DNA of 64,000 nucleotides from Arthrobacter sp. SLBN-112 (GTDB taxonomy: Bacteria; Actinomycetota; Actinomycetes; Actinomycetales; Micrococcaceae). A program made the position numbers and the translations under genes. Every line of letters starts with the position of its first letter. Position 1 is the stretch's first letter. Where the stretch lies: contig NZ_JAUSXY010000001.1 in assembly GCF_030944625.1 (NCBI RefSeq), forward strand, positions 434,001 through 498,000, read 5' to 3'. A model generated the notes under the pieces. The model did no database searches, had not been told where the DNA came from, and worked only from the letters and a program-made list of their open reading frames with translations. Positions 1 through 64,000 of the stretch are shown in pieces.

Positions 1-508
1 CGAACGGGACGTAGCCGGTGGCGGGAAAGATGGAGGACTGGACGGCGAACAGGTAGACGAAGAGGACGCCCACCCAAAAGGCAGGCAGCGCGACGAGGAG
101 GCCCACGAAGCCGCCGATCAGCTGGTCCAGCAGGCCGCCGCGGACCGCTGCGGTGACGCCCAATGCGATCCCGAGGACCGCGCTGAGGATGGTGGCTCCG
201 GCAGCAAGCGAGGCGGTGACGGGCAGGCGGCTGGCGAGGTCGGAGCTGACTGAGCGGCCATCGATGAGCGAGATGCCCAGGTCGCCCTGGACCGCGGACC
301 CGAGCCAGGTGAAGAACTGCGTGAACAGCGGATCGTTCCAGCCCAGCCTCTGGTTGACCTCGTCGATGGCTTCCTGGGAGGCGCCGGCCCCGAGGGACAC
401 GGCCCCGGGGCTGCCCGGCATTGCGTGCACCAGCAGGAATGCCAGCACCGCAACCACCAGCACGGTGGCCAGCGCCATCAACAGGCGCTTAGTGATGAAT
501 AGTGCCAT
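1..508 (-). CDS. ABC transporter permease, DppB-like (3' part missing)
   Basis: This is the N-terminal 169 residues of an inner-membrane permease of the peptide/nickel/oligosaccharide importer class; the rest lies outside the window. The start ATG at 508 follows a GGAGGT ribosome site four bases away. The protein opens with a basic stretch and a first membrane helix (about residues 5-28), then an extracytoplasmic loop with an NQRLGW motif and a QGDLGIS segment typical of DppB/OppB proteins, then further helices from about residue 95. It follows the receptor gene at 586-2142 on the same strand, separated by a strong hairpin, so the two should work together. The substrate is unproven; the nearby beta-glucosidase makes oligosaccharides as likely as peptides. 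Confidence 0.85.
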   Translation of the reverse strand, partial: MALFITKRLLMALATVLVVAVLAFLLVHAMPGSPGAVSLGAGASQEAIDEVNQRLGWNDPLFTQFFTWLGSAVQGDLGISLIDGRSVSSDLASRLPVTASLAAGATILSAVLGIALGVTAAVRGGLLDQLIGGFVGLLVALPAFWVGVLFVYLFAVQSSIFPATGYVPF

Positions 509-529
509 GGTGACCTCCATCGGTCAGGG

Positions 530-577
530 CCCTCCCGGGCGGCCCTTGTCCTGGTGGGCAAGGGCCGCCCGGGAGGG
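530..577 (-). terminator. Strong intercistronic hairpin between receptor and permease genes
   Basis: Two perfectly complementary 19-base arms (530-548, CCCTCCCGGGCGGCCCTTG, and 559-577) flank a 10-base loop. The hairpin begins 9 bases after the receptor stop codon and ends 22 bases before the permease start. There is no T-run, so partial termination or 3'-end protection of the receptor mRNA is more likely than full termination. That would give more receptor than permease, as is common in ABC importer operons. Confidence 0.75.
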
Positions 578-585
578 TGCGGGTA

Positions 586-2142
586 TTAGCTGGCCGGCGT
601 GTAGGACGAGAGGAGCGGGTAGGCGTTGGTGCCGGCGAACTTCACCTGGGCCACCTTCTTGGTGTTGTAGCCCTGGTTGGTCAGGGCCTCGTACAGCGGG
701 ATCATCCAGCCGGATTCCACCAGCCGGGTGTTCAGCTTGGTGGCGGCTGCCTTCACGGCGGCATCGTCCTTGGCTGCGGCCAGCTCGCCGGTGGCAGCGC
801 TGAGCTGGTCATCGGTGGCCTTCTGGACGTTGGTGAAGCCGTTCAGGACGACGCCATACATCACGCCGACGGGGTTGTCCCAGTTAAGGGGCGCATAGCC
901 AAGGGGCGTGGTAGCTACGGCGGCGAAGGCTTCATCCGTAGAAGCTGCCATCTTCACGTTCATGGTGATGCCGACGGCGGCCAGGTCCTTCTGGACTGCC
1001 TGCAGGTCCGTCTGGGTCTGTGCACCGGCGATGATAGTGAACTCAAAGCCGTTCGCGTAACCGGCCTCGGCCAACAGGCTCTTGGCCTTGTCCGGGTTGT
1101 ACGCGAACTTGGTTTCGAGGTCCTTGGTGAAGCCGGCCGAATCCTTGGGGAGGGCGTTCCAGGCCGGGATGTCACCCTTGTGCAGTGCGTCCACCAGGGC
1201 CTGGCGGTTGATGGCGTACTGGATGGCCTGGCGGACCTTCTCCTTTGCGAACGCCGGGGCTGTCTTGCCGATCTTGTCGAAGGAGATCATGGTGTTGACG
1301 GTGCCGCCGATCTGGGAAACGCCGACGCCTTTGGACTTCGCGAAGTCAACGGTGTTCGAGGTCAACATGGCCACGTCGGCCTGGCCGGAGACCAGGGCGT
1401 TGGCGCGGGCCTGGGGGTCCAGGACCACACTGAAGACCACTTTCTTGTAGGCGTACTTGGCAGCGTCAGCGCTCTTGTCGTTCTTCACCAGGACGTATTT
1501 GTTCCCCTTCACGGTGGAGGAGTCAAGGGTGTAGGGCCCGGAACCGTCAGGGGTTGCCGCGAGGCTGGACGTGTCCGTGACACCGTTCTTGCCCACGATC
1601 ATGCCGGTGGTGGAAGCCAGGTTCTTCTCGAATCCAGGCTGCGGCTTGGCGAAGGTCAGGGCCACCTGGGTGGGGCTGACCACGTCCACGGAGGTGATCT
1701 CCTGGGCTCCGCCCTTGGCGACGGCGGAGTAGGCGCTCAGTGCGGGATCGGACCGGCGGTCCAGGTTGGCCTTGACCAGTGCGGCGTCAAGCTTGGAGCC
1801 GTCGGTGAACGTCACGTCGTCCTTGAGGGTCAGCGTCAGGACCGTCTTGTCCGCGTTGTAGCTGAAGTCCTTGGCCAGGCCCGGGCCCGTGGAACCGTCC
1901 GGCTGAAGGGTCATCAGGCTGTCGTAGAGGCCTTCGAAGAACTGGCGCTGGGCTGCGGAGACACGCAGCGGGTCGAAACCGAAGGAGGCCGAGTCGCTGT
2001 CGATGGCCAGGGTCAGGCTGCTGGTGTCAGCCTTCGCCGCAGCTTGGCTGGACCCGCCGCCGCAGGCGGCCAGGGAACCCATCAGCAGGGCACCGGCCAG
2101 AACGGCGGAGCTCGCACGGGCGGTGGAGTTCGGAAGTTTCAT
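586..2142 (-). CDS. ABC transporter substrate-binding lipoprotein, family 5 (DppA/OppA type)
   Basis: This extracytoplasmic receptor of 518 residues belongs to the SBP_bac_5 family that binds peptides, nickel complexes or oligosaccharides. The chosen start (MKLPNSTARASSAVLAG) gives a lipoprotein signal peptide with lipobox LAAC and lipidated Cys27, followed by GGGSS. The mature part shows the family pattern: an EGLYDSLM segment near residue 80, a VRQAIQYAIN segment in the middle and a GYANGFEFTI segment later. An upstream in-frame start would add 25 residues before the signal peptide and is rejected. It is the first gene of an importer operon that continues into the permease at 1-508 and is divergent from the GH1 glucosidase, which hints at beta-glucoside or cellobiose uptake. 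Confidence 0.9.
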   Translation of the reverse strand: MKLPNSTARASSAVLAGALLMGSLAACGGGSSQAAAKADTSSLTLAIDSDSASFGFDPLRVSAAQRQFFEGLYDSLMTLQPDGSTGPGLAKDFSYNADKTVLTLTLKDDVTFTDGSKLDAALVKANLDRRSDPALSAYSAVAKGGAQEITSVDVVSPTQVALTFAKPQPGFEKNLASTTGMIVGKNGVTDTSSLAATPDGSGPYTLDSSTVKGNKYVLVKNDKSADAAKYAYKKVVFSVVLDPQARANALVSGQADVAMLTSNTVDFAKSKGVGVSQIGGTVNTMISFDKIGKTAPAFAKEKVRQAIQYAINRQALVDALHKGDIPAWNALPKDSAGFTKDLETKFAYNPDKAKSLLAEAGYANGFEFTIIAGAQTQTDLQAVQKDLAAVGITMNVKMAASTDEAFAAVATTPLGYAPLNWDNPVGVMYGVVLNGFTNVQKATDDQLSAATGELAAAKDDAAVKAAATKLNTRLVESGWMIPLYEALTNQGYNTKKVAQVKFAGTNAYPLLSSYTPAS

Positions 2143-2245
2143 GTAGTGCGCCTTTGCATTCTGATGTGATGGCGGAGGAACGGTTGTGGGGGCTGGCTGC
2201 TCGCCGGCTCCCTTCAAGAATCAGCCGGGGCCACAGGCACCAAAC

Positions 2246-2258
2246 ATGACAATGTCAT
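2246..2258. promoter_or_regulatory. Perfect palindrome in divergent promoter region
   Basis: ATGACA-A-TGTCAT is a perfect 13-base inverted repeat in the 218-base gap between the importer operon (minus strand) and the GH1 gene (plus strand). Its symmetry and position suit an operator for a dimeric repressor controlling both directions. The cognate regulator is not identifiable; no regulator gene is adjacent. Confidence 0.45.
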
Positions 2259-2360
2259 TGATTGAAAAAGTATTGTGGTGGCGGTCACGCCGGGCGACAG
2301 GATGGATGCAGGGCAGCGAAGCCTGGGACGCCTGCGCGCGTCCATCACGAAAGGAACCCC

Positions 2361-3620
2361 ATGACCAACCCGTTCCCCAGCGACTTCCTTTGGGGCGTGG
2401 CCACCGCAGGCCACCAAGTGGAAGGCAACGACGTCAACAGCGATACCTGGTTCCTGGAGCACCTGCCCGGGACGATTTTCGCGGAGCCGTCCGGGGATGC
2501 CGTGGACCATTACCACCGCTACCGCGAGGACATCGCACTGATTGCCGGCCTCGGCTTCACCAGCTACCGGTTTTCCCTGGAATGGGCCCGGATCGAGCCG
2601 GAGGAGGGCCACTTCTCGGTGGCTGCACTGGACCACTACAGGCGGGTGCTGGAGGCCTGCCACGAGCATGGCCTCACCCCGGTGGTCACGTTCCACCATT
2701 TCACGTCACCGCTCTGGCTCCTTCGGGTCGGCGGCTGGGAGGGCGACCGGACGCCCGAACTCTTTGCTCGGTATTGCGACCGGGCAATGGCGCACCTTGG
2801 CGACCTGATCGGCGTCGCCTGCACGCTGAACGAACCCAACCTCCCCTGGCTGCTGGAATCATTCGGCATCGGCGGGGAAGCACCGGAGAACCGCGGTTCG
2901 GTGCCCATCTGGGCGGCCGCCGCTGAGCGTTTGGGTGTGGATGCCACCACCATCGCGCCGTTCCAGTTCTGTTCCACTGAAGCCGGTTTCACCGTCAAGC
3001 TGGCCGCGCACCGGGCCGCCATTGCTGCCATCAAGGCCCGTCGCCCCGATCTTCAGGTGGGCTGGACGCTGGCAAACTCCGATATCCAGGCTATTCCCGG
3101 CGGCCAAGAGCTTGCGGAGCAAGTCCGGCGGGACGTGAACGAACGTTTCCTGGAGGCGTCCCGCGGTGACGATTTCGTGGGCATCCAGACCTACGGCCGC
3201 ACCGTGTACGGGCCGGACGGCCACGCTCCGGCACCGGAGGGTGTGCCCACCAACCAGATGGGCGAGGAAATCTACCCCCAGGCATTGGAAGCCACCATCC
3301 GCGAGGCCCACAGGATCGCCGGCATCCCGGTGATAGTCACCGAGAACGGCCTGGCCACCGAAGACGACACCCAGCGCGTGGCGTACCTGAAGGCGGCCGT
3401 CGACAGCGTTGCCGCCTGCATCGAGGACGGCATCGACGTCCGCGGGTACATCGCCTGGACCGCGTTCGACAACTTCGAGTGGGTCTTCGGCTATGGGCCC
3501 AAGTTCGGCCTGATCGCCGTCGACCGCTCCACCCAGGAACGCACACCGAAGGAAAGCGCGCACTGGCTCGGCAACCTGGCCAGGGACCACGCCAAGGCTG
3601 CTGCGCCGCAGCCCGTCTAA
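2361..3620 (+). CDS. Glycoside hydrolase family 1, beta-glucosidase-like
   Basis: This cytoplasmic 419-residue (beta/alpha)8 enzyme hydrolyses beta-glycosides. It opens with FPSDFLWGVATAGHQVEG, the usual GH1 N-terminal signature. The acid/base glutamate is E158 in TLNEPN and the nucleophile is E328 in VTENG. A late WTAFDNFEW segment corresponds to the family's substrate-binding WS..DNFEW motif. The start ATG is preceded by AAAGGA; an upstream in-frame start would add 33 non-homologous residues. The length is slightly short of the usual 440-470. With the divergent importer it probably forms a beta-glucoside uptake and cleavage unit. A 6-phospho-beta-glucosidase role is less likely, because no PTS gene is nearby. 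Confidence 0.9.
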   Translation: MTNPFPSDFLWGVATAGHQVEGNDVNSDTWFLEHLPGTIFAEPSGDAVDHYHRYREDIALIAGLGFTSYRFSLEWARIEPEEGHFSVAALDHYRRVLEACHEHGLTPVVTFHHFTSPLWLLRVGGWEGDRTPELFARYCDRAMAHLGDLIGVACTLNEPNLPWLLESFGIGGEAPENRGSVPIWAAAAERLGVDATTIAPFQFCSTEAGFTVKLAAHRAAIAAIKARRPDLQVGWTLANSDIQAIPGGQELAEQVRRDVNERFLEASRGDDFVGIQTYGRTVYGPDGHAPAPEGVPTNQMGEEIYPQALEATIREAHRIAGIPVIVTENGLATEDDTQRVAYLKAAVDSVAACIEDGIDVRGYIAWTAFDNFEWVFGYGPKFGLIAVDRSTQERTPKESAHWLGNLARDHAKAAAPQPV

Positions 3621-3635
3621 GGCGAAAGAAATTGT

Positions 3636-3658
3636 CCGGACTTCCCAGGGAAGTCCGG
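3636..3658 (+). terminator. Hairpin downstream of the GH1 gene
   Basis: CCGGACTTCC and GGAAGTCCGG form a perfect 10-bp stem with a three-base loop, starting 16 bases after the GH1 stop codon. The stem is followed by GCCATTTCG rather than a clear T-run. It is a likely transcription terminator of the high-GC actinobacterial kind. Confidence 0.7.
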
Positions 3659-3737
3659 GCCATTTCGATCTCCGCCGCAGCCGGAACTGCGGCCCTATTC
3701 GCTAGGCTGGGACGCGCCGCAGACTTTCGCGGCGTCA

Positions 3738-4694
3738 ATGGATTCGGGGGGATCTGTGCCGCGGTCGAGCCAGTGGGGCAGGGCGTATTTTGCCGTTCAG
3801 GCTGTCGCCGGGTGTTTGTGGTGGGTAGCGGTCTTCCTGTCTCCTGCGGTGCGCCGGGCAACACTTGGCGGCCTGGACCCGGTCCTTGTTGCCGTGTTCG
3901 ATGTCCCGCTGTTTGTTCTTGCCTCCGCGGCCGCAGCCTGCGGGGTGCGGTCTGCGGCCATTGCCGGCGCCTTGTGGACCACCTTTGTCGCCGTCGCCAT
4001 GGCCGTCTATGCCACGGTGACAACCCAGGCGGGCATCGGCGTGCTGGCCATGGGCGCGGCCACGGCAGGTTCGCTCGCCGCACTCTGCCTCGTCCTGCTC
4101 GGCCGCATCCCCACTGCGTGGATTGTCCGGGGCCCGTTTGCCTTCCGTCCGGCCCGGAAACGCACGCACGCGGGATTCCATGTGGCTGCCACGCTCGGGC
4201 AGATTATGGTGTTCTGGGGTTTCTTCCTGGGGGTGGTACCGGCCTGCCTGGCCGTTCTCGAACAGCGCTGGAGGCTGGCAGTGGCCTTTCCCGCATTTGC
4301 TGCCCCTGCCGGCGTCGTAATCCTCATCCTTGCCAGCGCGTTGGGAATCTGGTCTGCCGCCGTGATGTCCACCCTCGGGGGCGGAACACCGTTGCCGTCT
4401 GCGATGGCCAACCGGTTGGTTATAGCCGGCCCCTACCTCTGGATCCGCAACCCGATGGCTGTGGCGGGCATTATCCAGGGAGCCGCGGTGGGCCTGATCC
4501 TGCAATCGTGGTTGGTCGTGGGATACGCAGTCCTCGGCTCACTGGCGTGGAACTACGCCGTGCGGCCCCTTGAGGAAGCGGACCTCACGGAGCGGTTCGG
4601 CGACGAGTTCCGGCAGTACAGCCGGGCGGTCCGCTGCTGGATCCCCAGGGTCCCCGGAACCCGCCGAACCCAGTCGGCGGCAGGTTCGCGGTAA
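3738..4694 (+). CDS. Integral membrane protein with C-terminal isoprenylcysteine/phospholipid methyltransferase-like domain
   Basis: The 318-residue protein has six or more hydrophobic segments. Its last 110 residues carry the pattern of the ICMT/PEMT membrane methyltransferase fold: GPYLWIRNPMAVAGI, then LEEADLTERFGDEFRQY and a closing basic WIPR. This domain uses S-adenosylmethionine to methylate lipid or prenyl-type substrates at the membrane. The first 130 residues are an additional membrane region I do not recognise. The start may instead be the GTG at 3756, which has a better placed GGGGGGA. It stands alone between GH1 and the debranching-enzyme gene. The substrate is unknown. Confidence 0.7.
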   Translation: MDSGGSVPRSSQWGRAYFAVQAVAGCLWWVAVFLSPAVRRATLGGLDPVLVAVFDVPLFVLASAAAACGVRSAAIAGALWTTFVAVAMAVYATVTTQAGIGVLAMGAATAGSLAALCLVLLGRIPTAWIVRGPFAFRPARKRTHAGFHVAATLGQIMVFWGFFLGVVPACLAVLEQRWRLAVAFPAFAAPAGVVILILASALGIWSAAVMSTLGGGTPLPSAMANRLVIAGPYLWIRNPMAVAGIIQGAAVGLILQSWLVVGYAVLGSLAWNYAVRPLEEADLTERFGDEFRQYSRAVRCWIPRVPGTRRTQSAAGSR

Positions 4695-4700
4695 GGCTGG

Positions 4701-6869
4701 TCACGGCCGCCCAGGCTCACTTCCCAGGCCGGCTTGCGCCAACAGTTCTGTCAGCCATGGCCGGTGTTCGCGATGGAACCTTATGCCCTCCGGCAGACCC
4801 TGCACCGACGGCTCGGAACCAGTGATGTCGATGCTCATCCGGCCCCCGGCAATGGGCGCGTTGGTGATGTGGAGGTCTCCGTAGGCTTCAGGCAGTACCG
4901 GGTCCATCCAGAAGCCTCCGCGCGACACATGGGCGTCATACCTCATGAGGCTGGTGATCAACATAATCGGTGTGGCCGCCGCCCACGCCTGCGGCGAGCA
5001 CGCCGTCGGATACGGGACAGGCTCGCTGACCTGTTCACGGCTGAAGCCGCAAAATAGCTCCGGGAGCCGGCCGTTGCAGTAATCGGCTGCTTCCAGGAGG
5101 GCGGTGGCAATCCGCTGCGCCTCTTCCACGAAGCCGTATCGCAACAGGCCCGCAGCGATGATGGCGTTGTCGTGCGGCCACACGGACCCATTGTGGTAGC
5201 TGGCGGGGTTATAGGCCCCCATGTCGGTGGCCAGCGTGCGGACACCCCAGCCGCTGAACATCTCCGGCGACATGAGCCGCTCGGCAACGAGCGGTGCTTT
5301 ATCGTCATCGACAATGCCGTGCCAGAGGCATTGCCCCATGTTAGAGGCGCAGGCGTCCACCGGACGCTTCTTGCCGTCCAGCGCCACAGCGTAGTAGCCA
5401 CGGTCAGGCAGCCAGAACTCGTCGTTGAACTTTTTCTTGAGCCGCGCCGCCTCATCAGTAAGCTGCGCGGCCAGGGGTGCGTCCCCGGCGTCGTATGCCA
5501 TCCACGCTCGTGACAGCAACGCCGAATAGACCAAAGCCTGCACTTCGCACAGCGCGATGGGAGGCTCGGCCAGCGCGCCGTCGACGAAATTGATGCCGTC
5601 CCACGAGTCCTTCCAGCCTTGGTTGATCAGGCCCTGGTCATTGAGCCGGGAGTACTCGACGAATCCGTCGCCGTCTTTGTCGCCATATTCGCGAACCCAG
5701 TCCAGCGCCCGGTCCGCGTACGGCAGGAGAGCGGCGATGGTGTCCTTGGCAAAGCCCCAGCGGCTGACCGATCCAAGCGTCATGACGAACTGGGGCGTAG
5801 CGTCAACGCTGCCGTAGTACACCGACTTGCCGCCCAGAGCCAGTCCGCTGGAGACACCCAGCCTGACCTCGTGCAGGATCTTCCCGGGTTCCTCCTCGCT
5901 CATCGGATCCACCACCTTGCCCTGGCGGTCAGCCAACGTCTGCAACGTTCCAAGGGCGAGGCTGGGGTCCACGGGAAGGGCCATTTCCGAAGCCCAGAGC
6001 GAATCACGCCCAAACAGCGTCATGAACCATGGTGCACCGGCGGCGACCACGATCCTATCCGGATGTGCGGGATCTTCGATGCGGAGCGCCCCGAGATCGT
6101 CATAGCTGCGGCGGAGAGTCCGTTCGATGGAACGGTTTCCCATATGGAGTTTGGGAATCTTCGCAACCCATTCCTGCCGTCGGCGGTCATTCGGGGACAT
6201 GCCGTGCGCAGCCTGCTCGAAGGGCGGGGCCAGCGGTGCAGTACCGCCGTCGGAAACAGGCACCACGCTCACCAGCGTGCTCCATTCGCCGCGTGGCGCA
6301 ACAACCACCTGGTACTTGAGGGCATGCGGTGTGGCGATGGCGCCCCTCCCGGTCACGCTGACGGCCTTCAGGACGTCGTGCCACACAGCCCTGATGGTCA
6401 GGGAATCATCCAAAGGATGCCGGGATTCCACCCAGTGGCGCTGGACCCGCGCCTCTTTTACTTCGAAGAGATCCGCGAAATCCGCTTCAACGCTGATGGA
6501 AATGTCGCACTCGACGGCGTCAGCGGAGTAATTCCTGAGGGTGATCTCCTCGAAGATTCCGGCCGTCACTTCCCGCAGCCGCTCCACGATGAGAGGGCTG
6601 TCGGCGTACCCGTCCGAGCGCGGAACACGGCCGATGAACAGTGCACGGTAGGGCTCCTTAGTCTCCGCCGTCAGCGGCTCAAGGGGCTGGTCATTCACCG
6701 TCAGGTTCCAGCGCGAAAGGATCCGCGTGTCCTCGTGGAAAGCGCCGTGGGGATGTTCGGGATGGATGTCTCCATTGGCCAGGGAAATACAGAAGCACGA
6801 TCCCTCCACCAGGGTGACGGTTCCGGCACCAACAGGTCCGGCAGCAGTATCAGCATTCCATCCAGCCAT
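4701..6869 (-). CDS. Amylo-alpha-1,6-glucosidase / glycogen-debranching-type protein
   Basis: The 722-residue protein has an N-terminal beta-sandwich domain (about residues 15-230, including NGDIHPEHPHG and an FHEDTRILSRW segment) typical of GDE_N_bis. It is followed by an (alpha/alpha)6 barrel (about 280-690) with TLFGRDSLWASEM, NQGWKDSWDGI and NGSVWPHDNAIIAAGL motifs. Proteins of this kind are annotated as amylo-alpha-1,6-glucosidases, although many have no tested substrate; trehalose, glucosylglycerate or glycogen branches are options. The start ATG has GAAGGAG six bases upstream; a longer reading would add 12 residues without a ribosome site. The gene is single and followed by a convergent gene only 6 bases away. 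Confidence 0.8.
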   Translation of the reverse strand: MAGWNADTAAGPVGAGTVTLVEGSCFCISLANGDIHPEHPHGAFHEDTRILSRWNLTVNDQPLEPLTAETKEPYRALFIGRVPRSDGYADSPLIVERLREVTAGIFEEITLRNYSADAVECDISISVEADFADLFEVKEARVQRHWVESRHPLDDSLTIRAVWHDVLKAVSVTGRGAIATPHALKYQVVVAPRGEWSTLVSVVPVSDGGTAPLAPPFEQAAHGMSPNDRRRQEWVAKIPKLHMGNRSIERTLRRSYDDLGALRIEDPAHPDRIVVAAGAPWFMTLFGRDSLWASEMALPVDPSLALGTLQTLADRQGKVVDPMSEEEPGKILHEVRLGVSSGLALGGKSVYYGSVDATPQFVMTLGSVSRWGFAKDTIAALLPYADRALDWVREYGDKDGDGFVEYSRLNDQGLINQGWKDSWDGINFVDGALAEPPIALCEVQALVYSALLSRAWMAYDAGDAPLAAQLTDEAARLKKKFNDEFWLPDRGYYAVALDGKKRPVDACASNMGQCLWHGIVDDDKAPLVAERLMSPEMFSGWGVRTLATDMGAYNPASYHNGSVWPHDNAIIAAGLLRYGFVEEAQRIATALLEAADYCNGRLPELFCGFSREQVSEPVPYPTACSPQAWAAATPIMLITSLMRYDAHVSRGGFWMDPVLPEAYGDLHITNAPIAGGRMSIDITGSEPSVQGLPEGIRFHREHRPWLTELLAQAGLGSEPGRP

Positions 6870-7099
6870 GCCCGCTCCTTCAACGGCCCAAGACCGAGGC
6901 GGCAACCCGACACCCGGATCCCGCCTCGGGCGGAGTGCCGCCTACCTGCTGGATAGACGCTACGCCTAAGGCCCCCTGGACGAAAGGCTCCGGGCGCAGT
7001 TCCTTCGACGCCTGGTGGAACAACCCGGCGGCTCGGTCCCAGTCCGCCCAAGTCGTCGGCCGGAACCTGCGCCAGAATCCCCGCAAGCCGCCGGGCGTC

Positions 7100-7537
7100 C
7101 TAGTCGACGCCCGGTTCGCGGATGACCAGCACCGGGCAGTGCGCGTGGTGGATGGTCTGGTGCGAAACGGAGCCGAGCATCATTCCGGTGAATCCGCCAT
7201 GCCCGCGCGAGCCCACCGCTATGAGGTCGGCGTCCTTGGAAGCCTCAATGAGCGCCGATGCCGGGTTGCCCTCCACTATGCGGCCGGTGAGGGCCACGTC
7301 CTGGTCCTTGACGCGCTCCAGTTCAGCCTCCAGGATCGCCTGGGCGTCTTTCTCGAAGATCTCGTAATCCCAGGCAGTGCCGAGGGCATCACTGACGTAA
7401 GGGAAGCTCCAGGCGGTCACGGCCTGGACCTCACCCTTCCGCAGCCTGGACTCCTGCACGGCCCAGTCCATGGCGGCCCGGGACTGCTCCGATCCGTCCA
7501 CCCCCACCACGATCTTGTACTTTCCGTTACCGGCCAT
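7100..7537 (-). CDS. Universal stress protein, UspA family, single domain
   Basis: This cytoplasmic 145-residue protein has one Usp fold. It begins KIVVGVDGSEQS and ends with the ATP-binding signature G-x2-G-x9-G-S at G109, G112, G122 and S123, then PVLVIREP. The presence of that motif suggests the ATP-binding UspFG-like class. GGGGAA lies upstream of the chosen ATG; a longer in-frame reading (67 extra residues) overlaps the preceding gene and looks random. The cellular role is usually stress or starvation survival. It follows the Cys-rich gene at 7572-7856, 34 bases upstream, possibly as one transcript. Confidence 0.9.
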   Translation of the reverse strand: MAGNGKYKIVVGVDGSEQSRAAMDWAVQESRLRKGEVQAVTAWSFPYVSDALGTAWDYEIFEKDAQAILEAELERVKDQDVALTGRIVEGNPASALIEASKDADLIAVGSRGHGGFTGMMLGSVSHQTIHHAHCPVLVIREPGVD

Positions 7538-7571
7538 GGTTCCCCGTTTCCGTTCCAGAATTCCAGTTTGG

Positions 7572-7856
7572 TCAGCCCTGGCCGGTTGTGGCGCCTTGGG
7601 CCTGAACGGCAACCGTCGAGTGCTCGGCTTTGGCGGCCTGATGCGGATTTCCCGCCTCCTTGGCACAGTGCAGGCAGCAGTAGACGCCTGCTTCACTCTC
7701 CACCGGATGGCCCAGGATCCGGCAGCCGCAGTGCTCACAGGCGGGAGCCATCATATGGATTGCACACTCAAAGCTGTCGAACGTGCCGGTCTGGTTTCCC
7801 ATACTGACGGTGAACATGCGGCCCTCGCTGCTGCCGCAGACATCGCACGCGCCCAT
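7572..7856 (-). CDS. Small Cys-rich putative metal-binding protein
   Basis: This 94-residue protein has two cysteine clusters. CDVCG is at the N terminus, and CEHCGCR followed about 18 residues later by YCCLHCAKEAG resembles the C-x-C / YCC..CA arrangement of prokaryotic metallothionein-like or zinc-ribbon proteins. AGGAGG precedes the ATG by about eight bases. The tail (last 25 residues) is Ala/Gln/Thr-rich and probably disordered. A role in zinc or copper binding is inferred only from the cysteines. It precedes a universal stress protein on the same strand, suggesting stress-linked expression. Confidence 0.65.
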   Translation of the reverse strand: MGACDVCGSSEGRMFTVSMGNQTGTFDSFECAIHMMAPACEHCGCRILGHPVESEAGVYCCLHCAKEAGNPHQAAKAEHSTVAVQAQGATTGQG

Positions 7857-7949
7857 GGTCCTGCCTCCTGTTTATTTGCTGCCTGCTCCGGACACTCAAG
7901 TTGACCGCTTCCAGGCATTTGCTGCCTAGGGGCGAAGGTCCTCCGGCAG

Positions 7950-8672
7950 CTAGAGGTGGCGGAGGTAGCGTTCGGGCGAGTCCATGAACTTTTGCCAATT
8001 CGTCACGAGCTCCAGGTCCGCCCAGGACCTGGCCCGCAACCCCCAGGGTCCCGCTTCCAGGATGGTGGCGCCGGGCAAGGCGGCGAGCAACGGCGAATGG
8101 GTGGACATGATCACCTGGGACTGGCCGCCGGCCAACAAGTCCTTCAGGACGGACAGAAGACTCAGGCAACCCGAGAAGGACAGGGCGGACTCCGGTTCGT
8201 CCAGAACCCAGAGTCCGGCTCCGCGGAAACGGTCGGCGGCCAACTGCAGGAAGGACTCGCCGTGGGACATGTCATGGAACGGGATGTCCGGACTAGACGT
8301 GCTGGGGTTCTCTTCGAGGTATGTATAAAGCCCGTGCATGGTCTCGGCCCGGAGAAAGTAGCCCCGCCGGGTGGCGCCGGCGTTCCGGACCAGCTGCAAA
8401 TGGTCGCCGAGGACGGATTCGGTACGCCGGGTGCTGTGCCGGGCCCCCGTTGACCCGCCCTCCGGGGAGAGCCCGTAGGCGAGCGCGATGCCTTCCACCA
8501 GCGTGGATTTTCCCGAGCCGTTCTCGCCCAGCAGGATGGTGGCCGGGCCCAGGTCGAGCCCCTGGTCGAGGATGTGGGCCACCGGCGGCAGGGCGGCCGG
8601 CCAGCGTGCGCGGTCCAGGACATTCGACGGGTCCTCTGCCAGCCGCCGGATCGGGTAGGTGCGCAGGGGCAT
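7950..8672 (-). CDS. Stand-alone AAA/ABC-type ATPase
   Basis: This 240-residue cytoplasmic protein has Walker A GENGSGKST (residues 49-57), a shortened ABC signature SHGES (136-140), Walker B LWVLDEPESAL (from 154) and a STHSPLL switch with the H-loop histidine. This is the compact predicted-ATPase type found alone in many actinobacteria, not a transporter ATPase; no permease is nearby. The chosen ATG gives MPLRTYPIRRL and is preceded by GGGACC. Function is unknown. Some relatives act in nuclease or toxin systems, but no partner gene is adjacent. Confidence 0.75.
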   Translation of the reverse strand: MPLRTYPIRRLAEDPSNVLDRARWPAALPPVAHILDQGLDLGPATILLGENGSGKSTLVEGIALAYGLSPEGGSTGARHSTRRTESVLGDHLQLVRNAGATRRGYFLRAETMHGLYTYLEENPSTSSPDIPFHDMSHGESFLQLAADRFRGAGLWVLDEPESALSFSGCLSLLSVLKDLLAGGQSQVIMSTHSPLLAALPGATILEAGPWGLRARSWADLELVTNWQKFMDSPERYLRHL

Positions 8673-8776
8673 GGTCCCATTCTCGCAGGAAGAGGTTTTT
8701 CTCCGCTTCACCCATCCACCCCGGCTTCCGCTCCGAAGTCCAAGGGAAGAAGTGCACTAAAGGTTAGGACGGGACG

Positions 8777-9073
8777 ATGGATGCCGTGGACCAGCAAGCC
8801 CTGACCGGGGCTGTCATCAAAGAAAACGGGCTGGATATCGGGCAGCTGTGGCTTGAGTTCGTAGGGCTTGGCGGGGACGCCTCCGAGCAGCTCATCCGTG
8901 ACTACTGCGCCGGCGAGGCCACGCTGTCGGCGAAAGAGCGGGACGCCCTGGCGTTGGCCGTCAATGAGCTCTGCACTGCCGAGGGCCTGCCGCTCCGGGC
9001 ACCACTGAGCAGTTCCGCCCTGCTCCTCCTCCACACCCGGAAGGACTCCCAGTCGGGAGGCCTGCAGGGCTAA
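8777..9073 (+). CDS. Conserved-looking small hypothetical protein
   Basis: This 98-residue protein begins MDAVDQQALTGAVIKENG and has AGGACGGG just upstream of its ATG. It looks largely alpha-helical, with a central acidic/hydrophobic pattern (IGQLWLEFVGLGGDAS), and has no signal peptide, membrane segment or catalytic motif that I recognise. Codon use is like its neighbours, so it is probably a real gene. It lies between a divergent ATPase gene and a co-directional carboxylesterase 54 bases downstream. Confidence 0.6.
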   Translation: MDAVDQQALTGAVIKENGLDIGQLWLEFVGLGGDASEQLIRDYCAGEATLSAKERDALALAVNELCTAEGLPLRAPLSSSALLLLHTRKDSQSGGLQG

Positions 9074-9127
9074 GCAGCGGGGGCTGGAGGCCGCCCCGGG
9101 CCGGGGCCACGACGTAATCTGTCAACC

Positions 9128-10684
9128 ATGACCATCCTCTCCACCCCCTGCGGCTCCGTCCGCGGCAGCTCCCTTGGAACTGACGGGACCACCGTCCACC
9201 GGTTCCTTGGCATCCCGTACGCCGGGCCGCCGTCGGGCGCCAACCGATTCCGCCCGCCCGTGCCCGTAGCGCCGTGGGGTGGGGTCCTGGACTGCACCGC
9301 CGCCGGGCCCGCGGCACCGCAGAACCCTGAGTCCCCGGCGCCTCCGGGCTCCGTGCCCCGGACCTGGAGCGAAGACGCCTGCCTCAACCTGAACGTCTGG
9401 ACGCCGGAGACGGACGCACCGGCAAAACCGGTGATGGTATGGATCCACGGCGGCGCCTACCTGCTGGGCGCCAACAGCGACGCCATGTACGACGGCGCCA
9501 GGCTCGCCGCCGCAGCGGGCGCGGTGGTGGTGTCCATCAATTACCGGCTGGGCGCGCTGGGCTTCCTGCACCTGGCAGACCTGCTGGGTGACCGGTATCG
9601 GGATTCGTCCAACCTGGCCCTGCTGGACCAACTGGAGGCCCTTCGCTGGGTCCGCCGCAACATCGGCGCCTTCGGCGGCGACCCGGAGAACGTGACCATC
9701 TTTGGCGAGTCGGCAGGTGCCGCGGCGATCGGCACCCTGCTGGGCATGCCGGCGTCGGAAGGGCTCTTCCGCCGGGCGATTATGCAAAGCGGAACGGCCG
9801 AGCGGTACCGCCAACCGGAGGAATCCTCGAAGATCAGCTCCGCGTTCCTGGAGCTGTGCGGACTGGCCCCCTCGTCCGCCGCGGAACTCCTTACGCTCCC
9901 GGTGGGACAGCTGCTGGCCGCACAAAAAGACCTTGAGAAGCGCGTCGCCGCGGAGTCATGGGCGGTCCCGCTGCCTTTCCAGCCCTCGGTGGGGACCCCG
10001 TCACTGCCGGAGCCGCCGCTGGACAGCATCCGGAACGGGGTGAACAGCGGCGTTGACCTCCTGGTCGGAACCAACCTCAACGAAGGCTCTTTTGCGGTGG
10101 AGATGCGCCCACCCTCTCCCGCCGACCCGGACTACCCGGAGCGTGCCGCCGATGTCCTGGCCGGCGCCGGGGTTCCTGCCCGCCACGCCGCCGGCTACGC
10201 GGAGGCACTCGGCCGGCTGTTGGGCAGGGAACCGGCGGGCAAGGAACTCCTGGAGGCGGCCATTACCGATTCCGTGTACCGGCAGCCCAGCAACCGGCTC
10301 CTGGCGGCCCGGCGCGCGGCTGCGCACGCCGGAGCCGCGGGGAAGAACTTCGCCTACCTGTTCGCGTGGCGCAGCCCGGCCATGGGCGGCAAGCTCGGCG
10401 CCTGCCACGCGCTGGACATCCCGTTCGTCTTCCGGCACCTGGACACACCGGAGGCGGCATTCCTTACCCGGGGCAACGCACCACAGCAGCTCAGCGATGC
10501 GATGAGCGGGGCGTGGGCGGCCTTTACGCGCACGGGTACACCGGCCACGGCGGGCGTCGCGTGGCCCGATTACGGGCAGGAGCGCACCACCATGGTGCTC
10601 GACGACGACTCCCGGTTTGAAGCCGACCCCCGCGGCCGGATCCGCGCGTTTTTTGAGGCCGTCAGCCCGCTGCCAGCGAGTTAA
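9128..10684 (+). CDS. Type-B carboxylesterase / para-nitrobenzyl-esterase family
   Basis: This 518-residue alpha/beta-hydrolase hydrolyses carboxylic esters. The nucleophile is S195 in FGESAGA, the acid is most likely E319 in NLNEGSF and the base is H427 in CHALDIPFVF. The oxyanion-hole motif is WIHGGAYLLG and the N-terminal signature is FLGIPYAGPP. No signal peptide is present, so it is cytoplasmic. Its last 23 bases overlap the tail of the convergent SRPBCC gene. Natural substrates are unknown; the family includes plant-ester and xenobiotic esterases. Confidence 0.9.
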   Translation: MTILSTPCGSVRGSSLGTDGTTVHRFLGIPYAGPPSGANRFRPPVPVAPWGGVLDCTAAGPAAPQNPESPAPPGSVPRTWSEDACLNLNVWTPETDAPAKPVMVWIHGGAYLLGANSDAMYDGARLAAAAGAVVVSINYRLGALGFLHLADLLGDRYRDSSNLALLDQLEALRWVRRNIGAFGGDPENVTIFGESAGAAAIGTLLGMPASEGLFRRAIMQSGTAERYRQPEESSKISSAFLELCGLAPSSAAELLTLPVGQLLAAQKDLEKRVAAESWAVPLPFQPSVGTPSLPEPPLDSIRNGVNSGVDLLVGTNLNEGSFAVEMRPPSPADPDYPERAADVLAGAGVPARHAAGYAEALGRLLGREPAGKELLEAAITDSVYRQPSNRLLAARRAAAHAGAAGKNFAYLFAWRSPAMGGKLGACHALDIPFVFRHLDTPEAAFLTRGNAPQQLSDAMSGAWAAFTRTGTPATAGVAWPDYGQERTTMVLDDDSRFEADPRGRIRAFFEAVSPLPAS

Positions 10685-11102
10685 GCGTGTCCCGGATCCC
10701 GTTCAAGGCGGGGTCCCGCAGTGAATTGAAAGCGGGTTTCAGCAGCGGCTGGATGATCTTGGCCGGTCCGTGGATGCTGAACTCGGCCGTGTACTTGACC
10801 ACCGAGCCGGTCCCGCTGGGGCTGACGTCGATGGAATCAAACGAGGTGACGGCCTTGTTCTCGCCCCGGAGCTTGATGTGGTTTTCCGACAGTTCGATGA
10901 CCTCGTAGGTCAGGGCCTGGCGTTTGCCGCGGAACTCGGATTCGGCGTGGTACTTGTGCCCCACGGCCACCGGTCCAGGCGTGATCTTGTCCACGACAGG
11001 GGTGTTGGGGTCCCATTTGCTGGTGTTCTCGAACTCGCTCAGGAAGGCGAAGGCCTTTTCCGCGGACAGGTTGGTTTCCACACTTCCGGTGACTGTGATC
11101 AT
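10662..11102 (-). CDS. SRPBCC-fold protein (polyketide cyclase/START-like)
   Basis: This 146-residue single-domain protein begins with the typical SRPBCC opening (ITVTGSVETNLSAEKAFAFL, then FENTSKWDP) and ends in the long C-terminal helix (PAFNSLRDPALNGIRDTL). The fold binds hydrophobic ligands in a cavity; no ligand can be inferred. I prefer the ATG at 11102 over the GTG one codon earlier. The 3' end overlaps the carboxylesterase gene by 23 bases in a tail-to-tail arrangement. Confidence 0.75.
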   Translation of the reverse strand: MITVTGSVETNLSAEKAFAFLSEFENTSKWDPNTPVVDKITPGPVAVGHKYHAESEFRGKRQALTYEVIELSENHIKLRGENKAVTSFDSIDVSPSGTGSVVKYTAEFSIHGPAKIIQPLLKPAFNSLRDPALNGIRDTLNSLAAG

Positions 11103-11170
11103 CACCCCAGTGTAGGAGTAGCCCGGCGCCGGGCGGCAGCCATTCTGCGGTGCAGCCCCGCCCAGTCCTG

Positions 11171-11641
11171 CTAGCAGGACTCGAAGTCGGTGAGGACCTT
11201 CACCTTGTCAGCCGAGGCCGACGACGGATCGAATGTGTAGCCGATCCATTCCTTTGCGAGCCGCCTGGCGAGTTCGATCCCCACCACGCGCTGGCCCATG
11301 GTGAGTACCTGGCAGTCGTTCGACAGGATGGAACGCTCCACGGAGAAGGAGTCGTGCGCGGCGGTGGCGCGGATGCCTTCCACCTTGTTCGCGGCGATCG
11401 CCACGCCGATTCCGGTACCGCAGAACAGGATGGCCCGGTCCGCGGTGCCGTCCCGGATCATCTCGCCGGCAGTGATGCCCACGTAAGGGTAGGGCCTGGT
11501 GAAGTCGTCCGGCGCGTCGTTCCGGTTGACGCCGATGTCGATGACCTCGCTGACCCGCGGATCCTGCCGCAGATCCGCCAGCACCTTGTCCTTGTAGTCG
11601 ACGCCCGCTTCATCCGCGCCGACGATGAGCCGCAGCCCCAT
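11171..11641 (-). CDS. RpiB/LacAB-family sugar-phosphate isomerase
   Basis: This 156-residue isomerase interconverts a ketose phosphate and an aldose phosphate. It carries GADEAGVDYKD at the N terminus and the phosphate/active-site segment FCGTGIGVAIAANKVEGIRA. Relatives in tetritol pathways (DerI, EryI) convert D-erythrulose 4-phosphate to D-erythrose 4-phosphate, while others act on ribose 5-phosphate or tagatose 6-phosphate. The chosen ATG follows GGAAGGAAA; an alternative ATG seven codons upstream would overlap the kinase gene by four bases. It is the last gene of the operon 15205 to 11171 behind a dihydroxyacetone-kinase-type enzyme, which favours a tetrose or similar ketose phosphate as substrate. 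Confidence 0.85.
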   Translation of the reverse strand: MGLRLIVGADEAGVDYKDKVLADLRQDPRVSEVIDIGVNRNDAPDDFTRPYPYVGITAGEMIRDGTADRAILFCGTGIGVAIAANKVEGIRATAAHDSFSVERSILSNDCQVLTMGQRVVGIELARRLAKEWIGYTFDPSSASADKVKVLTDFESC

Positions 11642-11658
11642 GGCGTTTCCTTCCGTTG

Positions 11659-13431
11659 TCATGACTCAGCGGCCGCCGCTGCAGTGGTGGTTTCGAGGGT
11701 TCCCCCGGATCCGGCTCCGCCGGTGAAGTGCGGTCCCATGACGGCGAAGACCATGGCCAGAGAGGTCGCGCCGGGATCCGCCGTGCCCAGGCTCTTTTCC
11801 GCAAGAGGGCGGGCCCGGCCCTTGAGGGGAAGGAGGTCCGCGGTGGCTTCCGCCGCGGCCGCCGCCTCACGTGCCGCGTCCTGCCATGCCCGGCCCGGTT
11901 CCACGCCATAAGCCACCGCGCGGCTGAACCCGGCAACAAAGGGCAACAGGGCGTCCACCATGGTCTTGTCCCCTGTTTCCGCTTTACCCAGCTGGATGAT
12001 CCGGTCAGCGAATGCGGTGACGCCTGCGGCCAGGGCACTGGGTGCGGGCGCCGAGGAATTACCCAGCGTCTCGCCAAATGCCCGCAATCCAGCTCCCCAC
12101 AGGACGCCGGAGGTTCCACCCGCCTTGTCCGCCCAGGCATCTCCGGCTGCCGCCAGCACATCGCCGGCCCCCGCACCGTGGCCCAGTGCAGCAGACGCGG
12201 CCGCGGCGGCCGCATCCACGCCGCGGACCATCCCACGGCCATGGTCGCCGTCCCCGGCGATGGCATCCATGCGCCCCAGCCGCTCCTCGGCGTCGTGCAG
12301 CGACGAACGGGCGGCGGCGATGGCCGCAACGCAGGCGCGGGCGTACTCGCGGGAGGCGTCCGTGGCGACGAACGCCGCAGCGGCCGCGCCGCCGTCGGAC
12401 GTTTCCTCAACGCCCCGGGCCCCGGCCTCCCGCGCCGCGTTGCCACGGCGGTAGGCGGGCGTCTCCGCAGGGGCAGCCCACAGCGGCTCAAGTTCCTCAT
12501 CCAGCCACGTGACGGTGAGCGACACGCCGGCCATGTCCAGGCTGGTGACCAGCTCGCCGACCTCGGGCATCACCAGTGTGTAGCCGGCCGCGCGCAGAAG
12601 CGGCGCCACGGTCCCCCAGAGGACGAACAGCTCCTCATGCTTGGTGGAGCCGAGGCCGTTGAGGATGACGGCGATCCTGCTGCCGGCGTTGGCCGGCGTT
12701 TCCGCGAGCACCCGGGACACCAGTTCGTGCCCCAGCTCCTTGGCGGAGGGCAAGTCGGTGTCGTGCAGGCCGGGCTCGCCGTGGATGCCAAGGCCCAGGC
12801 CCATCTGCCCTTCGGGAAGGGTGAACAGCGGTGATTCGGCGCCCGGAAAGGTGCACCCGGCGAACGCGCTGCCGATGGTCCGGGTCAGGTGGTTGGCCTT
12901 GCGGCCCAGGCGGACCACCTCGGCCAGGTCCGCGCCGTTCTCGGCTGCGGCGCCCATCACCTTGAAGACCGTGAAGTCGCCGGCGATGCCGCGGCGTTTG
13001 GCAGATTCCGACGGCGGGGCGCTGGCGATGTCGTCAGTGACCAGGACGTTCTCGACGGCGATGCCCTCGGCAGCCAGACGTTCACTGGCCATGCCGAAGT
13101 TCATCACGTCGCCCGCGTAGTTGCCGTACGTGAAGACGACGCCGGCTCCGGACTCGGCGGCCTTGGCCACCGAGTAGGCCTGCTGGGCGGAGGGGGAAGT
13201 GAAGATGTTGCCCACCACGGCGCCGTCGGCGAAGCCGGTGCCGATCAGTCCGGCGAACGCCGGGTAGTGACCTGAGCCGCCGCCGGCCAGGACGGCCACC
13301 TTGGGCGTTGCCGGCCGGAAGCGGCGGACAGCGCCGCCGGGAACCTGCCGGACCAGGTCCGAGTGGACGTCGCAGAACCCGGCGAGGGCTTCCTCGGCGA
13401 AGTCCGAGGGGTCGTTGAAGATCTTTGTCAT
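11659..13431 (-). CDS. ATP-dependent dihydroxyacetone-kinase-type ketose kinase (DhaK-DhaL fusion)
   Basis: This 590-residue kinase combines a DhaK domain (about residues 1-330) and a DhaL domain (about 365-575) joined by an Ala-rich linker. The DhaK domain has AGGGSGHYPA and the GIHGEPG motif whose H217 forms the covalent hemiaminal with the substrate ketone. The DhaL domain has the Mg-ADP aspartates D389, D394 and D396 (GDGDHG). Fusions of this kind use ATP rather than a PTS protein and phosphorylate dihydroxyacetone, erythrulose or related ketoses. The context (RpiB-like isomerase, SDR, transketolase) suggests a C4 or branched ketose. It is distinct from the PTS-type dhaKLM at 57.8-60.1 kb. 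Confidence 0.88.
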   Translation of the reverse strand: MTKIFNDPSDFAEEALAGFCDVHSDLVRQVPGGAVRRFRPATPKVAVLAGGGSGHYPAFAGLIGTGFADGAVVGNIFTSPSAQQAYSVAKAAESGAGVVFTYGNYAGDVMNFGMASERLAAEGIAVENVLVTDDIASAPPSESAKRRGIAGDFTVFKVMGAAAENGADLAEVVRLGRKANHLTRTIGSAFAGCTFPGAESPLFTLPEGQMGLGLGIHGEPGLHDTDLPSAKELGHELVSRVLAETPANAGSRIAVILNGLGSTKHEELFVLWGTVAPLLRAAGYTLVMPEVGELVTSLDMAGVSLTVTWLDEELEPLWAAPAETPAYRRGNAAREAGARGVEETSDGGAAAAAFVATDASREYARACVAAIAAARSSLHDAEERLGRMDAIAGDGDHGRGMVRGVDAAAAAASAALGHGAGAGDVLAAAGDAWADKAGGTSGVLWGAGLRAFGETLGNSSAPAPSALAAGVTAFADRIIQLGKAETGDKTMVDALLPFVAGFSRAVAYGVEPGRAWQDAAREAAAAAEATADLLPLKGRARPLAEKSLGTADPGATSLAMVFAVMGPHFTGGAGSGGTLETTTAAAAAES

Positions 13432-13463
13432 GGTGGGCTTTCTGGCTGGCGCCGGGACGGCTG

Positions 13464-14237
13464 CTAGTGGATGTGGCTGCCGCCGTTGATGTCGATGGTG
13501 GTACCGGTGAGGTAGGCGGAGTCCTCTGAGGACAGGAAGCTGATGACGGAGGCCACTTCTTCCGTGGTGGCGTTGCGGCCCAGCGGGATGCCTGCGTTGA
13601 TGGCGGCTTCCTGTTCCTCGGTGCTGCCCACGCGGATGTTGGTGTCCACGGCGCCGGGGGTGATGGCGTTGACGGTGACGCCGGTGGTGCCGAGTTCACG
13701 GGCGAGGGCCTTGGTAAAGCCGAGGATGGCGGCCTTGGCAGCCGAGTAGGGCACCTTGCCGAAGACGCCGCCGCCGCGCTGGGCGGACACGGAGGACATG
13801 TTCACGATCCGGCCCCAGCCGTTGTCGATCATGTCCGGGAGGAAGGCTTTGGTCACCAGGTAGGTGCCGGTGGCATTGACGTCCATGACCTTGTGCCACA
13901 GCTCGAGGGTGGTTTCCAGGAACGGGATGGGCGAGGTGATGCCGGCAATGTTCGCCAGGGCGCCAACGGGCGGGAGGTTGCCGGCGGCCACCTCGGCGGC
14001 GACGGCGGCCTGCGCAGCGGTCACGGAGGCTTCGTTGGCGACGTCGATTTCGTGGCCGAAGGCGGGGACATTGAATTCGTTGCCGATTTCGGCTGCGACC
14101 TTGGCGGACTTCTCGCCGTCGAGGTCCAGGATGACGATGCCCCAGCCTTCACGGGCGTAGCGGCGGGCGGTGGTGATGCCGATGCCCCGGTCCGAGGTGG
14201 CTCCGGTGAGGACGGCGGTGCGCTGGATGGTGGTCAT
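13464..14237 (-). CDS. Short-chain dehydrogenase/reductase
   Basis: This 257-residue NAD(P)-dependent oxidoreductase has the Rossmann motif TGATSDRGIG near the N terminus, ANIAG in the middle, and the catalytic Ser (MSSVS) with YSAAK supplying Tyr and Lys. AAGGAG precedes the ATG by seven bases; a longer reading would add 21 residues with no ribosome site. In this operon it most likely oxidises a polyol or sugar to the ketose that the kinase then phosphorylates, or acts on a keto intermediate. The acidic residue after the second strand (LDLDGE) suggests NAD preference. The exact substrate is not deducible. Confidence 0.85.
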   Translation of the reverse strand: MTTIQRTAVLTGATSDRGIGITTARRYAREGWGIVILDLDGEKSAKVAAEIGNEFNVPAFGHEIDVANEASVTAAQAAVAAEVAAGNLPPVGALANIAGITSPIPFLETTLELWHKVMDVNATGTYLVTKAFLPDMIDNGWGRIVNMSSVSAQRGGGVFGKVPYSAAKAAILGFTKALARELGTTGVTVNAITPGAVDTNIRVGSTEEQEAAINAGIPLGRNATTEEVASVISFLSSEDSAYLTGTTIDINGGSHIH

Positions 14238-14380
14238 GGTGGTGCTCCTTGGTTTGTTTGTGTGGATCGATTGCTCCCTACCGGCTCCCAACCTTCGCAA
14301 GCTCAGGTCGGGGCCCTCGCCGGCAGGGGCTAACGTAGTTGTCGTTATGGGGTCCCCAACGGCATCTACGCAGGTGGGGC

Positions 14381-15205
14381 TCAGATGAGGTCGGTGATGA
14401 AGCTGGCTGCCTTGGCGGCGGCCGCAGGGCGTTCGTCGTTGGTGATGTCCCGGGTTTCCAGTTCGAGCGAGAAGTGGCCGGTGTAGCCGTCGGCGGCGAG
14501 CCGTTTCAGGCCGCCGGCGAAGTCGGCGTTCCCATTGCCGATGCTGAGGTTGATGTTCCCTGGTACGGCATCGCGCAGGTGGACGTGGCTGATGCGTCGG
14601 GCGTGCCGGTCCAGGTAGGCCTGGATGTCCTCGCCGGACGCCACGATGTGGCTGAAGTCCATGACGATTCCGACGCCGGATCCGGCCAGCCGGTCCGCCA
14701 GCAGTCCGGCGCGTTCCAGGTTCCAGCAGAATCGCAGGAAGTGCAGCGATTCAGTCCAGAGCTCGACGCCGAACCCGGCAGCGCGTTCGGCCGCATCGAT
14801 GAGCTGGCCGGCGATGAGGTCCAGGTCCTCGTCCACGCTCCTGACAGGGTCGTGGTCCAGGGCGCCGCACGGGAGGACAAGCGCTTTCGCGCCGATATTG
14901 GCGGTCAGGGTGAGCAGGGCGTCGAGGTGGCGTTGCCGCGCACCCTGGCCGTCGGCGTCCAGCACCCTGTTGAGGTCCCCCACGTCGCCGTTCACCGAAC
15001 GCGCCCGGAGACCGGAGGCGTTGACCTCGGCGGATACCGAGGCCACGGCCGCCGCGTCCAGATCGTAGGGTACGTGATCGCACACACCGGGCAGGGCGCC
15101 CAGATCGATCTCCTCGAAACCCAGTCCCTTCATGGTGCGCAGGGCACTGCCCAGGTCCTGGTGCCGGAAGCTGATAGACGAGCACCCAAGTCTGGAGTGG
15201 AACAT
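14381..15205 (-). CDS. Xylose-isomerase-like TIM-barrel sugar (phosphate) isomerase/epimerase
   Basis: This 274-residue TIM barrel of the AP-endonuclease-2/IolE-like family has metal-ligand candidates ELWTESLH, MDFSHIVASG, HVHLRDA and SLELETRD along the barrel. It begins MFHSRLGCSSISFR with AAAGGATC upstream. It is the first gene of the minus-strand operon and would isomerise or epimerise the sugar or its keto form. Family members include hydroxypyruvate isomerase, 2-oxotetronate isomerase and ketose 3-epimerases, so a C4 or branched C5 substrate is plausible. Its promoter overlaps putative GntR operators. Confidence 0.8.
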   Translation of the reverse strand: MFHSRLGCSSISFRHQDLGSALRTMKGLGFEEIDLGALPGVCDHVPYDLDAAAVASVSAEVNASGLRARSVNGDVGDLNRVLDADGQGARQRHLDALLTLTANIGAKALVLPCGALDHDPVRSVDEDLDLIAGQLIDAAERAAGFGVELWTESLHFLRFCWNLERAGLLADRLAGSGVGIVMDFSHIVASGEDIQAYLDRHARRISHVHLRDAVPGNINLSIGNGNADFAGGLKRLAADGYTGHFSLELETRDITNDERPAAAAKAASFITDLI

Positions 15206-15249
15206 CGTTGATCCTTTGGTTCGTGCCGGGCGGTAGTGACGGTCACCAC

Positions 15250-15277
15250 AGTATCGAAGTTAACTGTCAACAGTCAA
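15250..15277 (-). promoter_or_regulatory. Putative promoter of the isomerase-SDR-kinase operon
   Basis: On the minus strand, TTGACT (15277-15272) and GATACT (15255-15250) are separated by 16 bases, a good sigma-70-type match 45 bases upstream of the ATG at 15205. The left ACTGT-N2-ACAGT operator lies inside this promoter, so regulator binding should block RNA polymerase. Just downstream, GTGAC-G-GTCAC (15236-15246) is another perfect small palindrome of unknown use. Confidence 0.5.
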
Positions 15278-15301
15278 CCCTCAAAGTTGACTGTTGACAG
15301 T
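15263..15301. promoter_or_regulatory. Tandem GntR-type operators forming a 16-bp inverted repeat
   Basis: Two palindromes, ACTGT-CA-ACAGT (15263-15274) and ACTGT-TG-ACAGT (15290-15301), lie in the divergent promoter region. Together with flanking bases they form a perfect 16-base inverted repeat (15263-15278 and 15286-15301) with a seven-base spacer. The same palindrome occurs just upstream of the GntR gene (18768-18779). They are the likely binding sites of that regulator, controlling both the isomerase operon and the transporter-transketolase operon. Confidence 0.7.
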
Positions 15302-15333
15302 AAAGATGATGCGGGTCACACTGGGACATATCA

Positions 15334-15345
15334 TTTGTTAACAGT
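15334..15345. promoter_or_regulatory. Third, degenerate copy of the GntR-type operator
   Basis: TTTGT-TA-ACAGT matches 10 of 12 positions of the ACTGT-N2-ACAGT palindrome and is followed by CGAC, as at the GntR gene's own operator. It lies 46 bases upstream of the transporter start codon, a repressing position for the plus-strand operon. Confidence 0.5.
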
Positions 15346-15391
15346 CGACAGCGGCGGACTTCCTTCAGCCGCTTTTCGAAAGGGAACCACC

Positions 15392-16729
15392 ATGAGCAAA
15401 GATGCTCTGACCATGCGCGGTCCGGTCCACGGCACCAAGGACGCCCGGCGAGTTGCCATCGGATCCGGCGTGGGAGCCGTGATTGAGACCTATGACTTCA
15501 TCGGCTTCGGCACCGCTGCCGCACTGTACTTCGGCACGGCTTTCTTCCCCGGGAGCGATCCCGTCACGGGAACCCTCGCGTCCTTCGCCACCCTCGGCGT
15601 CGGCTTCGCCGCCCGCCCGCTGGGCGGCATCATCGGCGGCCACCTCGGTGACAAGGTGGGCCGCAAGCCCGTCCTGGTCGCCTCGCTGATCCTGATGGGC
15701 CTGGCAACGTTCGCCATCGGCCTGCTTCCCACCTACGCCGCTGTCGGCCTGCTGGCCCCGGCACTGCTGGTCTTTGTCCGCATCGTCCAGGGCCTGGCCT
15801 TCGGCGCGGAGTGGGGCGGTGCCATCCTGATGAGCTACGAGCACGCGCCGTGGAAGAGCAAGGGCAAGTTCACCGGCATCGTCCAGGCCGGCTTCCCCGT
15901 AGGCCTGCTGCTGGCCAACCTGACCTTCCTCGCGAGCGCCGGCCTCGGTGGGGAACTTGCCTGGCGCATCCCGTTCCTCTCCAGCATCCTGCTGGTGATC
16001 GTGGGCCTGATCATCCGGTCCAAGGTTCCCGAATCCCCCGTGTTCGACGAGGTCAAGAACAGCGGCACCATCGTCAAGGCGCCCATCGTCGAGGTCATCA
16101 AGACGGACTGGCGCAACATCGTCAAGGGCATCGGCCTGCGCATCGCCGAGACCGCCGGCTACGCCGTCTCCATCACCTACATGATTTCCTACCTCAACAG
16201 CCAGCACCTGGCGGACAAGACCCAGACCCTGGTCGCCCTCTGCATCGCCTCGGCCATCGGCATCTTCGCCACCCAGGCCTGGGCTGCGCTGACAGACCGC
16301 ATCGGCCGCCGCCCCCTGTACGTCTGGTCCACGGCCTTCGCCGCGCTGTTCGCGATCCCGATGTTCCTTCTGGTCAACACCGGCCTGTTCATCGCCATCA
16401 TCCTCACCATCGTGATCTCCTACGCGGTCTGCCAGAACTCACTGGCCGGCGCCCAGGGAGCATGGTTCCCCGAGCTCTTCCAAGCCAAGACCCGTGCCTC
16501 CGGCGCCAGCCTGGCCTACCAGATCTCCGCCATGGTCTCCGGCTTCACGCCGTTCATCACCACCCTGCTGTTCGTCAGCTTCGGCTGGATGGGACCGGCA
16601 CTGCTCTTCGGCGCCTACGCCCTGATCGGACTCTGGGCCGCTATCGCCACCCGGGAAACCTGGGGCAAGCGGGAGCGCCAGCTGGCTGACGAAGCCACCA
16701 AAAGCACCCCCAACACCGTCAACGCCTGA
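15392..16729 (+). CDS. MHS-family (MFS) proton symporter
   Basis: This 445-residue, 12-helix transporter belongs to the metabolite:H+ symporter branch of the major facilitator superfamily (ShiA/ProP/KgtP type). Signs are GAVIETYDFIGFG in the first helix, GHLGDKVGRKP in loop 2-3 and LAFGAEWGGAILMSYEHAP, the MHS hallmark, in helix 5. GAAAGGG precedes the ATG at 15392; a longer reading starts inside the operator region and is rejected. It heads the plus-strand operon with two transketolase subunits and should import the pathway's growth substrate. MHS carriers usually take organic acids, betaines or shikimate-like compounds, so a sugar acid or polyol is conceivable. Confidence 0.85.
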   Translation: MSKDALTMRGPVHGTKDARRVAIGSGVGAVIETYDFIGFGTAAALYFGTAFFPGSDPVTGTLASFATLGVGFAARPLGGIIGGHLGDKVGRKPVLVASLILMGLATFAIGLLPTYAAVGLLAPALLVFVRIVQGLAFGAEWGGAILMSYEHAPWKSKGKFTGIVQAGFPVGLLLANLTFLASAGLGGELAWRIPFLSSILLVIVGLIIRSKVPESPVFDEVKNSGTIVKAPIVEVIKTDWRNIVKGIGLRIAETAGYAVSITYMISYLNSQHLADKTQTLVALCIASAIGIFATQAWAALTDRIGRRPLYVWSTAFAALFAIPMFLLVNTGLFIAIILTIVISYAVCQNSLAGAQGAWFPELFQAKTRASGASLAYQISAMVSGFTPFITTLLFVSFGWMGPALLFGAYALIGLWAAIATRETWGKRERQLADEATKSTPNTVNA

Positions 16730-16768
16730 ATGACCACCACGACGCACCAGAGAATCACGGAGCAAGCA

Positions 16769-17680
16769 ATGCCTACAGATACCGTCCAGGACGCCGCCCC
16801 GCAGGGACAGACGCTGCAGACTGCGGTGACCCCGGAACGGGTGGACAAGATCAGCGCCGCCGCGTACCGCATCCGGCACCACGCCCTGAACATGGGCGAG
16901 GTCCAGGGCCAGGGCTACGTGGGCCAGGCCCTCGGCGCGGCGGACATGCTCGCCACCGTCTACGGTGACCAGCTGACATTCCGCGCCGAGGACCCGCACT
17001 GGGAAGCCCGCGACCGGTTCCTCCTCTCCACCGGGCACTACGCCATCGGCCACTACGCGGCCCTGGCAGAGGCAGGGATCGTCCCGGTCGAGGAGCTGGA
17101 AACCTACGGCTCCGATGATTCGCGGCTGCCGATGTCCGGCATGTCCACCTACACCCCCGGTATGGAAATCTCGGGCGGCTCCCTGGGCCACGGCCTGACC
17201 ATCGCCGTGGGCATGGCCCTGGGCCTGCGCTACCAGGGATCCGGCGCCCGGGTGTTCAACTTCCTCTCCGACGGCGAACTGGACGAAGGCTCGACCTGGG
17301 AGGCTGCCATGGGCGCACACCACCACCAGCTGGGCAACCTCACCGCCATGGTGGACATCAACGCCCTGCAGGCCGACGGCAAAACGGACACCGTGCTCCG
17401 CACCGAGCCCGTCACCGAAAAGTGGGAATCGTTCGGGTGGTACACCCAGCGCGTGGACGGAAACGACGTCGCCGCGCTGCTGGCAGCGTTCGACAACGCA
17501 GCCGCCCAGGCCGCCGCCGTCGGACGCCCCTCCGTGATCCTGTGCGACACGAAGGTGGGCCGCGGCGTCCCGCTGCTGGAGGACCGCGAAAAAGCGCACT
17601 TTATGCGCATCGAAGAACACGAATGGCAGACCTGCCGCGAGCAGCTCACCGCCGGCTACGAAGGAAAGGCTTCAGCATGA
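16769..17680 (+). CDS. Transketolase N-terminal (TPP-binding) subunit
   Basis: This 303-residue subunit corresponds to the thiamine-diphosphate-binding half of transketolase. Features are STGHYA around H90, EISGGSLGHGL (134-143) and the TPP motif LSDGELDEGSTWEAA ending at N198 (the usual GDG reads SDG here). The ATG at 16769 has GGAG about eight bases upstream; the ATG that directly follows the transporter stop has none. The stop overlaps the next start as ATGA, implying coupled 1:1 synthesis with the second subunit. Split transketolases of this kind occur in dedicated catabolic operons, for example apulose-4-phosphate transketolase AptAB of apiose degradation, as well as in central metabolism. 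Confidence 0.88.
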   Translation: MPTDTVQDAAPQGQTLQTAVTPERVDKISAAAYRIRHHALNMGEVQGQGYVGQALGAADMLATVYGDQLTFRAEDPHWEARDRFLLSTGHYAIGHYAALAEAGIVPVEELETYGSDDSRLPMSGMSTYTPGMEISGGSLGHGLTIAVGMALGLRYQGSGARVFNFLSDGELDEGSTWEAAMGAHHHQLGNLTAMVDINALQADGKTDTVLRTEPVTEKWESFGWYTQRVDGNDVAALLAAFDNAAAQAAAVGRPSVILCDTKVGRGVPLLEDREKAHFMRIEEHEWQTCREQLTAGYEGKASA

Positions 17681-18688
17681 GCACCACCACGACGACGGCC
17701 ACGCCCGCCAAGCCGAAGCTGAAGACCTCGGCGATGATCGCCTCCTTCGCCGACCCCGGGCAGAAGACCTCCTCCGCACCGTTCGGGCACGCCCTGGTCA
17801 AGGCCGCGCAGGAAAACGACAAGATCGTTGGCCTTACCGCTGACCTGGGCAAGTACACGGACATGCATATCTTCGCCAAGGCCTTCCCGGAGCGGTTCTT
17901 CCAGATGGGCATGGCCGAGCAACTGCTCTTCGGCGCCGCCGCAGGCCTGGCCGAGTCCGGCCTGGTGCCGTTCGCGTCCACCTACTCGGTGTTCGCCGCC
18001 CCGCCGGGCCTACGACTTCCTGTGCCTGGACGCTGCCGAACCGAACCTGAACGTCAACATCGTGGGCGGCCTCCCCGGCCTGACCACCGGCTATGGCCCC
18101 AGCCACCAAGCCACCGAGGACATGGCGATCTTCCGCGGCATGCCCAACCTGACCATTGTTGACCCCTGCGATTCGGTGGACATCGAACAGGCCGTGCCAC
18201 AGCTGGCCGCGTCCGAAGGCCCCACCTACCTGCGCCTGCTGCGCGGCAACGTGCCCACCGTCCTGGACGAGTACGGCTACACCTTCGAACTCGGCAAAGC
18301 CAAGGTCCTCCGCGGCGGCAACGACGTCGTGTTCATCTCCTCAGGGCTGATGACCATGCGCGCCCTCCAGGCAGCCAAGGCCCTGGCGGCACACAACGTG
18401 GACGTCGCCGTCGTGCACACCCCCACCATCAAGCCGTTCGACGCCGAAACCGTCCTTGCGGAGATCAACACGGACCGCCTCGCCGTCACCCTGGAAAACC
18501 ACTCCGTGGTGGGCGGCCTGTTCGAAACCGTCGCCTCCGCCGTCGTCACCGCGGGCCTGGGTAAGCGCGTGGTGCCTGTGGCACTTCCCGACCAGTTCCT
18601 TGACGCCGGCGCGCTGCCCACACTGCATGACCGCTACGGCCTGGCCGTTGACCGCATCGTGGCCAAGGTCCTCGCCGAACTCGGCTAG
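17677..18688 (+). pseudogene. Transketolase C-terminal subunit, interrupted by a single-base frameshift
   Basis: This is the pyrimidine-binding plus C-terminal half of the split transketolase. In frame from ATG 17677 it reads up to FASTYSVFAA, then continues in another frame with YDFLCLDAAEPNLN to the TAG at 18688. Removing one C from the CCCC run at 17999-18002 restores FAARRAYDF and a 336-residue protein, so this is one extra base. Conserved parts include KIVGLTADLG, FFQMGMAEQ (catalytic Glu region) and GPSHQATEDMA. As written, the subunit would be truncated near residue 109-110. Because the rest is undecayed, a sequencing error or very recent mutation is more likely than an old pseudogene. 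Confidence 0.85.
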
Positions 18689-18706
18689 GGATACAAGGAG
18701 ATGGTG

Positions 18707-18741
18707 AAAGCACGGCACCGGTCCCGCCGGAGCCGTGCTTT
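18707..18741 (+). terminator. Terminator after the transketolase genes
   Basis: AAAGCACGGC (18707-18716) pairs perfectly with GCCGTGCTTT (18732-18741), and an inner CCGG/CCGG stem closes the loop. The hairpin starts 18 bases after the stop codon and ends in TTTCT. It separates the transketolase operon from the regulator gene. Confidence 0.75.
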
Positions 18742-18767
18742 CTGCCGTACTATCGGAACCACTACCG

Positions 18768-18779
18768 ACTGTAAACAGT
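18768..18779. promoter_or_regulatory. Operator at the GntR gene (autoregulation site)
   Basis: ACTGT-AA-ACAGT is a perfect palindrome, extended to GACTGT-AA-ACAGTC with its flanks. It lies 27 bases before the regulator's start and about 15 bases after a TACTAT -10-like box (18748-18753). It matches the sites in the divergent promoter at 15.26-15.35 kb, which supports autorepression and a shared regulon. Confidence 0.65.
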
Positions 18780-18806
18780 CGACTTATGACATTGAGGACA
18801 GAAGCC

Positions 18807-19466
18807 ATGGCCGGACTGACCGCCCCGCTGCTGGGACTGGAAAAGAAGAGCCTGCGCGAGCAGGCGCTCTCCGCACTGCGGACCGCCATCACCAGTGGTG
18901 AACTGGAACCCGGCCGGCACCTGGTGGAAACCGAACTGTCCGAGATGCTGCAGATCAGCCGCGGCACCCTGCGGGAGGCCCTCCGCCAGCTGGAGCAGGA
19001 AGGCCTGCTGTCCGCCGGACCCCGCGGCCGGCTCTCGGTCCGGCACCTGGACGAGAAGGAAATCCGCGACATCTACTCCGTCCGCGCCGCCCTGGAGTCG
19101 TTGGCCGCCCGGACTTTATGCGAACTGCCGGACCGGCAGCAGGTCACCGGGTCCCTGCACAAGGCCATCGACGCCATGGCGGCCGCCGCCGGCGGCACCC
19201 TCGAGGAACGGATCGAATCCGACCTCGAATTCCACCGCACCCTCTGCCGCCTCACCGGAAACGAAACGCTCCTCCACTCCTGGGAATCGCTGGAGGGCTC
19301 CATCCGGATGTCCATCATGTTCGCCGGCCTGGAAAAGGGTGTCAGCAACATGAGCGTGGACCGGCACAAGGACATCGTCGCCGCCATCGATACCGGCGAT
19401 GCCGCGCTGGCACGGAAAACCATCCTGGAACACATGGACACCGCCGCCGCCAACCTCGTGGCGTGA
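18807..19466 (+). CDS. GntR family transcriptional regulator, FadR subfamily
   Basis: This 219-residue protein has an N-terminal winged helix (LREQALSALRTAITSGELEP, then ISRGTLREALRQLEQEGLL) and an all-helical FCD ligand-binding domain (about residues 80-215) with candidate metal ligands in DLEFHRTL and the HKDIVAAI helix. FCD domains usually bind carboxylate-containing small molecules. GAGGA precedes the ATG by nine bases; upstream in-frame starts fall within the operator. It is the likely repressor of both operons of the sugar locus and of itself. Confidence 0.9.
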   Translation: MAGLTAPLLGLEKKSLREQALSALRTAITSGELEPGRHLVETELSEMLQISRGTLREALRQLEQEGLLSAGPRGRLSVRHLDEKEIRDIYSVRAALESLAARTLCELPDRQQVTGSLHKAIDAMAAAAGGTLEERIESDLEFHRTLCRLTGNETLLHSWESLEGSIRMSIMFAGLEKGVSNMSVDRHKDIVAAIDTGDAALARKTILEHMDTAAANLVA

Positions 19467-19505
19467 CTCCCCGCGGCGGCACCAAAACCACCCAGCCTGT
19501 GCCTG

Positions 19506-19520
19506 TTTGGGAATCCCAAA
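19506..19520. promoter_or_regulatory. Perfect palindrome after the GntR gene
   Basis: TTTGGGA-A-TCCCAAA is a perfect 15-base inverted repeat, 40 bases after the GntR stop and 60 bases before the next start. It may be an operator for the hexapeptide-repeat gene or a weak terminator; no T-run follows. Confidence 0.35.
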
Positions 19521-19579
19521 ACCCTCCCGGCCGTTAACCTACTGTGCGGTAGAGTGCCGCAGCGTTAACGAGGGACGGT

Positions 19580-20029
19580 ATGACCGCAAAGTTTGTGTCA
19601 GTTGAGGACGACGCCGGGAAGGTCACCCGGTATGCCCGCCACGACAACGGCGGCGGGCTCATCGCTCCAGGAGCGAAAGTGGCCGAGAGCGCCCGGATCG
19701 GCCCCATGACTTACGTGGAACACGGTGCGCAGGTGGGTTCAGGCTGCAGGATCGGGCATGGCAGCTGGATTGACCGTGACGCACGGATCGGGGACCGGAC
19801 CGTGATCGGCGACGGTGTGCGCATCGGCCGCGGCACGGTCATCGGCAACCGGGTGCATATTGGCAGCCATTCCAGGATCGGCTCCAGCGTCCTGGTGGAG
19901 CACGGCGCACACCTGGTGACGGACAGCACGGTGCCCGACGGCAGCGAAGTCCTCGCCGGGGAACACTCACGCCTGGCAGCGGCAAGACACCGGCCGCACC
20001 GGAAAACCAGGGGCGGGATGGCTGCCTGA
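19580..20029 (+). CDS. Hexapeptide-repeat (left-handed beta-helix) protein
   Basis: This 149-residue protein contains about ten imperfect hexapeptide repeats (for example ARIGDRTVIGDGVRIGRGTV) running from residue 26 to about 115, which fold as a left-handed parallel beta-helix. Such proteins are often acyltransferases or gamma-carbonic-anhydrase-like. No clear catalytic histidine or acceptor domain is evident, so activity is unassigned. The basic C-terminal tail (RHRPHRKTRGG) is unusual. GAGGGA precedes the ATG. It is convergent with the nickel transporter gene, the two stops lying one base apart. Confidence 0.7.
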   Translation: MTAKFVSVEDDAGKVTRYARHDNGGGLIAPGAKVAESARIGPMTYVEHGAQVGSGCRIGHGSWIDRDARIGDRTVIGDGVRIGRGTVIGNRVHIGSHSRIGSSVLVEHGAHLVTDSTVPDGSEVLAGEHSRLAAARHRPHRKTRGGMAA

Positions 20030-20030
20030 G

Positions 20031-21062
20031 TCAACCTGCTTTCCGCTGTTTCAGCGCCGCCCCGGCCCACGCCGCCAGCAACAACGCCACCAGCACCAGG
20101 CCGGCATCGCCCAGGTCGATCGATCCGAGCCACCCCGTCACTGGGTCGTCAAGGGAGAACGCGGCATGCAGGAAACCGCCCAGCGTGATCACGGCAATGA
20201 ACAGGGCGGAAACCGCTGAGATGCCCGTAACCAGTGCGTTGAAACCAAGCCTCCGCCGGGGGTGGTCCAACGCGGAGCGGTACATCCGCATCATGGCCAT
20301 GCCGTTCACCGAGTCGCACAGGGTCATCGCGGCAGCGAAGGCAAGTGGCAGCGCGAGCAACGCGAACGGCGGCACCCCGGCCAGGGAGGCCGCCGTCGTC
20401 ATCATCAGCAGCCCGATAGTGGTGGCGGTGTCAAAGCCCAAGCCGAACAGGAACCCGATCACGTAGATGTTCCGCGGCCGCCGCACCCTGGACAGCGGCC
20501 GGGCGAGCAGACGGGCCACCAGGCCCCGCGGCTCCAAGTCCCGGAGGTCGACGGCGGCACCGTTGCGGGCGCGCAGGTAGCCGCCGGCAGAACGTGCGAA
20601 GGCGGAGCCGTTGAACAGTCCCATGGCCAGCAGGAACAGGCCGGACACGCCGCTGCCGATCAGGCCCAGGACAAGATTGCCTGTTGAACCGTCCTGCATC
20701 AGTCCGCCCGCCAAGGACGCTCCGGCAATAACCAGTACCCCTGCGAGGGTCACCACCGAGCTGTGCCCCAGGCTGAACGCGAATCCCACGCTCACAGGGT
20801 CCTGCCGCTGCGCCGCGAACTTGCGGGTGGAGTTGTCGATGGCGGCGAGGTGGTCCCAGTCGTAACTGTGCTTCACGCCAGCCAGGTAGGCGGTGAGGAC
20901 CAGGCCCCAGGTCAGCGGCTGTCCACGGCCGTTGATGGTTCCGGCGAGCAGGAGGACGACGGCGGCGGCATGCAGGGCGGCCACCGCACCGAAAGTGAAC
21001 AGCACCCGGGTCCGCAGCGGCAGCGAGTCACGGCCCCGGTAGAGCGCGGCGATGCTGGTCAT
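20031..21062 (-). CDS. NiCoT-family nickel/cobalt transporter
   Basis: This 343-residue membrane protein with about eight helices is related to HoxN/NixA. The signature in helix 2 reads KHSYDWDHLAAIDN; the HX4DH core is kept, but two positions differ from the usual RHAxDADHI. FSLGHSSVV and GLGFDTATTIGLL match other family signatures. Its ATG shares one base with the ureD stop (TGATG), so it is the last gene of the urease operon and should supply nickel for urease maturation. It is predicted to be a secondary transporter in the cytoplasmic membrane. Confidence 0.85.
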   Translation of the reverse strand: MTSIAALYRGRDSLPLRTRVLFTFGAVAALHAAAVVLLLAGTINGRGQPLTWGLVLTAYLAGVKHSYDWDHLAAIDNSTRKFAAQRQDPVSVGFAFSLGHSSVVTLAGVLVIAGASLAGGLMQDGSTGNLVLGLIGSGVSGLFLLAMGLFNGSAFARSAGGYLRARNGAAVDLRDLEPRGLVARLLARPLSRVRRPRNIYVIGFLFGLGFDTATTIGLLMMTTAASLAGVPPFALLALPLAFAAAMTLCDSVNGMAMMRMYRSALDHPRRRLGFNALVTGISAVSALFIAVITLGGFLHAAFSLDDPVTGWLGSIDLGDAGLVLVALLLAAWAGAALKQRKAG

Positions 21063-22018
21063 CAGTGCTTCCTCAGGTCCAGCGGCCCTTGGCCGCTCCA
21101 GCGTCCGCGCAGCAGGTCGGTGCAGGATCGGAGCAGCCGGTTCAGTTCGTCCGTGCTGTTGGAAAGGCTCCGCAGCACCAGGCCGGCAGTCCCCGCAACA
21201 GGGCGGGTGAGCGAGATGCCGGTCAACGCTTCGCGGCCGGCGGTGAGCCCGTGCAGCTCGTCGGCGAGCACCTGGTCCACGCGCGCATCCACCACCACCA
21301 GCGACCCGACGTGGCTGTAGCCTTCCATGAAACCGAGTCCGGTGACGTCGTGCAGCGGCGGCCGGATCAGCAGGTTGTCCAGCGCCAGCAGGTGGCTACC
21401 GCCGTCCGTTTCGACGCGGATTTCGTTGCGCAGCCGCACTTCCTCATACCCGAAAGCGGAACCGTCCGGCGACCAGCCAGGAGTGACCACCTCAGCCATG
21501 ACCAGGGACGACGACGGCCGCAGCGTCACGGAGGTCCGTTGCCGGTAGCTGGCCTCCCGGTAGGCGATGAGCTGGTCCGGCATGAGTTCAAGCCGCGCCC
21601 CCTCCCCCAGCCGCACCCCCATCCGCTGCTCGGCAAAGGACCCGGGAGTCCGGTAAACCTTGGTAGCCGATTGGGTGGTCAAAAGCAGAGAAGCACCGTC
21701 ATGGACCTCAACATCAACAAGAAAGAGATCGGCCCCAAGATAAGCCCCGCCAGGGTTCACGACGACGTAGCAAACCTGCCCGGAGTCATCGAGATAGTGG
21801 GGACGGAGTACCCGAAGAGCCCCCTCATGGAACTGATGCGACGCAAACGAACGGCCACCTCGGGAACTGACGCCCAGCTCAAGCCGCCCCATAGGTGACG
21901 TATCCGCTGAGGCGGCGGAGCCGGATGTAAGGGGCCGCGTCGTGGTGGGCACCGCGAAGCGGGCACGGCCCCTTACATACGGTGAAGCCGCCGGTGGCGC
22001 TCCCGCCGTCGTACTCAT
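21062..22018 (-). CDS. ureD: Urease accessory protein UreD (UreH)
   Basis: This maturation factor binds apo-urease together with UreF and UreG for nickel insertion. Conserved UreD blocks are [49 protein letters not shown] and [16 protein letters not shown]. The ATG at 22018 overlaps the ureG stop (ATGA). However, the first 42 codons run through a hairpin repeat (21887-21993) and encode a non-conserved segment; an alternative ATG at 21892 begins exactly at the conserved GRLEL block but lacks a clear ribosome site. The 5' quarter after the repeat has unusual T-ending codons. The length with the upstream start is 318 residues. Confidence 0.9.
21887..21993. repeat. Hairpin repeat element, copy 1 (at the ureG/ureD junction)
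   Basis: This is one of two ~107-base elements. The core stem ATGTAAGGGGCCG (21925-21937) pairs perfectly with 21966-21978, closing a 28-base loop that itself contains CCGC-GAA-GCGG and GGTGGGCACC foldbacks. An outer GGCGGC/GCCGCC pair (21911-21916/21987-21992) extends it. The element starts with CCCCATAGG and ends with GAAGCCGCCG. The other copy is at 23332-23438. It may be a REP-like mobile palindrome or a structured RNA. Confidence 0.75.
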
Positions 22019-22632
22019 GAAGCCAGGTCGAGCATCAGGACGTCGTGGCGGATCCAGTCGATGACCTTGTCGAGGCCCTCGTCCGTTTTCAGGTTGGTGA
22101 AACAGAACGGCTTGTTGCCCCTGAACTCCTTGGAATCCCGCTCCATGACTGACAAATCTGCGCCGACGTGGGGTGCGAGGTCGGTTTTGTTGATGATGAA
22201 GAGGTCGGACTTGATCATGCCCTGGCCTGCTTTGCGGGGGATTTTTTCGCCCTGGGCCACGTCGATGATGTAGATGGAGAAGTCCACGAGTTCGGGGCTG
22301 AAGGTGGCGGAGAGGTTGTCGCCGCCGGATTCGACGAAGATCACCTGCAGGTCGGGGTGGCGGGTTTTGAGTTCCTCGATGGCGGCGGTGTTCATGGAGG
22401 TGTCTTCGCGGATGGCGGTGTGCGGGCAGCCGCCGGTTTCGACGCCGATGATCCGGTCCACGGGGAGGATGCCGTTGGCGGCTAGGATCTTGGCGTCCTC
22501 GATGGTGTAGATGTCGTTGGTGATGGCGGCCATGGAGATCTCGGCACTCATGTGCCGTGTGAGTCGCTCCACGAGCTGGGTTTTGCCGGCTCCCACGGGT
22601 CCGCCGATGCCGATTTTGATGGGTTCGCTCAT
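22015..22632 (-). CDS. ureG: Urease accessory GTPase UreG
   Basis: This 205-residue SIMIBI-class GTPase delivers nickel during urease activation. The P-loop is GGPVGAGKT (residues 10-18), the nickel-binding CPH motif is C69-P70-H71, and the guanine-specificity motif is NKTDLAPH. There is no His-rich N-terminal extension, so nickel storage must come from elsewhere. AGGAGG lies five bases before the ATG. It is followed by ureD with an ATGA overlap and preceded by ureF. Confidence 0.97.
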
Positions 22633-22657
22633 TTTTCCTCCTGAATCGAAAGCACAG

Positions 22658-23323
22658 CTAGCTCATGAACATCCGGGCACGCTGGCGTTCGTGCCGCATT
22701 TGTGAAATTTCCAGCCCGGGGCTGACGGCGCCGAAGTCGTCCGGCGTGAGGTGCGCGATGGTGTCGATGGCGGCAGCGACGTCGTCGTGCGCTTTCCGCA
22801 GCACCCGCTGCCCGGCGTTCTGGCCCAGCGGAATGGCCCGCACGGCGTTCTGTGTCAGGGAGGTGACGGTGGCGAAGAGGTAGGCGGCGAGCGCCTCCTG
22901 GGGCGGAACGCCCAGTGAGCGGGCGACGACGGCGAACGCGAGCGGCTGGTGCCCGGCGGCCCGGCCCGTGGTCACCAGGTCCCGATACAGTGCGAGCTCG
23001 GCCGACGGAAACACCTCAGCGCCGATTTCCAGCAACCGAAGCCCCATCTTGCAGCTCGCCTCACGAACCTGCCGCGGCAAAAGAGAAGCAGAAAGAAGAC
23101 CATCCAGCTCACCAACATCAGCCCCCTCATAAAGGAACCGAATGGCAAGCCCATCGGAATAAGTCAGCGACTGCGAGATGAACGCGGACAACCAAGCCCC
23201 AAAACCAGCCTCATCAGCGACAACACCGGCGTCGACATAGGTCTCAAACCCAAGCGAGTGCGCGAAGGCCCCAGTAGGAAGCGCAGAATCAGTGAGCTGC
23301 TGAAGAGCAAGCTGATAACTCAT
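22658..23323 (-). CDS. ureF: Urease accessory protein UreF
   Basis: This 221-residue all-helical protein activates UreG in the UreDFG-urease complex. Conserved parts are [18 protein letters not shown] at the N terminus, [23 protein letters not shown] and the C-terminal [13 protein letters not shown]. The ATG at 23323 has no strong ribosome site. The first ~95 codons are rich in T-ending codons (GCT, GAT, CTT, GTT), unlike the rest of the gene and its neighbours. A hairpin repeat lies 9 to 115 bases upstream of the start. Confidence 0.93.
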
Positions 23324-23331
23324 AACCGCGA

Positions 23332-23438
23332 CCCCAAGGCGACGTACGCGCCCAACTGGGCGGAGGCGGGTGATAGGGGCCGCGGCGTGGTGGGCACCGC
23401 GAAGCGGGCACGGCCCCTATCACCCGCCGAAGCCCCCG
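23332..23438. repeat. Hairpin repeat element, copy 2 (between ureE and ureF)
   Basis: GGCGGGTGATAGGGGCCG (23365-23382) pairs perfectly over 18 bases with 23411-23428. The 28-base loop (23383-23410) differs by one base from that of copy 1 at 21887-21993. The stem tips are GGGGCCG/CGGCCCC in both, but the outer stem sequences differ completely and are compensated. It begins CCCCAAGGCGACGTA and ends GAAGCCCCCG. It fills the intercistronic space between ureE and ureF. Confidence 0.8.
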
Positions 23439-23473
23439 CGCCGGCACCCACCGAAGGAGCCGAAGGCGCGGAG

Positions 23474-23953
23474 TCAGTGCGAGTGTTCAGCATGGCGGAA
23501 AGGCACAGGGAGCACGCGTTCCTGGCGGGTGTAGGGCACGGAGTTGTGGCGGAGGTAGTCCTCGACGGTGTGGTCGTAGGCGCACACCATGACCTCGGCC
23601 CCGTATTCGGAGGACGCGTCGAAGAACTGTGCCTGGAGGTGCCGGTTGCCCAGGGAGTGTGCGGTGACGCCCATTTCGGAGATGGTGCGGGGTGCGATGA
23701 CCAGGACGTCGGTGGGCAGGACTGACACCACGATCATGTTGGATTCCTCCACGTGGAGGATGTCGCCGTCGCGGAGGTCACCGGAGCCGGAGGGGAGGCG
23801 GATGCCGATTTCCTTGCCGTGGTCGGTGGTGGCGCGCTGGATGCGTTTGACCAGCTGGGCGCTGGGCAGGACCACTTTTTCCTGGTGCAGGCCGGCGTAC
23901 GCTTCGGGGTCCGGCAGCTCGTGCAGGTTGCCGAGGACTTTGTCGATGATCAC
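23474..23953 (-). CDS. ureE: Urease accessory metallochaperone UreE
   Basis: This nickel-carrying chaperone has 159 residues from GTG at 23953. GGAG lies about eight bases upstream of the GTG, and the protein begins [17 protein letters not shown]. The C-terminal metal-binding domain has [20 protein letters not shown], and the protein ends in the modest His tail FRHAEHSH. In the sequence as given the preceding ureC frame reads through into it without a stop because of a one-base shift near 24000; the restored ureC TAG is at 23971-23973, 17 bases before this start. The two are therefore normally separate genes. Confidence 0.88.
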
Positions 23954-23970
23954 GTGGTTTCTCCGGTGCT

Positions 23971-25710
<1,740 letters not shown>

Positions 25711-25714
<4 letters not shown>

Positions 25715-26049
25715 TTGGCACCGTCCTCTGGCTTGCCCTGGCCGGCGAGCCTGCCGTTGACCGCGTTGCTGAGCCCGTACACCTCGCGCGAGCCGGCCAG
25801 TTCGATCAGCCGCACGCTGCGGGAGTCGCCGGGCTCAAACCGGGCGGCCGTTCCTGCCGGAATGTCCAGGCGCCGGCCGTAGGCCGCCTCCCGGTCAAAG
25901 GACAATGCCGCGTTGGCCTCGGCGAAGTGGAAGTGGGAGCCCACCTGGACGGGCCGGTCGCCGGTGTTGGTCACCGCCACCTCGATGGCCGCCCTGCCGG
26001 GGTTCGCCGTCACGGGTTCGGGCCGGAGGATGTACTCGCCTGGGATCAT
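25711..26049 (-). CDS. ureB: Urease beta subunit UreB
   Basis: This 112-residue structural subunit of the (alpha-beta-gamma)3 urease begins [13 protein letters not shown] and contains [20 protein letters not shown] and [15 protein letters not shown], both strongly conserved. AAGGAG lies eight bases upstream of the ATG. The stop overlaps the ureC GTG start by four bases. Confidence 0.97.
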
Positions 26050-26060
26050 TGCGGCGCTCC

Positions 26061-26363
26061 TTAGCGGATCGGGTTGTGGACGGTGACCAGCTTGGTGCCG
26101 TCAGGGAAGGTGGCCTCGATCTGCACGTCATGGATCATCTCCGGCACGCCTTCCATGACGTCGTCACGGCCCAGCAGCGTGGTGCCGTAGCTCATGAGGT
26201 CGGCGACGGTCCTGCCGTCCCGGGCACCCTCGATAAGTTCGTAGCTGATGATGGCGACGGCTTCGGGGTAGTTCAGCTTTAGTCCCCGCTCCTGGCGGCG
26301 GCGGGCGAGGTCGGCGGCCACCACGATCAGGAGCTTTTCCTGCTCACGCGGCATCAGATGCAT
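26061..26363 (-). CDS. ureA: Urease gamma subunit UreA
   Basis: This 100-residue first structural subunit begins [13 protein letters not shown] and contains [21 protein letters not shown] and the C-terminal [22 protein letters not shown], all canonical. AAGGGAA precedes the ATG. It is the first gene of the ureABCEFGD-nickel transporter operon; a possible GlnR-type site lies 44-65 bases upstream of its start. Confidence 0.97.
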
Positions 26364-26406
26364 GGGGTTCCCTTCGACGGCCTGGGGTGTGCTGCCAGCC
26401 TAAGCC

Positions 26407-26428
26407 GGTCACGTTTCCGCCACGTTTC
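26407..26428 (-). promoter_or_regulatory. Possible GlnR-type site upstream of ureA
   Basis: On the minus strand, GAAAC-GTGGCG-GAAAC-GTGACC is an 11-base direct repeat. It resembles the GAAAC-n6 half-sites described for the actinobacterial nitrogen regulator GlnR, which controls urease genes in related bacteria. It lies in the 87-base gap between the LacI gene and ureA. The resemblance is by eye; no matrix was applied. Confidence 0.45.
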
Positions 26429-26450
26429 AGGTCCATCATCCGGACCGAAC

Positions 26451-27455
26451 CTAGGGCGCGGACTCCCGGATCTTCAGCTCGAACCCCGATTCCACGTGCA
26501 CGCCCTGCCCGGATGTTTCGCGGCCGCCGATCCGGTCCAGCAGCAGGCTGATCGAACGCTCCGCGATCTCGTCCATGCCCGGGGAGATAGTGGTCAGGGA
26601 CGGGGACGCGAATCGTGCCTCGTCAATGTCGTCAAAGCCTGCCACCGCCACGTCCCCCGGCACGTTGACTCCCCGGATCAACAGTTCATGCATCGCGCCG
26701 AGTGCCAGGACGTCGTTCAGGCCGAAGACGGCGTCGAATTGGACGCCCGATGCCATCAGGCCTGCAACGGCGGCGGCACCCGTATCGCGGCGCCATTGAG
26801 CAGGGGCCACCAGTCCGGCGTCGAACGGGACGCCCGCCTGTTCCAGCGCCTTCCGGTACCCGTTCATCCGCAGGCCCGCGGTCCCGGTGGACTCCCCGGC
26901 GTTGGCGCCAATGACGGCAATACGACGGCGGCCGGCCTGCAGCAGGTGCGTGGTCAGCGCAGCCGCGGCTTCCTCGTTCTTCATGGTGACCAGGTCGAAG
27001 CGGGGATCAATGATGTGCTCGCCGAGCATCACCAGGGGTTTCGTGCCGGCGCGGGCGGCGATGGCGTCCGCGTCCACCACCAGCGGCGTAAAGAGCAGCC
27101 CGTCGGTGAGCTGCCGGAACGTCCCGTGCAGGGCGCTGAGTTCAACGGAAGCGTCAGCGCCGGACTGTTCCACCAGCACCCGGTAGCCGTGTCGTGATGC
27201 GGCCTTCATCAGCCGTGACGCCAGTTCAGCGTAATAGGGTGCCGAGAGGTCGGAGAAGACCAGGCCCAGCATGGACGTCTTGCCTGAGCGCAGGCTGCGG
27301 GCGGTGAGGTTGGCCTCATAGCCCAGCTCGGCAATGGCGTCCTGCACGCGCTGCTTGGTGGCCGGGCGGATGAACTCGTAGTCGTTCAGGACATTCGAGA
27401 CCGTTTTGAGCGAAACGCCGGCCGCGCGGGCGACGTCGTTCATGGTGACTGCCAT
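26451..27455 (-). CDS. LacI family transcriptional regulator
   Basis: This 334-residue repressor has the N-terminal helix-turn-helix MNDVARAAGVSLKTVSNVLN, a hinge helix ending LRSGKTSMLGLV and a periplasmic-binding-protein-like sensor domain with the late GFDDIDEARFASPSLTTI motif. AGGAAAAG precedes the ATG, which shares its A with the stop of the upstream HhH-GPD gene (TAATG). Sugar ligands are typical; the target genes are not adjacent, although the GH51 arabinofuranosidase nearby is a candidate. Confidence 0.9.
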   Translation of the reverse strand: MAVTMNDVARAAGVSLKTVSNVLNDYEFIRPATKQRVQDAIAELGYEANLTARSLRSGKTSMLGLVFSDLSAPYYAELASRLMKAASRHGYRVLVEQSGADASVELSALHGTFRQLTDGLLFTPLVVDADAIAARAGTKPLVMLGEHIIDPRFDLVTMKNEEAAAALTTHLLQAGRRRIAVIGANAGESTGTAGLRMNGYRKALEQAGVPFDAGLVAPAQWRRDTGAAAVAGLMASGVQFDAVFGLNDVLALGAMHELLIRGVNVPGDVAVAGFDDIDEARFASPSLTTISPGMDEIAERSISLLLDRIGGRETSGQGVHVESGFELKIRESAP

Positions 27456-28033
27456 TAACGTTCTTTTCCTGCCTTCGCCGCCGCCTTGGCCGCCTGCTTG
27501 CTGGCCCGCACCTTGGCCAGGGATTCCGGGTCCACGATGTCCGCCACGGACAGGTAGGAGCCTTCTTCCCCGTAATTCCCGGCCGCTTCCCGCCACCCGG
27601 GCGCTTCAAGGCCACGCTGCTTGCCCAGCAGGGCCAGGAAGATCTTTGCCTTCTGCTCCCCAAAGCCGGGCAGCGCCGTGAGCCGTTTCAGCACCTCTGC
27701 GCCGTCGGGTGAGCCTTCGGTCCAGATGGCTGCGGCGTCGCCGTCCCATTCGTTCCGGACAGCCTCGGCGAGCGCCTGCACCCTGGCAGCCATGGAACCG
27801 GGGAAGCGGTGGACGGCGGGGCGCTCCTTGAACATCTCCACAAAGGCGGCGGGATCGTGCGCGGCAATGGCCTCGGGCTTCATGGATCCGATCCGGCTCC
27901 GGATCTTTTCGGGCCCGGCGAAGGCCGATTCCATCGTCACCTGCTGGTCCAGCAGCATGCCGGTCAGGAGGGCGAAGGCGTCCTCACTCAACAACTTGTC
28001 CGCGGCGGGATCCCCCGTGATGTGCAGTTCCAT
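27455..28033 (-). CDS. HhH-GPD-type DNA glycosylase-like protein
   Basis: This 192-residue base-excision-repair-like protein starts MELHITGDPAADKLLSED and has a GMLLDQQVTMESAF helix, a hairpin-helix-hairpin LTALPGFGEQKAKIFLALLG and a Lys/Ala-rich C-terminal tail. The GPD catalytic aspartate is not obvious, so activity is uncertain; relatives are annotated as HhH-GPD family proteins in actinobacteria. The ATG at 28033 is preferred because GGGAGG is nine bases upstream. It is translationally coupled to the LacI gene (TAATG). Confidence 0.8.
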   Translation of the reverse strand: MELHITGDPAADKLLSEDAFALLTGMLLDQQVTMESAFAGPEKIRSRIGSMKPEAIAAHDPAAFVEMFKERPAVHRFPGSMAARVQALAEAVRNEWDGDAAAIWTEGSPDGAEVLKRLTALPGFGEQKAKIFLALLGKQRGLEAPGWREAAGNYGEEGSYLSVADIVDPESLAKVRASKQAAKAAAKAGKER

Positions 28034-28101
28034 GCCGTCCATCCTCCCACCTGCGGGCCGTCGTCGTCATAAGGGCGCCTCCGCCCTGGTGCGGGGCCCG
28101 G

Positions 28102-29628
28102 TCAGGCCTCCACGGCGAGCCGGATCATGGACCAGGACACGGCCGGAAGCTCGGCGGTGAGCCGGCCGCCGTCGGTCTTGGCCGTGACGTTCTCCGCCGG
28201 CAGGACGGAGCTGGAATCGTCGGCCGTGGCCTGCCAGTAGGGGTCCTTGTTGGAGTACGTCAGCGCCTCGATCACCCTGACATTGCCCAGGCCGCCGACG
28301 GCGGCATCCAGGGTGAGTGCTCCGGTGGCGGAGCGGTTGACGGCGAACACCACCGCCTCGCCCTTCGCCGCGTCATAGGTGGCGACGGCGGACAGCGCGG
28401 CGAAGCCGGCGGTCGTGCCGCCGCTGACCAGGGGGGATTCGACGGCGAGCTGCAGGACGGTGCCGGACGCATGCCGGGAGGTCAGGGCGAACGGGTGGAA
28501 GGTGGTCTGCTTCCAGGACCGGCCGCCGGGTTCGGTCATGATGGGGGCGATGACGTTCACCAGTTGCGCCAGGCTCGCGGAATGGACCCGGTCGGTGTTG
28601 CGGAGCAGCGTGACCAGGAGGTCCCCCACCACCACGGCGTCCGCCACCGTGTAGGTGTCTTCCAGCAGGACCGGGGCCACCGGCCAGTCGTTGCCGCTGG
28701 GCACCTTGGATTCGCCACGGCTCATGTGCCAGACGTTCCACTCGTCGAAGGAGATGTTCACCTGCTTGGAGGACTTCCTGACGGACTTCACATGGTCGAT
28801 GTGGCTGACTATGTCGCGGATGAATGCTTCCATCTTGTGCCCGGCGGCGAGGTGTTCCTGGAGGTCGCCGGAGTCTTCGAAGTACTGGTGCGCGGAGACC
28901 AGGTCCACCACGTCGTAGGTTTCGGTGAGGACCACCCGCTCCCACTCGCCGAAGGTGGGCATGGTGGGTCCTGAGCTGCCGCAGGCCACGAGCTCCAGGC
29001 CGGGGTCGATCATGCGCATTCCGCGGGCGGTGTCCGCGGCCAGCCTGCCGTACTCCTGGGCGTTCTTGTGCCCGATCTGCCAGGGTCCGTCCATTTCGTT
29101 GCCCAGGCACCACATCCTGATGCCGTAGCCGTTGGCGGCACCGTTGGCCCGGCGCTGCTCGGAGAGTGCGGTGCCGCCGTCGATGTTGCAGTACTCCAGC
29201 AGGTCAACGGCTTCCTGGACGCCGCGGGTGCCCAGGTTCACGGCCATCATGGGTTCCACGCCGGCCTTGGCGGACCATTTGGCGAACTCGTCCACGCCCA
29301 CGGAGTTGGGGTCGGTGGAGTGCCAGGCCAGGTCCAGCCGGACGGGCCGCTGGTCCACCGGCCCTATTCCGTCCTCCCAGCGGTATCCGGAGACGAAGTT
29401 GCCGCCGGGATACCGCACCGTGGAGACCCCCAGTTCACGGGTCAGCTCAAGCACGTCCTTGCGGAAGCCGTCCTCGTCGGCGTCGGGGTGTTCCGGCTCA
29501 AAGATCCCGGTGTACACGCAACGCCCGAGGTGTTCCACGAAGGCGCCGAAGGTGCGCCGCCGGACGGGGCCCACTATGAAGGCGGGATCGATGGTGATCG
29601 TCGCCGGGGTGGATTCTGCTGGGGTCAC
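28102..29628 (-). CDS. Alpha-N-arabinofuranosidase, glycoside hydrolase family 51
   Basis: This 508-residue enzyme releases terminal arabinofuranose from arabinan, arabinoxylan or their oligosaccharides. It has an N-terminal (beta/alpha)8 barrel with acid/base E178 in CLGNEMDGP and nucleophile E296 in SFDEWNVW, plus the RYPGGNFVSGY motif, followed by a C-terminal beta-domain. There is no signal peptide, so it acts inside the cell on imported oligosaccharides. The GTG start has AAGGAT seven bases upstream. A palindrome with an AACGTT centre lies upstream and suggests LacI-type control. Confidence 0.93.
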   Translation of the reverse strand: MTPAESTPATITIDPAFIVGPVRRRTFGAFVEHLGRCVYTGIFEPEHPDADEDGFRKDVLELTRELGVSTVRYPGGNFVSGYRWEDGIGPVDQRPVRLDLAWHSTDPNSVGVDEFAKWSAKAGVEPMMAVNLGTRGVQEAVDLLEYCNIDGGTALSEQRRANGAANGYGIRMWCLGNEMDGPWQIGHKNAQEYGRLAADTARGMRMIDPGLELVACGSSGPTMPTFGEWERVVLTETYDVVDLVSAHQYFEDSGDLQEHLAAGHKMEAFIRDIVSHIDHVKSVRKSSKQVNISFDEWNVWHMSRGESKVPSGNDWPVAPVLLEDTYTVADAVVVGDLLVTLLRNTDRVHSASLAQLVNVIAPIMTEPGGRSWKQTTFHPFALTSRHASGTVLQLAVESPLVSGGTTAGFAALSAVATYDAAKGEAVVFAVNRSATGALTLDAAVGGLGNVRVIEALTYSNKDPYWQATADDSSSVLPAENVTAKTDGGRLTAELPAVSWSMIRLAVEA

Positions 29629-29652
29629 GAAAACATCCTTGTCTCAGATTTT

Positions 29653-29664
29653 TACAACGTTATA
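29653..29664. promoter_or_regulatory. LacI-type operator candidate upstream of the GH51 gene
   Basis: TACAACGTTATA is a near-perfect palindrome centred on AACGTT, a common core of LacI-family operators, 25 bases upstream of the arabinofuranosidase start. The two LacI genes in this region (26451-27455 and 30951-31964) are candidates for binding it. The rest of the 297-base gap up to 29926 shows no gene. Confidence 0.45.
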
Positions 29665-29925
29665 GAAGTATTGTTTGCGGTTCTGTCCGGCGCGTCAAGG
29701 GACATGGATTTCCGGCGTGCTTTGTCGTGGTCCCCGGGAGGTCGCGGCGGGGCCGGATCCCACCTGCGGCAATGCCCCGCCGGGCGTCCCAGGGCGGGAT
29801 TCCAAGTACTGCCCCATCCCAAAAACAGGTATCAACTACGCATTCACCCGGGGCTTCCTGGCCACTAGGTTTTTCCCAGAGGCAATACCGGTTCCGGCTC
29901 TCGGTACTTGGCTCACTAGGGGGGT

Positions 29926-30885
29926 GTGGCACAGGCAATGAATGCACCACACGCAGGCACAGGCTTCCCGGCCCACAGGGCCCGGGTAATAAGCGGGGCC
30001 GGCGACGAGGAGCCCTTTGAGACCAAGGGCTCTCCCCCAGCCGTCGCCGGCCCTCCAACGTCATCGGACTCCCGCAGGGGCAACACTGCCATCGCCGCGC
30101 CTGCCAAACCGGGACTCGAACGCCGCCGCAATCCAGCTCTCTTACTGGACGTGGTCAACGGCGCCCAAACCCTCGCCGACTCCCTGGACCTGCTGGCGGC
30201 TGCGTCCGCCGGGCACGTTGCCAGGACCGCGGGCATTGAGGTCGGCTGCGGCCTGGTGCTGCACCACCCAAAGCGGAGTCCGGCGATATCCGGCACCACC
30301 GAAGAGGTGCTCAACCTGCTCGGCTGGGAACGCGAGGCCTCGGAGGGGCCGGTGACCGATGTCCTGGCAGGCGGCCATCCGGTGGCGGTGCTTCAACGGA
30401 ACGGTGACTTCCGCTGGCGCGAGTACTCCGGCCAGCTGCAGTCCGCCGGATTCGGCAGTGCCCTGGCAGTGCGGCTCCAGCTGGACGCCGGACTTCCGGC
30501 CACGGAAACACTTCAGGGGGAAGGCGCCCTGGGCCGGGCGACCGCGGCCCTCGCCTTCTTCGCGCTGGACGCGAAGGCGTTCCCGCTCCAGGTCATCGCC
30601 GAAGCCCGCGGCTTCGCTGCCCTGGCGGCGCGGAGCCTCCAAATGGCCATCAACCTGCACGCCGCCCGCTCCCTCGCGGCCGATCTCCACTCGGCCCTGG
30701 ACAGCAGGACGTCCATCAATATTGCCTGCGGCGTGATCATGGGCCAGAACAGGTGCTCCTACGAGGAGGCGTTCGCCATCCTCGCAAAGGCGTCGAGCCA
30801 CCGGAACATCAAGGTCCGCAAGGTGGCCGAAGACATCCTGGAACGGCTTCCTGAAGGCGCCCCGCCGCCGCACTTCGGCCGCTAG
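29926..30885 (+). CDS. ANTAR-domain protein with GAF-like sensor region
   Basis: This 319-residue protein has a poorly conserved, probably disordered N terminus (about 65 residues), a GAF-like region (about 75-230) and a C-terminal ANTAR RNA-binding domain (about 250-305: LHSALDSRTSINIACGVIMG, then CSYEEAFAILAKAS). ANTAR proteins bind paired hairpins in nascent mRNA and prevent termination. The start is uncertain: GTG 29926 and ATG 29938 are both possible and neither has a well spaced ribosome site. No partner kinase or target operon is evident beside it. Confidence 0.8.
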   Translation: MAQAMNAPHAGTGFPAHRARVISGAGDEEPFETKGSPPAVAGPPTSSDSRRGNTAIAAPAKPGLERRRNPALLLDVVNGAQTLADSLDLLAAASAGHVARTAGIEVGCGLVLHHPKRSPAISGTTEEVLNLLGWEREASEGPVTDVLAGGHPVAVLQRNGDFRWREYSGQLQSAGFGSALAVRLQLDAGLPATETLQGEGALGRATAALAFFALDAKAFPLQVIAEARGFAALAARSLQMAINLHAARSLAADLHSALDSRTSINIACGVIMGQNRCSYEEAFAILAKASSHRNIKVRKVAEDILERLPEGAPPPHFGR

Positions 30886-30950
30886 CCGATCCCGGCGGGC
30901 TTTGCCTTCAGTTGCGCCTAAGTTTTGACGGCCCCGGACGGGTGCAGTCG

Positions 30951-31964
30951 CTACGCCGGCGCCGCGGTGCTGGCGCGCAGGACCAGCTCGGGCGGGACCA
31001 CGGTGGAGCTTACGGCGGCGCCGGACTCGATCTCCTTAAGCATGATGTCCATGCAGCGCCGCCCCAATTCTTCGAAGTCCTGCCGGATGGTTGTCAGCGG
31101 CGGGGTGAAGTAGCCCGCTTCCGGCTGGTCGTCGAAGCCCACCACGGAGACGTCGTCGGGCACTTTGACTCCTGCTTCGGTGAAGGCGCGCAGCAGGCCC
31201 AGGGCCATCTGGTCGTTGCCCACGAAGATAGCCGTGGCTGTCAGTTCGGACGCCAGCCGGCGGCCGATTGCATAGCCGCTTCCTGCGCTCCAGTCCCCTT
31301 CCACCAGCAGGGACTCGTCCAGTCCCGCCTCCCGCAGCGTGGCCCGCCACCCGTCGGAACGCTGGGTGGCGTCCGTCCAGCCGGACGGCCCGGCCACGTG
31401 GCCAATCCGCCTGTGGCCTTCCTTGATGAGGTGTTCGACGGCGAGCCTCGCCCCGGCGCGCTGGTCCACCATGGCGCCGCTGACGGAGTCGCTTCCTGCG
31501 GATCCAACCGCCACTACGGGAACGGGAAGATTCATTTGCTCCAGCACGGCGAGGGTGTCCGAATGCGGCACCAGCACGGCGATCCCGTCCACTGCCTGGT
31601 CCATGAAGTGGCTGACCGCATTGGCAATGGAATCCGGGCCCACCTCGCGCAAGGCCGCGATGCTTACGAAGTACCCGGCTTCGCGGGCGGCCTGCTCCAC
31701 CCCCAGCAGCGTGTTGGCGGGGCCGTACTGTGAGAGCTCGCTTGCCAGCACTCCGATGGTCTGCGAGCGCCGGGTGACCAGGCTCCGCGCCGCGGTATTG
31801 CGCCGGTACCCCAGTTCGGCAATGGCGGCCTCCACTTTTTCACGGGTCGCCTTGCTGACGTTGGGGTGGTTGTTGACCACCCGGGAAACTGTCTGGTGGG
31901 AGACGCCGGCCAGCTCGGCCACGTCTTCCAGGCGCGGCATCCGGCCCTTGCTGGTTTTTGCCAT
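30951..31964 (-). CDS. LacI family transcriptional regulator
   Basis: This 337-residue protein has the helix-turn-helix RLEDVAELAGVSHQTVSRVV, a hinge ending AARSLVTRRSQTIGVLASE and a sensor domain with VVGFDDQPEAGYFTPPLTTI near its end. It resembles regulators of beta-galactoside, arabinoside or xyloside genes in actinobacteria. It is a single gene, convergent with the ANTAR gene. The upstream region shared with the divergent GNAT gene is only 70 bases. Confidence 0.9.
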   Translation of the reverse strand: MAKTSKGRMPRLEDVAELAGVSHQTVSRVVNNHPNVSKATREKVEAAIAELGYRRNTAARSLVTRRSQTIGVLASELSQYGPANTLLGVEQAAREAGYFVSIAALREVGPDSIANAVSHFMDQAVDGIAVLVPHSDTLAVLEQMNLPVPVVAVGSAGSDSVSGAMVDQRAGARLAVEHLIKEGHRRIGHVAGPSGWTDATQRSDGWRATLREAGLDESLLVEGDWSAGSGYAIGRRLASELTATAIFVGNDQMALGLLRAFTEAGVKVPDDVSVVGFDDQPEAGYFTPPLTTIRQDFEELGRRCMDIMLKEIESGAAVSSTVVPPELVLRASTAAPA

Positions 31965-32034
31965 GTGCCTATTGTGCCTGCTGCCGTGTTGGCGGCACGG
32001 GCTCAGGACCGGGCGTGGTTGGCAGAATGGTGCC

Positions 32035-32538
32035 GTGGATACCGAACGCAGTGCACTGACAGTCCGCCCAGCCGATCTCGAGGGCCCGGACGCCGAAGCG
32101 GTCCGGCGCCTGGTGACGGCATATTTGCTCCAGACTGAACGCGAAAAGGCCGTCCATTTGGGCCACGCATTTGCCGACGGCCATGTTCCCGGCCGTTATC
32201 ACCCGGAAATCGAAAATCCGGCCCGCGCCTATGCGGGCGCGGAAGTGCTGGTGGCGGAACTCGGCAATTCGCCCGTGGGGGTCGCGGTGCTGCAGGAAAC
32301 TGCCTCGGAACGGGAAATCAAGCGGGTATGGGTTGACCCCGGCGCCAGGGGACACCGGGTGGGGTCCGCTTTGATCGATGCCGCGCTCAGGAAGCAGGAC
32401 CTGCCTGTGCGCCTGACCGTGTGGGACTGGCGGGGCGACGCGATACGGCTGTACGGAAAACGGGGATTCCGCGTTGTTCCGGCATGGGACGACCGTCCGC
32501 GGCTTCTCTGTATGGAGCGCGGGCCCGCCACGCGCTGA
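32035..32538 (+). CDS. GNAT family N-acetyltransferase
   Basis: This 167-residue protein, read from GTG 32035, has the GNAT core: EIKRVWVDPGARGHRVGSALID (strand 4 and the acetyl-CoA P-loop helix) and a C-terminal LYGKRGFRVV strand. The substrate is unknown. A longer reading upstream overlaps the LacI gene on the other strand and is rejected. It is divergent from the LacI gene and followed by the convergent tRNA-Lys. Confidence 0.8.
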   Translation: MDTERSALTVRPADLEGPDAEAVRRLVTAYLLQTEREKAVHLGHAFADGHVPGRYHPEIENPARAYAGAEVLVAELGNSPVGVAVLQETASEREIKRVWVDPGARGHRVGSALIDAALRKQDLPVRLTVWDWRGDAIRLYGKRGFRVVPAWDDRPRLLCMERGPATR

Positions 32539-32645
32539 GGGCAGCTTTCGCATGGTGCAGGATCGCGGCCGCCTGCCGCTGCGCACAGGAGGTACGCGCC
32601 TTCCAGTACGATCCGGCCAGCCAGGGGTGCCGGGTGACACATGGG

Positions 32646-32718
32646 TGGGCCCTGAGGGGCTCGAACCCTCGACCCACGGATTAAAAGTCCGATGCTCTAC
32701 CAACTGAGCTAAAGGCCC
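32646..32718 (-). tRNA. tRNA-Lys (anticodon TTT)
   Basis: The 73-base gene reads 5' GGGCCTTTAGCTCAGTTGG on the minus strand. The acceptor stem GGGCCTT pairs with AGGGCCC, the anticodon arm is CGGACTTTTAATCCG with anticodon TTT, and the T arm is GAGGGTTCGAGCCCCTC. CCA is not encoded. No integrase, direct repeat or other sign of integration is seen next to it. Confidence 0.97.
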
Positions 32719-32928
32719 CTGCCGGTCAGTCAGACACGCTGTGTCATTCCATCCGGCCCAATCCATTTCTGGACGTTAATACTCTAACCCATGGTGCCGG
32801 CGTCTTCGCACACGGCCCGGCCGCCGTCGCCGACCGCTTTCCCCGCCCGCCCGAGGCCCTGTCCGGGTACCCCTGCCCAGCCCCGCGCATGCTCGATTTA
32901 CACCGTGGCACAGGAGTAGCGTGGGGGC

Positions 32929-33588
32929 ATGAGCGAGCAAGCAGGAACCAGCCCGTACGGCGGCAGCAACCGGCACCACAAGCCAAAGCCGTTCGCCCCG
33001 ATGGATTTCGAGCCGTTCGCCGGCGGCGCCGATCCCGCCCGCGTCTCGGAAGCCGCCCACCTGGCCGCTCAGGCGCTGGTCCGCCATGGCCGGGACAGCG
33101 ATGATCCCGTGATCACTGAACGCCTGGTGAAGCTCGCCGACGAACAGGGCCTGGACGCCATCGCCGAGATGTGGGCTGAGAGTCCCGCCCGTTCCCTGCC
33201 CGGTGCGCTCTGGCGGCTCTACGCGCTCCGCGCCGCCACGGTCCGTGACCCCGAACGGATCTCCGTCTACTTCCGCGCCGGCAGGGACACCGCACAGGTG
33301 TCCAACGTGGTGGCTGGCGCCGCCGAGCCGCCGGGCGCGGATGAAATGCGCACCATGGCAGACGCCATCCTCTCCGGCGCGTTCGACGGCGATTTCGACG
33401 TCGCCCTGGAGCGTTCCGCGGCATTTTGCCGGGTGGTGGCACTCGGCCAGGCCACTCTCGCCGACGGCGCAGAGCACGCCAACGAGGCCCACGCCAGCAA
33501 ACTGACCCGCAATTCGCATCAGTTGGTCAAGACTGCCGAGGACCTGGAACACGCCGCCAACGCGTGGCGCCTGGGCGAACTCGATTGA
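32929..33588 (+). CDS. Conserved-looking hypothetical protein
   Basis: This 219-residue cytoplasmic protein begins MSEQAGTSPYGGSNRHHKPK with a short disordered start, then an alpha-helical region (about 40-215) rich in Ala, Asp and Glu with no catalytic motif I recognise. There is no signal peptide or membrane segment. An AGGAG lies upstream of the ATG. Codon use is normal, so the gene is probably real. It is followed by a structured intergenic region. Confidence 0.65.
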   Translation: MSEQAGTSPYGGSNRHHKPKPFAPMDFEPFAGGADPARVSEAAHLAAQALVRHGRDSDDPVITERLVKLADEQGLDAIAEMWAESPARSLPGALWRLYALRAATVRDPERISVYFRAGRDTAQVSNVVAGAAEPPGADEMRTMADAILSGAFDGDFDVALERSAAFCRVVALGQATLADGAEHANEAHASKLTRNSHQLVKTAEDLEHAANAWRLGELD

Positions 33589-33670
33589 CCGCCATCCAGC
33601 CGTTTTCCCGACCCGCCAAGGGCCGGCTGTCAAGATTGACTTGGGCGGGGCGAAGTAGAAGACTGAAACC

Positions 33671-33760
33671 GGTGCCGAGCCGCGAAACCCCCGGGCTTCA
33701 ACAATTAGCCGCCTAGAGCGGCCTACCGCCGAGAGGCGTATCCGGTTCGGCACCATTTTT
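33671..33760 (+). ncRNA. Multi-stem structured RNA candidate ending in a T-run
   Basis: An outer stem GGTGCCGAGCC (33671-33681) pairs with GGTTCGGCACC (33744-33754) with one mismatch and encloses two clear hairpins, GCCGC-CTAGA-GCGGC and CGCC-GAGA-GGCG (a GNRA loop). It is followed at once by ATTTTTCT. It may be an elaborate terminator for the upstream gene, or a small structured RNA or leader of the DUF47-Pit operon. The 303-base gap 33589-33891 holds no gene besides this element. Confidence 0.5.
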
Positions 33761-33891
33761 CTGTCCTCTTCGCGGCGGCCAATTCAAGGCACACTGTTTC
33801 GGGCCGGTAGAGTAGGCGACAGTTGCGCGCCGGAGTCAAGTCACACCGCAGCAACGCCCGCCTTGAACAGTCCCCGGAGACCGGTAACCAC

Positions 33892-34509
33892 GTGAAGCTG
33901 CGCCTTTTTCCCCAGGAGCCCGAAGGGCTGAACCTCCTCTCGCAGATGGCACAACAGATCGTGCTGGCCAGTGCAACCCTGGCCGAAATCCTCGGCGTAC
34001 CCGCGGACGAGCACGGCAAGCTCGTGGAGGACATGCACAACCTCGAGGCCAAGTCCGCCGAACTTCATTTCGCGCTGCTGACCCATATGCGCACCAGCTT
34101 TGTGAACCCGCTGCCCCGCGAGGACATGTACGCCCTGTCCCGCTACCTCAACGAGGCCATGGAAAAGATGGACGCGGCGGCGGAGCTGGTGGCCCTGTAC
34201 AAGCTGGACCGCCTGCCCAAGCGGGCGGCCGACCAGCTGGAGATCATCAGCCGGCAAGCCGAGCTGACCGTGGATGCCATGCGCCGGCTCAATGCTCTGG
34301 ATGACCTCGAGGATTACTGGATCGAGATCCTGCGCCTTGCCAAGCGGGCTGAACGCACCCACCGGGTGTGGGTTGCCGACATGATCGCCGACATGAAGTG
34401 GGCGCAGTACTCCCGCAACCGGGACATCGCCAACCAGCTGGTGGAGGTCACCAAGGACATGCGGCGGGTGGCCACCCAGGTAGGCAGCATCATCGTCAAG
34501 GAATCCTGA
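33892..34509 (+). CDS. DUF47 family (PhoU-like) Pit accessory protein
   Basis: This 205-residue all-helical protein belongs to the DUF47/TIGR00153 family. It starts VKLRLFPQEPEGLNLLSQMA and contains EDMYALSRYLNEAMEKMD and RADQLEIIS-type helices typical of PhoU-like bundles. The GTG start has GGAGA about 11 bases upstream. It precedes a Pit transporter gene by one base; such pairs are common and the DUF47 protein is thought to regulate the transporter. Confidence 0.88.
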   Translation: MKLRLFPQEPEGLNLLSQMAQQIVLASATLAEILGVPADEHGKLVEDMHNLEAKSAELHFALLTHMRTSFVNPLPREDMYALSRYLNEAMEKMDAAAELVALYKLDRLPKRAADQLEIISRQAELTVDAMRRLNALDDLEDYWIEILRLAKRAERTHRVWVADMIADMKWAQYSRNRDIANQLVEVTKDMRRVATQVGSIIVKES

Positions 34510-34510
34510 C

Positions 34511-35521
34511 GTGGCGCCAGCCATCTTCGCTGCGGTGGTCCTGCTGGCAGCAGTGTTTGCCTTCCTGAACGGCTTCCGTGACGCATCCACCTCGGTGGCC
34601 CTTGCCGTGCGGAACCGCGCCCTCACGCCCAGCGTGGCCATTCTCCTCGCCGCGTTCTTCAACTTCGTGGGCGCGCTGCTGAGCGCGATGCTCGCGGTCG
34701 CCGCCAGCCGGACCTGGATCAACCTTCCAGCCGGGCCGGGCGGCCTCGCCATCCTGGCAGCCGGCCTGGCCAGCGCCTGCGCCTGGGGCCTGCTGATGTG
34801 GCGCCGCGGCATCCCCGCCTCCTCCACCCACGCCCTGGTGGGTGGACTTGCCGGGGCCGGCCTGGCCAGCCTGGCGGTGGGAGGCCCTGGTGTGGCCGGT
34901 GTGGACCAGTCGCTGCTGTTCCAGGTGGTGCTGCCGCTGGTGCTTTCCCCGCTGGTGGCCTACAGCGGATCTTTCCTGCTGGTGTATCCGGCAACCTGGG
35001 GAGCGCGGTACACCCAACCCAACGTGGTGAACCAGCGGTTCCGCAGGGGGCAGGCCATCGCCGCCGGTGCGGTGGCTTTTGGTCACGGCCTGCAGGACGG
35101 GCAGCGGGTCAGTGCAGTGCTGTTGCTGGCCCTGCTGGCGGCAGGGTATGCCGACGGCGGGATTCCCGTCTGGGTCGCGCTGCTTTCCGCGGTGATGATG
35201 ACCGCCGGGACCCTGTTCGGAGGATGGCGGATCTCGTACACCATCGGCTACAAGATCACCCGGATCGATCCCCTGCGCGGCTCGGTGGCCCAGACCTTCA
35301 GCGCGCTGATGCTGTTTGTGGGTGCCATCGGGCTGCATTGGCCACTCTCCACCACCCACACGGTCACGGCCGGCGCCCTGGGCGCGGGCGAGAACCAGCA
35401 TTTCTCCGTGACGAACCGGAGGCTGGTCATCAGGATCATCTGGCTTTGGGTCCTGACGCCGGTGGCCACCTGCGCCCTGGCCTTCGTGCTGGCACTGGCG
35501 CTGTCACCGCTGGCGGGGTAG
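34511..35521 (+). CDS. pit: PiT family inorganic phosphate transporter
   Basis: This 336-residue membrane protein with about nine to ten helices carries an N-terminal NGFRDASTSVA repeat, SSTHALVGGLAGAG, and C-terminal FGHGLQDGQR and LSTTHTVTAGALG. These are the duplicated PiT signatures, although the GANDVAN-like motifs are divergent, so the substrate could be phosphate or another anion. The GTG start lies one base after the DUF47 stop. It provides low-affinity uptake beside the high-affinity pst system at 36-40 kb. Confidence 0.85.
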   Translation: MAPAIFAAVVLLAAVFAFLNGFRDASTSVALAVRNRALTPSVAILLAAFFNFVGALLSAMLAVAASRTWINLPAGPGGLAILAAGLASACAWGLLMWRRGIPASSTHALVGGLAGAGLASLAVGGPGVAGVDQSLLFQVVLPLVLSPLVAYSGSFLLVYPATWGARYTQPNVVNQRFRRGQAIAAGAVAFGHGLQDGQRVSAVLLLALLAAGYADGGIPVWVALLSAVMMTAGTLFGGWRISYTIGYKITRIDPLRGSVAQTFSALMLFVGAIGLHWPLSTTHTVTAGALGAGENQHFSVTNRRLVIRIIWLWVLTPVATCALAFVLALALSPLAG

Positions 35522-35555
35522 CCGCGGACTGCGGGACCCGAAAGGCGTGGTCGTC

Positions 35556-35954
35556 CTAGAGGGCAGCGGGCAAGGCGTCGGGCGCCAGCAGGATCGCGGC
35601 CAGCTCTTCGGCCGACAGGTTCGCCGCCGTGCAGAGTTCATCCTGGGCGACTCCCGCAGAGGCCGCTTTCTGGACGGCCCGGCGCAATGCCTCCAGGGCG
35701 CTGTCCAGCTCCCACTGCTTGCTCTCAAGGTAGGAACTGGTCCGCCACACCCCTGCCAGCACATCGTCCGTGTCCCCGGCGGCCAATGCGGCTTCCGGGT
35801 CAAGCAGCGGAACCAAGGGCCCACCGCCAAGGGTGGCGGCAAGCCCGGCCGCGGCGTCGAAGTCCTGCACGTGCGCGGCGGACTGCGCCAGTGCGCCCGC
35901 GGCGGGTACGGAAACCGTAAGCTGGGGGCCTGGGTTGCTGGCCGTCTGCGTCAT
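35556..35954 (-). CDS. Small hypothetical protein with possible helix-turn-helix
   Basis: This 132-residue protein starts MTQTASNPGPQLTVSVPAAG. Its C-terminal half is helical, and the segment AVQKAASAGVAQDELCTAAN followed by LSAEELAAIL is spaced like a helix-turn-helix. AGGAGC lies seven bases upstream of the ATG. I do not recognise the family. Its upstream region contains AT-rich palindromes that could be its own operator. Confidence 0.6.
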   Translation of the reverse strand: MTQTASNPGPQLTVSVPAAGALAQSAAHVQDFDAAAGLAATLGGGPLVPLLDPEAALAAGDTDDVLAGVWRTSSYLESKQWELDSALEALRRAVQKAASAGVAQDELCTAANLSAEELAAILLAPDALPAAL

Positions 35955-36000
35955 GGCAAAGCTCCTAAGCTCGCTTACTACTAGTTTCAAAAGTATCTAG

Positions 36001-36014
36001 TTTAGCGTACTAAA
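36001..36014. promoter_or_regulatory. AT-rich palindrome upstream of the small HTH-like gene
   Basis: TTTAG-CGTA-CTAAA is a perfect inverted repeat, and CTAGTTT occurs twice just beside it (from 35981 and 35997). The cluster lies 47-60 bases upstream of the gene at 35556-35954 and stands out in this GC-rich DNA. It is a probable promoter/operator region. Confidence 0.4.
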
Positions 36015-36052
36015 TACTGCCGGGCTCCGCCAACAAGGCCCGAACCAGCCTT

Positions 36053-36832
36053 TTATCCGAAGCGTCCGGAGACGTAGTCCTCAGTGGCCTTCTGCACCGG
36101 GTTGCTGAAGATCGTGTGCGTGTCACCGTACTCGATCAGCTTGCCCGGCTTGCCCGTGCCCGCAATGTTGAAGAACGCCGTCTTGTCCGAGACCCGGGCA
36201 GCCTGCTGCATGTTGTGGGTCACGATCACCACGGTGTACTGGTCCTTGAGCTCATTGATGAGGTCCTCAATGGCCAGGGTGGAAATCGGGTCCAGCGCGG
36301 AGCAGGGCTCGTCCATCAGGATCACCTGCGGCTCCACGGCGATGGCCCGGGCGATGCAGAGCCGTTGCTGCTGGCCGCCGGAGAGGCCGGAACCGGGCTT
36401 CTCCAGCCGGTCCTTGACCTCGTTCCACAGGTTGGCGCCCTTGAGCGAGCGCTCCACCAGGACGTCGGCCTCGCCCTTGGAGATTTTCTTGTTGTTCAGC
36501 TTGACGCCGGCAAGCACGTTGTCCCGGATGGACATGGTGGGGAACGGGTTGGGGCGCTGGAAAACCATGCCGATCTGCGAGCGGACCGTCACCGGATCCA
36601 CGCCGGGGCCGTAGAGGTTGTCGCCATCCAGCAGCACCTCGCCTTCCACCCGGGCGCCGGGGATGACCTCGTGCATGCGGTTCAGGGTCCGCAGGAACGT
36701 GGACTTGCCACACCCGGACGGTCCGATGAACGCGGTGACGGACTTGGCCTCGATGTTGATGCTGACGTCCTCCACGGCGAGGAAATCGCCGTAGTACACG
36801 TTCAGATCCTTGACGTCGATCCGCTTAGACAT
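36053..36832 (-). CDS. pstB: Phosphate ABC transporter ATPase PstB
   Basis: This 259-residue ATPase energises high-affinity phosphate import. Walker A is GPSGCGKST (37-45), the signature is LSGGQQQR (from 150), Walker B is ILMDEP (171-176) and the H-loop is VIVTHNM. The ATG has AAGGAA five bases upstream. It is the last gene of pstSCAB; no phoU follows. Confidence 0.97.
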
Positions 36833-36890
36833 GGTGTTCCTTCACTAACTGGGTATGGGTTGAAGTCTAGGATCCGCCGCGGTGGGGCGG

Positions 36891-36933
36891 AAGACCGGGC
36901 CGGTGGGCCTCGGCCCGGTTACCGGCCGGTCTT
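36891..36933 (-). terminator. Intercistronic hairpin at the end of pstA
   Basis: AAGACCGG pairs with CCGGTCTT, with an inner GGGCCG/CGGCCC stem. The structure overlaps the pstA stop codon and lies upstream of pstB. It may tune pstB expression or mRNA stability; no T-run is present. Confidence 0.45.
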
Positions 36934-38031
36934 GGGGGCGAAGATCCTGGCGATCAGGCGTGCCGCCAGGTTCAGGACCATGACCAGGATGATCAGCACC
37001 AGAGCCGCTCCCCAGGCCCGCTGCGAGGAGGGGTCCGGGTTGGACGGCGACGTGGGGTTCAGGATCTGGGTGTAGATGAACGTGGGCAACGAGGCCATCC
37101 AGCCGCCGAACACGTTGGAGTTGATGCTCGTGGCAAAGCCCGCGGTGACCAGGATGGGCGCCGTCTCACCGATGACGCGCGCGATCGCCAAGGTGACGCC
37201 GGACGCGATGCCGGAGATCGCCGTCGGAATGACCACCTTGAGGATGGTCCGCCACTTGCGCACGCCCAGGGCGTAGGCGGCCTCGCGCAGCTCGTTGGGG
37301 ACGATCTTGAGCATTTCCTCGCTGGAGCGGACCACCACGGGGATCATCAGCACCGAAAGGGCGACGGCGGCCACCGCACCGGTCTTGGTGCCCGGGCCCA
37401 CGACCACGAAAAAGAATGCCGCGGCGAAGAGGCCGGCCACGATGGAGGGGATGCCGGTCATGACGTCCACGAAGAACGTGATGGCCTTGGCCAGGCGCCC
37501 GTCGTGGCCATACTCCACCAGGTAGATGGCCGTGAGCAGACCCACGGGAACGGAGATCACGGTGGCCAGCAGGGTGATCTGCACGGTGCCCAGGATGGCA
37601 TGGTAGATGCCGCCCATTACCGGGCCGCCGCCCTCCACTGCCTTGTTGTCGAACGCGCCCGTCACGCCGTTCATGGAGGTGGTGAGGAACCCGGGATCCG
37701 TAAGCACCGGGATGCCGTTCACCAGCACCGTCCAGATCACCGAAACGAGCGGCAGCAGGGCCACCAGGAACGAGCCGACCACCAGGCAGGTGGCCAGCTT
37801 GTCCTTGGCCCTCCGGGAGCCTTCCACCACTGCGCTCCAGGACACCAGGCCGATGGCGAACAGCAGGGCCGAAACTATCCCCCAGCCGAACGCATTGAAG
37901 CCAATCAGGGCAAGGATGGCGGCGCCGACGATCAACGCCGCGGCAAGGACGGCGTACGGGGCATACTTGGGCAGCTGGCCCTTGGTGAGCGCGGACCGCT
38001 TGCTGCGGACCGGGGTAAGCGTGGAGGTCAT
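36919..38031 (-). CDS. pstA: Phosphate ABC transporter permease PstA
   Basis: This 370-residue membrane permease has about eight helices, including an N-terminal extension of two. The EAA loop that contacts PstB reads EAAYALGVRKWRTILKVVIP and is conserved. The ATG directly follows the pstC stop (TAAATG), so the two are translationally coupled. It forms the channel with PstC in the cytoplasmic membrane. Confidence 0.96.
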   Translation of the reverse strand: MTSTLTPVRSKRSALTKGQLPKYAPYAVLAAALIVGAAILALIGFNAFGWGIVSALLFAIGLVSWSAVVEGSRRAKDKLATCLVVGSFLVALLPLVSVIWTVLVNGIPVLTDPGFLTTSMNGVTGAFDNKAVEGGGPVMGGIYHAILGTVQITLLATVISVPVGLLTAIYLVEYGHDGRLAKAITFFVDVMTGIPSIVAGLFAAAFFFVVVGPGTKTGAVAAVALSVLMIPVVVRSSEEMLKIVPNELREAAYALGVRKWRTILKVVIPTAISGIASGVTLAIARVIGETAPILVTAGFATSINSNVFGGWMASLPTFIYTQILNPTSPSNPDPSSQRAWGAALVLIILVMVLNLAARLIARIFAPKTGR

Positions 38032-38964
38032 TTAGTTGGCTCCCGAGAATTCTTTGTGCCGGGTGATGACCCAGCGGGCGATCATGTTCACGGCCAGGGT
38101 GATGACGAACAGGACCAGGCCGGCGGCGATCAGGGTACTGACCTTGATGCCGCTGGCTTCCGGGAAGTTCAGTGCGATCTCGGCGGCGATGGTCTGGTTG
38201 CCGGACTGGATCAGGCTGGCGGTCAGGGCGCCGGAGGACAGGACCAGGGCAACGGCCATGGTTTCGCCCAGCGCGCGGCCCAACCCCAGCATTACCGCGC
38301 TGATGATGCCCGGGCGGGCGAAGGGCAGCACGGCCATCTTGATCATTTCCCAGCGGGTGGCACCGAGCGCCAGCGCCGCCTCCTCATGCAGCTTGGGGGT
38401 CTGCAGGAAGATCTCGCGGGACAGCGAGGTGATGATCGGCAGGACCATGACCGCCAGGACGATGCCCGCGGTGAGGATGGTCTTCCCGGTGGTGGAGGCG
38501 GGGCCCTCGAAGATGGGGAGCCAGCCCATGTTCTCCGCAAGCCACCCGTACGCGGGGGAGATTTGCTTGGCCAGGAACGCCGCGCCCCAGGCGCCGTAGA
38601 CCACGGAGGGGATGGCGGCGAGCAGGTCCACGACGTAGCCGAGCCCGGAGGCGAGGCGGCGCGGCGCGAAATGCGAGATGAAGAGCGCCACTCCAATGGC
38701 CACCGGGGTGGCGATCACCAGCGCGATGACGGCGGCGATGAGGGTCCCGATGACGATGGGCCAGATGTAGGCGAAGAAGCCTTGTCCGCCCTGGATCTTG
38801 TCAGCCGGTGCGGTCAGCGCGGGAATTGCCTGGACCACCAGGAAGAGTGCGACGCCGAAGAGGACGGCGAGGATCAGGCAGCCGGCGGCCAGCGCGGCTC
38901 CGGAGAAGACTTTGTCCCCGGTGCGGCCGGCGCCCTGTGTACTGGTCAGGGAGGTGGCGGTCAT
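38032..38964 (-). CDS. pstC: Phosphate ABC transporter permease PstC
   Basis: This 310-residue permease has six to seven helices, with AIPSVVYGAWGAAFLA in the middle and the EAA-type loop EEAALALGATRWEMIKMAVL. GAAGGG lies seven bases before the ATG. It pairs with PstA; a hairpin between pstS and this gene probably lowers its expression relative to PstS. Confidence 0.96.
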   Translation of the reverse strand: MTATSLTSTQGAGRTGDKVFSGAALAAGCLILAVLFGVALFLVVQAIPALTAPADKIQGGQGFFAYIWPIVIGTLIAAVIALVIATPVAIGVALFISHFAPRRLASGLGYVVDLLAAIPSVVYGAWGAAFLAKQISPAYGWLAENMGWLPIFEGPASTTGKTILTAGIVLAVMVLPIITSLSREIFLQTPKLHEEAALALGATRWEMIKMAVLPFARPGIISAVMLGLGRALGETMAVALVLSSGALTASLIQSGNQTIAAEIALNFPEASGIKVSTLIAAGLVLFVITLAVNMIARWVITRHKEFSGAN

Positions 38965-39016
38965 TCGACGGCCCTTCGATTCGTTGCTGGATTAAGGAAG
39001 CAAGGTGCAAAGCCAA

Positions 39017-39049
39017 GTTCCCCGCACTGCCTTCCGGCAGGCGGGGAAC
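39017..39049 (-). terminator. Hairpin between pstS and pstC
   Basis: GTTCCCCGC (39017-39025) pairs with GCGGGGAAC (39041-39049), and CTGCC-TTCC-GGCAG forms the inner stem. It lies 20 bases after the pstS stop and is a typical attenuator that allows excess production of the binding protein. Confidence 0.7.
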
Positions 39050-39068
39050 CCGGTTTTTGCGGCGATAG

Positions 39069-40190
39069 TTAGGACTTGACCTTGATCGAGTCGACGGCCT
39101 TGGCGGCCTTGGCTGCGAGGTCGGAGGACAGCGGAGCGGACTTGGCCGAGTCCGCAGCGGCCTTCTGGCCCTCAGCGGAAACTACGTAGTGCTCGAAAGC
39201 CTTGACCAGGTCAACGGTCTCCTGCTTGTCGTACGTGGTGCACAGGACGTGGAAGGACACCAGGACGATCGGGTAGGCACCGGCGATGGTGGTCTTGCGG
39301 TCCAGCTTGATGGAGAGGTCGTTGGCGGCGCGGCCGTCAACGGGCTTGCCGGCGTCCACTGCCTTGGCGGCGGCATCGGCGGAGATCTTGGTGAAGGAAT
39401 CGCCCACCTTGATCTGGGCAACGCCCATCTTGCCGCTCACGGCGGAGTCGTCAGCGTAGGTCACGGCACCGGGGGTGTCCGTCACGGTCTTGACCACACC
39501 GGAGGTTCCCTTGGCGTTCTCGCCCTGGAGGCTGGCGGGCCAGACACCGGCGGCCTTGTCGGTCCAGACGTCGGAGGCGGCGGCGGACAGGTAGTCCGTG
39601 AAGTTCTGGGTGGTGCCGGAGTCATCGGAGCGGTTCACCGGGGTGACCTTGAGGTCCGGCAACGACACGCCGGCGTTCAGGGCAGCGATCGCGGGGTCGT
39701 TCCACTTGGCGATCTGGCCGCGGAAGATCTTGGCAACGGTGGTGGCGTCCAGCTTCAGGTCCGTGACACCGGGAACGTTGAAGGCCACGGCGATCGGGGA
39801 GATGTAGACCGGGACGTTGATGGCGCCGTCGGGGCCGCACTTGTCCTTGGAGGAAGCGTACTCGGCGTCCGTCAGGTAGGCGTCCGAGCCGGCGAACTGT
39901 GCCGAGCCGTCGAGGATTGCCTTGCGGCCGGCACCGGAGCCGTCCGGGGAATACTGCACGCTGGCGCCGGAGTTGGCGGAGGCGAAGTTCGTCTTCCATG
40001 CATCCATGGCCGCACCCTGCGCGGAGGAGCCGATGCCGGTCAGCGTGCCGGTGACCTTGGTGCCGGAGGAAGCCTGGTTGCCTGCAGGCGCGGTGCCCGT
40101 GGCGTTGTCTGAACCGCAGGCGGACAGCGCGAGTGCGCCCGCAGCGATAACAGCGATAGCCGCGTGGCGGCCGAAGCGAAGTGCCTTCAC
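39069..40190 (-). CDS. pstS: Phosphate-binding lipoprotein PstS
   Basis: This 373-residue receptor of the Pst system has a signal peptide ending in lipobox LSAC with lipidated Cys25, followed by GSDN. Phosphate-site segments include GIGSSAQGAAMDAW, FAGSDAYL, NRSDDSGTTQNF and a late GAYPIVLVSFHVLC. The start is GTG with GGAAGGGG upstream. It is the first gene of pstSCAB, with a PHO-box-like repeat about 125 bases upstream. Confidence 0.96.
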   Translation of the reverse strand: MKALRFGRHAAIAVIAAGALALSACGSDNATGTAPAGNQASSGTKVTGTLTGIGSSAQGAAMDAWKTNFASANSGASVQYSPDGSGAGRKAILDGSAQFAGSDAYLTDAEYASSKDKCGPDGAINVPVYISPIAVAFNVPGVTDLKLDATTVAKIFRGQIAKWNDPAIAALNAGVSLPDLKVTPVNRSDDSGTTQNFTDYLSAAASDVWTDKAAGVWPASLQGENAKGTSGVVKTVTDTPGAVTYADDSAVSGKMGVAQIKVGDSFTKISADAAAKAVDAGKPVDGRAANDLSIKLDRKTTIAGAYPIVLVSFHVLCTTYDKQETVDLVKAFEHYVVSAEGQKAAADSAKSAPLSSDLAAKAAKAVDSIKVKS

Positions 40191-40313
40191 TAGATGTACC
40201 CCTTCCAGGGTTATTCAGGTGCGGGACAGGGACGGAGAACCCTGCTGCGCGATGCGTACGTTGTGTACCTTCAAGAAAGCTATGGGCCGCAGGTAACGGG
40301 ATGGGCTGTCCAA

Positions 40314-40331
40314 AGTGAACGGATGATTAAC
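40314..40331 (-). promoter_or_regulatory. PHO box (PhoP binding site) upstream of pstS
   Basis: On the minus strand GTTAATC-ATCC-GTTCACT forms two seven-base direct repeats with an 11-base period, matching the actinobacterial PHO-box pattern GTTCACC-N4-GTTCACC. It lies in the 250-base gap between pstS and the divergent FUSC gene, so it may influence both. Recognition is by eye. Confidence 0.65.
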
Positions 40332-40440
40332 GACGGCGGGATATTGGCTGACAAATGCCGGGTCGCCATTGCGCAGATCACACGTCCAGCCGTAGTGGAC
40401 CCCACCCGGCAGGGGACGGGACCTGAATAGACTTGAACGC

Positions 40441-41568
40441 ATGGCCATCCCAGCAGGACTCTCAGCAAGCCGGCGGTTCCTGCGCACCCGCGTCCGGACC
40501 GGGTTGATCCGCAGCCGCAACTCCTTTGTCCCCGCCATCCAGATGACGGTCTGCGCGGTGGGTGCCTACGCTTTCGCGGAGTATGTCCTGGGCCATTCCG
40601 GCCCACTGTTCGCTGCCACGTCATCACTGATCGCCCTCGGTTTCTCGCGTGAGCCGCGGCTGCGCAGGGTGATGGAAGTGGGACTTGGCTGCACCATCGG
40701 CATCGCGGTGGGCGACCTGCTCCTGCACTGGCTGGGCGGCGAAATCTGGGTTGCCGCCGTCGTGCTGCTCTTCTCCATCCTGTTGGCCCGGTTCCTGGAC
40801 AGCGGAAATATCTTCACCACCCAATTGGCCCTGCAGTCGCTGCTGGTGGTTCTGCTGCCGGCGCCCTCCGGCGGACCCTTCACCCGAAGCATCGACGCCG
40901 TAGTGGGCGGCCTGTGTGCGCTGCTGGTGACCATCCTGGTGCCGAAAGACCCCCGCCGGGAGCCGCGCCGGGACGTCCAGAAACTGCTGCATGAGTTGGC
41001 CGAGGTCCTGCGCGAATGCGCGGGTGCCCTGGTCAACAGCGACTCCACCCAGGCCTGGCATGCCTTGATCCGCGGCAGGAACTGCCAGCCCCTGGTGGAT
41101 GCGATGCGCCAGTCCCTGCGGGCGTCCGGGGAGGTGGCCACGCTGGCGCCTGCCTACCGGCGGCACCGGGACGAACTGGACCGGCTCAAGCAGTCGCTGG
41201 ACTACATCGACCTGGCGCTGCGGAACAGCCGCGTCTTCGCGCGGCGGCTGACCAGCGCCATCAACCACGCGGCGCTCTCGGACGAGGCCACGGACAGCAT
41301 CGCCGGGGTGCTCCAGGAGACCGCTGCCGCCATTGATGAGCTCTCGCTGGGACTGGCGGAAACGCACGACGGCGTCCGGCGCGCCCACCTGCGAACGGCC
41401 AGGCGCGACCTCAGCGAAATTGCGCTGCGGCTGCACCCGAAGCTGTTGGAAGTCCAGCGGTTGGAGGGCGAAACGGTGGTCATGCTGTTCCGGCCCCTGA
41501 TGGTGGACCTGCTGGAGGCGACGGGCATGGACGCGGCCGAGGCCCGGGACGTTCTGCCTGCGCTGTAG
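40441..41568 (+). CDS. FUSC-family membrane protein (aromatic acid exporter-like)
   Basis: This 375-residue protein has an N-terminal block of about five to six membrane helices (25-165, starting FVPAIQMTVCAVGAYAFAEY) and a long cytoplasmic helical part (175-375) with coiled-coil character. This layout fits the FUSC/ArAE_1 group, whose better known members export aromatic acids; the substrate here is unknown. No strong ribosome site is seen before the ATG. It is divergent from pstS. Confidence 0.8.
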   Translation: MAIPAGLSASRRFLRTRVRTGLIRSRNSFVPAIQMTVCAVGAYAFAEYVLGHSGPLFAATSSLIALGFSREPRLRRVMEVGLGCTIGIAVGDLLLHWLGGEIWVAAVVLLFSILLARFLDSGNIFTTQLALQSLLVVLLPAPSGGPFTRSIDAVVGGLCALLVTILVPKDPRREPRRDVQKLLHELAEVLRECAGALVNSDSTQAWHALIRGRNCQPLVDAMRQSLRASGEVATLAPAYRRHRDELDRLKQSLDYIDLALRNSRVFARRLTSAINHAALSDEATDSIAGVLQETAAAIDELSLGLAETHDGVRRAHLRTARRDLSEIALRLHPKLLEVQRLEGETVVMLFRPLMVDLLEATGMDAAEARDVLPAL

Positions 41569-41637
41569 TACGGGTGGGCCGAGCCCGCCGAAACCCGGGG
41601 GAACCTGATGTCGGTGGCCGCCACTAGGGTTGAACCC

Positions 41638-43011
41638 ATGGCAACAAAGACTTCCCGGGCATCAAAGGCACCCGCCTACAAATGCGCCGAATGCGGCTGG
41701 ACCACCGCCAAATGGGTGGGCCGCTGCGGCGAGTGCCAGGCGTGGGGCACGGTTGAGGAAACGGGCACAGCGGTGGCACGGACCACCGCCGCCACAACGG
41801 TGGTGGAGCCGGCGCGCCGGATCGCGGATGTGGACGCCACCACGGCGGCGTTCCTGCCCACCGGAGTGGACGAGCTGGACCGCGTCCTCGGCGGCGGACT
41901 GGTTCCCGGCGCGGTCATCCTGCTGGCGGGCGAGCCCGGCGTGGGCAAATCCACCCTGCTGCTGGATGTGGCCGCCAAGTTCGCGCGTACCGCCCAGGAC
42001 GTCCTCTATGTCACCGGGGAAGAGTCGGCCGCGCAGGTAAAGCTGCGCGCGGAACGGATCGACGCCGTCGCCGAATCCCTGTACCTGTCCGCCGAGACGG
42101 ACCTGGGCCAGGCACTGGGCCAGGTGGAAAACATTGAGCCGCGGCTGCTGATCGTGGACTCCGTGCAGACCCTCAGCAGCGCCGACGTGGACGGCAGCGC
42201 CGGCGGTGTTTCCCAGGTGCGCGAGGTGGCGGCCTCCATCATTGCCGCGGCCAAACGGCGGAACATGACCACCCTGCTGGTGGGGCACGTCACCAAGGAC
42301 GGTTCAATCGCGGGCCCGCGCTTGCTGGAACACCTGGTGGACGTGGTGTGCCAGTTCGAGGGCGAGCGGCACTCCCGGCTGCGGCTGCTGCGCGCAGTGA
42401 AGAACCGGTACGGGCCCACCGATGATGTGGGCTGCTTCGACCTCAATGAAAACGGGATTGAGGGCCTGGCTGATCCCAGCGGGCTGTTCGTCAGCCGCAC
42501 CAAGGAGCCGGTTTCGGGAACCTGCATCACCGTCACCATGGAGGGGCGCCGCCCCCTGCTCGCCGAGGTTCAATCGTTGCTGGCCGAAAGTCCCAACTCG
42601 CAGCCCCGCCGGGCCACCAGCGGCCTGGACAGTTCACGGGTGTCAATGTTGCTTGCCGTACTGCAGCAGCGCGCCGGAACCATGCTGCACAAGGACGATT
42701 CCTACGTTGCCACCGTTGGCGGCGTCAAGCTCAGTGAACCCGCTACGGACCTTGCGGTGGCCCTGGCAGTGGCGTCGGCGAAGGCCCGCAAACCGCTGCC
42801 CATCCGGCTGGTTGCCTTCGGTGAGGTGGGGCTCGCCGGTGAAGTCCGTCCGGTACCTGGGATCAACCAGCGCATCCAGGAGGCCCACCGGCTGGGATTC
42901 ACGCATGCAGTGGTTCCCGCAAGTCACACGGGGCCGGGCCCGGTGCCCGCCGGTTTCTCGGTGCGGGAAGTGGAACACCTGACGGAGGCCCTCAGCCTCT
43001 TGATCGGATAG
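41638..43011 (+). CDS. radA: DNA repair protein RadA (Sms)
   Basis: This 457-residue branch-migration ATPase of recombination has an N-terminal C4 zinc finger (C16, C19, C30, C33), Walker A GEPGVGKST (98-106), the RadA-specific KNRYGPTDD motif and a C-terminal Lon-protease-like domain. The chosen ATG gives MATKTSRASKAPAYKC. In many actinobacteria radA lies next to disA; here disA is about 10.5 kb away, with HK, NUDIX and sugar-acid genes in between. Confidence 0.96.
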   Translation: MATKTSRASKAPAYKCAECGWTTAKWVGRCGECQAWGTVEETGTAVARTTAATTVVEPARRIADVDATTAAFLPTGVDELDRVLGGGLVPGAVILLAGEPGVGKSTLLLDVAAKFARTAQDVLYVTGEESAAQVKLRAERIDAVAESLYLSAETDLGQALGQVENIEPRLLIVDSVQTLSSADVDGSAGGVSQVREVAASIIAAAKRRNMTTLLVGHVTKDGSIAGPRLLEHLVDVVCQFEGERHSRLRLLRAVKNRYGPTDDVGCFDLNENGIEGLADPSGLFVSRTKEPVSGTCITVTMEGRRPLLAEVQSLLAESPNSQPRRATSGLDSSRVSMLLAVLQQRAGTMLHKDDSYVATVGGVKLSEPATDLAVALAVASAKARKPLPIRLVAFGEVGLAGEVRPVPGINQRIQEAHRLGFTHAVVPASHTGPGPVPAGFSVREVEHLTEALSLLIG

Positions 43012-43123
43012 GCCCCATGCCAATAAACCCGGCACCTGCCGTGAGAACCCGCATCCACGCGGGTACTGTGGCTGCAGGACCTTCTTGCAGACGGGGGCAT
43101 GACATTTCTGTGCTGGGGGCAGC

Positions 43124-44812
43124 GTGGTAATCCGGGAACAGCAAGGCAAGACAGAGGTGCGCGTCCGGGCGCGCAAAACACTGCCGGAACCCGTTGTGTC
43201 AGATCGCCTGGATGGGCTCTTCGGCGGCCTCAGCGCCCGCAAGCGCGTGATGGCCAGCCAACTGCCGGTCACCCTGACCATGGCACTGGTGGTGGTTGCA
43301 GCCGCAATGTTCAGCCCGTGGACCCTGACCGACAGCCGGTTCCTGGCTGCGCTGCTGTTCCACCTGGCAATAGCCGCAGCGTGCGTCGCGGTACCGTGGG
43401 GGCGACTGCCGGGCCCGGCATTCGCCGTGATCCCCCTCCTTGACTGCCTTGCCATCGGGCTTACCCGGGAGGCAGGTGGACCTGCCTTCAACGTCCTCAG
43501 CCTTATGCTGGTGTTTCCGGTCATCTGGCTCTCGGCCCAAGTCCGGCCGTTCATGCCCGCTCTCGCCATCGCCGGGACCATCCTCAGCACCGTGGTCCCG
43601 GCTGCAGCGCTGGGGTCACCGCCGGCAGCGGGCTCGATGATCCGCGTCCTCATCCTCCCCTTGGTCATGTCCGTCATGGCCGTAACCGCGCACGTAGTGG
43701 CCACCACCATCCGCCGCCACCGCATACAGCTGGTGGACAGCGAGCATCACCTTGGCCGGACGCTGGACGAAAGCGTCCGGCGCCAGAACCTGCTTGATGC
43801 AGTACTCGGAGCGGTGGGCGTGGGCGTCTGGGTGGTAGACCGCAAAGGCAACACGGTGCTGACGAACAGGACCCTTCAGTCCGATCCCGCCCTTGCAGGC
43901 CTTGTTGAACCAGGCGGCGAAAAGAGCCAGCTGCTGGCGGCAGACCGCACCACCCCCGTCCCTGCCGGGTCACTTCCGGCTGAGCGCGCGGCAGCCGGGG
44001 AGGCGTTCATGGACGAGCTCTATTGGGCCGGACCCGCGGACGGCCAGCGCGCCTACTCTGTAAGTTCCCATGGCTTTCCTGCCGCAGGCGGCCAGGAGGC
44101 CGGCGGCGTCATCACCTTCGCGGATGTGACCGACCTGATCGGCGCCCTGGCAGCAAAGGACGACTTCGTAGCCACCGTTTCGCACGAGCTGCGAACTCCC
44201 CTGACATCAATACTCGGTTACCTGGAACTGGTCCTGGAAGAGCCTGACCACGACGACATCCGGGCGGAGCTGCTGGTGGTCCGGCGCAACGCCGACCATT
44301 TGATGAGCCTGGTCAACGACCTCATTGCCGTGGCCTCGGAGCGCGTGGAACTGTCCCTGGAGGAGACGGACCTTGCCCAGTTGGTGACCCGCGCGGTGGA
44401 TGCCGCCCTCCCCCGCGCGGCCGGGAACGGCCTGCAGGTGAAGATCGAGATCGAACAGCCCCTGCCTGTCCGTGCAGACCCGGCCAGGATCAGCCAGGTT
44501 CTTCACAACCTGCTGTCCAACGCCGTCAAATACTCCCCGGACGGTGGACTCATCACCGCTACTGCCACCAGGACCGAGGCCGGGCTTGTCTGTTCCATCA
44601 CGGACACCGGCGTGGGCATGAGCGAGGAGGAGCAGGAACAGGCGTTTACCAAGTTCTTCCGCTCCGCGCGCTCGCGGTCCACAGCCATCCCGGGGGCGGG
44701 CCTGGGATTGCCGGTCAGCAAAACCATTGTGGAGGGCCACGGTGGCTCGATCAGCCTGGCCAGTAAACCCGGCGCAGGCACCAGCGCCACCTTCATCCTG
44801 CCGGAATCATGA
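43124..44812 (+). CDS. Membrane sensor histidine kinase without adjacent response regulator
   Basis: This 562-residue protein has about five to six N-terminal membrane helices (45-200), a PAS-like region (about 225-340), a HisKA domain with the phosphorylated H354 in SHELRTPLTS and a HATPase domain with HNLLSNAVKYS, DTGVGM and GAGLGLPVS. The GTG start lies shortly after a GGGGG run. No response regulator is adjacent, so the partner is elsewhere. The signal is unknown; the MASE-like membrane part suggests a membrane-derived cue. Confidence 0.9.
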   Translation: MVIREQQGKTEVRVRARKTLPEPVVSDRLDGLFGGLSARKRVMASQLPVTLTMALVVVAAAMFSPWTLTDSRFLAALLFHLAIAAACVAVPWGRLPGPAFAVIPLLDCLAIGLTREAGGPAFNVLSLMLVFPVIWLSAQVRPFMPALAIAGTILSTVVPAAALGSPPAAGSMIRVLILPLVMSVMAVTAHVVATTIRRHRIQLVDSEHHLGRTLDESVRRQNLLDAVLGAVGVGVWVVDRKGNTVLTNRTLQSDPALAGLVEPGGEKSQLLAADRTTPVPAGSLPAERAAAGEAFMDELYWAGPADGQRAYSVSSHGFPAAGGQEAGGVITFADVTDLIGALAAKDDFVATVSHELRTPLTSILGYLELVLEEPDHDDIRAELLVVRRNADHLMSLVNDLIAVASERVELSLEETDLAQLVTRAVDAALPRAAGNGLQVKIEIEQPLPVRADPARISQVLHNLLSNAVKYSPDGGLITATATRTEAGLVCSITDTGVGMSEEEQEQAFTKFFRSARSRSTAIPGAGLGLPVSKTIVEGHGGSISLASKPGAGTSATFILPES

Positions 44813-44849
44813 GCAGCCCGGGCGGGTTTCCGCCGGGACCCTCCCGAAG

Positions 44850-44882
44850 CTCCGGCCGGTCCGCCGGTAACCCCGGCCGGAG
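44850..44882. terminator. Bidirectional terminator between the kinase and the 79-residue gene
   Basis: CTCCGGCCGG (44850-44859) pairs perfectly with CCGGCCGGAG (44873-44882). It lies in the 77-base gap between two convergent stops, so it can serve both strands. No T-run is present. Confidence 0.6.
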
Positions 44883-44889
44883 GTCGCGG

Positions 44890-45129
44890 TCAGGAATCGG
44901 CGCCGGTCAACCAGCTGGAAACGTCACTGCGCAGCACCATAAGCGGGCCGCCGGTTGAGCTGACGTTGCCGTTGGCAACGTAGTAGCCGCGGCCCGATCC
45001 TGTTCCTCCGGCGGCACGGTCCAGTGCTTCCACCAGGTGCCGCGGCAGGTGGCCCTGCGGACCAAGGCTGCGGAGTTCAGCAACTTCCTCCGGCGTGAGC
45101 CGTCCCAAAACCTCAGCAATATTGGCCAT
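44890..45129 (-). CDS. Small hypothetical protein
   Basis: This 79-residue protein begins MANIAEVLGRLTPEEVAELR and ends LMVLRSDVSSWLTGADS. The first half is helical; the second half has Gly-rich turns. AAGGGA lies eight bases upstream of the ATG. I do not recognise the family. It is probably a real gene because of the ribosome site and codon use, and it is divergent from the NUDIX gene. Confidence 0.6.
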   Translation of the reverse strand: MANIAEVLGRLTPEEVAELRSLGPQGHLPRHLVEALDRAAGGTGSGRGYYVANGNVSSTGGPLMVLRSDVSSWLTGADS

Positions 45130-45244
45130 GACCGGGTCCCTTCGAGCAGAGTGCCTGAAGGAATAACCTAAAGCAGGGCCGTGAATACAACGTTAACGGC
45201 GGACGGCAATTACGCGTCAGCAACAGCAGCCGGGAAGGGAACCA

Positions 45245-45733
45245 ATGCCGGTTCGAAGTGCAGGGATCCTGCTGTACCAGCGGCCTCCGGGCCAGGCGCC
45301 CGGCGCCACCGATGGGCTGCAGGTGTGGATCGCCCACATGGGCGGCCCGTTCTGGAGCCGCAAGGACGCCCATGCCTGGTCCATACCCAAAGGCGAGTAT
45401 TCCGACGGCGAGAATGCCCAGGCCGCGGCGCTGCGCGAGTTCGCCGAGGAAATGGGCGTTCCCGCCCCTGAGGCCGAATACCGCCTGTTGGGCGAATTCC
45501 GGCAGTCATCGGGAAAAGTCATTGCCGTTTTCGCGGCCCAGGCCGGGTTTGCACCGGAAGCCATCCGCAGCAACACATTCCCCCTTGAATGGCCCAAGGG
45601 ATCGGGAAAGATCCAGCACTACCCCGAGATCGACGACGCCCGGTGGGTCACGGAGCATGAGGCCCGGCTCAAGCTCGTGAAAGGCCAGCTGCCCATCCTG
45701 GATGCGCTGCTCAAGGACCTTTCGCTGGCCTAA
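45245..45733 (+). CDS. NUDIX hydrolase
   Basis: This 162-residue pyrophosphohydrolase has the Nudix box G-x5-E-x7-REFAEEMGV (GEYSDGE followed by REFAEEMG). Features shared with the DNA-mismatch-type group include WSIPKGEY and a late YPEIDDARWV. GGGAAGGGA precedes the ATG. Substrates may be oxidised or diadenosine-type nucleotides; not resolved. Confidence 0.9.
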   Translation: MPVRSAGILLYQRPPGQAPGATDGLQVWIAHMGGPFWSRKDAHAWSIPKGEYSDGENAQAAALREFAEEMGVPAPEAEYRLLGEFRQSSGKVIAVFAAQAGFAPEAIRSNTFPLEWPKGSGKIQHYPEIDDARWVTEHEARLKLVKGQLPILDALLKDLSLA

Positions 45734-45812
45734 GGACATAAGGAGGAGCTCCGCTGCCGTCTTTGGCGCCCGCGGACGTTATGATGCCTGACTAAGCCAA
45801 AGTCTTCATCTC

Positions 45813-45820
45813 TTGATACC
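45813..45820. promoter_or_regulatory. Candidate LysR half-site upstream of the LysR gene
   Basis: TTGATACC lies 12 bases before the LysR start. Its reverse complement GGTATCAA recurs at 46772-46779 upstream of the dehydratase gene. The shared motif suggests autoregulation plus activation by the LysR protein; each site is short, so confidence is modest. Confidence 0.35.
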
Positions 45821-45831
45821 CGGAAGGCATC

Positions 45832-46716
45832 ATGTTTACCTTCGACCAGTTGGCCGGTTTCATCGCCGTAGCGGAGGAACTGCACTTCGGCAGGGCGGCC
45901 GAGCGCCTGAACATGACGCAGCCTCCCCTGAGCCGGCAGATCCAGAAACTGGAGAAGATCGTCGGGGCCGAGCTGCTGGAGCGGGACAACCGGAAGGTGG
46001 AGCTAACATCCGCCGGCCGGACGTTTCTGGACGAGGCGCGCCGGCTCATGGCACTGGCCGAACGCGCACCGGCAACTGCCCGCCGGATCGCCTCCGGACG
46101 GTCGGGGGTCCTGCGGATCGGCTTCACGGCGGCCAGCGGGTTCAGCATCCTGGGCCCGGTGCTGGACGAGCTGTCACGCATCATCCCCGACGTCGATATC
46201 GAACTGCAGGAACTGGTCACCGGCGAGCAACTGACCGGCCTCCTGACAGGCGAGCTGGATCTGGGCCTCGCCCGGCCCCCCTTCGACCAGGCCACCTTTG
46301 ACTCCCGCCTGCTCTACCGGGAATCCATGGTGCTTGCAGTACCCGAGGGTCACCCGCTCTCGCTGCTGGACCGGCCGGTCACCGCGGACGACCTCAGCGA
46401 CGAGCCGCTGATCATGCACTCCCCCACCCAGGCCTGGTACTTCTACGATCTCGTCGTTCGCATGTTCCCCGTCCGGCACGCCAACGTGGTGCACACGGTC
46501 AGCCAGATCCTGACCATGGTGTCCCTGGTGGCGGCGAAGCGCGGGCTGGCATTCGTCCCGCATTCGGCCACCATGCTGGGCATCCACGGTGTGGGGTTCC
46601 TTCCGCTGGAGGGCGGGAGCCGCGAGCAAGTGGAACTGCATGCCCTGTGGAACCGGCGGATCACCAACCCCGCACTTTCCCGTCTCCTGCGGGACCTGGA
46701 ATTCGCCAGAGGGTAA
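45832..46716 (+). CDS. LysR family transcriptional regulator
   Basis: This 294-residue regulator has an N-terminal winged helix-turn-helix (DQLAGFIAVAEELHFGRAAE, then MTQPPLSRQIQKLE) and a C-terminal LysR substrate domain. GGAAGG precedes the ATG. It sits directly upstream of, and co-directional with, the glucarate-type dehydratase and dehydrogenase genes, so it most likely activates them in response to a sugar acid or pathway intermediate. Confidence 0.92.
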   Translation: MFTFDQLAGFIAVAEELHFGRAAERLNMTQPPLSRQIQKLEKIVGAELLERDNRKVELTSAGRTFLDEARRLMALAERAPATARRIASGRSGVLRIGFTAASGFSILGPVLDELSRIIPDVDIELQELVTGEQLTGLLTGELDLGLARPPFDQATFDSRLLYRESMVLAVPEGHPLSLLDRPVTADDLSDEPLIMHSPTQAWYFYDLVVRMFPVRHANVVHTVSQILTMVSLVAAKRGLAFVPHSATMLGIHGVGFLPLEGGSREQVELHALWNRRITNPALSRLLRDLEFARG

Positions 46717-46771
46717 GGCCACCCCCAGGCAGGCCTCCGGCGCCGAAAGCATCCGGCTGCTATGCCGTCAA

Positions 46772-46779
46772 GGTATCAA
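46772..46779. promoter_or_regulatory. Candidate LysR half-site upstream of the dehydratase gene
   Basis: GGTATCAA is the reverse complement of TTGATACC found upstream of the LysR gene (45813-45820). It lies 100 bases before the dehydratase start and is flanked by two GCATCC repeats. Confidence 0.35.
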
Positions 46780-46878
46780 AGCATCCAAAAAAGCACTTGG
46801 ACAGGCATCGGAGGGGGTTTCTAGGCTGGAAGGAAACCACCCAGCCTGCCGCCCGCGGCACACACACCGGAGGAACCC

Positions 46879-47793
46879 GTGGCTAAGTACGCACCCCAGG
46901 AACTGGCGGACACGCTCAAAGAAGGGCTGCTGTCCTTTCCCGTGACCTCCTTCGACGCGAACCTGCAGTTTGATGAAGAGAACTACCGCAAACACCTGGC
47001 GTGGCAGGCAAGCTTCCCGGTAGCCGGCCTGTTCGCTGCCGGCGGCACCGGCGAAGGCTTCTCCCTCACCCCTGCCGAATCGGAACGAGTGGTGCGCACC
47101 GCCGTCGACGAAGTAGGAGCACGGGTCCCCGTGCTTGCATCGGCCGGCGGGTCCACCGCCCAGGCCATCGAAAACGCCAAGGCGGCCGAAGCCGCCGGCG
47201 CCGAAGGCATCCTGCTGCTGCCGCCCTACCTGACCGAAGCGGATCAGGCCGGGCTGGCGGAGCACGTCAGCGCCGTTTGCCGCGCAACGTCGCTCGGCGT
47301 CATCATCTACAACCGTGCCAACGCCATCTACAAGGACACCACCGTGGCAACCCTGGCCGAGCGGCACCAGAACCTGATCGGATTCAAGGACGGCGTGGGA
47401 GACCTGGAACACGACGCCCGCGTCTACGCCAAGCTCGGCGACCGGCTCTTCTACCTGGGCGGCCTGCCCACCGCCGAAACCTTCGCCCTGCCCCTGCTGC
47501 AGCTGGGCATGAGCACCTACTCCAGCGCCATGTACAACTTCGTCCCGCAGTTCGCGCTGGATTTCTACCAGGACGTCCGCAACAACGACCGCGCCGCAGT
47601 CAACAAGAAGCTCAACGGGTTCGTGATCCCGTACCTGGACATCCGGGACCGTGTGAAAGGCTATTCGGTGTCCATCGTGAAGGGCGGCCTGGACGCCATC
47701 GGCCGTTCGGCAGGGCCGGTACGCACGCCGCTGCAGAACCTGGCCCCGCAGGACCTCGCGGACCTCACGGCCCTGATCGCCACCATTTCCTGA
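46879..47793 (+). CDS. kdgD: 5-dehydro-4-deoxyglucarate dehydratase (DapA superfamily)
   Basis: This 304-residue class I aldolase-fold enzyme dehydrates and decarboxylates 5-keto-4-deoxyglucarate to 2,5-dioxovalerate (alpha-ketoglutarate semialdehyde). The Schiff-base lysine is K170 in GFKDGVGD, the partner Tyr144 is in IIYNRAN and the substrate loop is GGTGEGFSL. The GTG start follows GGAGGAA. Together with the dehydrogenase downstream it converts glucarate or galactarate breakdown products to 2-oxoglutarate. No glucarate dehydratase or importer is in the window. Confidence 0.92.
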
Positions 47794-47830
47794 CCGTCAG
47801 ACAGCACCACTCCCACCACAGGAGGACCCC

Positions 47831-49435
47831 ATGACCCTCACCGGACATTCACTCATCGCCGGCCGGACGGTTGCCGGCGAAGGCAAGACCACCACGGGCT
47901 TCAACCCCGCCACCAACCAGGCCCTGGAACCGGCCTATTCCCTGCTCACCGAAGAACAGCTCAAGGCCGCCACGTCCGCAGCCAAGGAAGCGTTCCCGTC
48001 CTTCAGCGCCCTGGACCCGGAAACCCACGCCGCGTTCCTTGAAGCCATCGCGGACAACATCGAGGCCATTGGTGATGAACTCATCACCCGCGCCGGGCAG
48101 GAAACCGGCCTGCCGGCGGCCCGACTCCAGGGTGAGCGTGCCCGCACCACCGGCCAGCTGCGCCTCTTCGCCGGCGTGGTCCGCCAGGGCGATTTCCGCG
48201 GCGTCCGGATCGACCCCGCCCTCCCCGACCGCACGCCACTCCCCCGCGACGACATCCGCCAGCGCCAGATCCCGCTCGGCCCGGTGGCAGTGTTCGGCGC
48301 CAGCAACTTCCCGCTGGCCTTTTCGACCGCGGGCGGAGACACCGCTTCGGCCCTTGGCGCGGGCTGCCCGGTGGTCTTCAAGGCCCACAACGCCCACCCC
48401 GGCACCAGCGAACTCGTAGGCCACGCCGTCACCAAGGCCGTCAAGGACGCAGGCCTGCACCCCGGCGTCTTCTCCCTGATCTACGGCCCCGGCTCCAGCA
48501 TCGGCCAGGCCCTCGTCGCCGACCCCGCCATCAAGGCTGTCGGCTTCACCGGCTCCCAGACCGCCGGCATCGCCCTGATGCGCACCGCCGCCGCCCGCCC
48601 GGAACCCATCCCGGTCTATGCGGAAATGTCGTCCCTGAACCCCGTCTTCGTCTTCGAGGGCGCCCTCACAGGCGACGTCGAGGCACTGGCCCAGCAGTAC
48701 GTCGCCTCCGTCACGGGCAGCTCAGGCCAGCTCTGCACCTCCCCGGGCCTGCTGTTCGCCCCCGCAGGCGAGCCGGGAGACAAACTCGCAGCCGCCGTCG
48801 GACGCGCCATCGCCGCCAGCACCGGCCAGACCATGCTCACCGAAGGCATCGCCAGGTCATGGAACACCGGAACCGAGGCACTCGGCTCCGGAGCCGGCGT
48901 CGCACTCATCGGCCAAGGCACTCCCGGCCCCACCGAAAACGCCCCGGCGCCCGCCATCTTCGGCACCGGCGTGGATCAGTTCACCACCAACCACGTCCTG
49001 CACCAGGAAATCTTCGGCGCCGCGTCCCTGGTGATCCGCTACAACAGCATTGAGGACCTCCTCACGGCCGCCGCCGGAATCGAAGGCCAGCTCACCGCAT
49101 CGCTCCAGCTCACCGAAGAGGACTACCCGACTGCGGCACGCCTGATCCCCGTCCTCGAACAGAAGGTAGGACGCATCATCGTCAACGGCTGGCCTACCGG
49201 GGTGGAAGTAGGCCACGCCATGGTCCACGGCGGCCCCTTCCCCGCCACCTCCGACAGCCGCACCACCTCCGTGGGAACCCTGGCCATCAACCGCTTCCTC
49301 CGCCCGGTGGCTTACCAGAACCTGCCCCGGGAACTGCTCCCCGAAGCACTTCAGGACGCCAACCCCTGGCACCTGAACCGGCGGATCGACGGCGCCATGG
49401 CCGCCGCCGCAGAGGCGGCAGCGTTGGGCGCTTAA
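47831..49435 (+). CDS. NADP-type aldehyde dehydrogenase, 2,5-dioxovalerate dehydrogenase-like
   Basis: This 534-residue enzyme oxidises alpha-ketoglutarate semialdehyde to 2-oxoglutarate. The catalytic cysteine is C302 in GQLCTSPG, the general base is E265 in AEMSSLNP and the cofactor loop is VFGASNFPLAFS. AGGAGGA precedes the ATG. The gene follows the dehydratase by 37 bases and ends one base before the convergent ketosynthase stop. Confidence 0.92.
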   Translation: MTLTGHSLIAGRTVAGEGKTTTGFNPATNQALEPAYSLLTEEQLKAATSAAKEAFPSFSALDPETHAAFLEAIADNIEAIGDELITRAGQETGLPAARLQGERARTTGQLRLFAGVVRQGDFRGVRIDPALPDRTPLPRDDIRQRQIPLGPVAVFGASNFPLAFSTAGGDTASALGAGCPVVFKAHNAHPGTSELVGHAVTKAVKDAGLHPGVFSLIYGPGSSIGQALVADPAIKAVGFTGSQTAGIALMRTAAARPEPIPVYAEMSSLNPVFVFEGALTGDVEALAQQYVASVTGSSGQLCTSPGLLFAPAGEPGDKLAAAVGRAIAASTGQTMLTEGIARSWNTGTEALGSGAGVALIGQGTPGPTENAPAPAIFGTGVDQFTTNHVLHQEIFGAASLVIRYNSIEDLLTAAAGIEGQLTASLQLTEEDYPTAARLIPVLEQKVGRIIVNGWPTGVEVGHAMVHGGPFPATSDSRTTSVGTLAINRFLRPVAYQNLPRELLPEALQDANPWHLNRRIDGAMAAAAEAAALGA

Positions 49436-49436
49436 C

Positions 49437-50666
49437 CTACGCGCCGGTAAGCACCAGGGCCACGCTGTGGCCGCCAAAACCGAAGGCATTCACCAGCCCT
49501 GCCGGGGCAAAGCCCGGCGGAAGCCGGTGGGTGCCTTCGGTGACCACGTTAAGGTCCACTTCCGGGTCCTGAGCCTCCACATTCAGCGTTCCCGGCACCT
49601 GGCCGGTCCGCAGGGCTTCGAGGACCACGACGGCGGCAAGCGCACCGGCGCCGCCCAGCAGGTGGCCGGTGTGCCCCTTGGTGGAGGTAACGGGCACGTT
49701 GGCGCCGAAAACGGCGTTGATGGCCTGGCCTTCCAGCCGGTCACCCACGGGAGTGGAGGTGGCGTGCGCATGGACGAACCCGATGTCCTCCGGCCGCATC
49801 GCGGCGGAGTCCAGCGCCTTCTGCATGACCCGGCGCTGCATGGCGGGATCGGCGGCCACGATGTCGTTGGCGTCGGAGGTCACCGCGCCACCGGCAACGG
49901 CCCCCAGCACGGCGGCGCCGCGGGCACGTGCGTGGGCCTCGCTCTCCAGCACCACCACCGCGGCGCCTTCTGCCAGCACAAAGCCGTCCCGGCCGCCGTC
50001 GAACGGGCGGGAGGCAAGCTGCGGATCACCGGAGCGGGTGGACAGGGCACGGATCTGCGAAAAGCCGCTGATCACGAGGTCGTTCACTGAGGCGTCCACC
50101 CCGCCCGCAATCACGACGTCGGCCGCGCCGGAGCGGATCATTTCGGCTGCCTGGACAATCGCCTCAGCCCCTGAGGCGCAGGCGCTGACGGGCGTCCGGG
50201 CGCCACCGCGGGCACCAAGGTCGATGGACACCCAGGCTGCGGGGCCATTGACCATCAACCGGGTGAGGGTGTGCGGGGACACCTTGCGCGGGCCTGAACG
50301 GGCCAGCGTGCGGTCCTGCTCAAGGGTGGAGCCAAGGCCGCCGTAGGCGGAGCCAATCACCACGGCGAACCGCTCGGGATCCACGTCCGGGGCACCGGCC
50401 TGGGTCCAGGCTTCCCGCGCCGCGACCAGGGCCAGCTGGCCGCAGCGGTCCATCCGCTTCATTTCACGGGTGCTCAGGTGCTCCGAAAGGTCTGCCGTGA
50501 CCTGCCCGGCGATTTTGACCGGCAACTGCTCCGCCCAGTCCTGGGTAAGCGCCGCAATGCCGGAGCGCCCGTCCAGCAGGGCCTCCCAGGTTTCCTTGAC
50601 GGTGGAACCGAGCGGGTTGATGGTGCCGGCGCCGGTGACCAGGACGCGTGGTTGGCTTGCGGTCAT
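49437..50666 (-). CDS. Beta-ketoacyl-ACP synthase, FabF-like
   Basis: This 409-residue thiolase-fold condensing enzyme elongates acyl-ACP with malonyl-ACP. The Cys-His-His triad is C163 (SACASGAEA), H301 (HATSTPVGD) and H335 (KGHTGHLLGGAG). No acyl carrier protein or reductase gene is adjacent, so it is a stand-alone copy. The ATG at 50666 follows the prfC stop by a few bases; a GTG one codon earlier is possible. Primary fatty-acid synthesis or a specialised pathway are both options. Confidence 0.9.
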   Translation of the reverse strand: MTASQPRVLVTGAGTINPLGSTVKETWEALLDGRSGIAALTQDWAEQLPVKIAGQVTADLSEHLSTREMKRMDRCGQLALVAAREAWTQAGAPDVDPERFAVVIGSAYGGLGSTLEQDRTLARSGPRKVSPHTLTRLMVNGPAAWVSIDLGARGGARTPVSACASGAEAIVQAAEMIRSGAADVVIAGGVDASVNDLVISGFSQIRALSTRSGDPQLASRPFDGGRDGFVLAEGAAVVVLESEAHARARGAAVLGAVAGGAVTSDANDIVAADPAMQRRVMQKALDSAAMRPEDIGFVHAHATSTPVGDRLEGQAINAVFGANVPVTSTKGHTGHLLGGAGALAAVVVLEALRTGQVPGTLNVEAQDPEVDLNVVTEGTHRLPPGFAPAGLVNAFGFGGHSVALVLTGA

Positions 50667-50671
50667 CACGG

Positions 50672-52285
50672 CTACTTCGCCGGGTTGTGGGTGCCGATGG
50701 GCACGAGCGTCAGGTCCGGGTGGTTCTTCTCGATCCGCCGCAGCGCCCAGACGTCGTTGAACAAGGCGAGGTATTCGCCGTCGGACCGCAGGAGCACCTC
50801 CGCGCCCGGCACGTTGGCAAGGGCGGGCATGGCGTCCGCCGTCGAAATCCGGGCCAGGGAGTAGGGCAGGCGCTCCAGGCGCATGGGGGCGCTGAAGTCG
50901 TGCGCCATGCGGTCCTCCACCACCTCGAACTGCATGGGTCCGACGGCGGCCAGCACCGGCGCCTGGTCGCCGCGGAGGTCGGAGCGGAGCAGCTGGATGA
51001 CGCCCTCGTGCTCGAGCTGTTCGATGCCGCGGCGGAACTGCTTGAACTTGCTGGGGTCCTTGGACCGCGCCACCTGGAAGTGTTCCGGGGCGAACAGCGG
51101 GATGGCCGGGTATTCCACCGCTTCCTCGAGGAACAGGCTGTCGCCCACCCGCAGCGAGGAAGCGTTGACCAGGCCAACCACATCCCCCGGGTAGGCCTCG
51201 TCGATAACCTCGCGTTCGCGGCCGAAGACCTGCTGCGCGTACTTGGTGGCGAAGGATTTTCCGGTGCGGGTCTGGGTGACCACCATGCCGCGCTCGAAGA
51301 CGCCGGAGCAGACGCGGATGAAGGCCACGTGGTCCCGGTGCGCCTTGTTCATACCGGCCTGGACCTTGAACACGAAGCCGGAGAACGGTGCTTCCACCGC
51401 GCGGGGGTTGCCGTCGATGTCCGGCCGGGGCGCTGCGGGCGGGGCGAAGTCCACCAGGGCATCCAGCAGTTCCTTGACGCCGAAGTTGAGTGCGGCCGAA
51501 CTGAACAGGATGGGGGTGGCCTTACCCGCGTGGAAGGCGTCAACGTCGAACTCGAGGTTGGACTCGATGACCAGTCCGGCCTCATCGACGGCGTCGGACC
51601 AGTTGCTGCCCTGGTTTTCCGCGGCTTCCTCGGGAGTGAAGTACTCAGTGATGGCGATCTGTGCGCCGGCGTTGTTGCGCTGGAACCTGGCGAAGCGGTC
51701 GTTGCGCAGGTCCCAGACGCCGCGGAAATCGCCCGAGATGCCGACGGCCCAGGTCAGCGGCATGGGCTGGAGGCCGGTGCGTTCGGTGATTTCATCCATC
51801 AGGGCCAGGGCGTCCAGGCCCGGCCGGTCCCACTTGTTGATGACGGTGATGATGGGCAGGTTGCGCTGCTTGCAGACCTCGAAGAGCTTCATGGTCTGGG
51901 TTTCCAGGCCCTTGGCGGCGTCCACCAGCATCACGGCGCAGTCGACGGCGGCGAGCACGCGGTAGGTGTCCTCGGAGAAGTCAGCGTGGCCGGGGGTGTC
52001 CAGAAGGTTGATGACGGTATCGCGGTAGGAGAACTGCAGCGCCGCCGAGCTGATGGAGATGCCGCGGTCCTTTTCCATCTGCATCCAGTCAGAGACCGTT
52101 TCCCTGCGGTTGGCCTTGCCGCTGGAGGCGCCGGCCGTGCCGATGACCTTTGCGTGCAGCGCCAGCGCTTCGGTGAGCGTGGACTTGCCGGCGTCCGGGT
52201 GGGAAATGACGGCGAAGGTCCTGCGGCGGCCCGCTTCCTTGTGAATCTCGGAGATCCGGGCGGGGGTCAGGACATCTTGGGACAC
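50672..52285 (-). CDS. prfC: Peptide chain release factor 3
   Basis: This 537-residue translational GTPase recycles RF1/RF2. GTPase motifs are SHPDAGKST (G1, near residue 28), DTPGHADFSEDT (G3) and NKWDRPG (G4), followed by EF-G-like domains II and III. The start GTG at 52285 gives VSQDVLTPARISEIHKEAGR, which matches the family start; an upstream GTG would add 21 unrelated residues. The gene is likely co-transcribed with the ketosynthase. Confidence 0.95.
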   Translation of the reverse strand: MSQDVLTPARISEIHKEAGRRRTFAVISHPDAGKSTLTEALALHAKVIGTAGASSGKANRRETVSDWMQMEKDRGISISSAALQFSYRDTVINLLDTPGHADFSEDTYRVLAAVDCAVMLVDAAKGLETQTMKLFEVCKQRNLPIITVINKWDRPGLDALALMDEITERTGLQPMPLTWAVGISGDFRGVWDLRNDRFARFQRNNAGAQIAITEYFTPEEAAENQGSNWSDAVDEAGLVIESNLEFDVDAFHAGKATPILFSSAALNFGVKELLDALVDFAPPAAPRPDIDGNPRAVEAPFSGFVFKVQAGMNKAHRDHVAFIRVCSGVFERGMVVTQTRTGKSFATKYAQQVFGREREVIDEAYPGDVVGLVNASSLRVGDSLFLEEAVEYPAIPLFAPEHFQVARSKDPSKFKQFRRGIEQLEHEGVIQLLRSDLRGDQAPVLAAVGPMQFEVVEDRMAHDFSAPMRLERLPYSLARISTADAMPALANVPGAEVLLRSDGEYLALFNDVWALRRIEKNHPDLTLVPIGTHNPAK

Positions 52286-52480
52286 GGTGCTACTTTCGCT
52301 GCGGTTGTGGCTGCCCAGGGGCCTGTCGGGTGGTGCGCTGCGACTCAAGGGCGGGGAATGTCATTGGCAAGCGGCCAAAGTACAAGTTTATCGCAGGGCA
52401 GCAAACGGGACCCGTCCCGCTTAACGAGTGCGAAACCGGAAGTTCAAGGCCGTGAAATGCGCAGCGGCTAGCTTGGGCGG

Positions 52481-52723
52481 ATGATCCACGGTCCCACCTT
52501 CTCCGGCAACCTCTTCTTCGATCCGCTGGCCACCAACCTCGGCAACAACCTCGTGGCAGGCCTGGCCGCCGCAGGGCGTACCGACCCGGATTCCGCCCGG
52601 CAGCCCGGGGCGGCGCGGAAGCGCGGGGTCCAGTCCGCGGCCGAACACAGGGCGCTCCGGGCAGCTTCCCTCTTTAAAGTGAGCAGTGACCTGGAGCGGA
52701 TGCTCAGGGAGCGTAAACGCTGA
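52481..52723 (+). CDS. Small hypothetical protein
   Basis: This 80-residue reading frame begins MIHGPTFSGNLFFDPLATNL and ends with the basic tail DLERMLRERKR. A GGGCGG lies directly before the ATG. No family is recognised. It lies 41 bases before the LigT-like gene on the same strand and may be co-transcribed. It could also be a chance frame in GC-rich DNA. Confidence 0.4.
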   Translation: MIHGPTFSGNLFFDPLATNLGNNLVAGLAAAGRTDPDSARQPGAARKRGVQSAAEHRALRAASLFKVSSDLERMLRERKR

Positions 52724-52763
52724 AGTTCCCACCGCCGTGCTGCGGGAACGGCATGATGTGTTC

Positions 52764-53267
52764 ATGCGCAGCATCGAGTTGGTCTTCGATGGCCCCACCG
52801 ATTCCCTGGTCAGGGCGGACTGGGCGCGGCTTGCGGCCGCCGGCCTCCCGAGCCTGGCGGCCCACTCCTCCTCCAGCAACAGCCCGCACATCACGCTGGC
52901 TGCAGGCACTGAACTGGAGGCAGGACCGGATGGACCCTGGGAGCAGTTGCCACTGGACGTGACGTTTTCCGGCGCAATCATTTTTCCTGCGGGTGCGGGG
53001 AAGTACGTCCTGGCCCGCTCGGTCCTGCTTGATCCTGCCCTCCTGGACCTGCACCGCGCCCTGCACCGGGACGTGTCCGGGGCGCTTCCGCTGACGCGTC
53101 CGGGAGCCTGGACGCCGCACGTCACCATTGCCCGCCGCATCGCCGGGCCGCAACTCGGAACAGCGATGGACCTGCTGGACCTGCGTGTGGACGGCCGGTG
53201 CACCGGCGCCAGGCTCTGGGATGGGAGTACCAGGACCGTGACGCCCCTGGGACGCGGATCCTCCTGA
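52764..53267 (+). CDS. 2'-5' RNA ligase / cyclic phosphodiesterase (LigT-like) family protein
   Basis: This 167-residue two-H phosphoesterase has two HxT motifs, PHITLA near residue 38 and PHVTIAR near residue 119, the catalytic signature of the family. Members hydrolyse or ligate 2'-5' or cyclic phosphodiester bonds in RNA. The start at 52764 gives MRSIELVFDG; ribosome-site evidence is weak. The biological substrate is unknown. Confidence 0.8.
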   Translation: MRSIELVFDGPTDSLVRADWARLAAAGLPSLAAHSSSSNSPHITLAAGTELEAGPDGPWEQLPLDVTFSGAIIFPAGAGKYVLARSVLLDPALLDLHRALHRDVSGALPLTRPGAWTPHVTIARRIAGPQLGTAMDLLDLRVDGRCTGARLWDGSTRTVTPLGRGSS

Positions 53268-53296
53268 GCAGCGCCTGGGCCCCGGGCCATGGGTGG

Positions 53297-53371
53297 CAAA
53301 GTGCCCTCCCGGGCCCGGCCTCGGAAGGCATTTTCCTGGCCCTTCGCGACTCCCCCTAACGGGGCACTTTG
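53297..53371 (+). terminator. Long-loop inverted repeat upstream of disA
   Basis: CAAAGTGCCC (53297-53306) pairs perfectly with GGGCACTTTG (53362-53371) across a 55-base loop that contains further short stems. It lies between the LigT-like gene and disA. It could be a terminator, or a leader structure affecting disA. Confidence 0.4.
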
Positions 53372-53511
53372 GGGCTTGCCCGTGCGGAAGTAGCGCTTCT
53401 TACCCCTATCATTGAGCTTGCGGGAATCAGAGTACTTTTTGATCCTGCCGGCCAACTGCGGATGCCGGCATTCCTGCGGGCGGCGGTCCGCACCTTTGAA
53501 GGGAAATACCT

Positions 53512-54588
53512 ATGGCGCGGAGCCCCGAAGAATCCCTGCGGGCCACTCTGGGCAGGGTGGCCCCCGGAACGCCCCTCCGCGACGGCCTGGAACGCATCCT
53601 CCGCGGGCGTACCGGCGCGCTGATCGTCCTGGGCTCTGACCGCACCATCGATTCCATCTGTTCCGGCGGCTTCGATATCGGGATCGAGTTCTCGCCCACC
53701 CGCCTGCGCGAGCTGGCCAAGATGGACGGCGCCATCATCTGCGACAAGGACGCCGGCAACATTCTGCGGGCCGCCGTCCAGCTGGTCCCGGATTCGAGCA
53801 TCGAAACGCAGGAATCCGGAACCCGTCACCGCACCGCTGAGCGGGTGGCCAAGCAGACCGGTGTCCCCGTGATCTCCGTGAGCCAGTCCATGCAGATCAT
53901 CGCCCTCTACGTCAACGGCCTGCGGCACGTCCTGGAGGGATCCGAAAACGTGCTGGCCCGCGCCAACCAGGCCCTTGCCACGCTTGAGCGCTACCGCGCC
54001 CGGCTGGACCAGGTCACCAGTTCGCTCTCGGCCCTGGAGATTGAGGCCATGGTGACGGTCCGGGATGTGGCCGTGACCTTGCAGCGGCAGGAAATGGTTC
54101 GCCGCATCTCCGAGGAAATCTCCCAGTATGTCCTGGAACTCGGCGAAGACGGCCGGCTTCTATCCCTCCAGCTCGACGAGCTCACGGTGGGCCGCGGCCC
54201 CGGCAGCGACGTGATCATCCGCGACTACGCCAGCCCCAACGCGTCGGCGGAAGACATCGAGAGGGCTGTCAGCGAACTGGTGAACCTGGGGCCAACGGAA
54301 TTGATCGACCTTGGCAAGATTTCGGCGATCGTGGGATTCGCCGGAGGCGAGGCCAACCTCGATGCCGTAGTGCAGCCGCGCGGTTACCGGCTGCTGTCCG
54401 GCCTGAAGGCCGTTCCCAAGGCCGTGGCTGACCGCCTGGTGGACCATTTCGGTGGGCTGCAGTTCCTGATGGCCGCCACTATTGATGACCTGATGACCGT
54501 GGACGGCATCGGCGACCAGCGCGCCCGCACCGTCCGCGAAGGCCTGAGCCGGATGGCCGAAGCGAGCCTCCTGGACCGCTTCCTCTAA
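53512..54588 (+). CDS. disA: Diadenylate cyclase DisA
   Basis: This 358-residue enzyme makes c-di-AMP from two ATP and scans DNA for lesions. The DAC domain has the catalytic D72-G73-A74 and GTRHRTAE (103-110) motifs; a helical linker follows, and the C-terminal helix-hairpin-helix domain includes MTVDGIGDQRARTVREGL. AAGGGAAA precedes the ATG. It is separated from radA by about 10.5 kb but is followed by mutY, a common partner. Confidence 0.96.
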   Translation: MARSPEESLRATLGRVAPGTPLRDGLERILRGRTGALIVLGSDRTIDSICSGGFDIGIEFSPTRLRELAKMDGAIICDKDAGNILRAAVQLVPDSSIETQESGTRHRTAERVAKQTGVPVISVSQSMQIIALYVNGLRHVLEGSENVLARANQALATLERYRARLDQVTSSLSALEIEAMVTVRDVAVTLQRQEMVRRISEEISQYVLELGEDGRLLSLQLDELTVGRGPGSDVIIRDYASPNASAEDIERAVSELVNLGPTELIDLGKISAIVGFAGGEANLDAVVQPRGYRLLSGLKAVPKAVADRLVDHFGGLQFLMAATIDDLMTVDGIGDQRARTVREGLSRMAEASLLDRFL

Positions 54589-54634
54589 ACATCACCCCGG
54601 CTCCCGCGCACCGGGCAATCCCCGCGGCTTTCCC

Positions 54635-54698
54635 CCATCGATTGCTCCGTACCTGCCGTTTTCAGCCCCGAAAACGGCAGTTGCTCAGCAATCGATGG
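54635..54698. repeat. Nested perfect palindrome between disA and the convergent gene
   Basis: The outer arms CCATCGATTGCT (54635-54646) and AGCAATCGATGG (54687-54698) pair perfectly. Within them CTGCCGTTTTC (54653-54663) and GAAAACGGCAG (54670-54680) also pair perfectly around AGCCCC. It lies between two convergent stop codons (54588 and 54708) and probably acts as a bidirectional terminator, but its two-tier symmetry is unusual. Confidence 0.7.
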
Positions 54699-54707
54699 AA
54701 GGTGGGG

Positions 54708-55391
54708 TCAGTTCAGCTGGAAGACGGCCTTCGGGCTGGCCCGTGAGCCCAGCTTGGCGGTGAAGATGTAATACGCCCCGCCCCCGCCGGGTGCTGCCGC
54801 GACGGCCTTGCAGCCATCGGCGCTGCGGTTCCGGCCCCAGGGGAAGTTGGCAGTTTCGCTGGCGCCGGGGGCAAGGACTTTGTCCAGGTCCTCGCTTGAG
54901 GCTTGGCAGTCCTTGGAGGAGAAGATCCGGTCCGAGCCGCTGGTCACCAGGAACTCCATTTGCGAGGTTCCCATGTTGATCTCGCACGGCACTGTGCCGC
55001 CGTTGGTGACCTTCAGCGTGAGCATCGGGTTTTCACCCGGACCATAGGCGGCCTTGTCCGTGGAGGCCGTCACCGTCACCAGGTTCTGGTTGCAGGTGGG
55101 TGTTGCGGCAGCAGTGGGCGACGGCGGTGTGGAGGGCGTCGCGGAAGGGGTGGCGGACGGTGCCGGGGAGGCAGCCGGGTCAGCGGAGGAAGGCTGGGTG
55201 GACGAGGCCTGCTGGGAGCCGCCTTTGAAGGCCGCGGCCAGGGCGAAGCCGCCCACCACCAGGGCGATCACCAGGAGCAAGGCACCGCCGGCAACCAGCC
55301 GCCGGCGACGGTAAACGGCGGGGCTCGGCTTCCGGACGCTGCTGGAACCGGATGCCGTGCCGCGTGCTGAAGAATTGCCTTGCCTGCCCAT
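54708..55391 (-). CDS. Single-pass membrane protein with extracytoplasmic beta domain
   Basis: This 227-residue protein has a short basic cytoplasmic start, one membrane helix (about 32-54), a Pro/Ser/Ala/Thr linker (about 60-98) and a C-terminal domain with two or three cysteine pairs and beta-sandwich character (KAAYGPGENPMLTLKVTNGG). It is probably anchored in the membrane with an Ig-like domain outside. AGGAGG is directly adjacent to the ATG, so the start may be slightly off. Function unknown. Confidence 0.7.
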   Translation of the reverse strand: MGRQGNSSARGTASGSSSVRKPSPAVYRRRRLVAGGALLLVIALVVGGFALAAAFKGGSQQASSTQPSSADPAASPAPSATPSATPSTPPSPTAAATPTCNQNLVTVTASTDKAAYGPGENPMLTLKVTNGGTVPCEINMGTSQMEFLVTSGSDRIFSSKDCQASSEDLDKVLAPGASETANFPWGRNRSADGCKAVAAAPGGGGAYYIFTAKLGSRASPKAVFQLN

Positions 55392-55539
55392 CCTCCTAGG
55401 CTAGGGAACGCCTCCGGTTCTGCACCGCCACCACGCCGCCGCACCGCCATCGCTCTGGTCACAACCGGTTTTCAGCGCGCCCGAACCCATCAACTACAGT
55501 GTTGGGATCGACACTCAAACCACCTCCACCACCACCGCT

Positions 55540-56484
55540 ATGCCCGGCCCGGATGGACTGCGGCTGCTCCACCACCGGATCAACGACTGGTTCGGCGGAA
55601 TCGCCCGCGACCTTCCCTGGCGGGAGCCTGACTGCTCCCCCTGGGGCGTACTGGTCAGCGAGATCATGCTGCAGCAGACCCCCGTAGTACGGGTCCTTCC
55701 CATTTGGCACGAGTGGCTCAAGCGCTGGCCCACCCCCGCCGGCCTGGCCGGCGAACCGGCGGGAGAAGCCGTGCGGTCCTGGGGCAGGCTGGGCTACCCC
55801 CGGCGGGCACTCCGGCTGCACGCCGCGGCCACGGCAATCGTGCAGGACCATGGCGGGAAGGTCCCGGACACGTACGCGGACCTGTTGGCCCTTCCCGGGG
55901 TGGGCAGCTATACGGCGGCGGCCGTGGCCGCCTTCGCGTACGGCCGCCGGGAAACCGTGGTGGATACCAACATCCGCAGGGTGCACGCCCGGCTGGTCTC
56001 CGGCGTCGCCCTTCCTGCCCCCGCACTGACCGCGGCGGAGATGCGCCTGGCCGCGGCACTGTTGCCGGACGACGCCGACACCTCCGTGCGCTGGAACGCT
56101 GCGGTCATGGAGCTGGGGGCGCTGGTGTGCACGGCCCGGGCACCCAAGTGCGCCGCCTGCCCGGTGAAGGACTCCTGTGCCTGGCTCGCGGCGGGTGAGC
56201 CGCCGCCGTCGTACGTACCCAAGGGCCAAGCCTGGCACGGGACCGACCGGCAGGTCCGCGGCGCCGTCATGGCCGTCCTGCGGCTGGCTGACGCGCCCGT
56301 GCCGCCTGACATGTTCCAGCGCGAACCCGCCGATCTCGGCTACGCCCCGGAAGGCGTCGGCGTGCCGCTTGCCGCCCTTCACCGGCTCAACTCCGCGCCC
56401 GAACAGCTGGAACGGGCACTGGCCGGGTTGCTGGCGGACGGTCTGGCAGAGATGCACGACGGCGGTTACAGCCTGCCAGCCTGA
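55540..56484 (+). CDS. mutY: A/G-specific adenine DNA glycosylase MutY
   Basis: This 314-residue base-excision enzyme removes adenine paired with 8-oxoguanine. Catalytic E41 (SEIMLQQTPV), D142 (VVDTN), the helix-hairpin-helix LPGVGSYTA (118-126) and a 4Fe-4S cluster motif C197-x6-C204-x2-C207-x5-C213 are present. The MutT-like C-terminal domain is absent, as in other actinobacterial MutYs. No ribosome site precedes the ATG, so it may be leaderless. Confidence 0.94.
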   Translation: MPGPDGLRLLHHRINDWFGGIARDLPWREPDCSPWGVLVSEIMLQQTPVVRVLPIWHEWLKRWPTPAGLAGEPAGEAVRSWGRLGYPRRALRLHAAATAIVQDHGGKVPDTYADLLALPGVGSYTAAAVAAFAYGRRETVVDTNIRRVHARLVSGVALPAPALTAAEMRLAAALLPDDADTSVRWNAAVMELGALVCTARAPKCAACPVKDSCAWLAAGEPPPSYVPKGQAWHGTDRQVRGAVMAVLRLADAPVPPDMFQREPADLGYAPEGVGVPLAALHRLNSAPEQLERALAGLLADGLAEMHDGGYSLPA

Positions 56485-56545
56485 CCCGGCCGGCACGCGG
56501 GACGGGAATGGCATACTTCTTGGTGACCGGAACCGGGGGGAAGCC

Positions 56546-56977
56546 ATGAAGATCATTCTGTACATCGTGTGGGCATTGTTCGTTGCCGCCGCCGTCGTCG
56601 CGCTGGTGCGCTCCGCGCGCGAAACCAGGCAGCAGGAACAACTGATGGCAGCCTGGCCCAAGACCCAGGCCACCGTGACCGGCAGTACCACCGGCTGGAC
56701 CAGCGGTGTGGGCGGGTCCAACCGGAACCTCCGGTACTACCCCACCTACCAGTTCACGGACCCGCAGGGCACCCTGTTCATGGGCAAGTCCGAAGTCTCC
56801 CTTGCGGAGCAGCCTGTGGCCGGATCGTTGCTGGAGGTGGCGTACAACCCGGCGAACCCCAACCAGTCGCTCCAGGTCTCCTCATCGTCCCGCGTCGCAC
56901 TCGGGTGCCTGATTCCGTTCTTCGCCGTCTTTGCGATCGTCCTGTTCTGGTTCATCGGCATTTTCCCGCTCGGCTAG
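56546..56977 (+). CDS. DUF3592-like membrane protein
   Basis: This 143-residue protein has two membrane helices, at about residues 3-22 and 118-140, with a beta-rich extracytoplasmic segment between (KTQATVTGSTTGW, YYPTYQFTDPQG, VAYNPANPNQS). This layout is that of DUF3592. GGGGGGAA precedes the ATG. Function unknown. Confidence 0.75.
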   Translation: MKIILYIVWALFVAAAVVALVRSARETRQQEQLMAAWPKTQATVTGSTTGWTSGVGGSNRNLRYYPTYQFTDPQGTLFMGKSEVSLAEQPVAGSLLEVAYNPANPNQSLQVSSSSRVALGCLIPFFAVFAIVLFWFIGIFPLG

Positions 56978-57057
56978 GGACGTGGGCGCGTAACGATGTT
57001 GCCGCCAATCCGTCAGGGGCGGCCCTGTGACGCCACCTCCGGACGTAGCCTGAAGGC

Positions 57058-57540
57058 ATGGGCAAGCCCGGGCTTCTCTTGGCTTTGATCACCGCAGCGG
57101 TGTCCCTCTCAGCGTGCGGGCCCACGGCGAGCGCCTGCCCGGCGATTGCGCAGGCCACCGCTGTTTCCGTCACGGTCAGCGCGGACTACGCTCCGCAGAT
57201 CAGCAGGCTGCACCTCCGCGCTTGCCAGGACGGCGCCTGCAAGGAGGCGGACCTTGAACTGCGTCCCGGCAGCGCCTCCATTGACCAAGGCTGCGCCGCT
57301 GAAGTCTGCTCCGCCACGGCCTCGCCCGACGGCACCAAAGTGGGGATACTCATGCTGGAAACCCTGACGGAATCACCCATGGCCCTAACCGCTTCCGGTA
57401 TGGCCACGGACCGATCTGCGTTGCCTGTGCGGACCCTCGATTTCCACCCGCAGGCGGCCTATCCCTTCGGGGAGCAATGCGGGAAGGTCGTGTCCGCGTC
57501 GGTCACGCTGGACAGCTCAGGGCTTCATCCGCGGACCTGA
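57058..57540 (+). CDS. Putative lipoprotein
   Basis: This 160-residue protein has a lipoprotein signal peptide (MGKPGLLLALITAAVSLSAC) with lipidated Cys20. The mature part contains six cysteines that could pair as disulfides, and it has a beta-rich pattern. GAAGG precedes the ATG. No family recognised; an extracytoplasmic, membrane-anchored location is inferred. Confidence 0.7.
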   Translation: MGKPGLLLALITAAVSLSACGPTASACPAIAQATAVSVTVSADYAPQISRLHLRACQDGACKEADLELRPGSASIDQGCAAEVCSATASPDGTKVGILMLETLTESPMALTASGMATDRSALPVRTLDFHPQAAYPFGEQCGKVVSASVTLDSSGLHPRT

Positions 57541-57551
57541 TATTCCATGGG

Positions 57552-57725
57552 CTAGAACAGCGCGGGCTGGCTGCAGGCTTCCCCTGCCGGCGTTCCGGGC
57601 TCCCCGCCGCTGTCCACCGGTTCAGCGCTCCATTCGAACCCGAGTTCCGCGAGCAGCTCCTCTACGGATATCTGGCCATCCAGGACTTCGATATCCGGGG
57701 AGTTCTCTGCAGGCGGCCGTTCCAT
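57552..57725 (-). CDS. Small acidic hypothetical protein
   Basis: This 57-residue reading, from the ATG at 57725, is MERPPAENSPDIEVLDGQIS followed by a helical EELLAELGFEW segment and a Gly/Pro-rich tail. A longer version from GTG 57782 is possible. No family recognised and no strong ribosome site, so it may not be expressed. Confidence 0.35.
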   Translation of the reverse strand: MERPPAENSPDIEVLDGQISVEELLAELGFEWSAEPVDSGGEPGTPAGEACSQPALF

Positions 57726-57794
57726 GGCATCGAGCTTATTCCCAGGAAAGCGCGCAGGCCTCCGGAACACACCGCGGAGCACCGGATTGGAGCG

Positions 57795-58487
57795 TCACGG
57801 TTCACCGAAGCCGGACTGGACAAGGCCGCCCACATAATTCACTGCCCGTTCGGCATCCGCGCCCCAGGCTTCCACATGCAGGACCGAACCCTTGCCGGCG
57901 CCAAGGGTCATCAGGCCCGTCATGGAGGCGCCGTCCACCCCGTTGATGGTCACTTCCGCGTCAAGGGAGGACAGGCCGCCTGCCATTTTCGCGGCAGGCC
58001 GGGCGTGCATGCCAGCCTGGTTTACCAGTTCGAAGTCGCCGGTGCAGTCCGGTGGCGTGCCGGCGCCCGGCCGCTCTCCCGCGGCCTCCGCGAAACCTGG
58101 CTCCGGTTGGCGGGCCGGACCCCGCGCGGCCTCAGCGGCACGTTTGACCGCCTGCACGTCCGCCCCGCCCTGCGCGGCCACCGCTGCGGCAACGAGGCCT
58201 TCCACCAGGGGTGCATCCGCGAGCAGGACGTCTTCGGGATTTCCCAGGAACTCGAGAGCCGATTCGGCGGTCATCACGGCTGAGCCCAGGTCCGTGAGGA
58301 CCACGGCCCCGTCCCCGCCGGCCTGCTCCAGGGCGGCAAGGACTCTTTCCAGGCTGGTACCGATCCTGCCGTCGTCAGTGCCCCCGGCAGGCAGGAGCAC
58401 GACGTCAGGTGCCATCTGGGCGGCAAGTTCCACGGCGCCGTCGGCAATCTTTGCGCTGTGGGACACCACCACGATGCTTACGGTCAC
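57795..58487 (-). CDS. dhaM: PTS-dependent dihydroxyacetone kinase subunit DhaM fused to HPr
   Basis: This 230-residue protein joins an EIIA-Man-type DhaM domain (1-125; phosphorylated H10 in VVVSHSAKIADG) by a Gly/Pro linker to an HPr domain (145-230; phosphorylated H161 in NQAGMHARPAAK). It passes phosphate from the PTS to DhaL. The enzyme I domain found in E. coli DhaM is absent. The GTG start overlaps the dhaL stop (GTGA). Confidence 0.93.
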   Translation of the reverse strand: MTVSIVVVSHSAKIADGAVELAAQMAPDVVLLPAGGTDDGRIGTSLERVLAALEQAGGDGAVVLTDLGSAVMTAESALEFLGNPEDVLLADAPLVEGLVAAAVAAQGGADVQAVKRAAEAARGPARQPEPGFAEAAGERPGAGTPPDCTGDFELVNQAGMHARPAAKMAGGLSSLDAEVTINGVDGASMTGLMTLGAGKGSVLHVEAWGADAERAVNYVGGLVQSGFGEP

Positions 58488-59116
58488 GCAGCCGCCCCGA
58501 CTGCCGCGCGCAGGATCAGCGCGCTGGACACGGCACCGGGGTCCCGGTGCCCGGCGCTGCGTTCCCCCAGGTAGCTGGCGCGTCCCTTCCGGGCGATGAG
58601 CGGATCGGTGGCAACAGCGCCCGCCTCCGCAGCCTCCGCCGCCGCCACGAGGACGCTGAGGAGGTCCTCGCTGCCGCCGTCCGCGGCGGCTCGGGCAGCG
58701 TCAACCGCGGGTGTCCATGCATCCACCATGGTCTTGTCCCCGGGCTCCGCCTTCCCGCGCGCCACGATCCCGTCCCGGGCGGCTGCCAGCGCATCGGCCC
58801 ACGCGGACGGACCAATCTCAGCGGCATCGCCCACGGCGGTGGCGGCACGAAGGAACGCGGTGCCGTAGAGGGGGCCGGCGGCACCGCCCACCTTGGACAT
58901 CAGGGTCATGGCCGTCATCTTCAAAGCCGCACCGGGCGTCTCCGGGATGGATTCGCCCAGCTTGGCCAGGACAGCCTGGAAGCCGCGGTCCATGTTCTCA
59001 CCGTGGTCCGAGTCCCCGATGGCCCTGTCCAGTTCGATCAATTCAACCCGGTGCTCGGCCATGGCCTGCGCGCAGAGGGTCAGCCACTTCACGGCCCAGT
59101 TCGCGTCCAGCACCAT
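58484..59116 (-). CDS. dhaL: Dihydroxyacetone kinase ADP-binding subunit DhaL
   Basis: This 210-residue all-helical subunit holds ADP-Mg as a cofactor. Its metal aspartates are D30, D35 and D37 in LDRAIGDSDHGENM. The start is three bases after the dhaK stop and the stop overlaps dhaM by four bases. Together with DhaK and DhaM it makes dihydroxyacetone phosphate. Confidence 0.95.
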   Translation of the reverse strand: MVLDANWAVKWLTLCAQAMAEHRVELIELDRAIGDSDHGENMDRGFQAVLAKLGESIPETPGAALKMTAMTLMSKVGGAAGPLYGTAFLRAATAVGDAAEIGPSAWADALAAARDGIVARGKAEPGDKTMVDAWTPAVDAARAAADGGSEDLLSVLVAAAEAAEAGAVATDPLIARKGRASYLGERSAGHRDPGAVSSALILRAAVGAAA

Positions 59117-59119
59117 GGC

Positions 59120-60121
59120 TTACACGCCCCAGCGCAGGGCGGCGGTGTGGACGGGGGCATCCCACAGTTCCGTCAGCTCGTCATCGAGCCGGAGCACCGA
59201 GATGGAGCAGCCCTGCATCTCGAGGGCGGTGATGTAGTTGCCCACCAGTGAGCGCTCCACCGTGGCGCGCACCTCGCCAAGCACCTGCACGGCCCGCCGG
59301 TACACGATGTAGAGCTCGCTCAGCGGGGTGCCGCCCATGCCGTTGACGAAGAGCAGCACCTTGTCCCCGGAGCTGATTTCCAGGTCGGCAAGGACGGGTT
59401 CCAGCAAGCGGTTGGTGATGCTGTCGGCGTTTTCCATGGGGATCTTGTGCCTGCCGGGCTCGCCGTGGATACCGATGCCGATTTCGATCTCATCCTCGGC
59501 AAGGTCGAAGCTCGGGGTGCCCGCATGGGGAACCGTGCAGGCGGACAGCGCAACGCCCATGGACCTGACGTTGGCGTTGACCTTTTCACCAATGGCGGCC
59601 ACGGCGTCGAGGTCATCCCCGCGTTCCGCTGCGGCACCGGCGATCTTTTCCACCAGGACCGTGCCGCCCACTCCACGCCGGCCGGCCGTGTAGAGCGAAT
59701 CCTCCACTGCGACGTCGTCGTTGACCAGGACGGTGCGGACGCTGACGCCTTCGGCCTCGGCGAGCTCGGCCGCCGTCTCGAAGTTCAGGACGTCGCCGGT
59801 GTAGTTCTTGACGATGTGCACCACGCCGGAACCTGAGTTGACTGCCAGGGTGGCCGGAAGGATCTGGTCTGGCGTCGGTGAGGTGAACACCGCCCCCGGC
59901 ACGGCGGCGTCGAGCATTCCTTTCCCCACGTAGCCGGCGTGCAGCGGTTCGTGGCCGCTGCCTCCGCCGGAAACCAGCCCCACCTTGCCGGCCACCGGCG
60001 CATCCTTGCGAGTGATGTAGGTGGGGTCTTCGCTGACCGTGACGAGCCCGGCATACGCCAGGCCAAACCCCTGGACGGCTTCCTCGACGACGGATCTGGG
60101 ATCGTTGATGAGTTTCTTCAC
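59120..60121 (-). CDS. dhaK: Dihydroxyacetone kinase substrate-binding subunit DhaK
   Basis: This 333-residue subunit binds dihydroxyacetone covalently through H219 in [10 protein letters not shown] and has [16 protein letters not shown] near the N terminus. The GTG start at 60121 is supported by CAGGAG nine bases upstream. It starts the dhaKLM operon. A second, ATP-type kinase fusion occurs at 11659-13431. Confidence 0.95.
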
Positions 60122-60239
60122 GGCGGTGCTCCTGGCTGCGCTCCTGGAGGATGTGTTTTTCGACCCTACTACCGGGGTCACCGCCGGCGGTAGGTTCGTC
60201 CGTACCGGCCTTTCCCCGGACACCTGCCCCGGACGCAGC

Positions 60240-60269
60240 AAAGGGACAGCCCCCAATGACTGTCCCTTT
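60240..60269 (-). terminator. Hairpin between the GNAT gene and dhaK
   Basis: AAAGGGACAG (60240-60249) pairs perfectly with CTGTCCCTTT (60260-60269) across a 10-base loop. It lies downstream of the GNAT gene (minus strand) and upstream of dhaK, so it probably ends the GNAT transcript. Confidence 0.6.
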
Positions 60270-60364
60270 CCTGAGGCCCCCCATATCCCGGCCTCCAACA
60301 GTTTATCCATCAATTCGAATAATGCAAGGATGGGCATCATCACTGCCCTCCCTGAACTGCCCGT

Positions 60365-60874
60365 TCAGAGAATGCGGATCATCCGGGTGTTGCCCAGGGT
60401 GTTCGGCTTGACGCGTGCCAGGTCCAGGAACTCAGCAACGCCTTCGTCGTGGGAGCGCAGGAGCTCCGAATACACCTCGGGGTCCACGGCTGACTGGTCG
60501 GCCATCACTTCGAAGCCGTGGCGTTTGAAGAAGTCCACCTCGAACGTGAGGCAGAAAACCCGGGCCACGCCGAGGGCCCGGGCTTCCTCCAACAGGTCCT
60601 CCACCAGGACGTGCCCCACCCCTTTGCCCCGCCACTGTCCGGAGGCCGCGAGGGTACGGATTTCGGCGAGGTCCTCCCACATAACGTGCAGCGCCCCGCA
60701 GCCGATCATTTCGCCGTCACTGGACTCTGCGATCCGGAACTCCTGGAGGCTCTCGTAGTAGGCCACCGTCTCCTTCGCCATCAGGATGCGTTCCTCGGCC
60801 AGGGGCGCCACAAGCTTCTTGATGGCCGGGACGTCGCTGGTGCGTGCAGGACGGATGTGGAAGGAGTCAGTCAC
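60365..60874 (-). CDS. Amino-acid N-acetyltransferase-like GNAT
   Basis: This 169-residue protein resembles the short actinobacterial N-acetylglutamate synthases (ArgA-type GNATs). It has IRPARTSDVPAIKKLVAPLA at the N terminus, the acetyl-CoA loop QWRGKGVGHVLVEDLLEEA and a late VDFFKRHGFEVM. The GTG start has AGGATGG upstream. The likely role is acetylating glutamate for arginine synthesis, though no arg gene is nearby. Confidence 0.82.
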   Translation of the reverse strand: MTDSFHIRPARTSDVPAIKKLVAPLAEERILMAKETVAYYESLQEFRIAESSDGEMIGCGALHVMWEDLAEIRTLAASGQWRGKGVGHVLVEDLLEEARALGVARVFCLTFEVDFFKRHGFEVMADQSAVDPEVYSELLRSHDEGVAEFLDLARVKPNTLGNTRMIRIL

Positions 60875-60896
60875 ACAGCCATCCTACGAGGGCGAA

Positions 60897-60968
60897 GGAG
60901 GCTGGGACATTTGCGTAGCTTGCGTCAAAGCGAGGAACGAGCAGCAAGCGGCAAATGTCGCAGCCTCC
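60897..60968. repeat. Large intergenic hairpin element
   Basis: GGAGGCTGGGACATTTGC (60897-60914) pairs with GCAAATGTCGCAGCCTCC (60951-60968) with one mismatch; inside, GCTTGC (60918-60923) pairs with GCAAGC (60944-60949) around a GCGAGGAACGAGC loop. It fills the gap between the S9 peptidase and GNAT genes. It may be a terminator of the peptidase transcript or a REP-like element. Confidence 0.65.
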
Positions 60969-60988
60969 GAGCCTGAGTATCGAGGAGC

Positions 60989-63115
60989 TTAGAGGCCCAG
61001 TTCCGCCGGCAGGGGCAGCTCCTGGTCCAGGACGTTCCGTGCCAGGAACCACTCCACCACCTGGTACCAGACCTTGGCGTGCTGCGGTTGGAGGATCCAG
61101 TGGTTTTCATCCGGGAAATAGAGGAACCGGTGCGGTGTCTGCCCGTCGTCGTCCGCGGCCAGCCGGGACTTGGACAGGAGTTCGTACCAGAGGCGGAGGC
61201 CCTCGCCGATGGGTACCCGGTAGTCCTTGTCGCCGTGGATCACCAGCATGGGGGTGCTGATGTTTTCGACGTGCAGATGCGGGGAGTTCTCCAGCGCCAT
61301 CTCCTCGGTCATTTCCTTCAGCCAGTACTGGGAGGCATCCGTGGTGGGACCAAACTGGTCCAGGGCCCACAGGCTGGCGTGGGTGACCACCGCCTTGAAC
61401 CGGTCCGTGTTGCCCGCCACCCAGTTGGCCATGTAGCCGCCAAAGGAGCCTCCCATCGCGGCGGTCCGGGTCCCGTCGATGTCCGGTCGTTCCACGGCGG
61501 CGTCCGTGATGGCCATGAGGTCGGTGAACGGCGCCTTGCCCCAGGAACCCCAGCCGCGCTGGATGTGTGACTGCCCGTAACCGGTGGACAGTGCCGGGTC
61601 CGGCAGCAGGACGGCGTACCCCTTGGCCGTCAGGAGCCAGGGGTTCCAACGCCAGGTCCACGCGTTCCAGGAGCCCAGCGGGCCGCCGTGGATCCACAGC
61701 AGCAGCGGCGCCGGGGACTCCGCAGAGGCACCCTCGGGCAGCGCGAGGTAGGCGGGGACACGGGAACCGTCGGCGGCGGTGGCGGCAATGCGCTCCAGCC
61801 GCCCGGGGCAGGACGGGCGTTCGGCCGGTGCGGGCAGGCGGGTGGTTTCCCCGGTTGCCAGGTCGATGCGCACGGCCTCGGCAGGGAATGCGTAGGAGCT
61901 GCGGAGGGCGTACGCATGGCGCCCCTCCGGCGAAATGACGACGTCGGTGTAAGCCGCAGCGTCCTGCGTCACCCGGGCGACGCCCACCTGGGCGGCAGCA
62001 GACGGAACACTGACCCGGAAAACCGGCGACGCGCCGTCGTCGTCCGCCGTGACAAGGATGGCGGAGCCGTCCGGAAGCCAGGCCGCGGGCTTGGCCCAGC
62101 GGTCCCAGTCATGGGCGAGGGGCTGCAGGCCGGCGGCGTCTTCGACGACGGCCTCACCGGACACATCAAGCAGGTGCAGTTTGATCTCGGGCGCCTGGCG
62201 CGGAGTGGAGTCGGACTCGCTGACCACAACGAGCGTCCTGCCGTCGGGGCTGACCGGCCCTGGAAAGTAGCTCATGCCTTCGTGGTCCAGCAGCACCTTG
62301 AGGCTGCCCGATGCCACGTCCACCGCCACGAGCATGAAACGGCTGTCAGCCTTGGCGAGGGGCTTGGTGCAGCTGCTGTAGATGGTCTTCCCGTCGGGGC
62401 TGACCACAGTTTCCGCTTCGCGCAGCCGTGGACCGGCATCGGGCGTGAGGTTGCGCAGGACCAGGGGTGCCGTGGCATCGACCGTGGCGGGCTTGCCCGG
62501 CGCCTTGTCCTCCCCCGGTTCCACCGCGAAGATTCGCGGCTGGCCCGGCCCCAGGTCCGCGTCCCAGTAGCGGACCGGATATTCGCTGTGCAGGATGGCC
62601 GAAACCTTCTTGTCCTTGCGGGACTTGCGGCGTTCGGCGTCGTCGTCCTCATCGGCGGATCCGGCCAGGACCTCTGCCGTCACGAACGCCGCGTCGGCGT
62701 CCCTGGCCGTCATGGTGCGGCTGATGCCGCCCGGCCGGCTGAGGACCACCCTGGCCTCACCGCCGTCGGCCGGAAGCATCCACAGCGCGTTGACCGGCTC
62801 CTCATCCAGGCTGTCCGGGTCCGGGCGAGCGGACGTGAAGTAGACGTCACCGCTGGCCGCGAACGCGGCGCCGGCCTCGCCCTTGGCGCTGCGGGTGATG
62901 CGGCGGGCGTACTTCTGACCGGCCGGGTCCAGCTCCCACAATGCCGTGGAAAATTCGGTGCCCTTGCCGTTCAGGGTGCTGACGGTGGTGACCAGCCGCG
63001 AGCCGTCCGGGCTCAACGCCAGGCCGCTTACCCGTGGGATGGAGAGGTAGTGGTCGAGGTCGTGGAAGGGGGTCAGTGGTTGCTCATCCGGGATCACCGG
63101 TTCCAAGTTAGCCAT
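60989..63115 (-). CDS. S9 family (prolyl oligopeptidase-type) peptidase
   Basis: This 708-residue protein has an N-terminal beta-propeller (about 1-440, with repeats such as SPDGSRLVTTVS and SPDGKTIYSS) and a C-terminal alpha/beta-hydrolase with nucleophile S557 in GGSFGGYMANW and a late VIHGDKDYRVP. It hydrolyses peptides or acyl-peptides in the cytoplasm. The ATG at 63115 is chosen; a GTG five codons earlier is possible. There is no signal peptide. Confidence 0.9.
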   Translation of the reverse strand: MANLEPVIPDEQPLTPFHDLDHYLSIPRVSGLALSPDGSRLVTTVSTLNGKGTEFSTALWELDPAGQKYARRITRSAKGEAGAAFAASGDVYFTSARPDPDSLDEEPVNALWMLPADGGEARVVLSRPGGISRTMTARDADAAFVTAEVLAGSADEDDDAERRKSRKDKKVSAILHSEYPVRYWDADLGPGQPRIFAVEPGEDKAPGKPATVDATAPLVLRNLTPDAGPRLREAETVVSPDGKTIYSSCTKPLAKADSRFMLVAVDVASGSLKVLLDHEGMSYFPGPVSPDGRTLVVVSESDSTPRQAPEIKLHLLDVSGEAVVEDAAGLQPLAHDWDRWAKPAAWLPDGSAILVTADDDGASPVFRVSVPSAAAQVGVARVTQDAAAYTDVVISPEGRHAYALRSSYAFPAEAVRIDLATGETTRLPAPAERPSCPGRLERIAATAADGSRVPAYLALPEGASAESPAPLLLWIHGGPLGSWNAWTWRWNPWLLTAKGYAVLLPDPALSTGYGQSHIQRGWGSWGKAPFTDLMAITDAAVERPDIDGTRTAAMGGSFGGYMANWVAGNTDRFKAVVTHASLWALDQFGPTTDASQYWLKEMTEEMALENSPHLHVENISTPMLVIHGDKDYRVPIGEGLRLWYELLSKSRLAADDDGQTPHRFLYFPDENHWILQPQHAKVWYQVVEWFLARNVLDQELPLPAELGL

Positions 63116-63155
63116 GCCCCGATTCAACACGGTTTGTGCCGCCGATCACAATGCG

Positions 63156-63191
63156 AAAGCCCCGCCGCTCCTTGCGGAGTGGCGGGGCTTT
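63156..63191 (-). terminator. Terminator of clpC
   Basis: AAAGCCCCGCC (63156-63166) pairs with GGCGGGGCTTT (63181-63191), with an inner GCTCC/GGAGT stem and a TTGC loop. It lies 12 bases after the clpC stop and can work in both directions. Confidence 0.8.
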
Positions 63192-63202
63192 GGCTGTGGA
63201 GG

Positions 63203-64000
63203 CTAGACGCTCGGGGCGATCTCCGGGATGCGCGGCTTGGCGTTGCCGGCGAAGGTGAACTTCGCGTCGTCGCCCTCGCCCTCGACATCCACGACGACAA
63301 TGTCGCCGGGGTGGATCTCGCCGAACAGGATCTTCTCGGAGAGCTGGTCCTCGATCTCGCGCTGGATGGTGCGGCGCAGCGGCCGGGCACCCATGGCGGG
63401 ATCGTAGCCGCGGGTTGCCAGGAGCACCTTGGCGGCCTTGGTGAGCTCGATGCCCATGTCCTTGTCCTTGAGGCGCTTCTCGAGGCGGGTGACGAACAGG
63501 TCCACGATCTCGATGATCTCGTCCTGGGTCAGCTGCGGGAACACCACGACGTCGTCAACACGGTTCAGGAACTCGGGGCGGAAGTGCTGCTTGAGTTCCT
63601 CCGTGACCCGTGCACGCATGCGGTTGTAGCCGGTCTGCGTGTCGGTGCCGGACTGGAAGCCGGTGGCGACGCTCTTGGAGATGTCCCGGGTACCCAGGTT
63701 GGTGGTCATGATGATCACGGTGTTCTTGAAGTCCACCACGCGGCCCTGGGAGTCGGTCAGGCGGCCGTCTTCCAGGATCTGCAGCAGCGAGTTGAAGAGG
63801 TCCGCGTGGGCCTTTTCAACCTCGTCGAACAGCACCACGGAGAACGGACGGCGGCGGACCTTCTCGGTCAGCTGGCCGCCTTCCTCGTAGCCCACGTAGC
63901 CCGGAGGGGCACCGAAGAGCCGGGAAACGGTGTGCTTCTCGGAGTACTCGGACATGTCCAGCGTGATGAGGGCATCCTCTTCACCGAACAGGAACTCGGC
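63203..64000 (-). CDS. clpC: ATP-dependent Clp protease ATPase subunit ClpC, C-terminal part
   Basis: The visible 265 C-terminal residues belong to an Hsp100 unfoldase; the 5' part lies outside the window. They include the second AAA module (RRRPFSVVLFDEVEKAHADL, the Walker B of D2), sensor motif TTNLGTRDI, FRPEFLNRVDDVVVF and GYDPAMGARPLRR, then the D2-small domain. The family delivers substrates to ClpP and degrades McsB-tagged or other proteins. It ends in IPEIAPSV. Confidence 0.93.
   Translation of the reverse strand, partial: AEFLFGEEDALITLDMSEYSEKHTVSRLFGAPPGYVGYEEGGQLTEKVRRRPFSVVLFDEVEKAHADLFNSLLQILEDGRLTDSQGRVVDFKNTVIIMTTNLGTRDISKSVATGFQSGTDTQTGYNRMRARVTEELKQHFRPEFLNRVDDVVVFPQLTQDEIIEIVDLFVTRLEKRLKDKDMGIELTKAAKVLLATRGYDPAMGARPLRRTIQREIEDQLSEKILFGEIHPGDIVVVDVEGEGDDAKFTFAGNAKPRIPEIAPSV

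Follow-up and report, generated by a model that had tools for sequence, protein, structure and literature searches.

Hairpins with a conserved loop and variable, paired stems appear within urease reading frames of Arthrobacter

The urease operon of Arthrobacter sp. SLBN-112 carries two hairpins that share a loop but differ in their stems, and we report here that both appear to lie inside reading frames and that they probably represent a coding palindrome comparable to the RPE palindromes of Rickettsia, specified by its loop and with stems that would be exchanged or re-paired. The preliminary description of these hairpins was made from the letters of the window (the whole stretch of DNA analysed, 64,000 nucleotides); that the two copies are not simply intergenic but sit in open reading frames is a new observation with respect to that description. 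Were the frames used, the start of UreD would move to the ureG stop and a small ORF would be added between ureC and ureF. For an actinobacterial genus of which at least 206 species have been sequenced, such a family would allow direct tests of insert origin, pairing and protein effect; the material for them would be the sites described below that are filled in some genomes and empty at the orthologous place in others, together with the inverted copies and the chimeras with half-swapped stems.

In the accessible part of PMC10969869, the RPEs are given as palindromes of about 150 bp with 44 in-frame copies in unrelated genes of R. conorii, Rickettsia is named as the outstanding case of in-frame palindromic inserts, and MITEs (of the ERIC, RU and BOX types) are given as small inserts that may become joined to genomic ORFs in the same frame. 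For the mitochondria of Nematomorpha, the accessible part of PMC6649704 reports protein-coding genes that contain perfect inverted repeats, and the corresponding part of the RepRanger paper (PMC12306157) gives palindrome counts for one Arthrobacter genome with the families left unnamed. A search of the literature on Arthrobacter palindromic or REP repeats, with most subscription papers outside its scope, found no title describing the element.

Results

Anatomy of the two urease hairpins

The urease operon of the window is on the minus strand; hairpin 1 is placed where ureG meets ureD and hairpin 2 where ureC meets ureF, as follows.

21062-22018, minus strand: ureD, taken from the ATG overlapping the stop of ureG (ATGA); 318 aa, with hairpin 1 in the N-terminal extension
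21921-21982, plus strand: hairpin 1 (ureG|ureD); left arm 21921-21937, loop 21938-21965, right arm 21966-21982
22015-22632, minus strand: ureG, matching the CobW/HypB/UreG family
22658-23323, minus strand: ureF
23320-23493, minus strand: 57-codon ORF with hairpin 2, starting inside ureC and stopping in the ureF ATGA
23365-23428, plus strand: hairpin 2 (ureC|ureF); left arm 23365-23382, loop 23383-23410, right arm 23411-23428
23474-25714, minus strand: ureC (urease alpha), residues 607-661 of which match the UreE N-terminal domain

Both hairpins were found where the preliminary description had placed them, with loops of 28 nt that are one base apart and that are both antisense to the ure operon; the GGGGCCG/CGGCCCC tip is likewise common to the two, the single loop difference being placed inside this tip, and the outer stems differ in sequence as had been described. 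The further claim that each stem is perfectly paired holds for the stretches that had been named but not further out, since hairpin 1 has 13 perfect pairs, one G/A mismatch and then 3 further pairs, while hairpin 2 has 18 perfect pairs. The length of 107 nt with similar ends proved to be a chosen frame, and no sharp boundary common to both elements was found: the core hairpin is 62-64 nt, without a sharp outer boundary, and the hairpin-bearing urease gaps differ widely in length. The DNA folding z-scores of the two hairpins on the plus strand, against shuffles, are -4.35 and -3.48, and the expected count of the loop pattern in shuffled windows, with up to 3 mismatches allowed, is 0.00.

Reading frames across the hairpins

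Between ureG and ureD, every one of the 52 hairpin alleles and of the 31 hairpin-less alleles has an open UreD frame; the other two frames across the hairpin alleles are open in 12/52 and 24/52. The gap length is 2 mod 3 in 49 of the 52 hairpin alleles (25 of their 28 distinct lengths) and in 30 of the 31 hairpin-less alleles, counts which, like all the frame statistics given here, ignore shared ancestry. A start codon in the UreD frame overlaps the ureG stop in 73 of 83 genomes, the other 10 being without one, and the stretch that separates the ureG stop from the conserved core of UreD ranges from 23 to 257 nt across the 83. In the window, ureD has a second in-frame ATG after the hairpin (MGRLEL), and the Pfam UreD match begins at residue 85. 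Because a start codon of some kind also lies downstream of the hairpin in 50 of the 52 hairpin alleles, we infer, rather than read directly, that the upstream UreD start at the ureG stop is in use; in the other 2/52, the stretch from the hairpin to a point 10 codons inside the UreD core has no ATG, GTG or TTG in frame.

At the ureC|ureF junction, 21 of the 26 hairpin-less relatives have an ATG inside ureC in frame with ureF, and one more has an ACG there. In the hairpin genomes the same ureC-internal ATG opens an ORF of 47-87 codons that runs through the hairpin; the 57-codon ORF of the window gave no Pfam match. This ORF ends at the ureF start in 52/57 alleles, with an overlap of 4 nt in 45, of 1 nt in 5 and of 8 nt in 2, where, of the in-frame ureF starts, the one nearest the end of the ORF was used, a choice that favours small overlaps, and it is fused to ureF in the other 5/57. 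The gap is 0 mod 3 in 50/57 hairpin alleles and in 21/26 distinct lengths, again with shared ancestry ignored.

Outside the operon, the hairpin of FruA lies between EIIA and EIIB, with the ORF running across it: at approximately residues 230-257 in locus L093, between domains at 81-221 and 266-356, and at approximately residues 158-180 in locus L120, between domains at 6-147 and 192-282. In ArgD the hairpin precedes the aminotransferase domain and the ORF again runs across, and in the E2 acyltransferase it lies, likewise crossed by the ORF, at approximately residues 155-181, between the lipoyl (6-77) and E3-binding (200-235) domains. On the predicted frames, the placement in FruA, ArgD, E2 and urease is what one would see if linkers and extensions tolerated an insert. 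The predicted coding placement covers these four, and the grpE|dnaJ, glpK-side, thiolase, rho and infB|rbfA copies may or may not be coding.

We also considered a stop-free core as an adaptation to coding positions; this was not significant, all six frames being open in 450/500 shuffles of the short core and in 205/500 of the long core.

Loop sequence, length and orientation

The loop is near-invariant across sites (GGTGTGGTGGGCACCGCGAAGCGGGC type), and the stems differ yet pair. The conserved loop reads GTGGTGGGCACC-GCGAAGC-GGGC and contains a C-GNA-G mini-hairpin of its own, which is kept throughout, including in a variant that retains the pairs (CAGC-GAA-GCTG, locus L215); in single-stranded DNA, loops of the d(GNA) type show unusual stability. 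A long-loop version occurs in 29 of 109 urease hairpins, and the sequence that enlarges it is related to a solo repeat in the window:

14283-14318, minus strand: solo relative of the long-loop filler (GAGGGCCCCGACCTGAGCTTGCGAAGGTTGGGAGCC), with 3 mismatches, between two reading frames

The loop is antisense in 39 and sense, that is, inverted, in 13 of the 52 ureG|ureD hairpins. Both orientations are also found at argD, and at grpE|dnaJ two orientations occur at two different positions.

Distribution and sites

The genome of SLBN-112 (4.39 Mb) has three strong copies, the third lying in the grpE-dnaJ gap. With at most 1 mismatch, 141 of the 206 genomes available for the genus, here Arthrobacter taken broadly, have the loop pattern, at 1-4 copies each, and a reversed-pattern control gave zero in every genome. 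Exact core matches were found in 14 public stretches, all from Arthrobacter, Pseudarthrobacter or Paenarthrobacter. The preliminary description had proposed a covariance-model search, with restriction to two sites and invariant stems as the outcome to set against its reading; the search, as run here, found copies at several sites that are present or absent among relatives, and thus more than two sites, with stems that vary. The model detected the element in 33 of the 59 genomes searched, these 33 all being of the same genus (33/37 there), and, at the level of the family, in 18/158 genomes and in 7/32 genera including its own. A broader model built on 25 diverse copies matched in 36/41 genomes, with at most 4 copies per genome.

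Outside the urease operon, the loop is common to at least 9 other genomic positions in the family. The recurrent sites, read in 37 genomes of the genus, are ureC|ureF, ureG|ureD, grpE|dnaJ, the 3' side of glpK, the argD N-terminus (argB|argD) and the fruA linker, with grpE|dnaJ hosting hairpins at two positions and the glpK copies lying mostly before leuS; further sites in the genus are one after a thiolase gene and one unassigned place in locus L074, and those in other genera are the 3' side of rho, infB|rbfA and the inside of the E2 acyltransferase gene. This list rests on the annotated matches from the covariance-model search of 59 genomes and on the family loci, rather than on all 206 genomes; the gene families in it were confirmed at each site for one or two loci and otherwise read from the same flanking termini. 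Next to the third copy in the grpE-dnaJ gap of SLBN-112 there is a second, larger hairpin with another loop (CGGATAAGGGGGCCC...GGGCCCCCTTATCCG, locus L003, 1336-1430). Loci L213 and L215, from two genomes of other genera, each have a pair of such hairpins at a short distance and facing opposite ways; the places read as the grpE-dnaJ gap and the neighbourhood of rho.

In a set of 83 urease loci, hairpins are present at both junctions in 47 genomes, at one in 15 and at neither in 21, and are absent at 26/83 ureC|ureF and 31/83 ureG|ureD junctions; the set is not a random one, 23 loci coming from genomes with a model match and 60 having been chosen mostly by UreG similarity, with some picked by hand, and 8 loci, mostly duplicate contigs, were left out. 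Among plasmids, two records match, both from Arthrobacter sp. StoSoilB13, with at best 69% and 50% of the query covered, and the stretch inspected carries no annotation. The viral contigs gave no exact match to the loop pattern.

Even with the broad model, the number of copies per genome is low for a mobile repeat, and this low number, together with the recurrence of sites, counts against a busy mobile element; the same few sites across the genus fit old residents rather than fresh insertions. Of the earlier suggestion of a mobile palindrome, the several sites and the presence or absence of copies at them are borne out; transposition itself would be hypothetical, given the 1-4 copies where the element is present, the recurrent sites and the lack of a consistent target duplication. 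The two ends carry a direct repeat in 5/52 ureG|ureD and 0/57 ureC|ureF alleles (2/2600 in letter-shuffled ureG|ureD gaps).

Pairing and exchange of stems

True arm partners pair at 0.96/0.93 of the outer positions, against 0.71/0.66 for shuffled partners; the low pairing of the ureG|ureD hairpin in locus L063 is an artefact of how its left arm was parsed. On a quick ureFG tree of the 83 genomes, in which 29 of 80 inner branches have under 80% support, presence changes at least 13 times at ureC|ureF and at least 17 times at ureG|ureD (shuffled means 22.5 and 25.6), the ureG|ureD hairpin of locus L200, which was dropped from the arm counts as its left arm was unparsed, being scored as 'none' in the presence labels of this site (51 filled, 32 none, in place of 52 and 31). 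The left-arm type changes at least 34 times at ureC|ureF (shuffled mean 39.9, minimum 36) and at least 35 times at ureG|ureD (shuffled mean 36.9, minimum 34). Since the left-arm count at ureC|ureF is below all 100 shuffles, some tree signal remains at this site; stem type follows the gene tree weakly at ureC|ureF and not detectably at ureG|ureD. Loop length changes at least 10 and at least 11 times on the tree (shuffled 14.0 and 11.1), and orientation at ureG|ureD at least 9 times (shuffled 10.9). Arm type is shared by 8/40 (ureC|ureF) and 7/24 (ureG|ureD) of the pairs whose ureFG is at least 90% identical, and the same stem types reappear in distant clades of the tree.

Chimeric stems, in which the left arm is of one type and the right arm of another, were found in loci L163, L167, L174 and L190, and such half-swapped chimeras are the outcome expected of recombination inside the shared loop. 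In 22 pairs of near-identical stems there are 14 double changes, 9 one-sided changes with G-U and 3 broken pairs, a count that used only the 84 of 108 hairpins with at least 14/16 pairs, a selection that favours pairing. The covariation of stems on which the preliminary description relied is thus borne out in one respect, the loop being conserved with unrelated, paired stems over many sites and genomes, but the stem differences between genomes cannot be counted as independent compensatory mutations, since for the most part an entire stem has been replaced, at scattered points of the gene tree. Pairing is maintained, yet much of the variation between genomes is, as we read it, cassette exchange.

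Discussion

Comparison with known systems and a proposed mechanism

Among RPEs, too, orthologous sites can be filled or empty, and that family is defined by similar sequence along the element, stem included. As far as the RPEs are described in the accessible part of the source cited above, the hairpins studied here are like them in being palindromes inside the ORFs of unrelated genes that remain open in frame (UreD 52/52; ureF ORF 57/57) and unlike them in copy number, with 3 copies in their own genome and 0-4 in others against the 44 of R. conorii. They are also unlike RPEs in that only the loop is conserved while the stems are free, in having two loop lengths, in belonging to another phylum and in occupying gaps too. 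Because the copy number is not that of the RPEs and the stem is free, we do not file the element among them and say only that it works like one. MITEs, within the accessible account of them, resemble it as small inserts in frame with ORFs, but the hairpins lack constant terminal inverted repeats, their stems differing by site, and show no consistent target duplication. The inverted repeats of Nematomorpha likewise lie within coding genes, but these are mitochondrial and the accessible part of their description makes no mention of a shared loop.

We propose that the hairpins are a small palindromic element of Arthrobacter and of some other genera of the family, which would be placed where extra sequence is tolerated: in the N-terminal extensions of UreD and ArgD, products of overlapping operon genes, in a small ORF derived from the 5' end of ureF, in the linkers between domains of FruA and E2, and in short gaps. 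The features kept would be the loop and the pairing of its flanks, with the sequence of the stem largely free. The element would have entered the frames as an insert and would have been retained since the reading frame stayed usable. Its stems may then change largely by recombination that swaps whole hairpin cassettes between strains and sites, broken stems then being either selected away or restored by template switching, in which one arm serves as the template for its partner, and the loop may be conserved as the signal for a putative activity that spreads or exchanges the element.

Alternative explanations

A stricter version of this proposal, which we think unlikely, would make the loop the whole of the specification: the fixed information would be a loop of approximately 25 nt with C-GNA-G, and a putative enzyme acting on the hairpin, by a dedicated recombination or copying activity, would build or rebuild the stems using the flanking DNA, so that the palindrome would enter coding sequences anywhere, a fixed stem being unneeded. 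Another case, to which we give a rather small chance, is that of a structural by-product, in which quasi-palindromes are perfected by template-switch correction without selection or mobility and the loop is spread by gene conversion. Near-perfect arms of very different sequence, the double base-pair changes and the fact that the chimeras are mostly paired are all in keeping with this, but by itself it leaves unexplained the conservation of the loop at the level of nucleotides, across the genus and in some genomes of six other genera and despite different frames, as well as the arrival of the loop at unrelated sites. A cis-regulatory RNA hairpin in the operon mRNA, acting by differential stability, attenuation or a loop-binding protein on urease, glycerol kinase, arginine, fructose and chaperone genes, seems to us improbable: metabolic operons do recur as hosts, the loop is nearly invariant and the stems are kept base by base in places (among hairpins preselected as paired), but the loop is found in both orientations at ureG|ureD and argD, the long-loop version stands in place of the short one in over a quarter of the urease hairpins and many junctions have no hairpin at all. 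The two orientations, at grpE|dnaJ as well, count against a strand-specific form of the functional RNA that had been suggested earlier. Rfam searches at gathering and relaxed thresholds likewise gave nothing above threshold over the hairpins of the window and of nine related loci, with only weak miRNA matches below it, in agreement with the earlier remark that no named family fits.

Intrinsic terminators or Rho-related stops with a shared loop would account for strong G+C-rich stems, some of which are at gene 3' ends (glpK, rho), but the urease copies are inside open frames, among co-directional and partly overlapping genes, and, with both strands considered, 1 of 108 urease hairpins has a TTTT run no more than 12 nt away from its 16-bp stem, so that this is a very improbable reading. 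A terminator scan of 21500-24000 gave four weak matches, none at the hairpins, with a scan restricted to loops of 3-8 that could not find hairpins of this kind. It is scarcely probable at all that the element is of the REP type and moved by a RAYT or Y1 (HUH) transposase: it has in common with REP and REP-RAYT systems a short hairpin repeat between, adjoining or in genes and a short conserved signal, but differs in its low copy number, its coding positions and its variable stems, and Y1_Tnp (PF01797), the one enzyme family covered by the search, was absent from 60/61 genomes of the genus, including that of SLBN-112, while the same search was positive in 5/14 controls.

Other features of the urease region

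From its UreE N-terminal domain match, the UreC of the window looks to be fused to UreE. Opposite the urease alpha gene there is an Rfam match to 5_ureB_sRNA (103.5 bits, 25270-25556, plus strand), which may owe its score to conservation of the coding sequence and not to an antisense RNA. The urease junctions of loci L152, L177, L061, L182 and L187 also contain a different repeat (GGTTTCGACAGGCTCAACCACCGG type), whose translation in the first three of these, within the UreD extension or the small ORF, gives peptides resembling VVEPVET.
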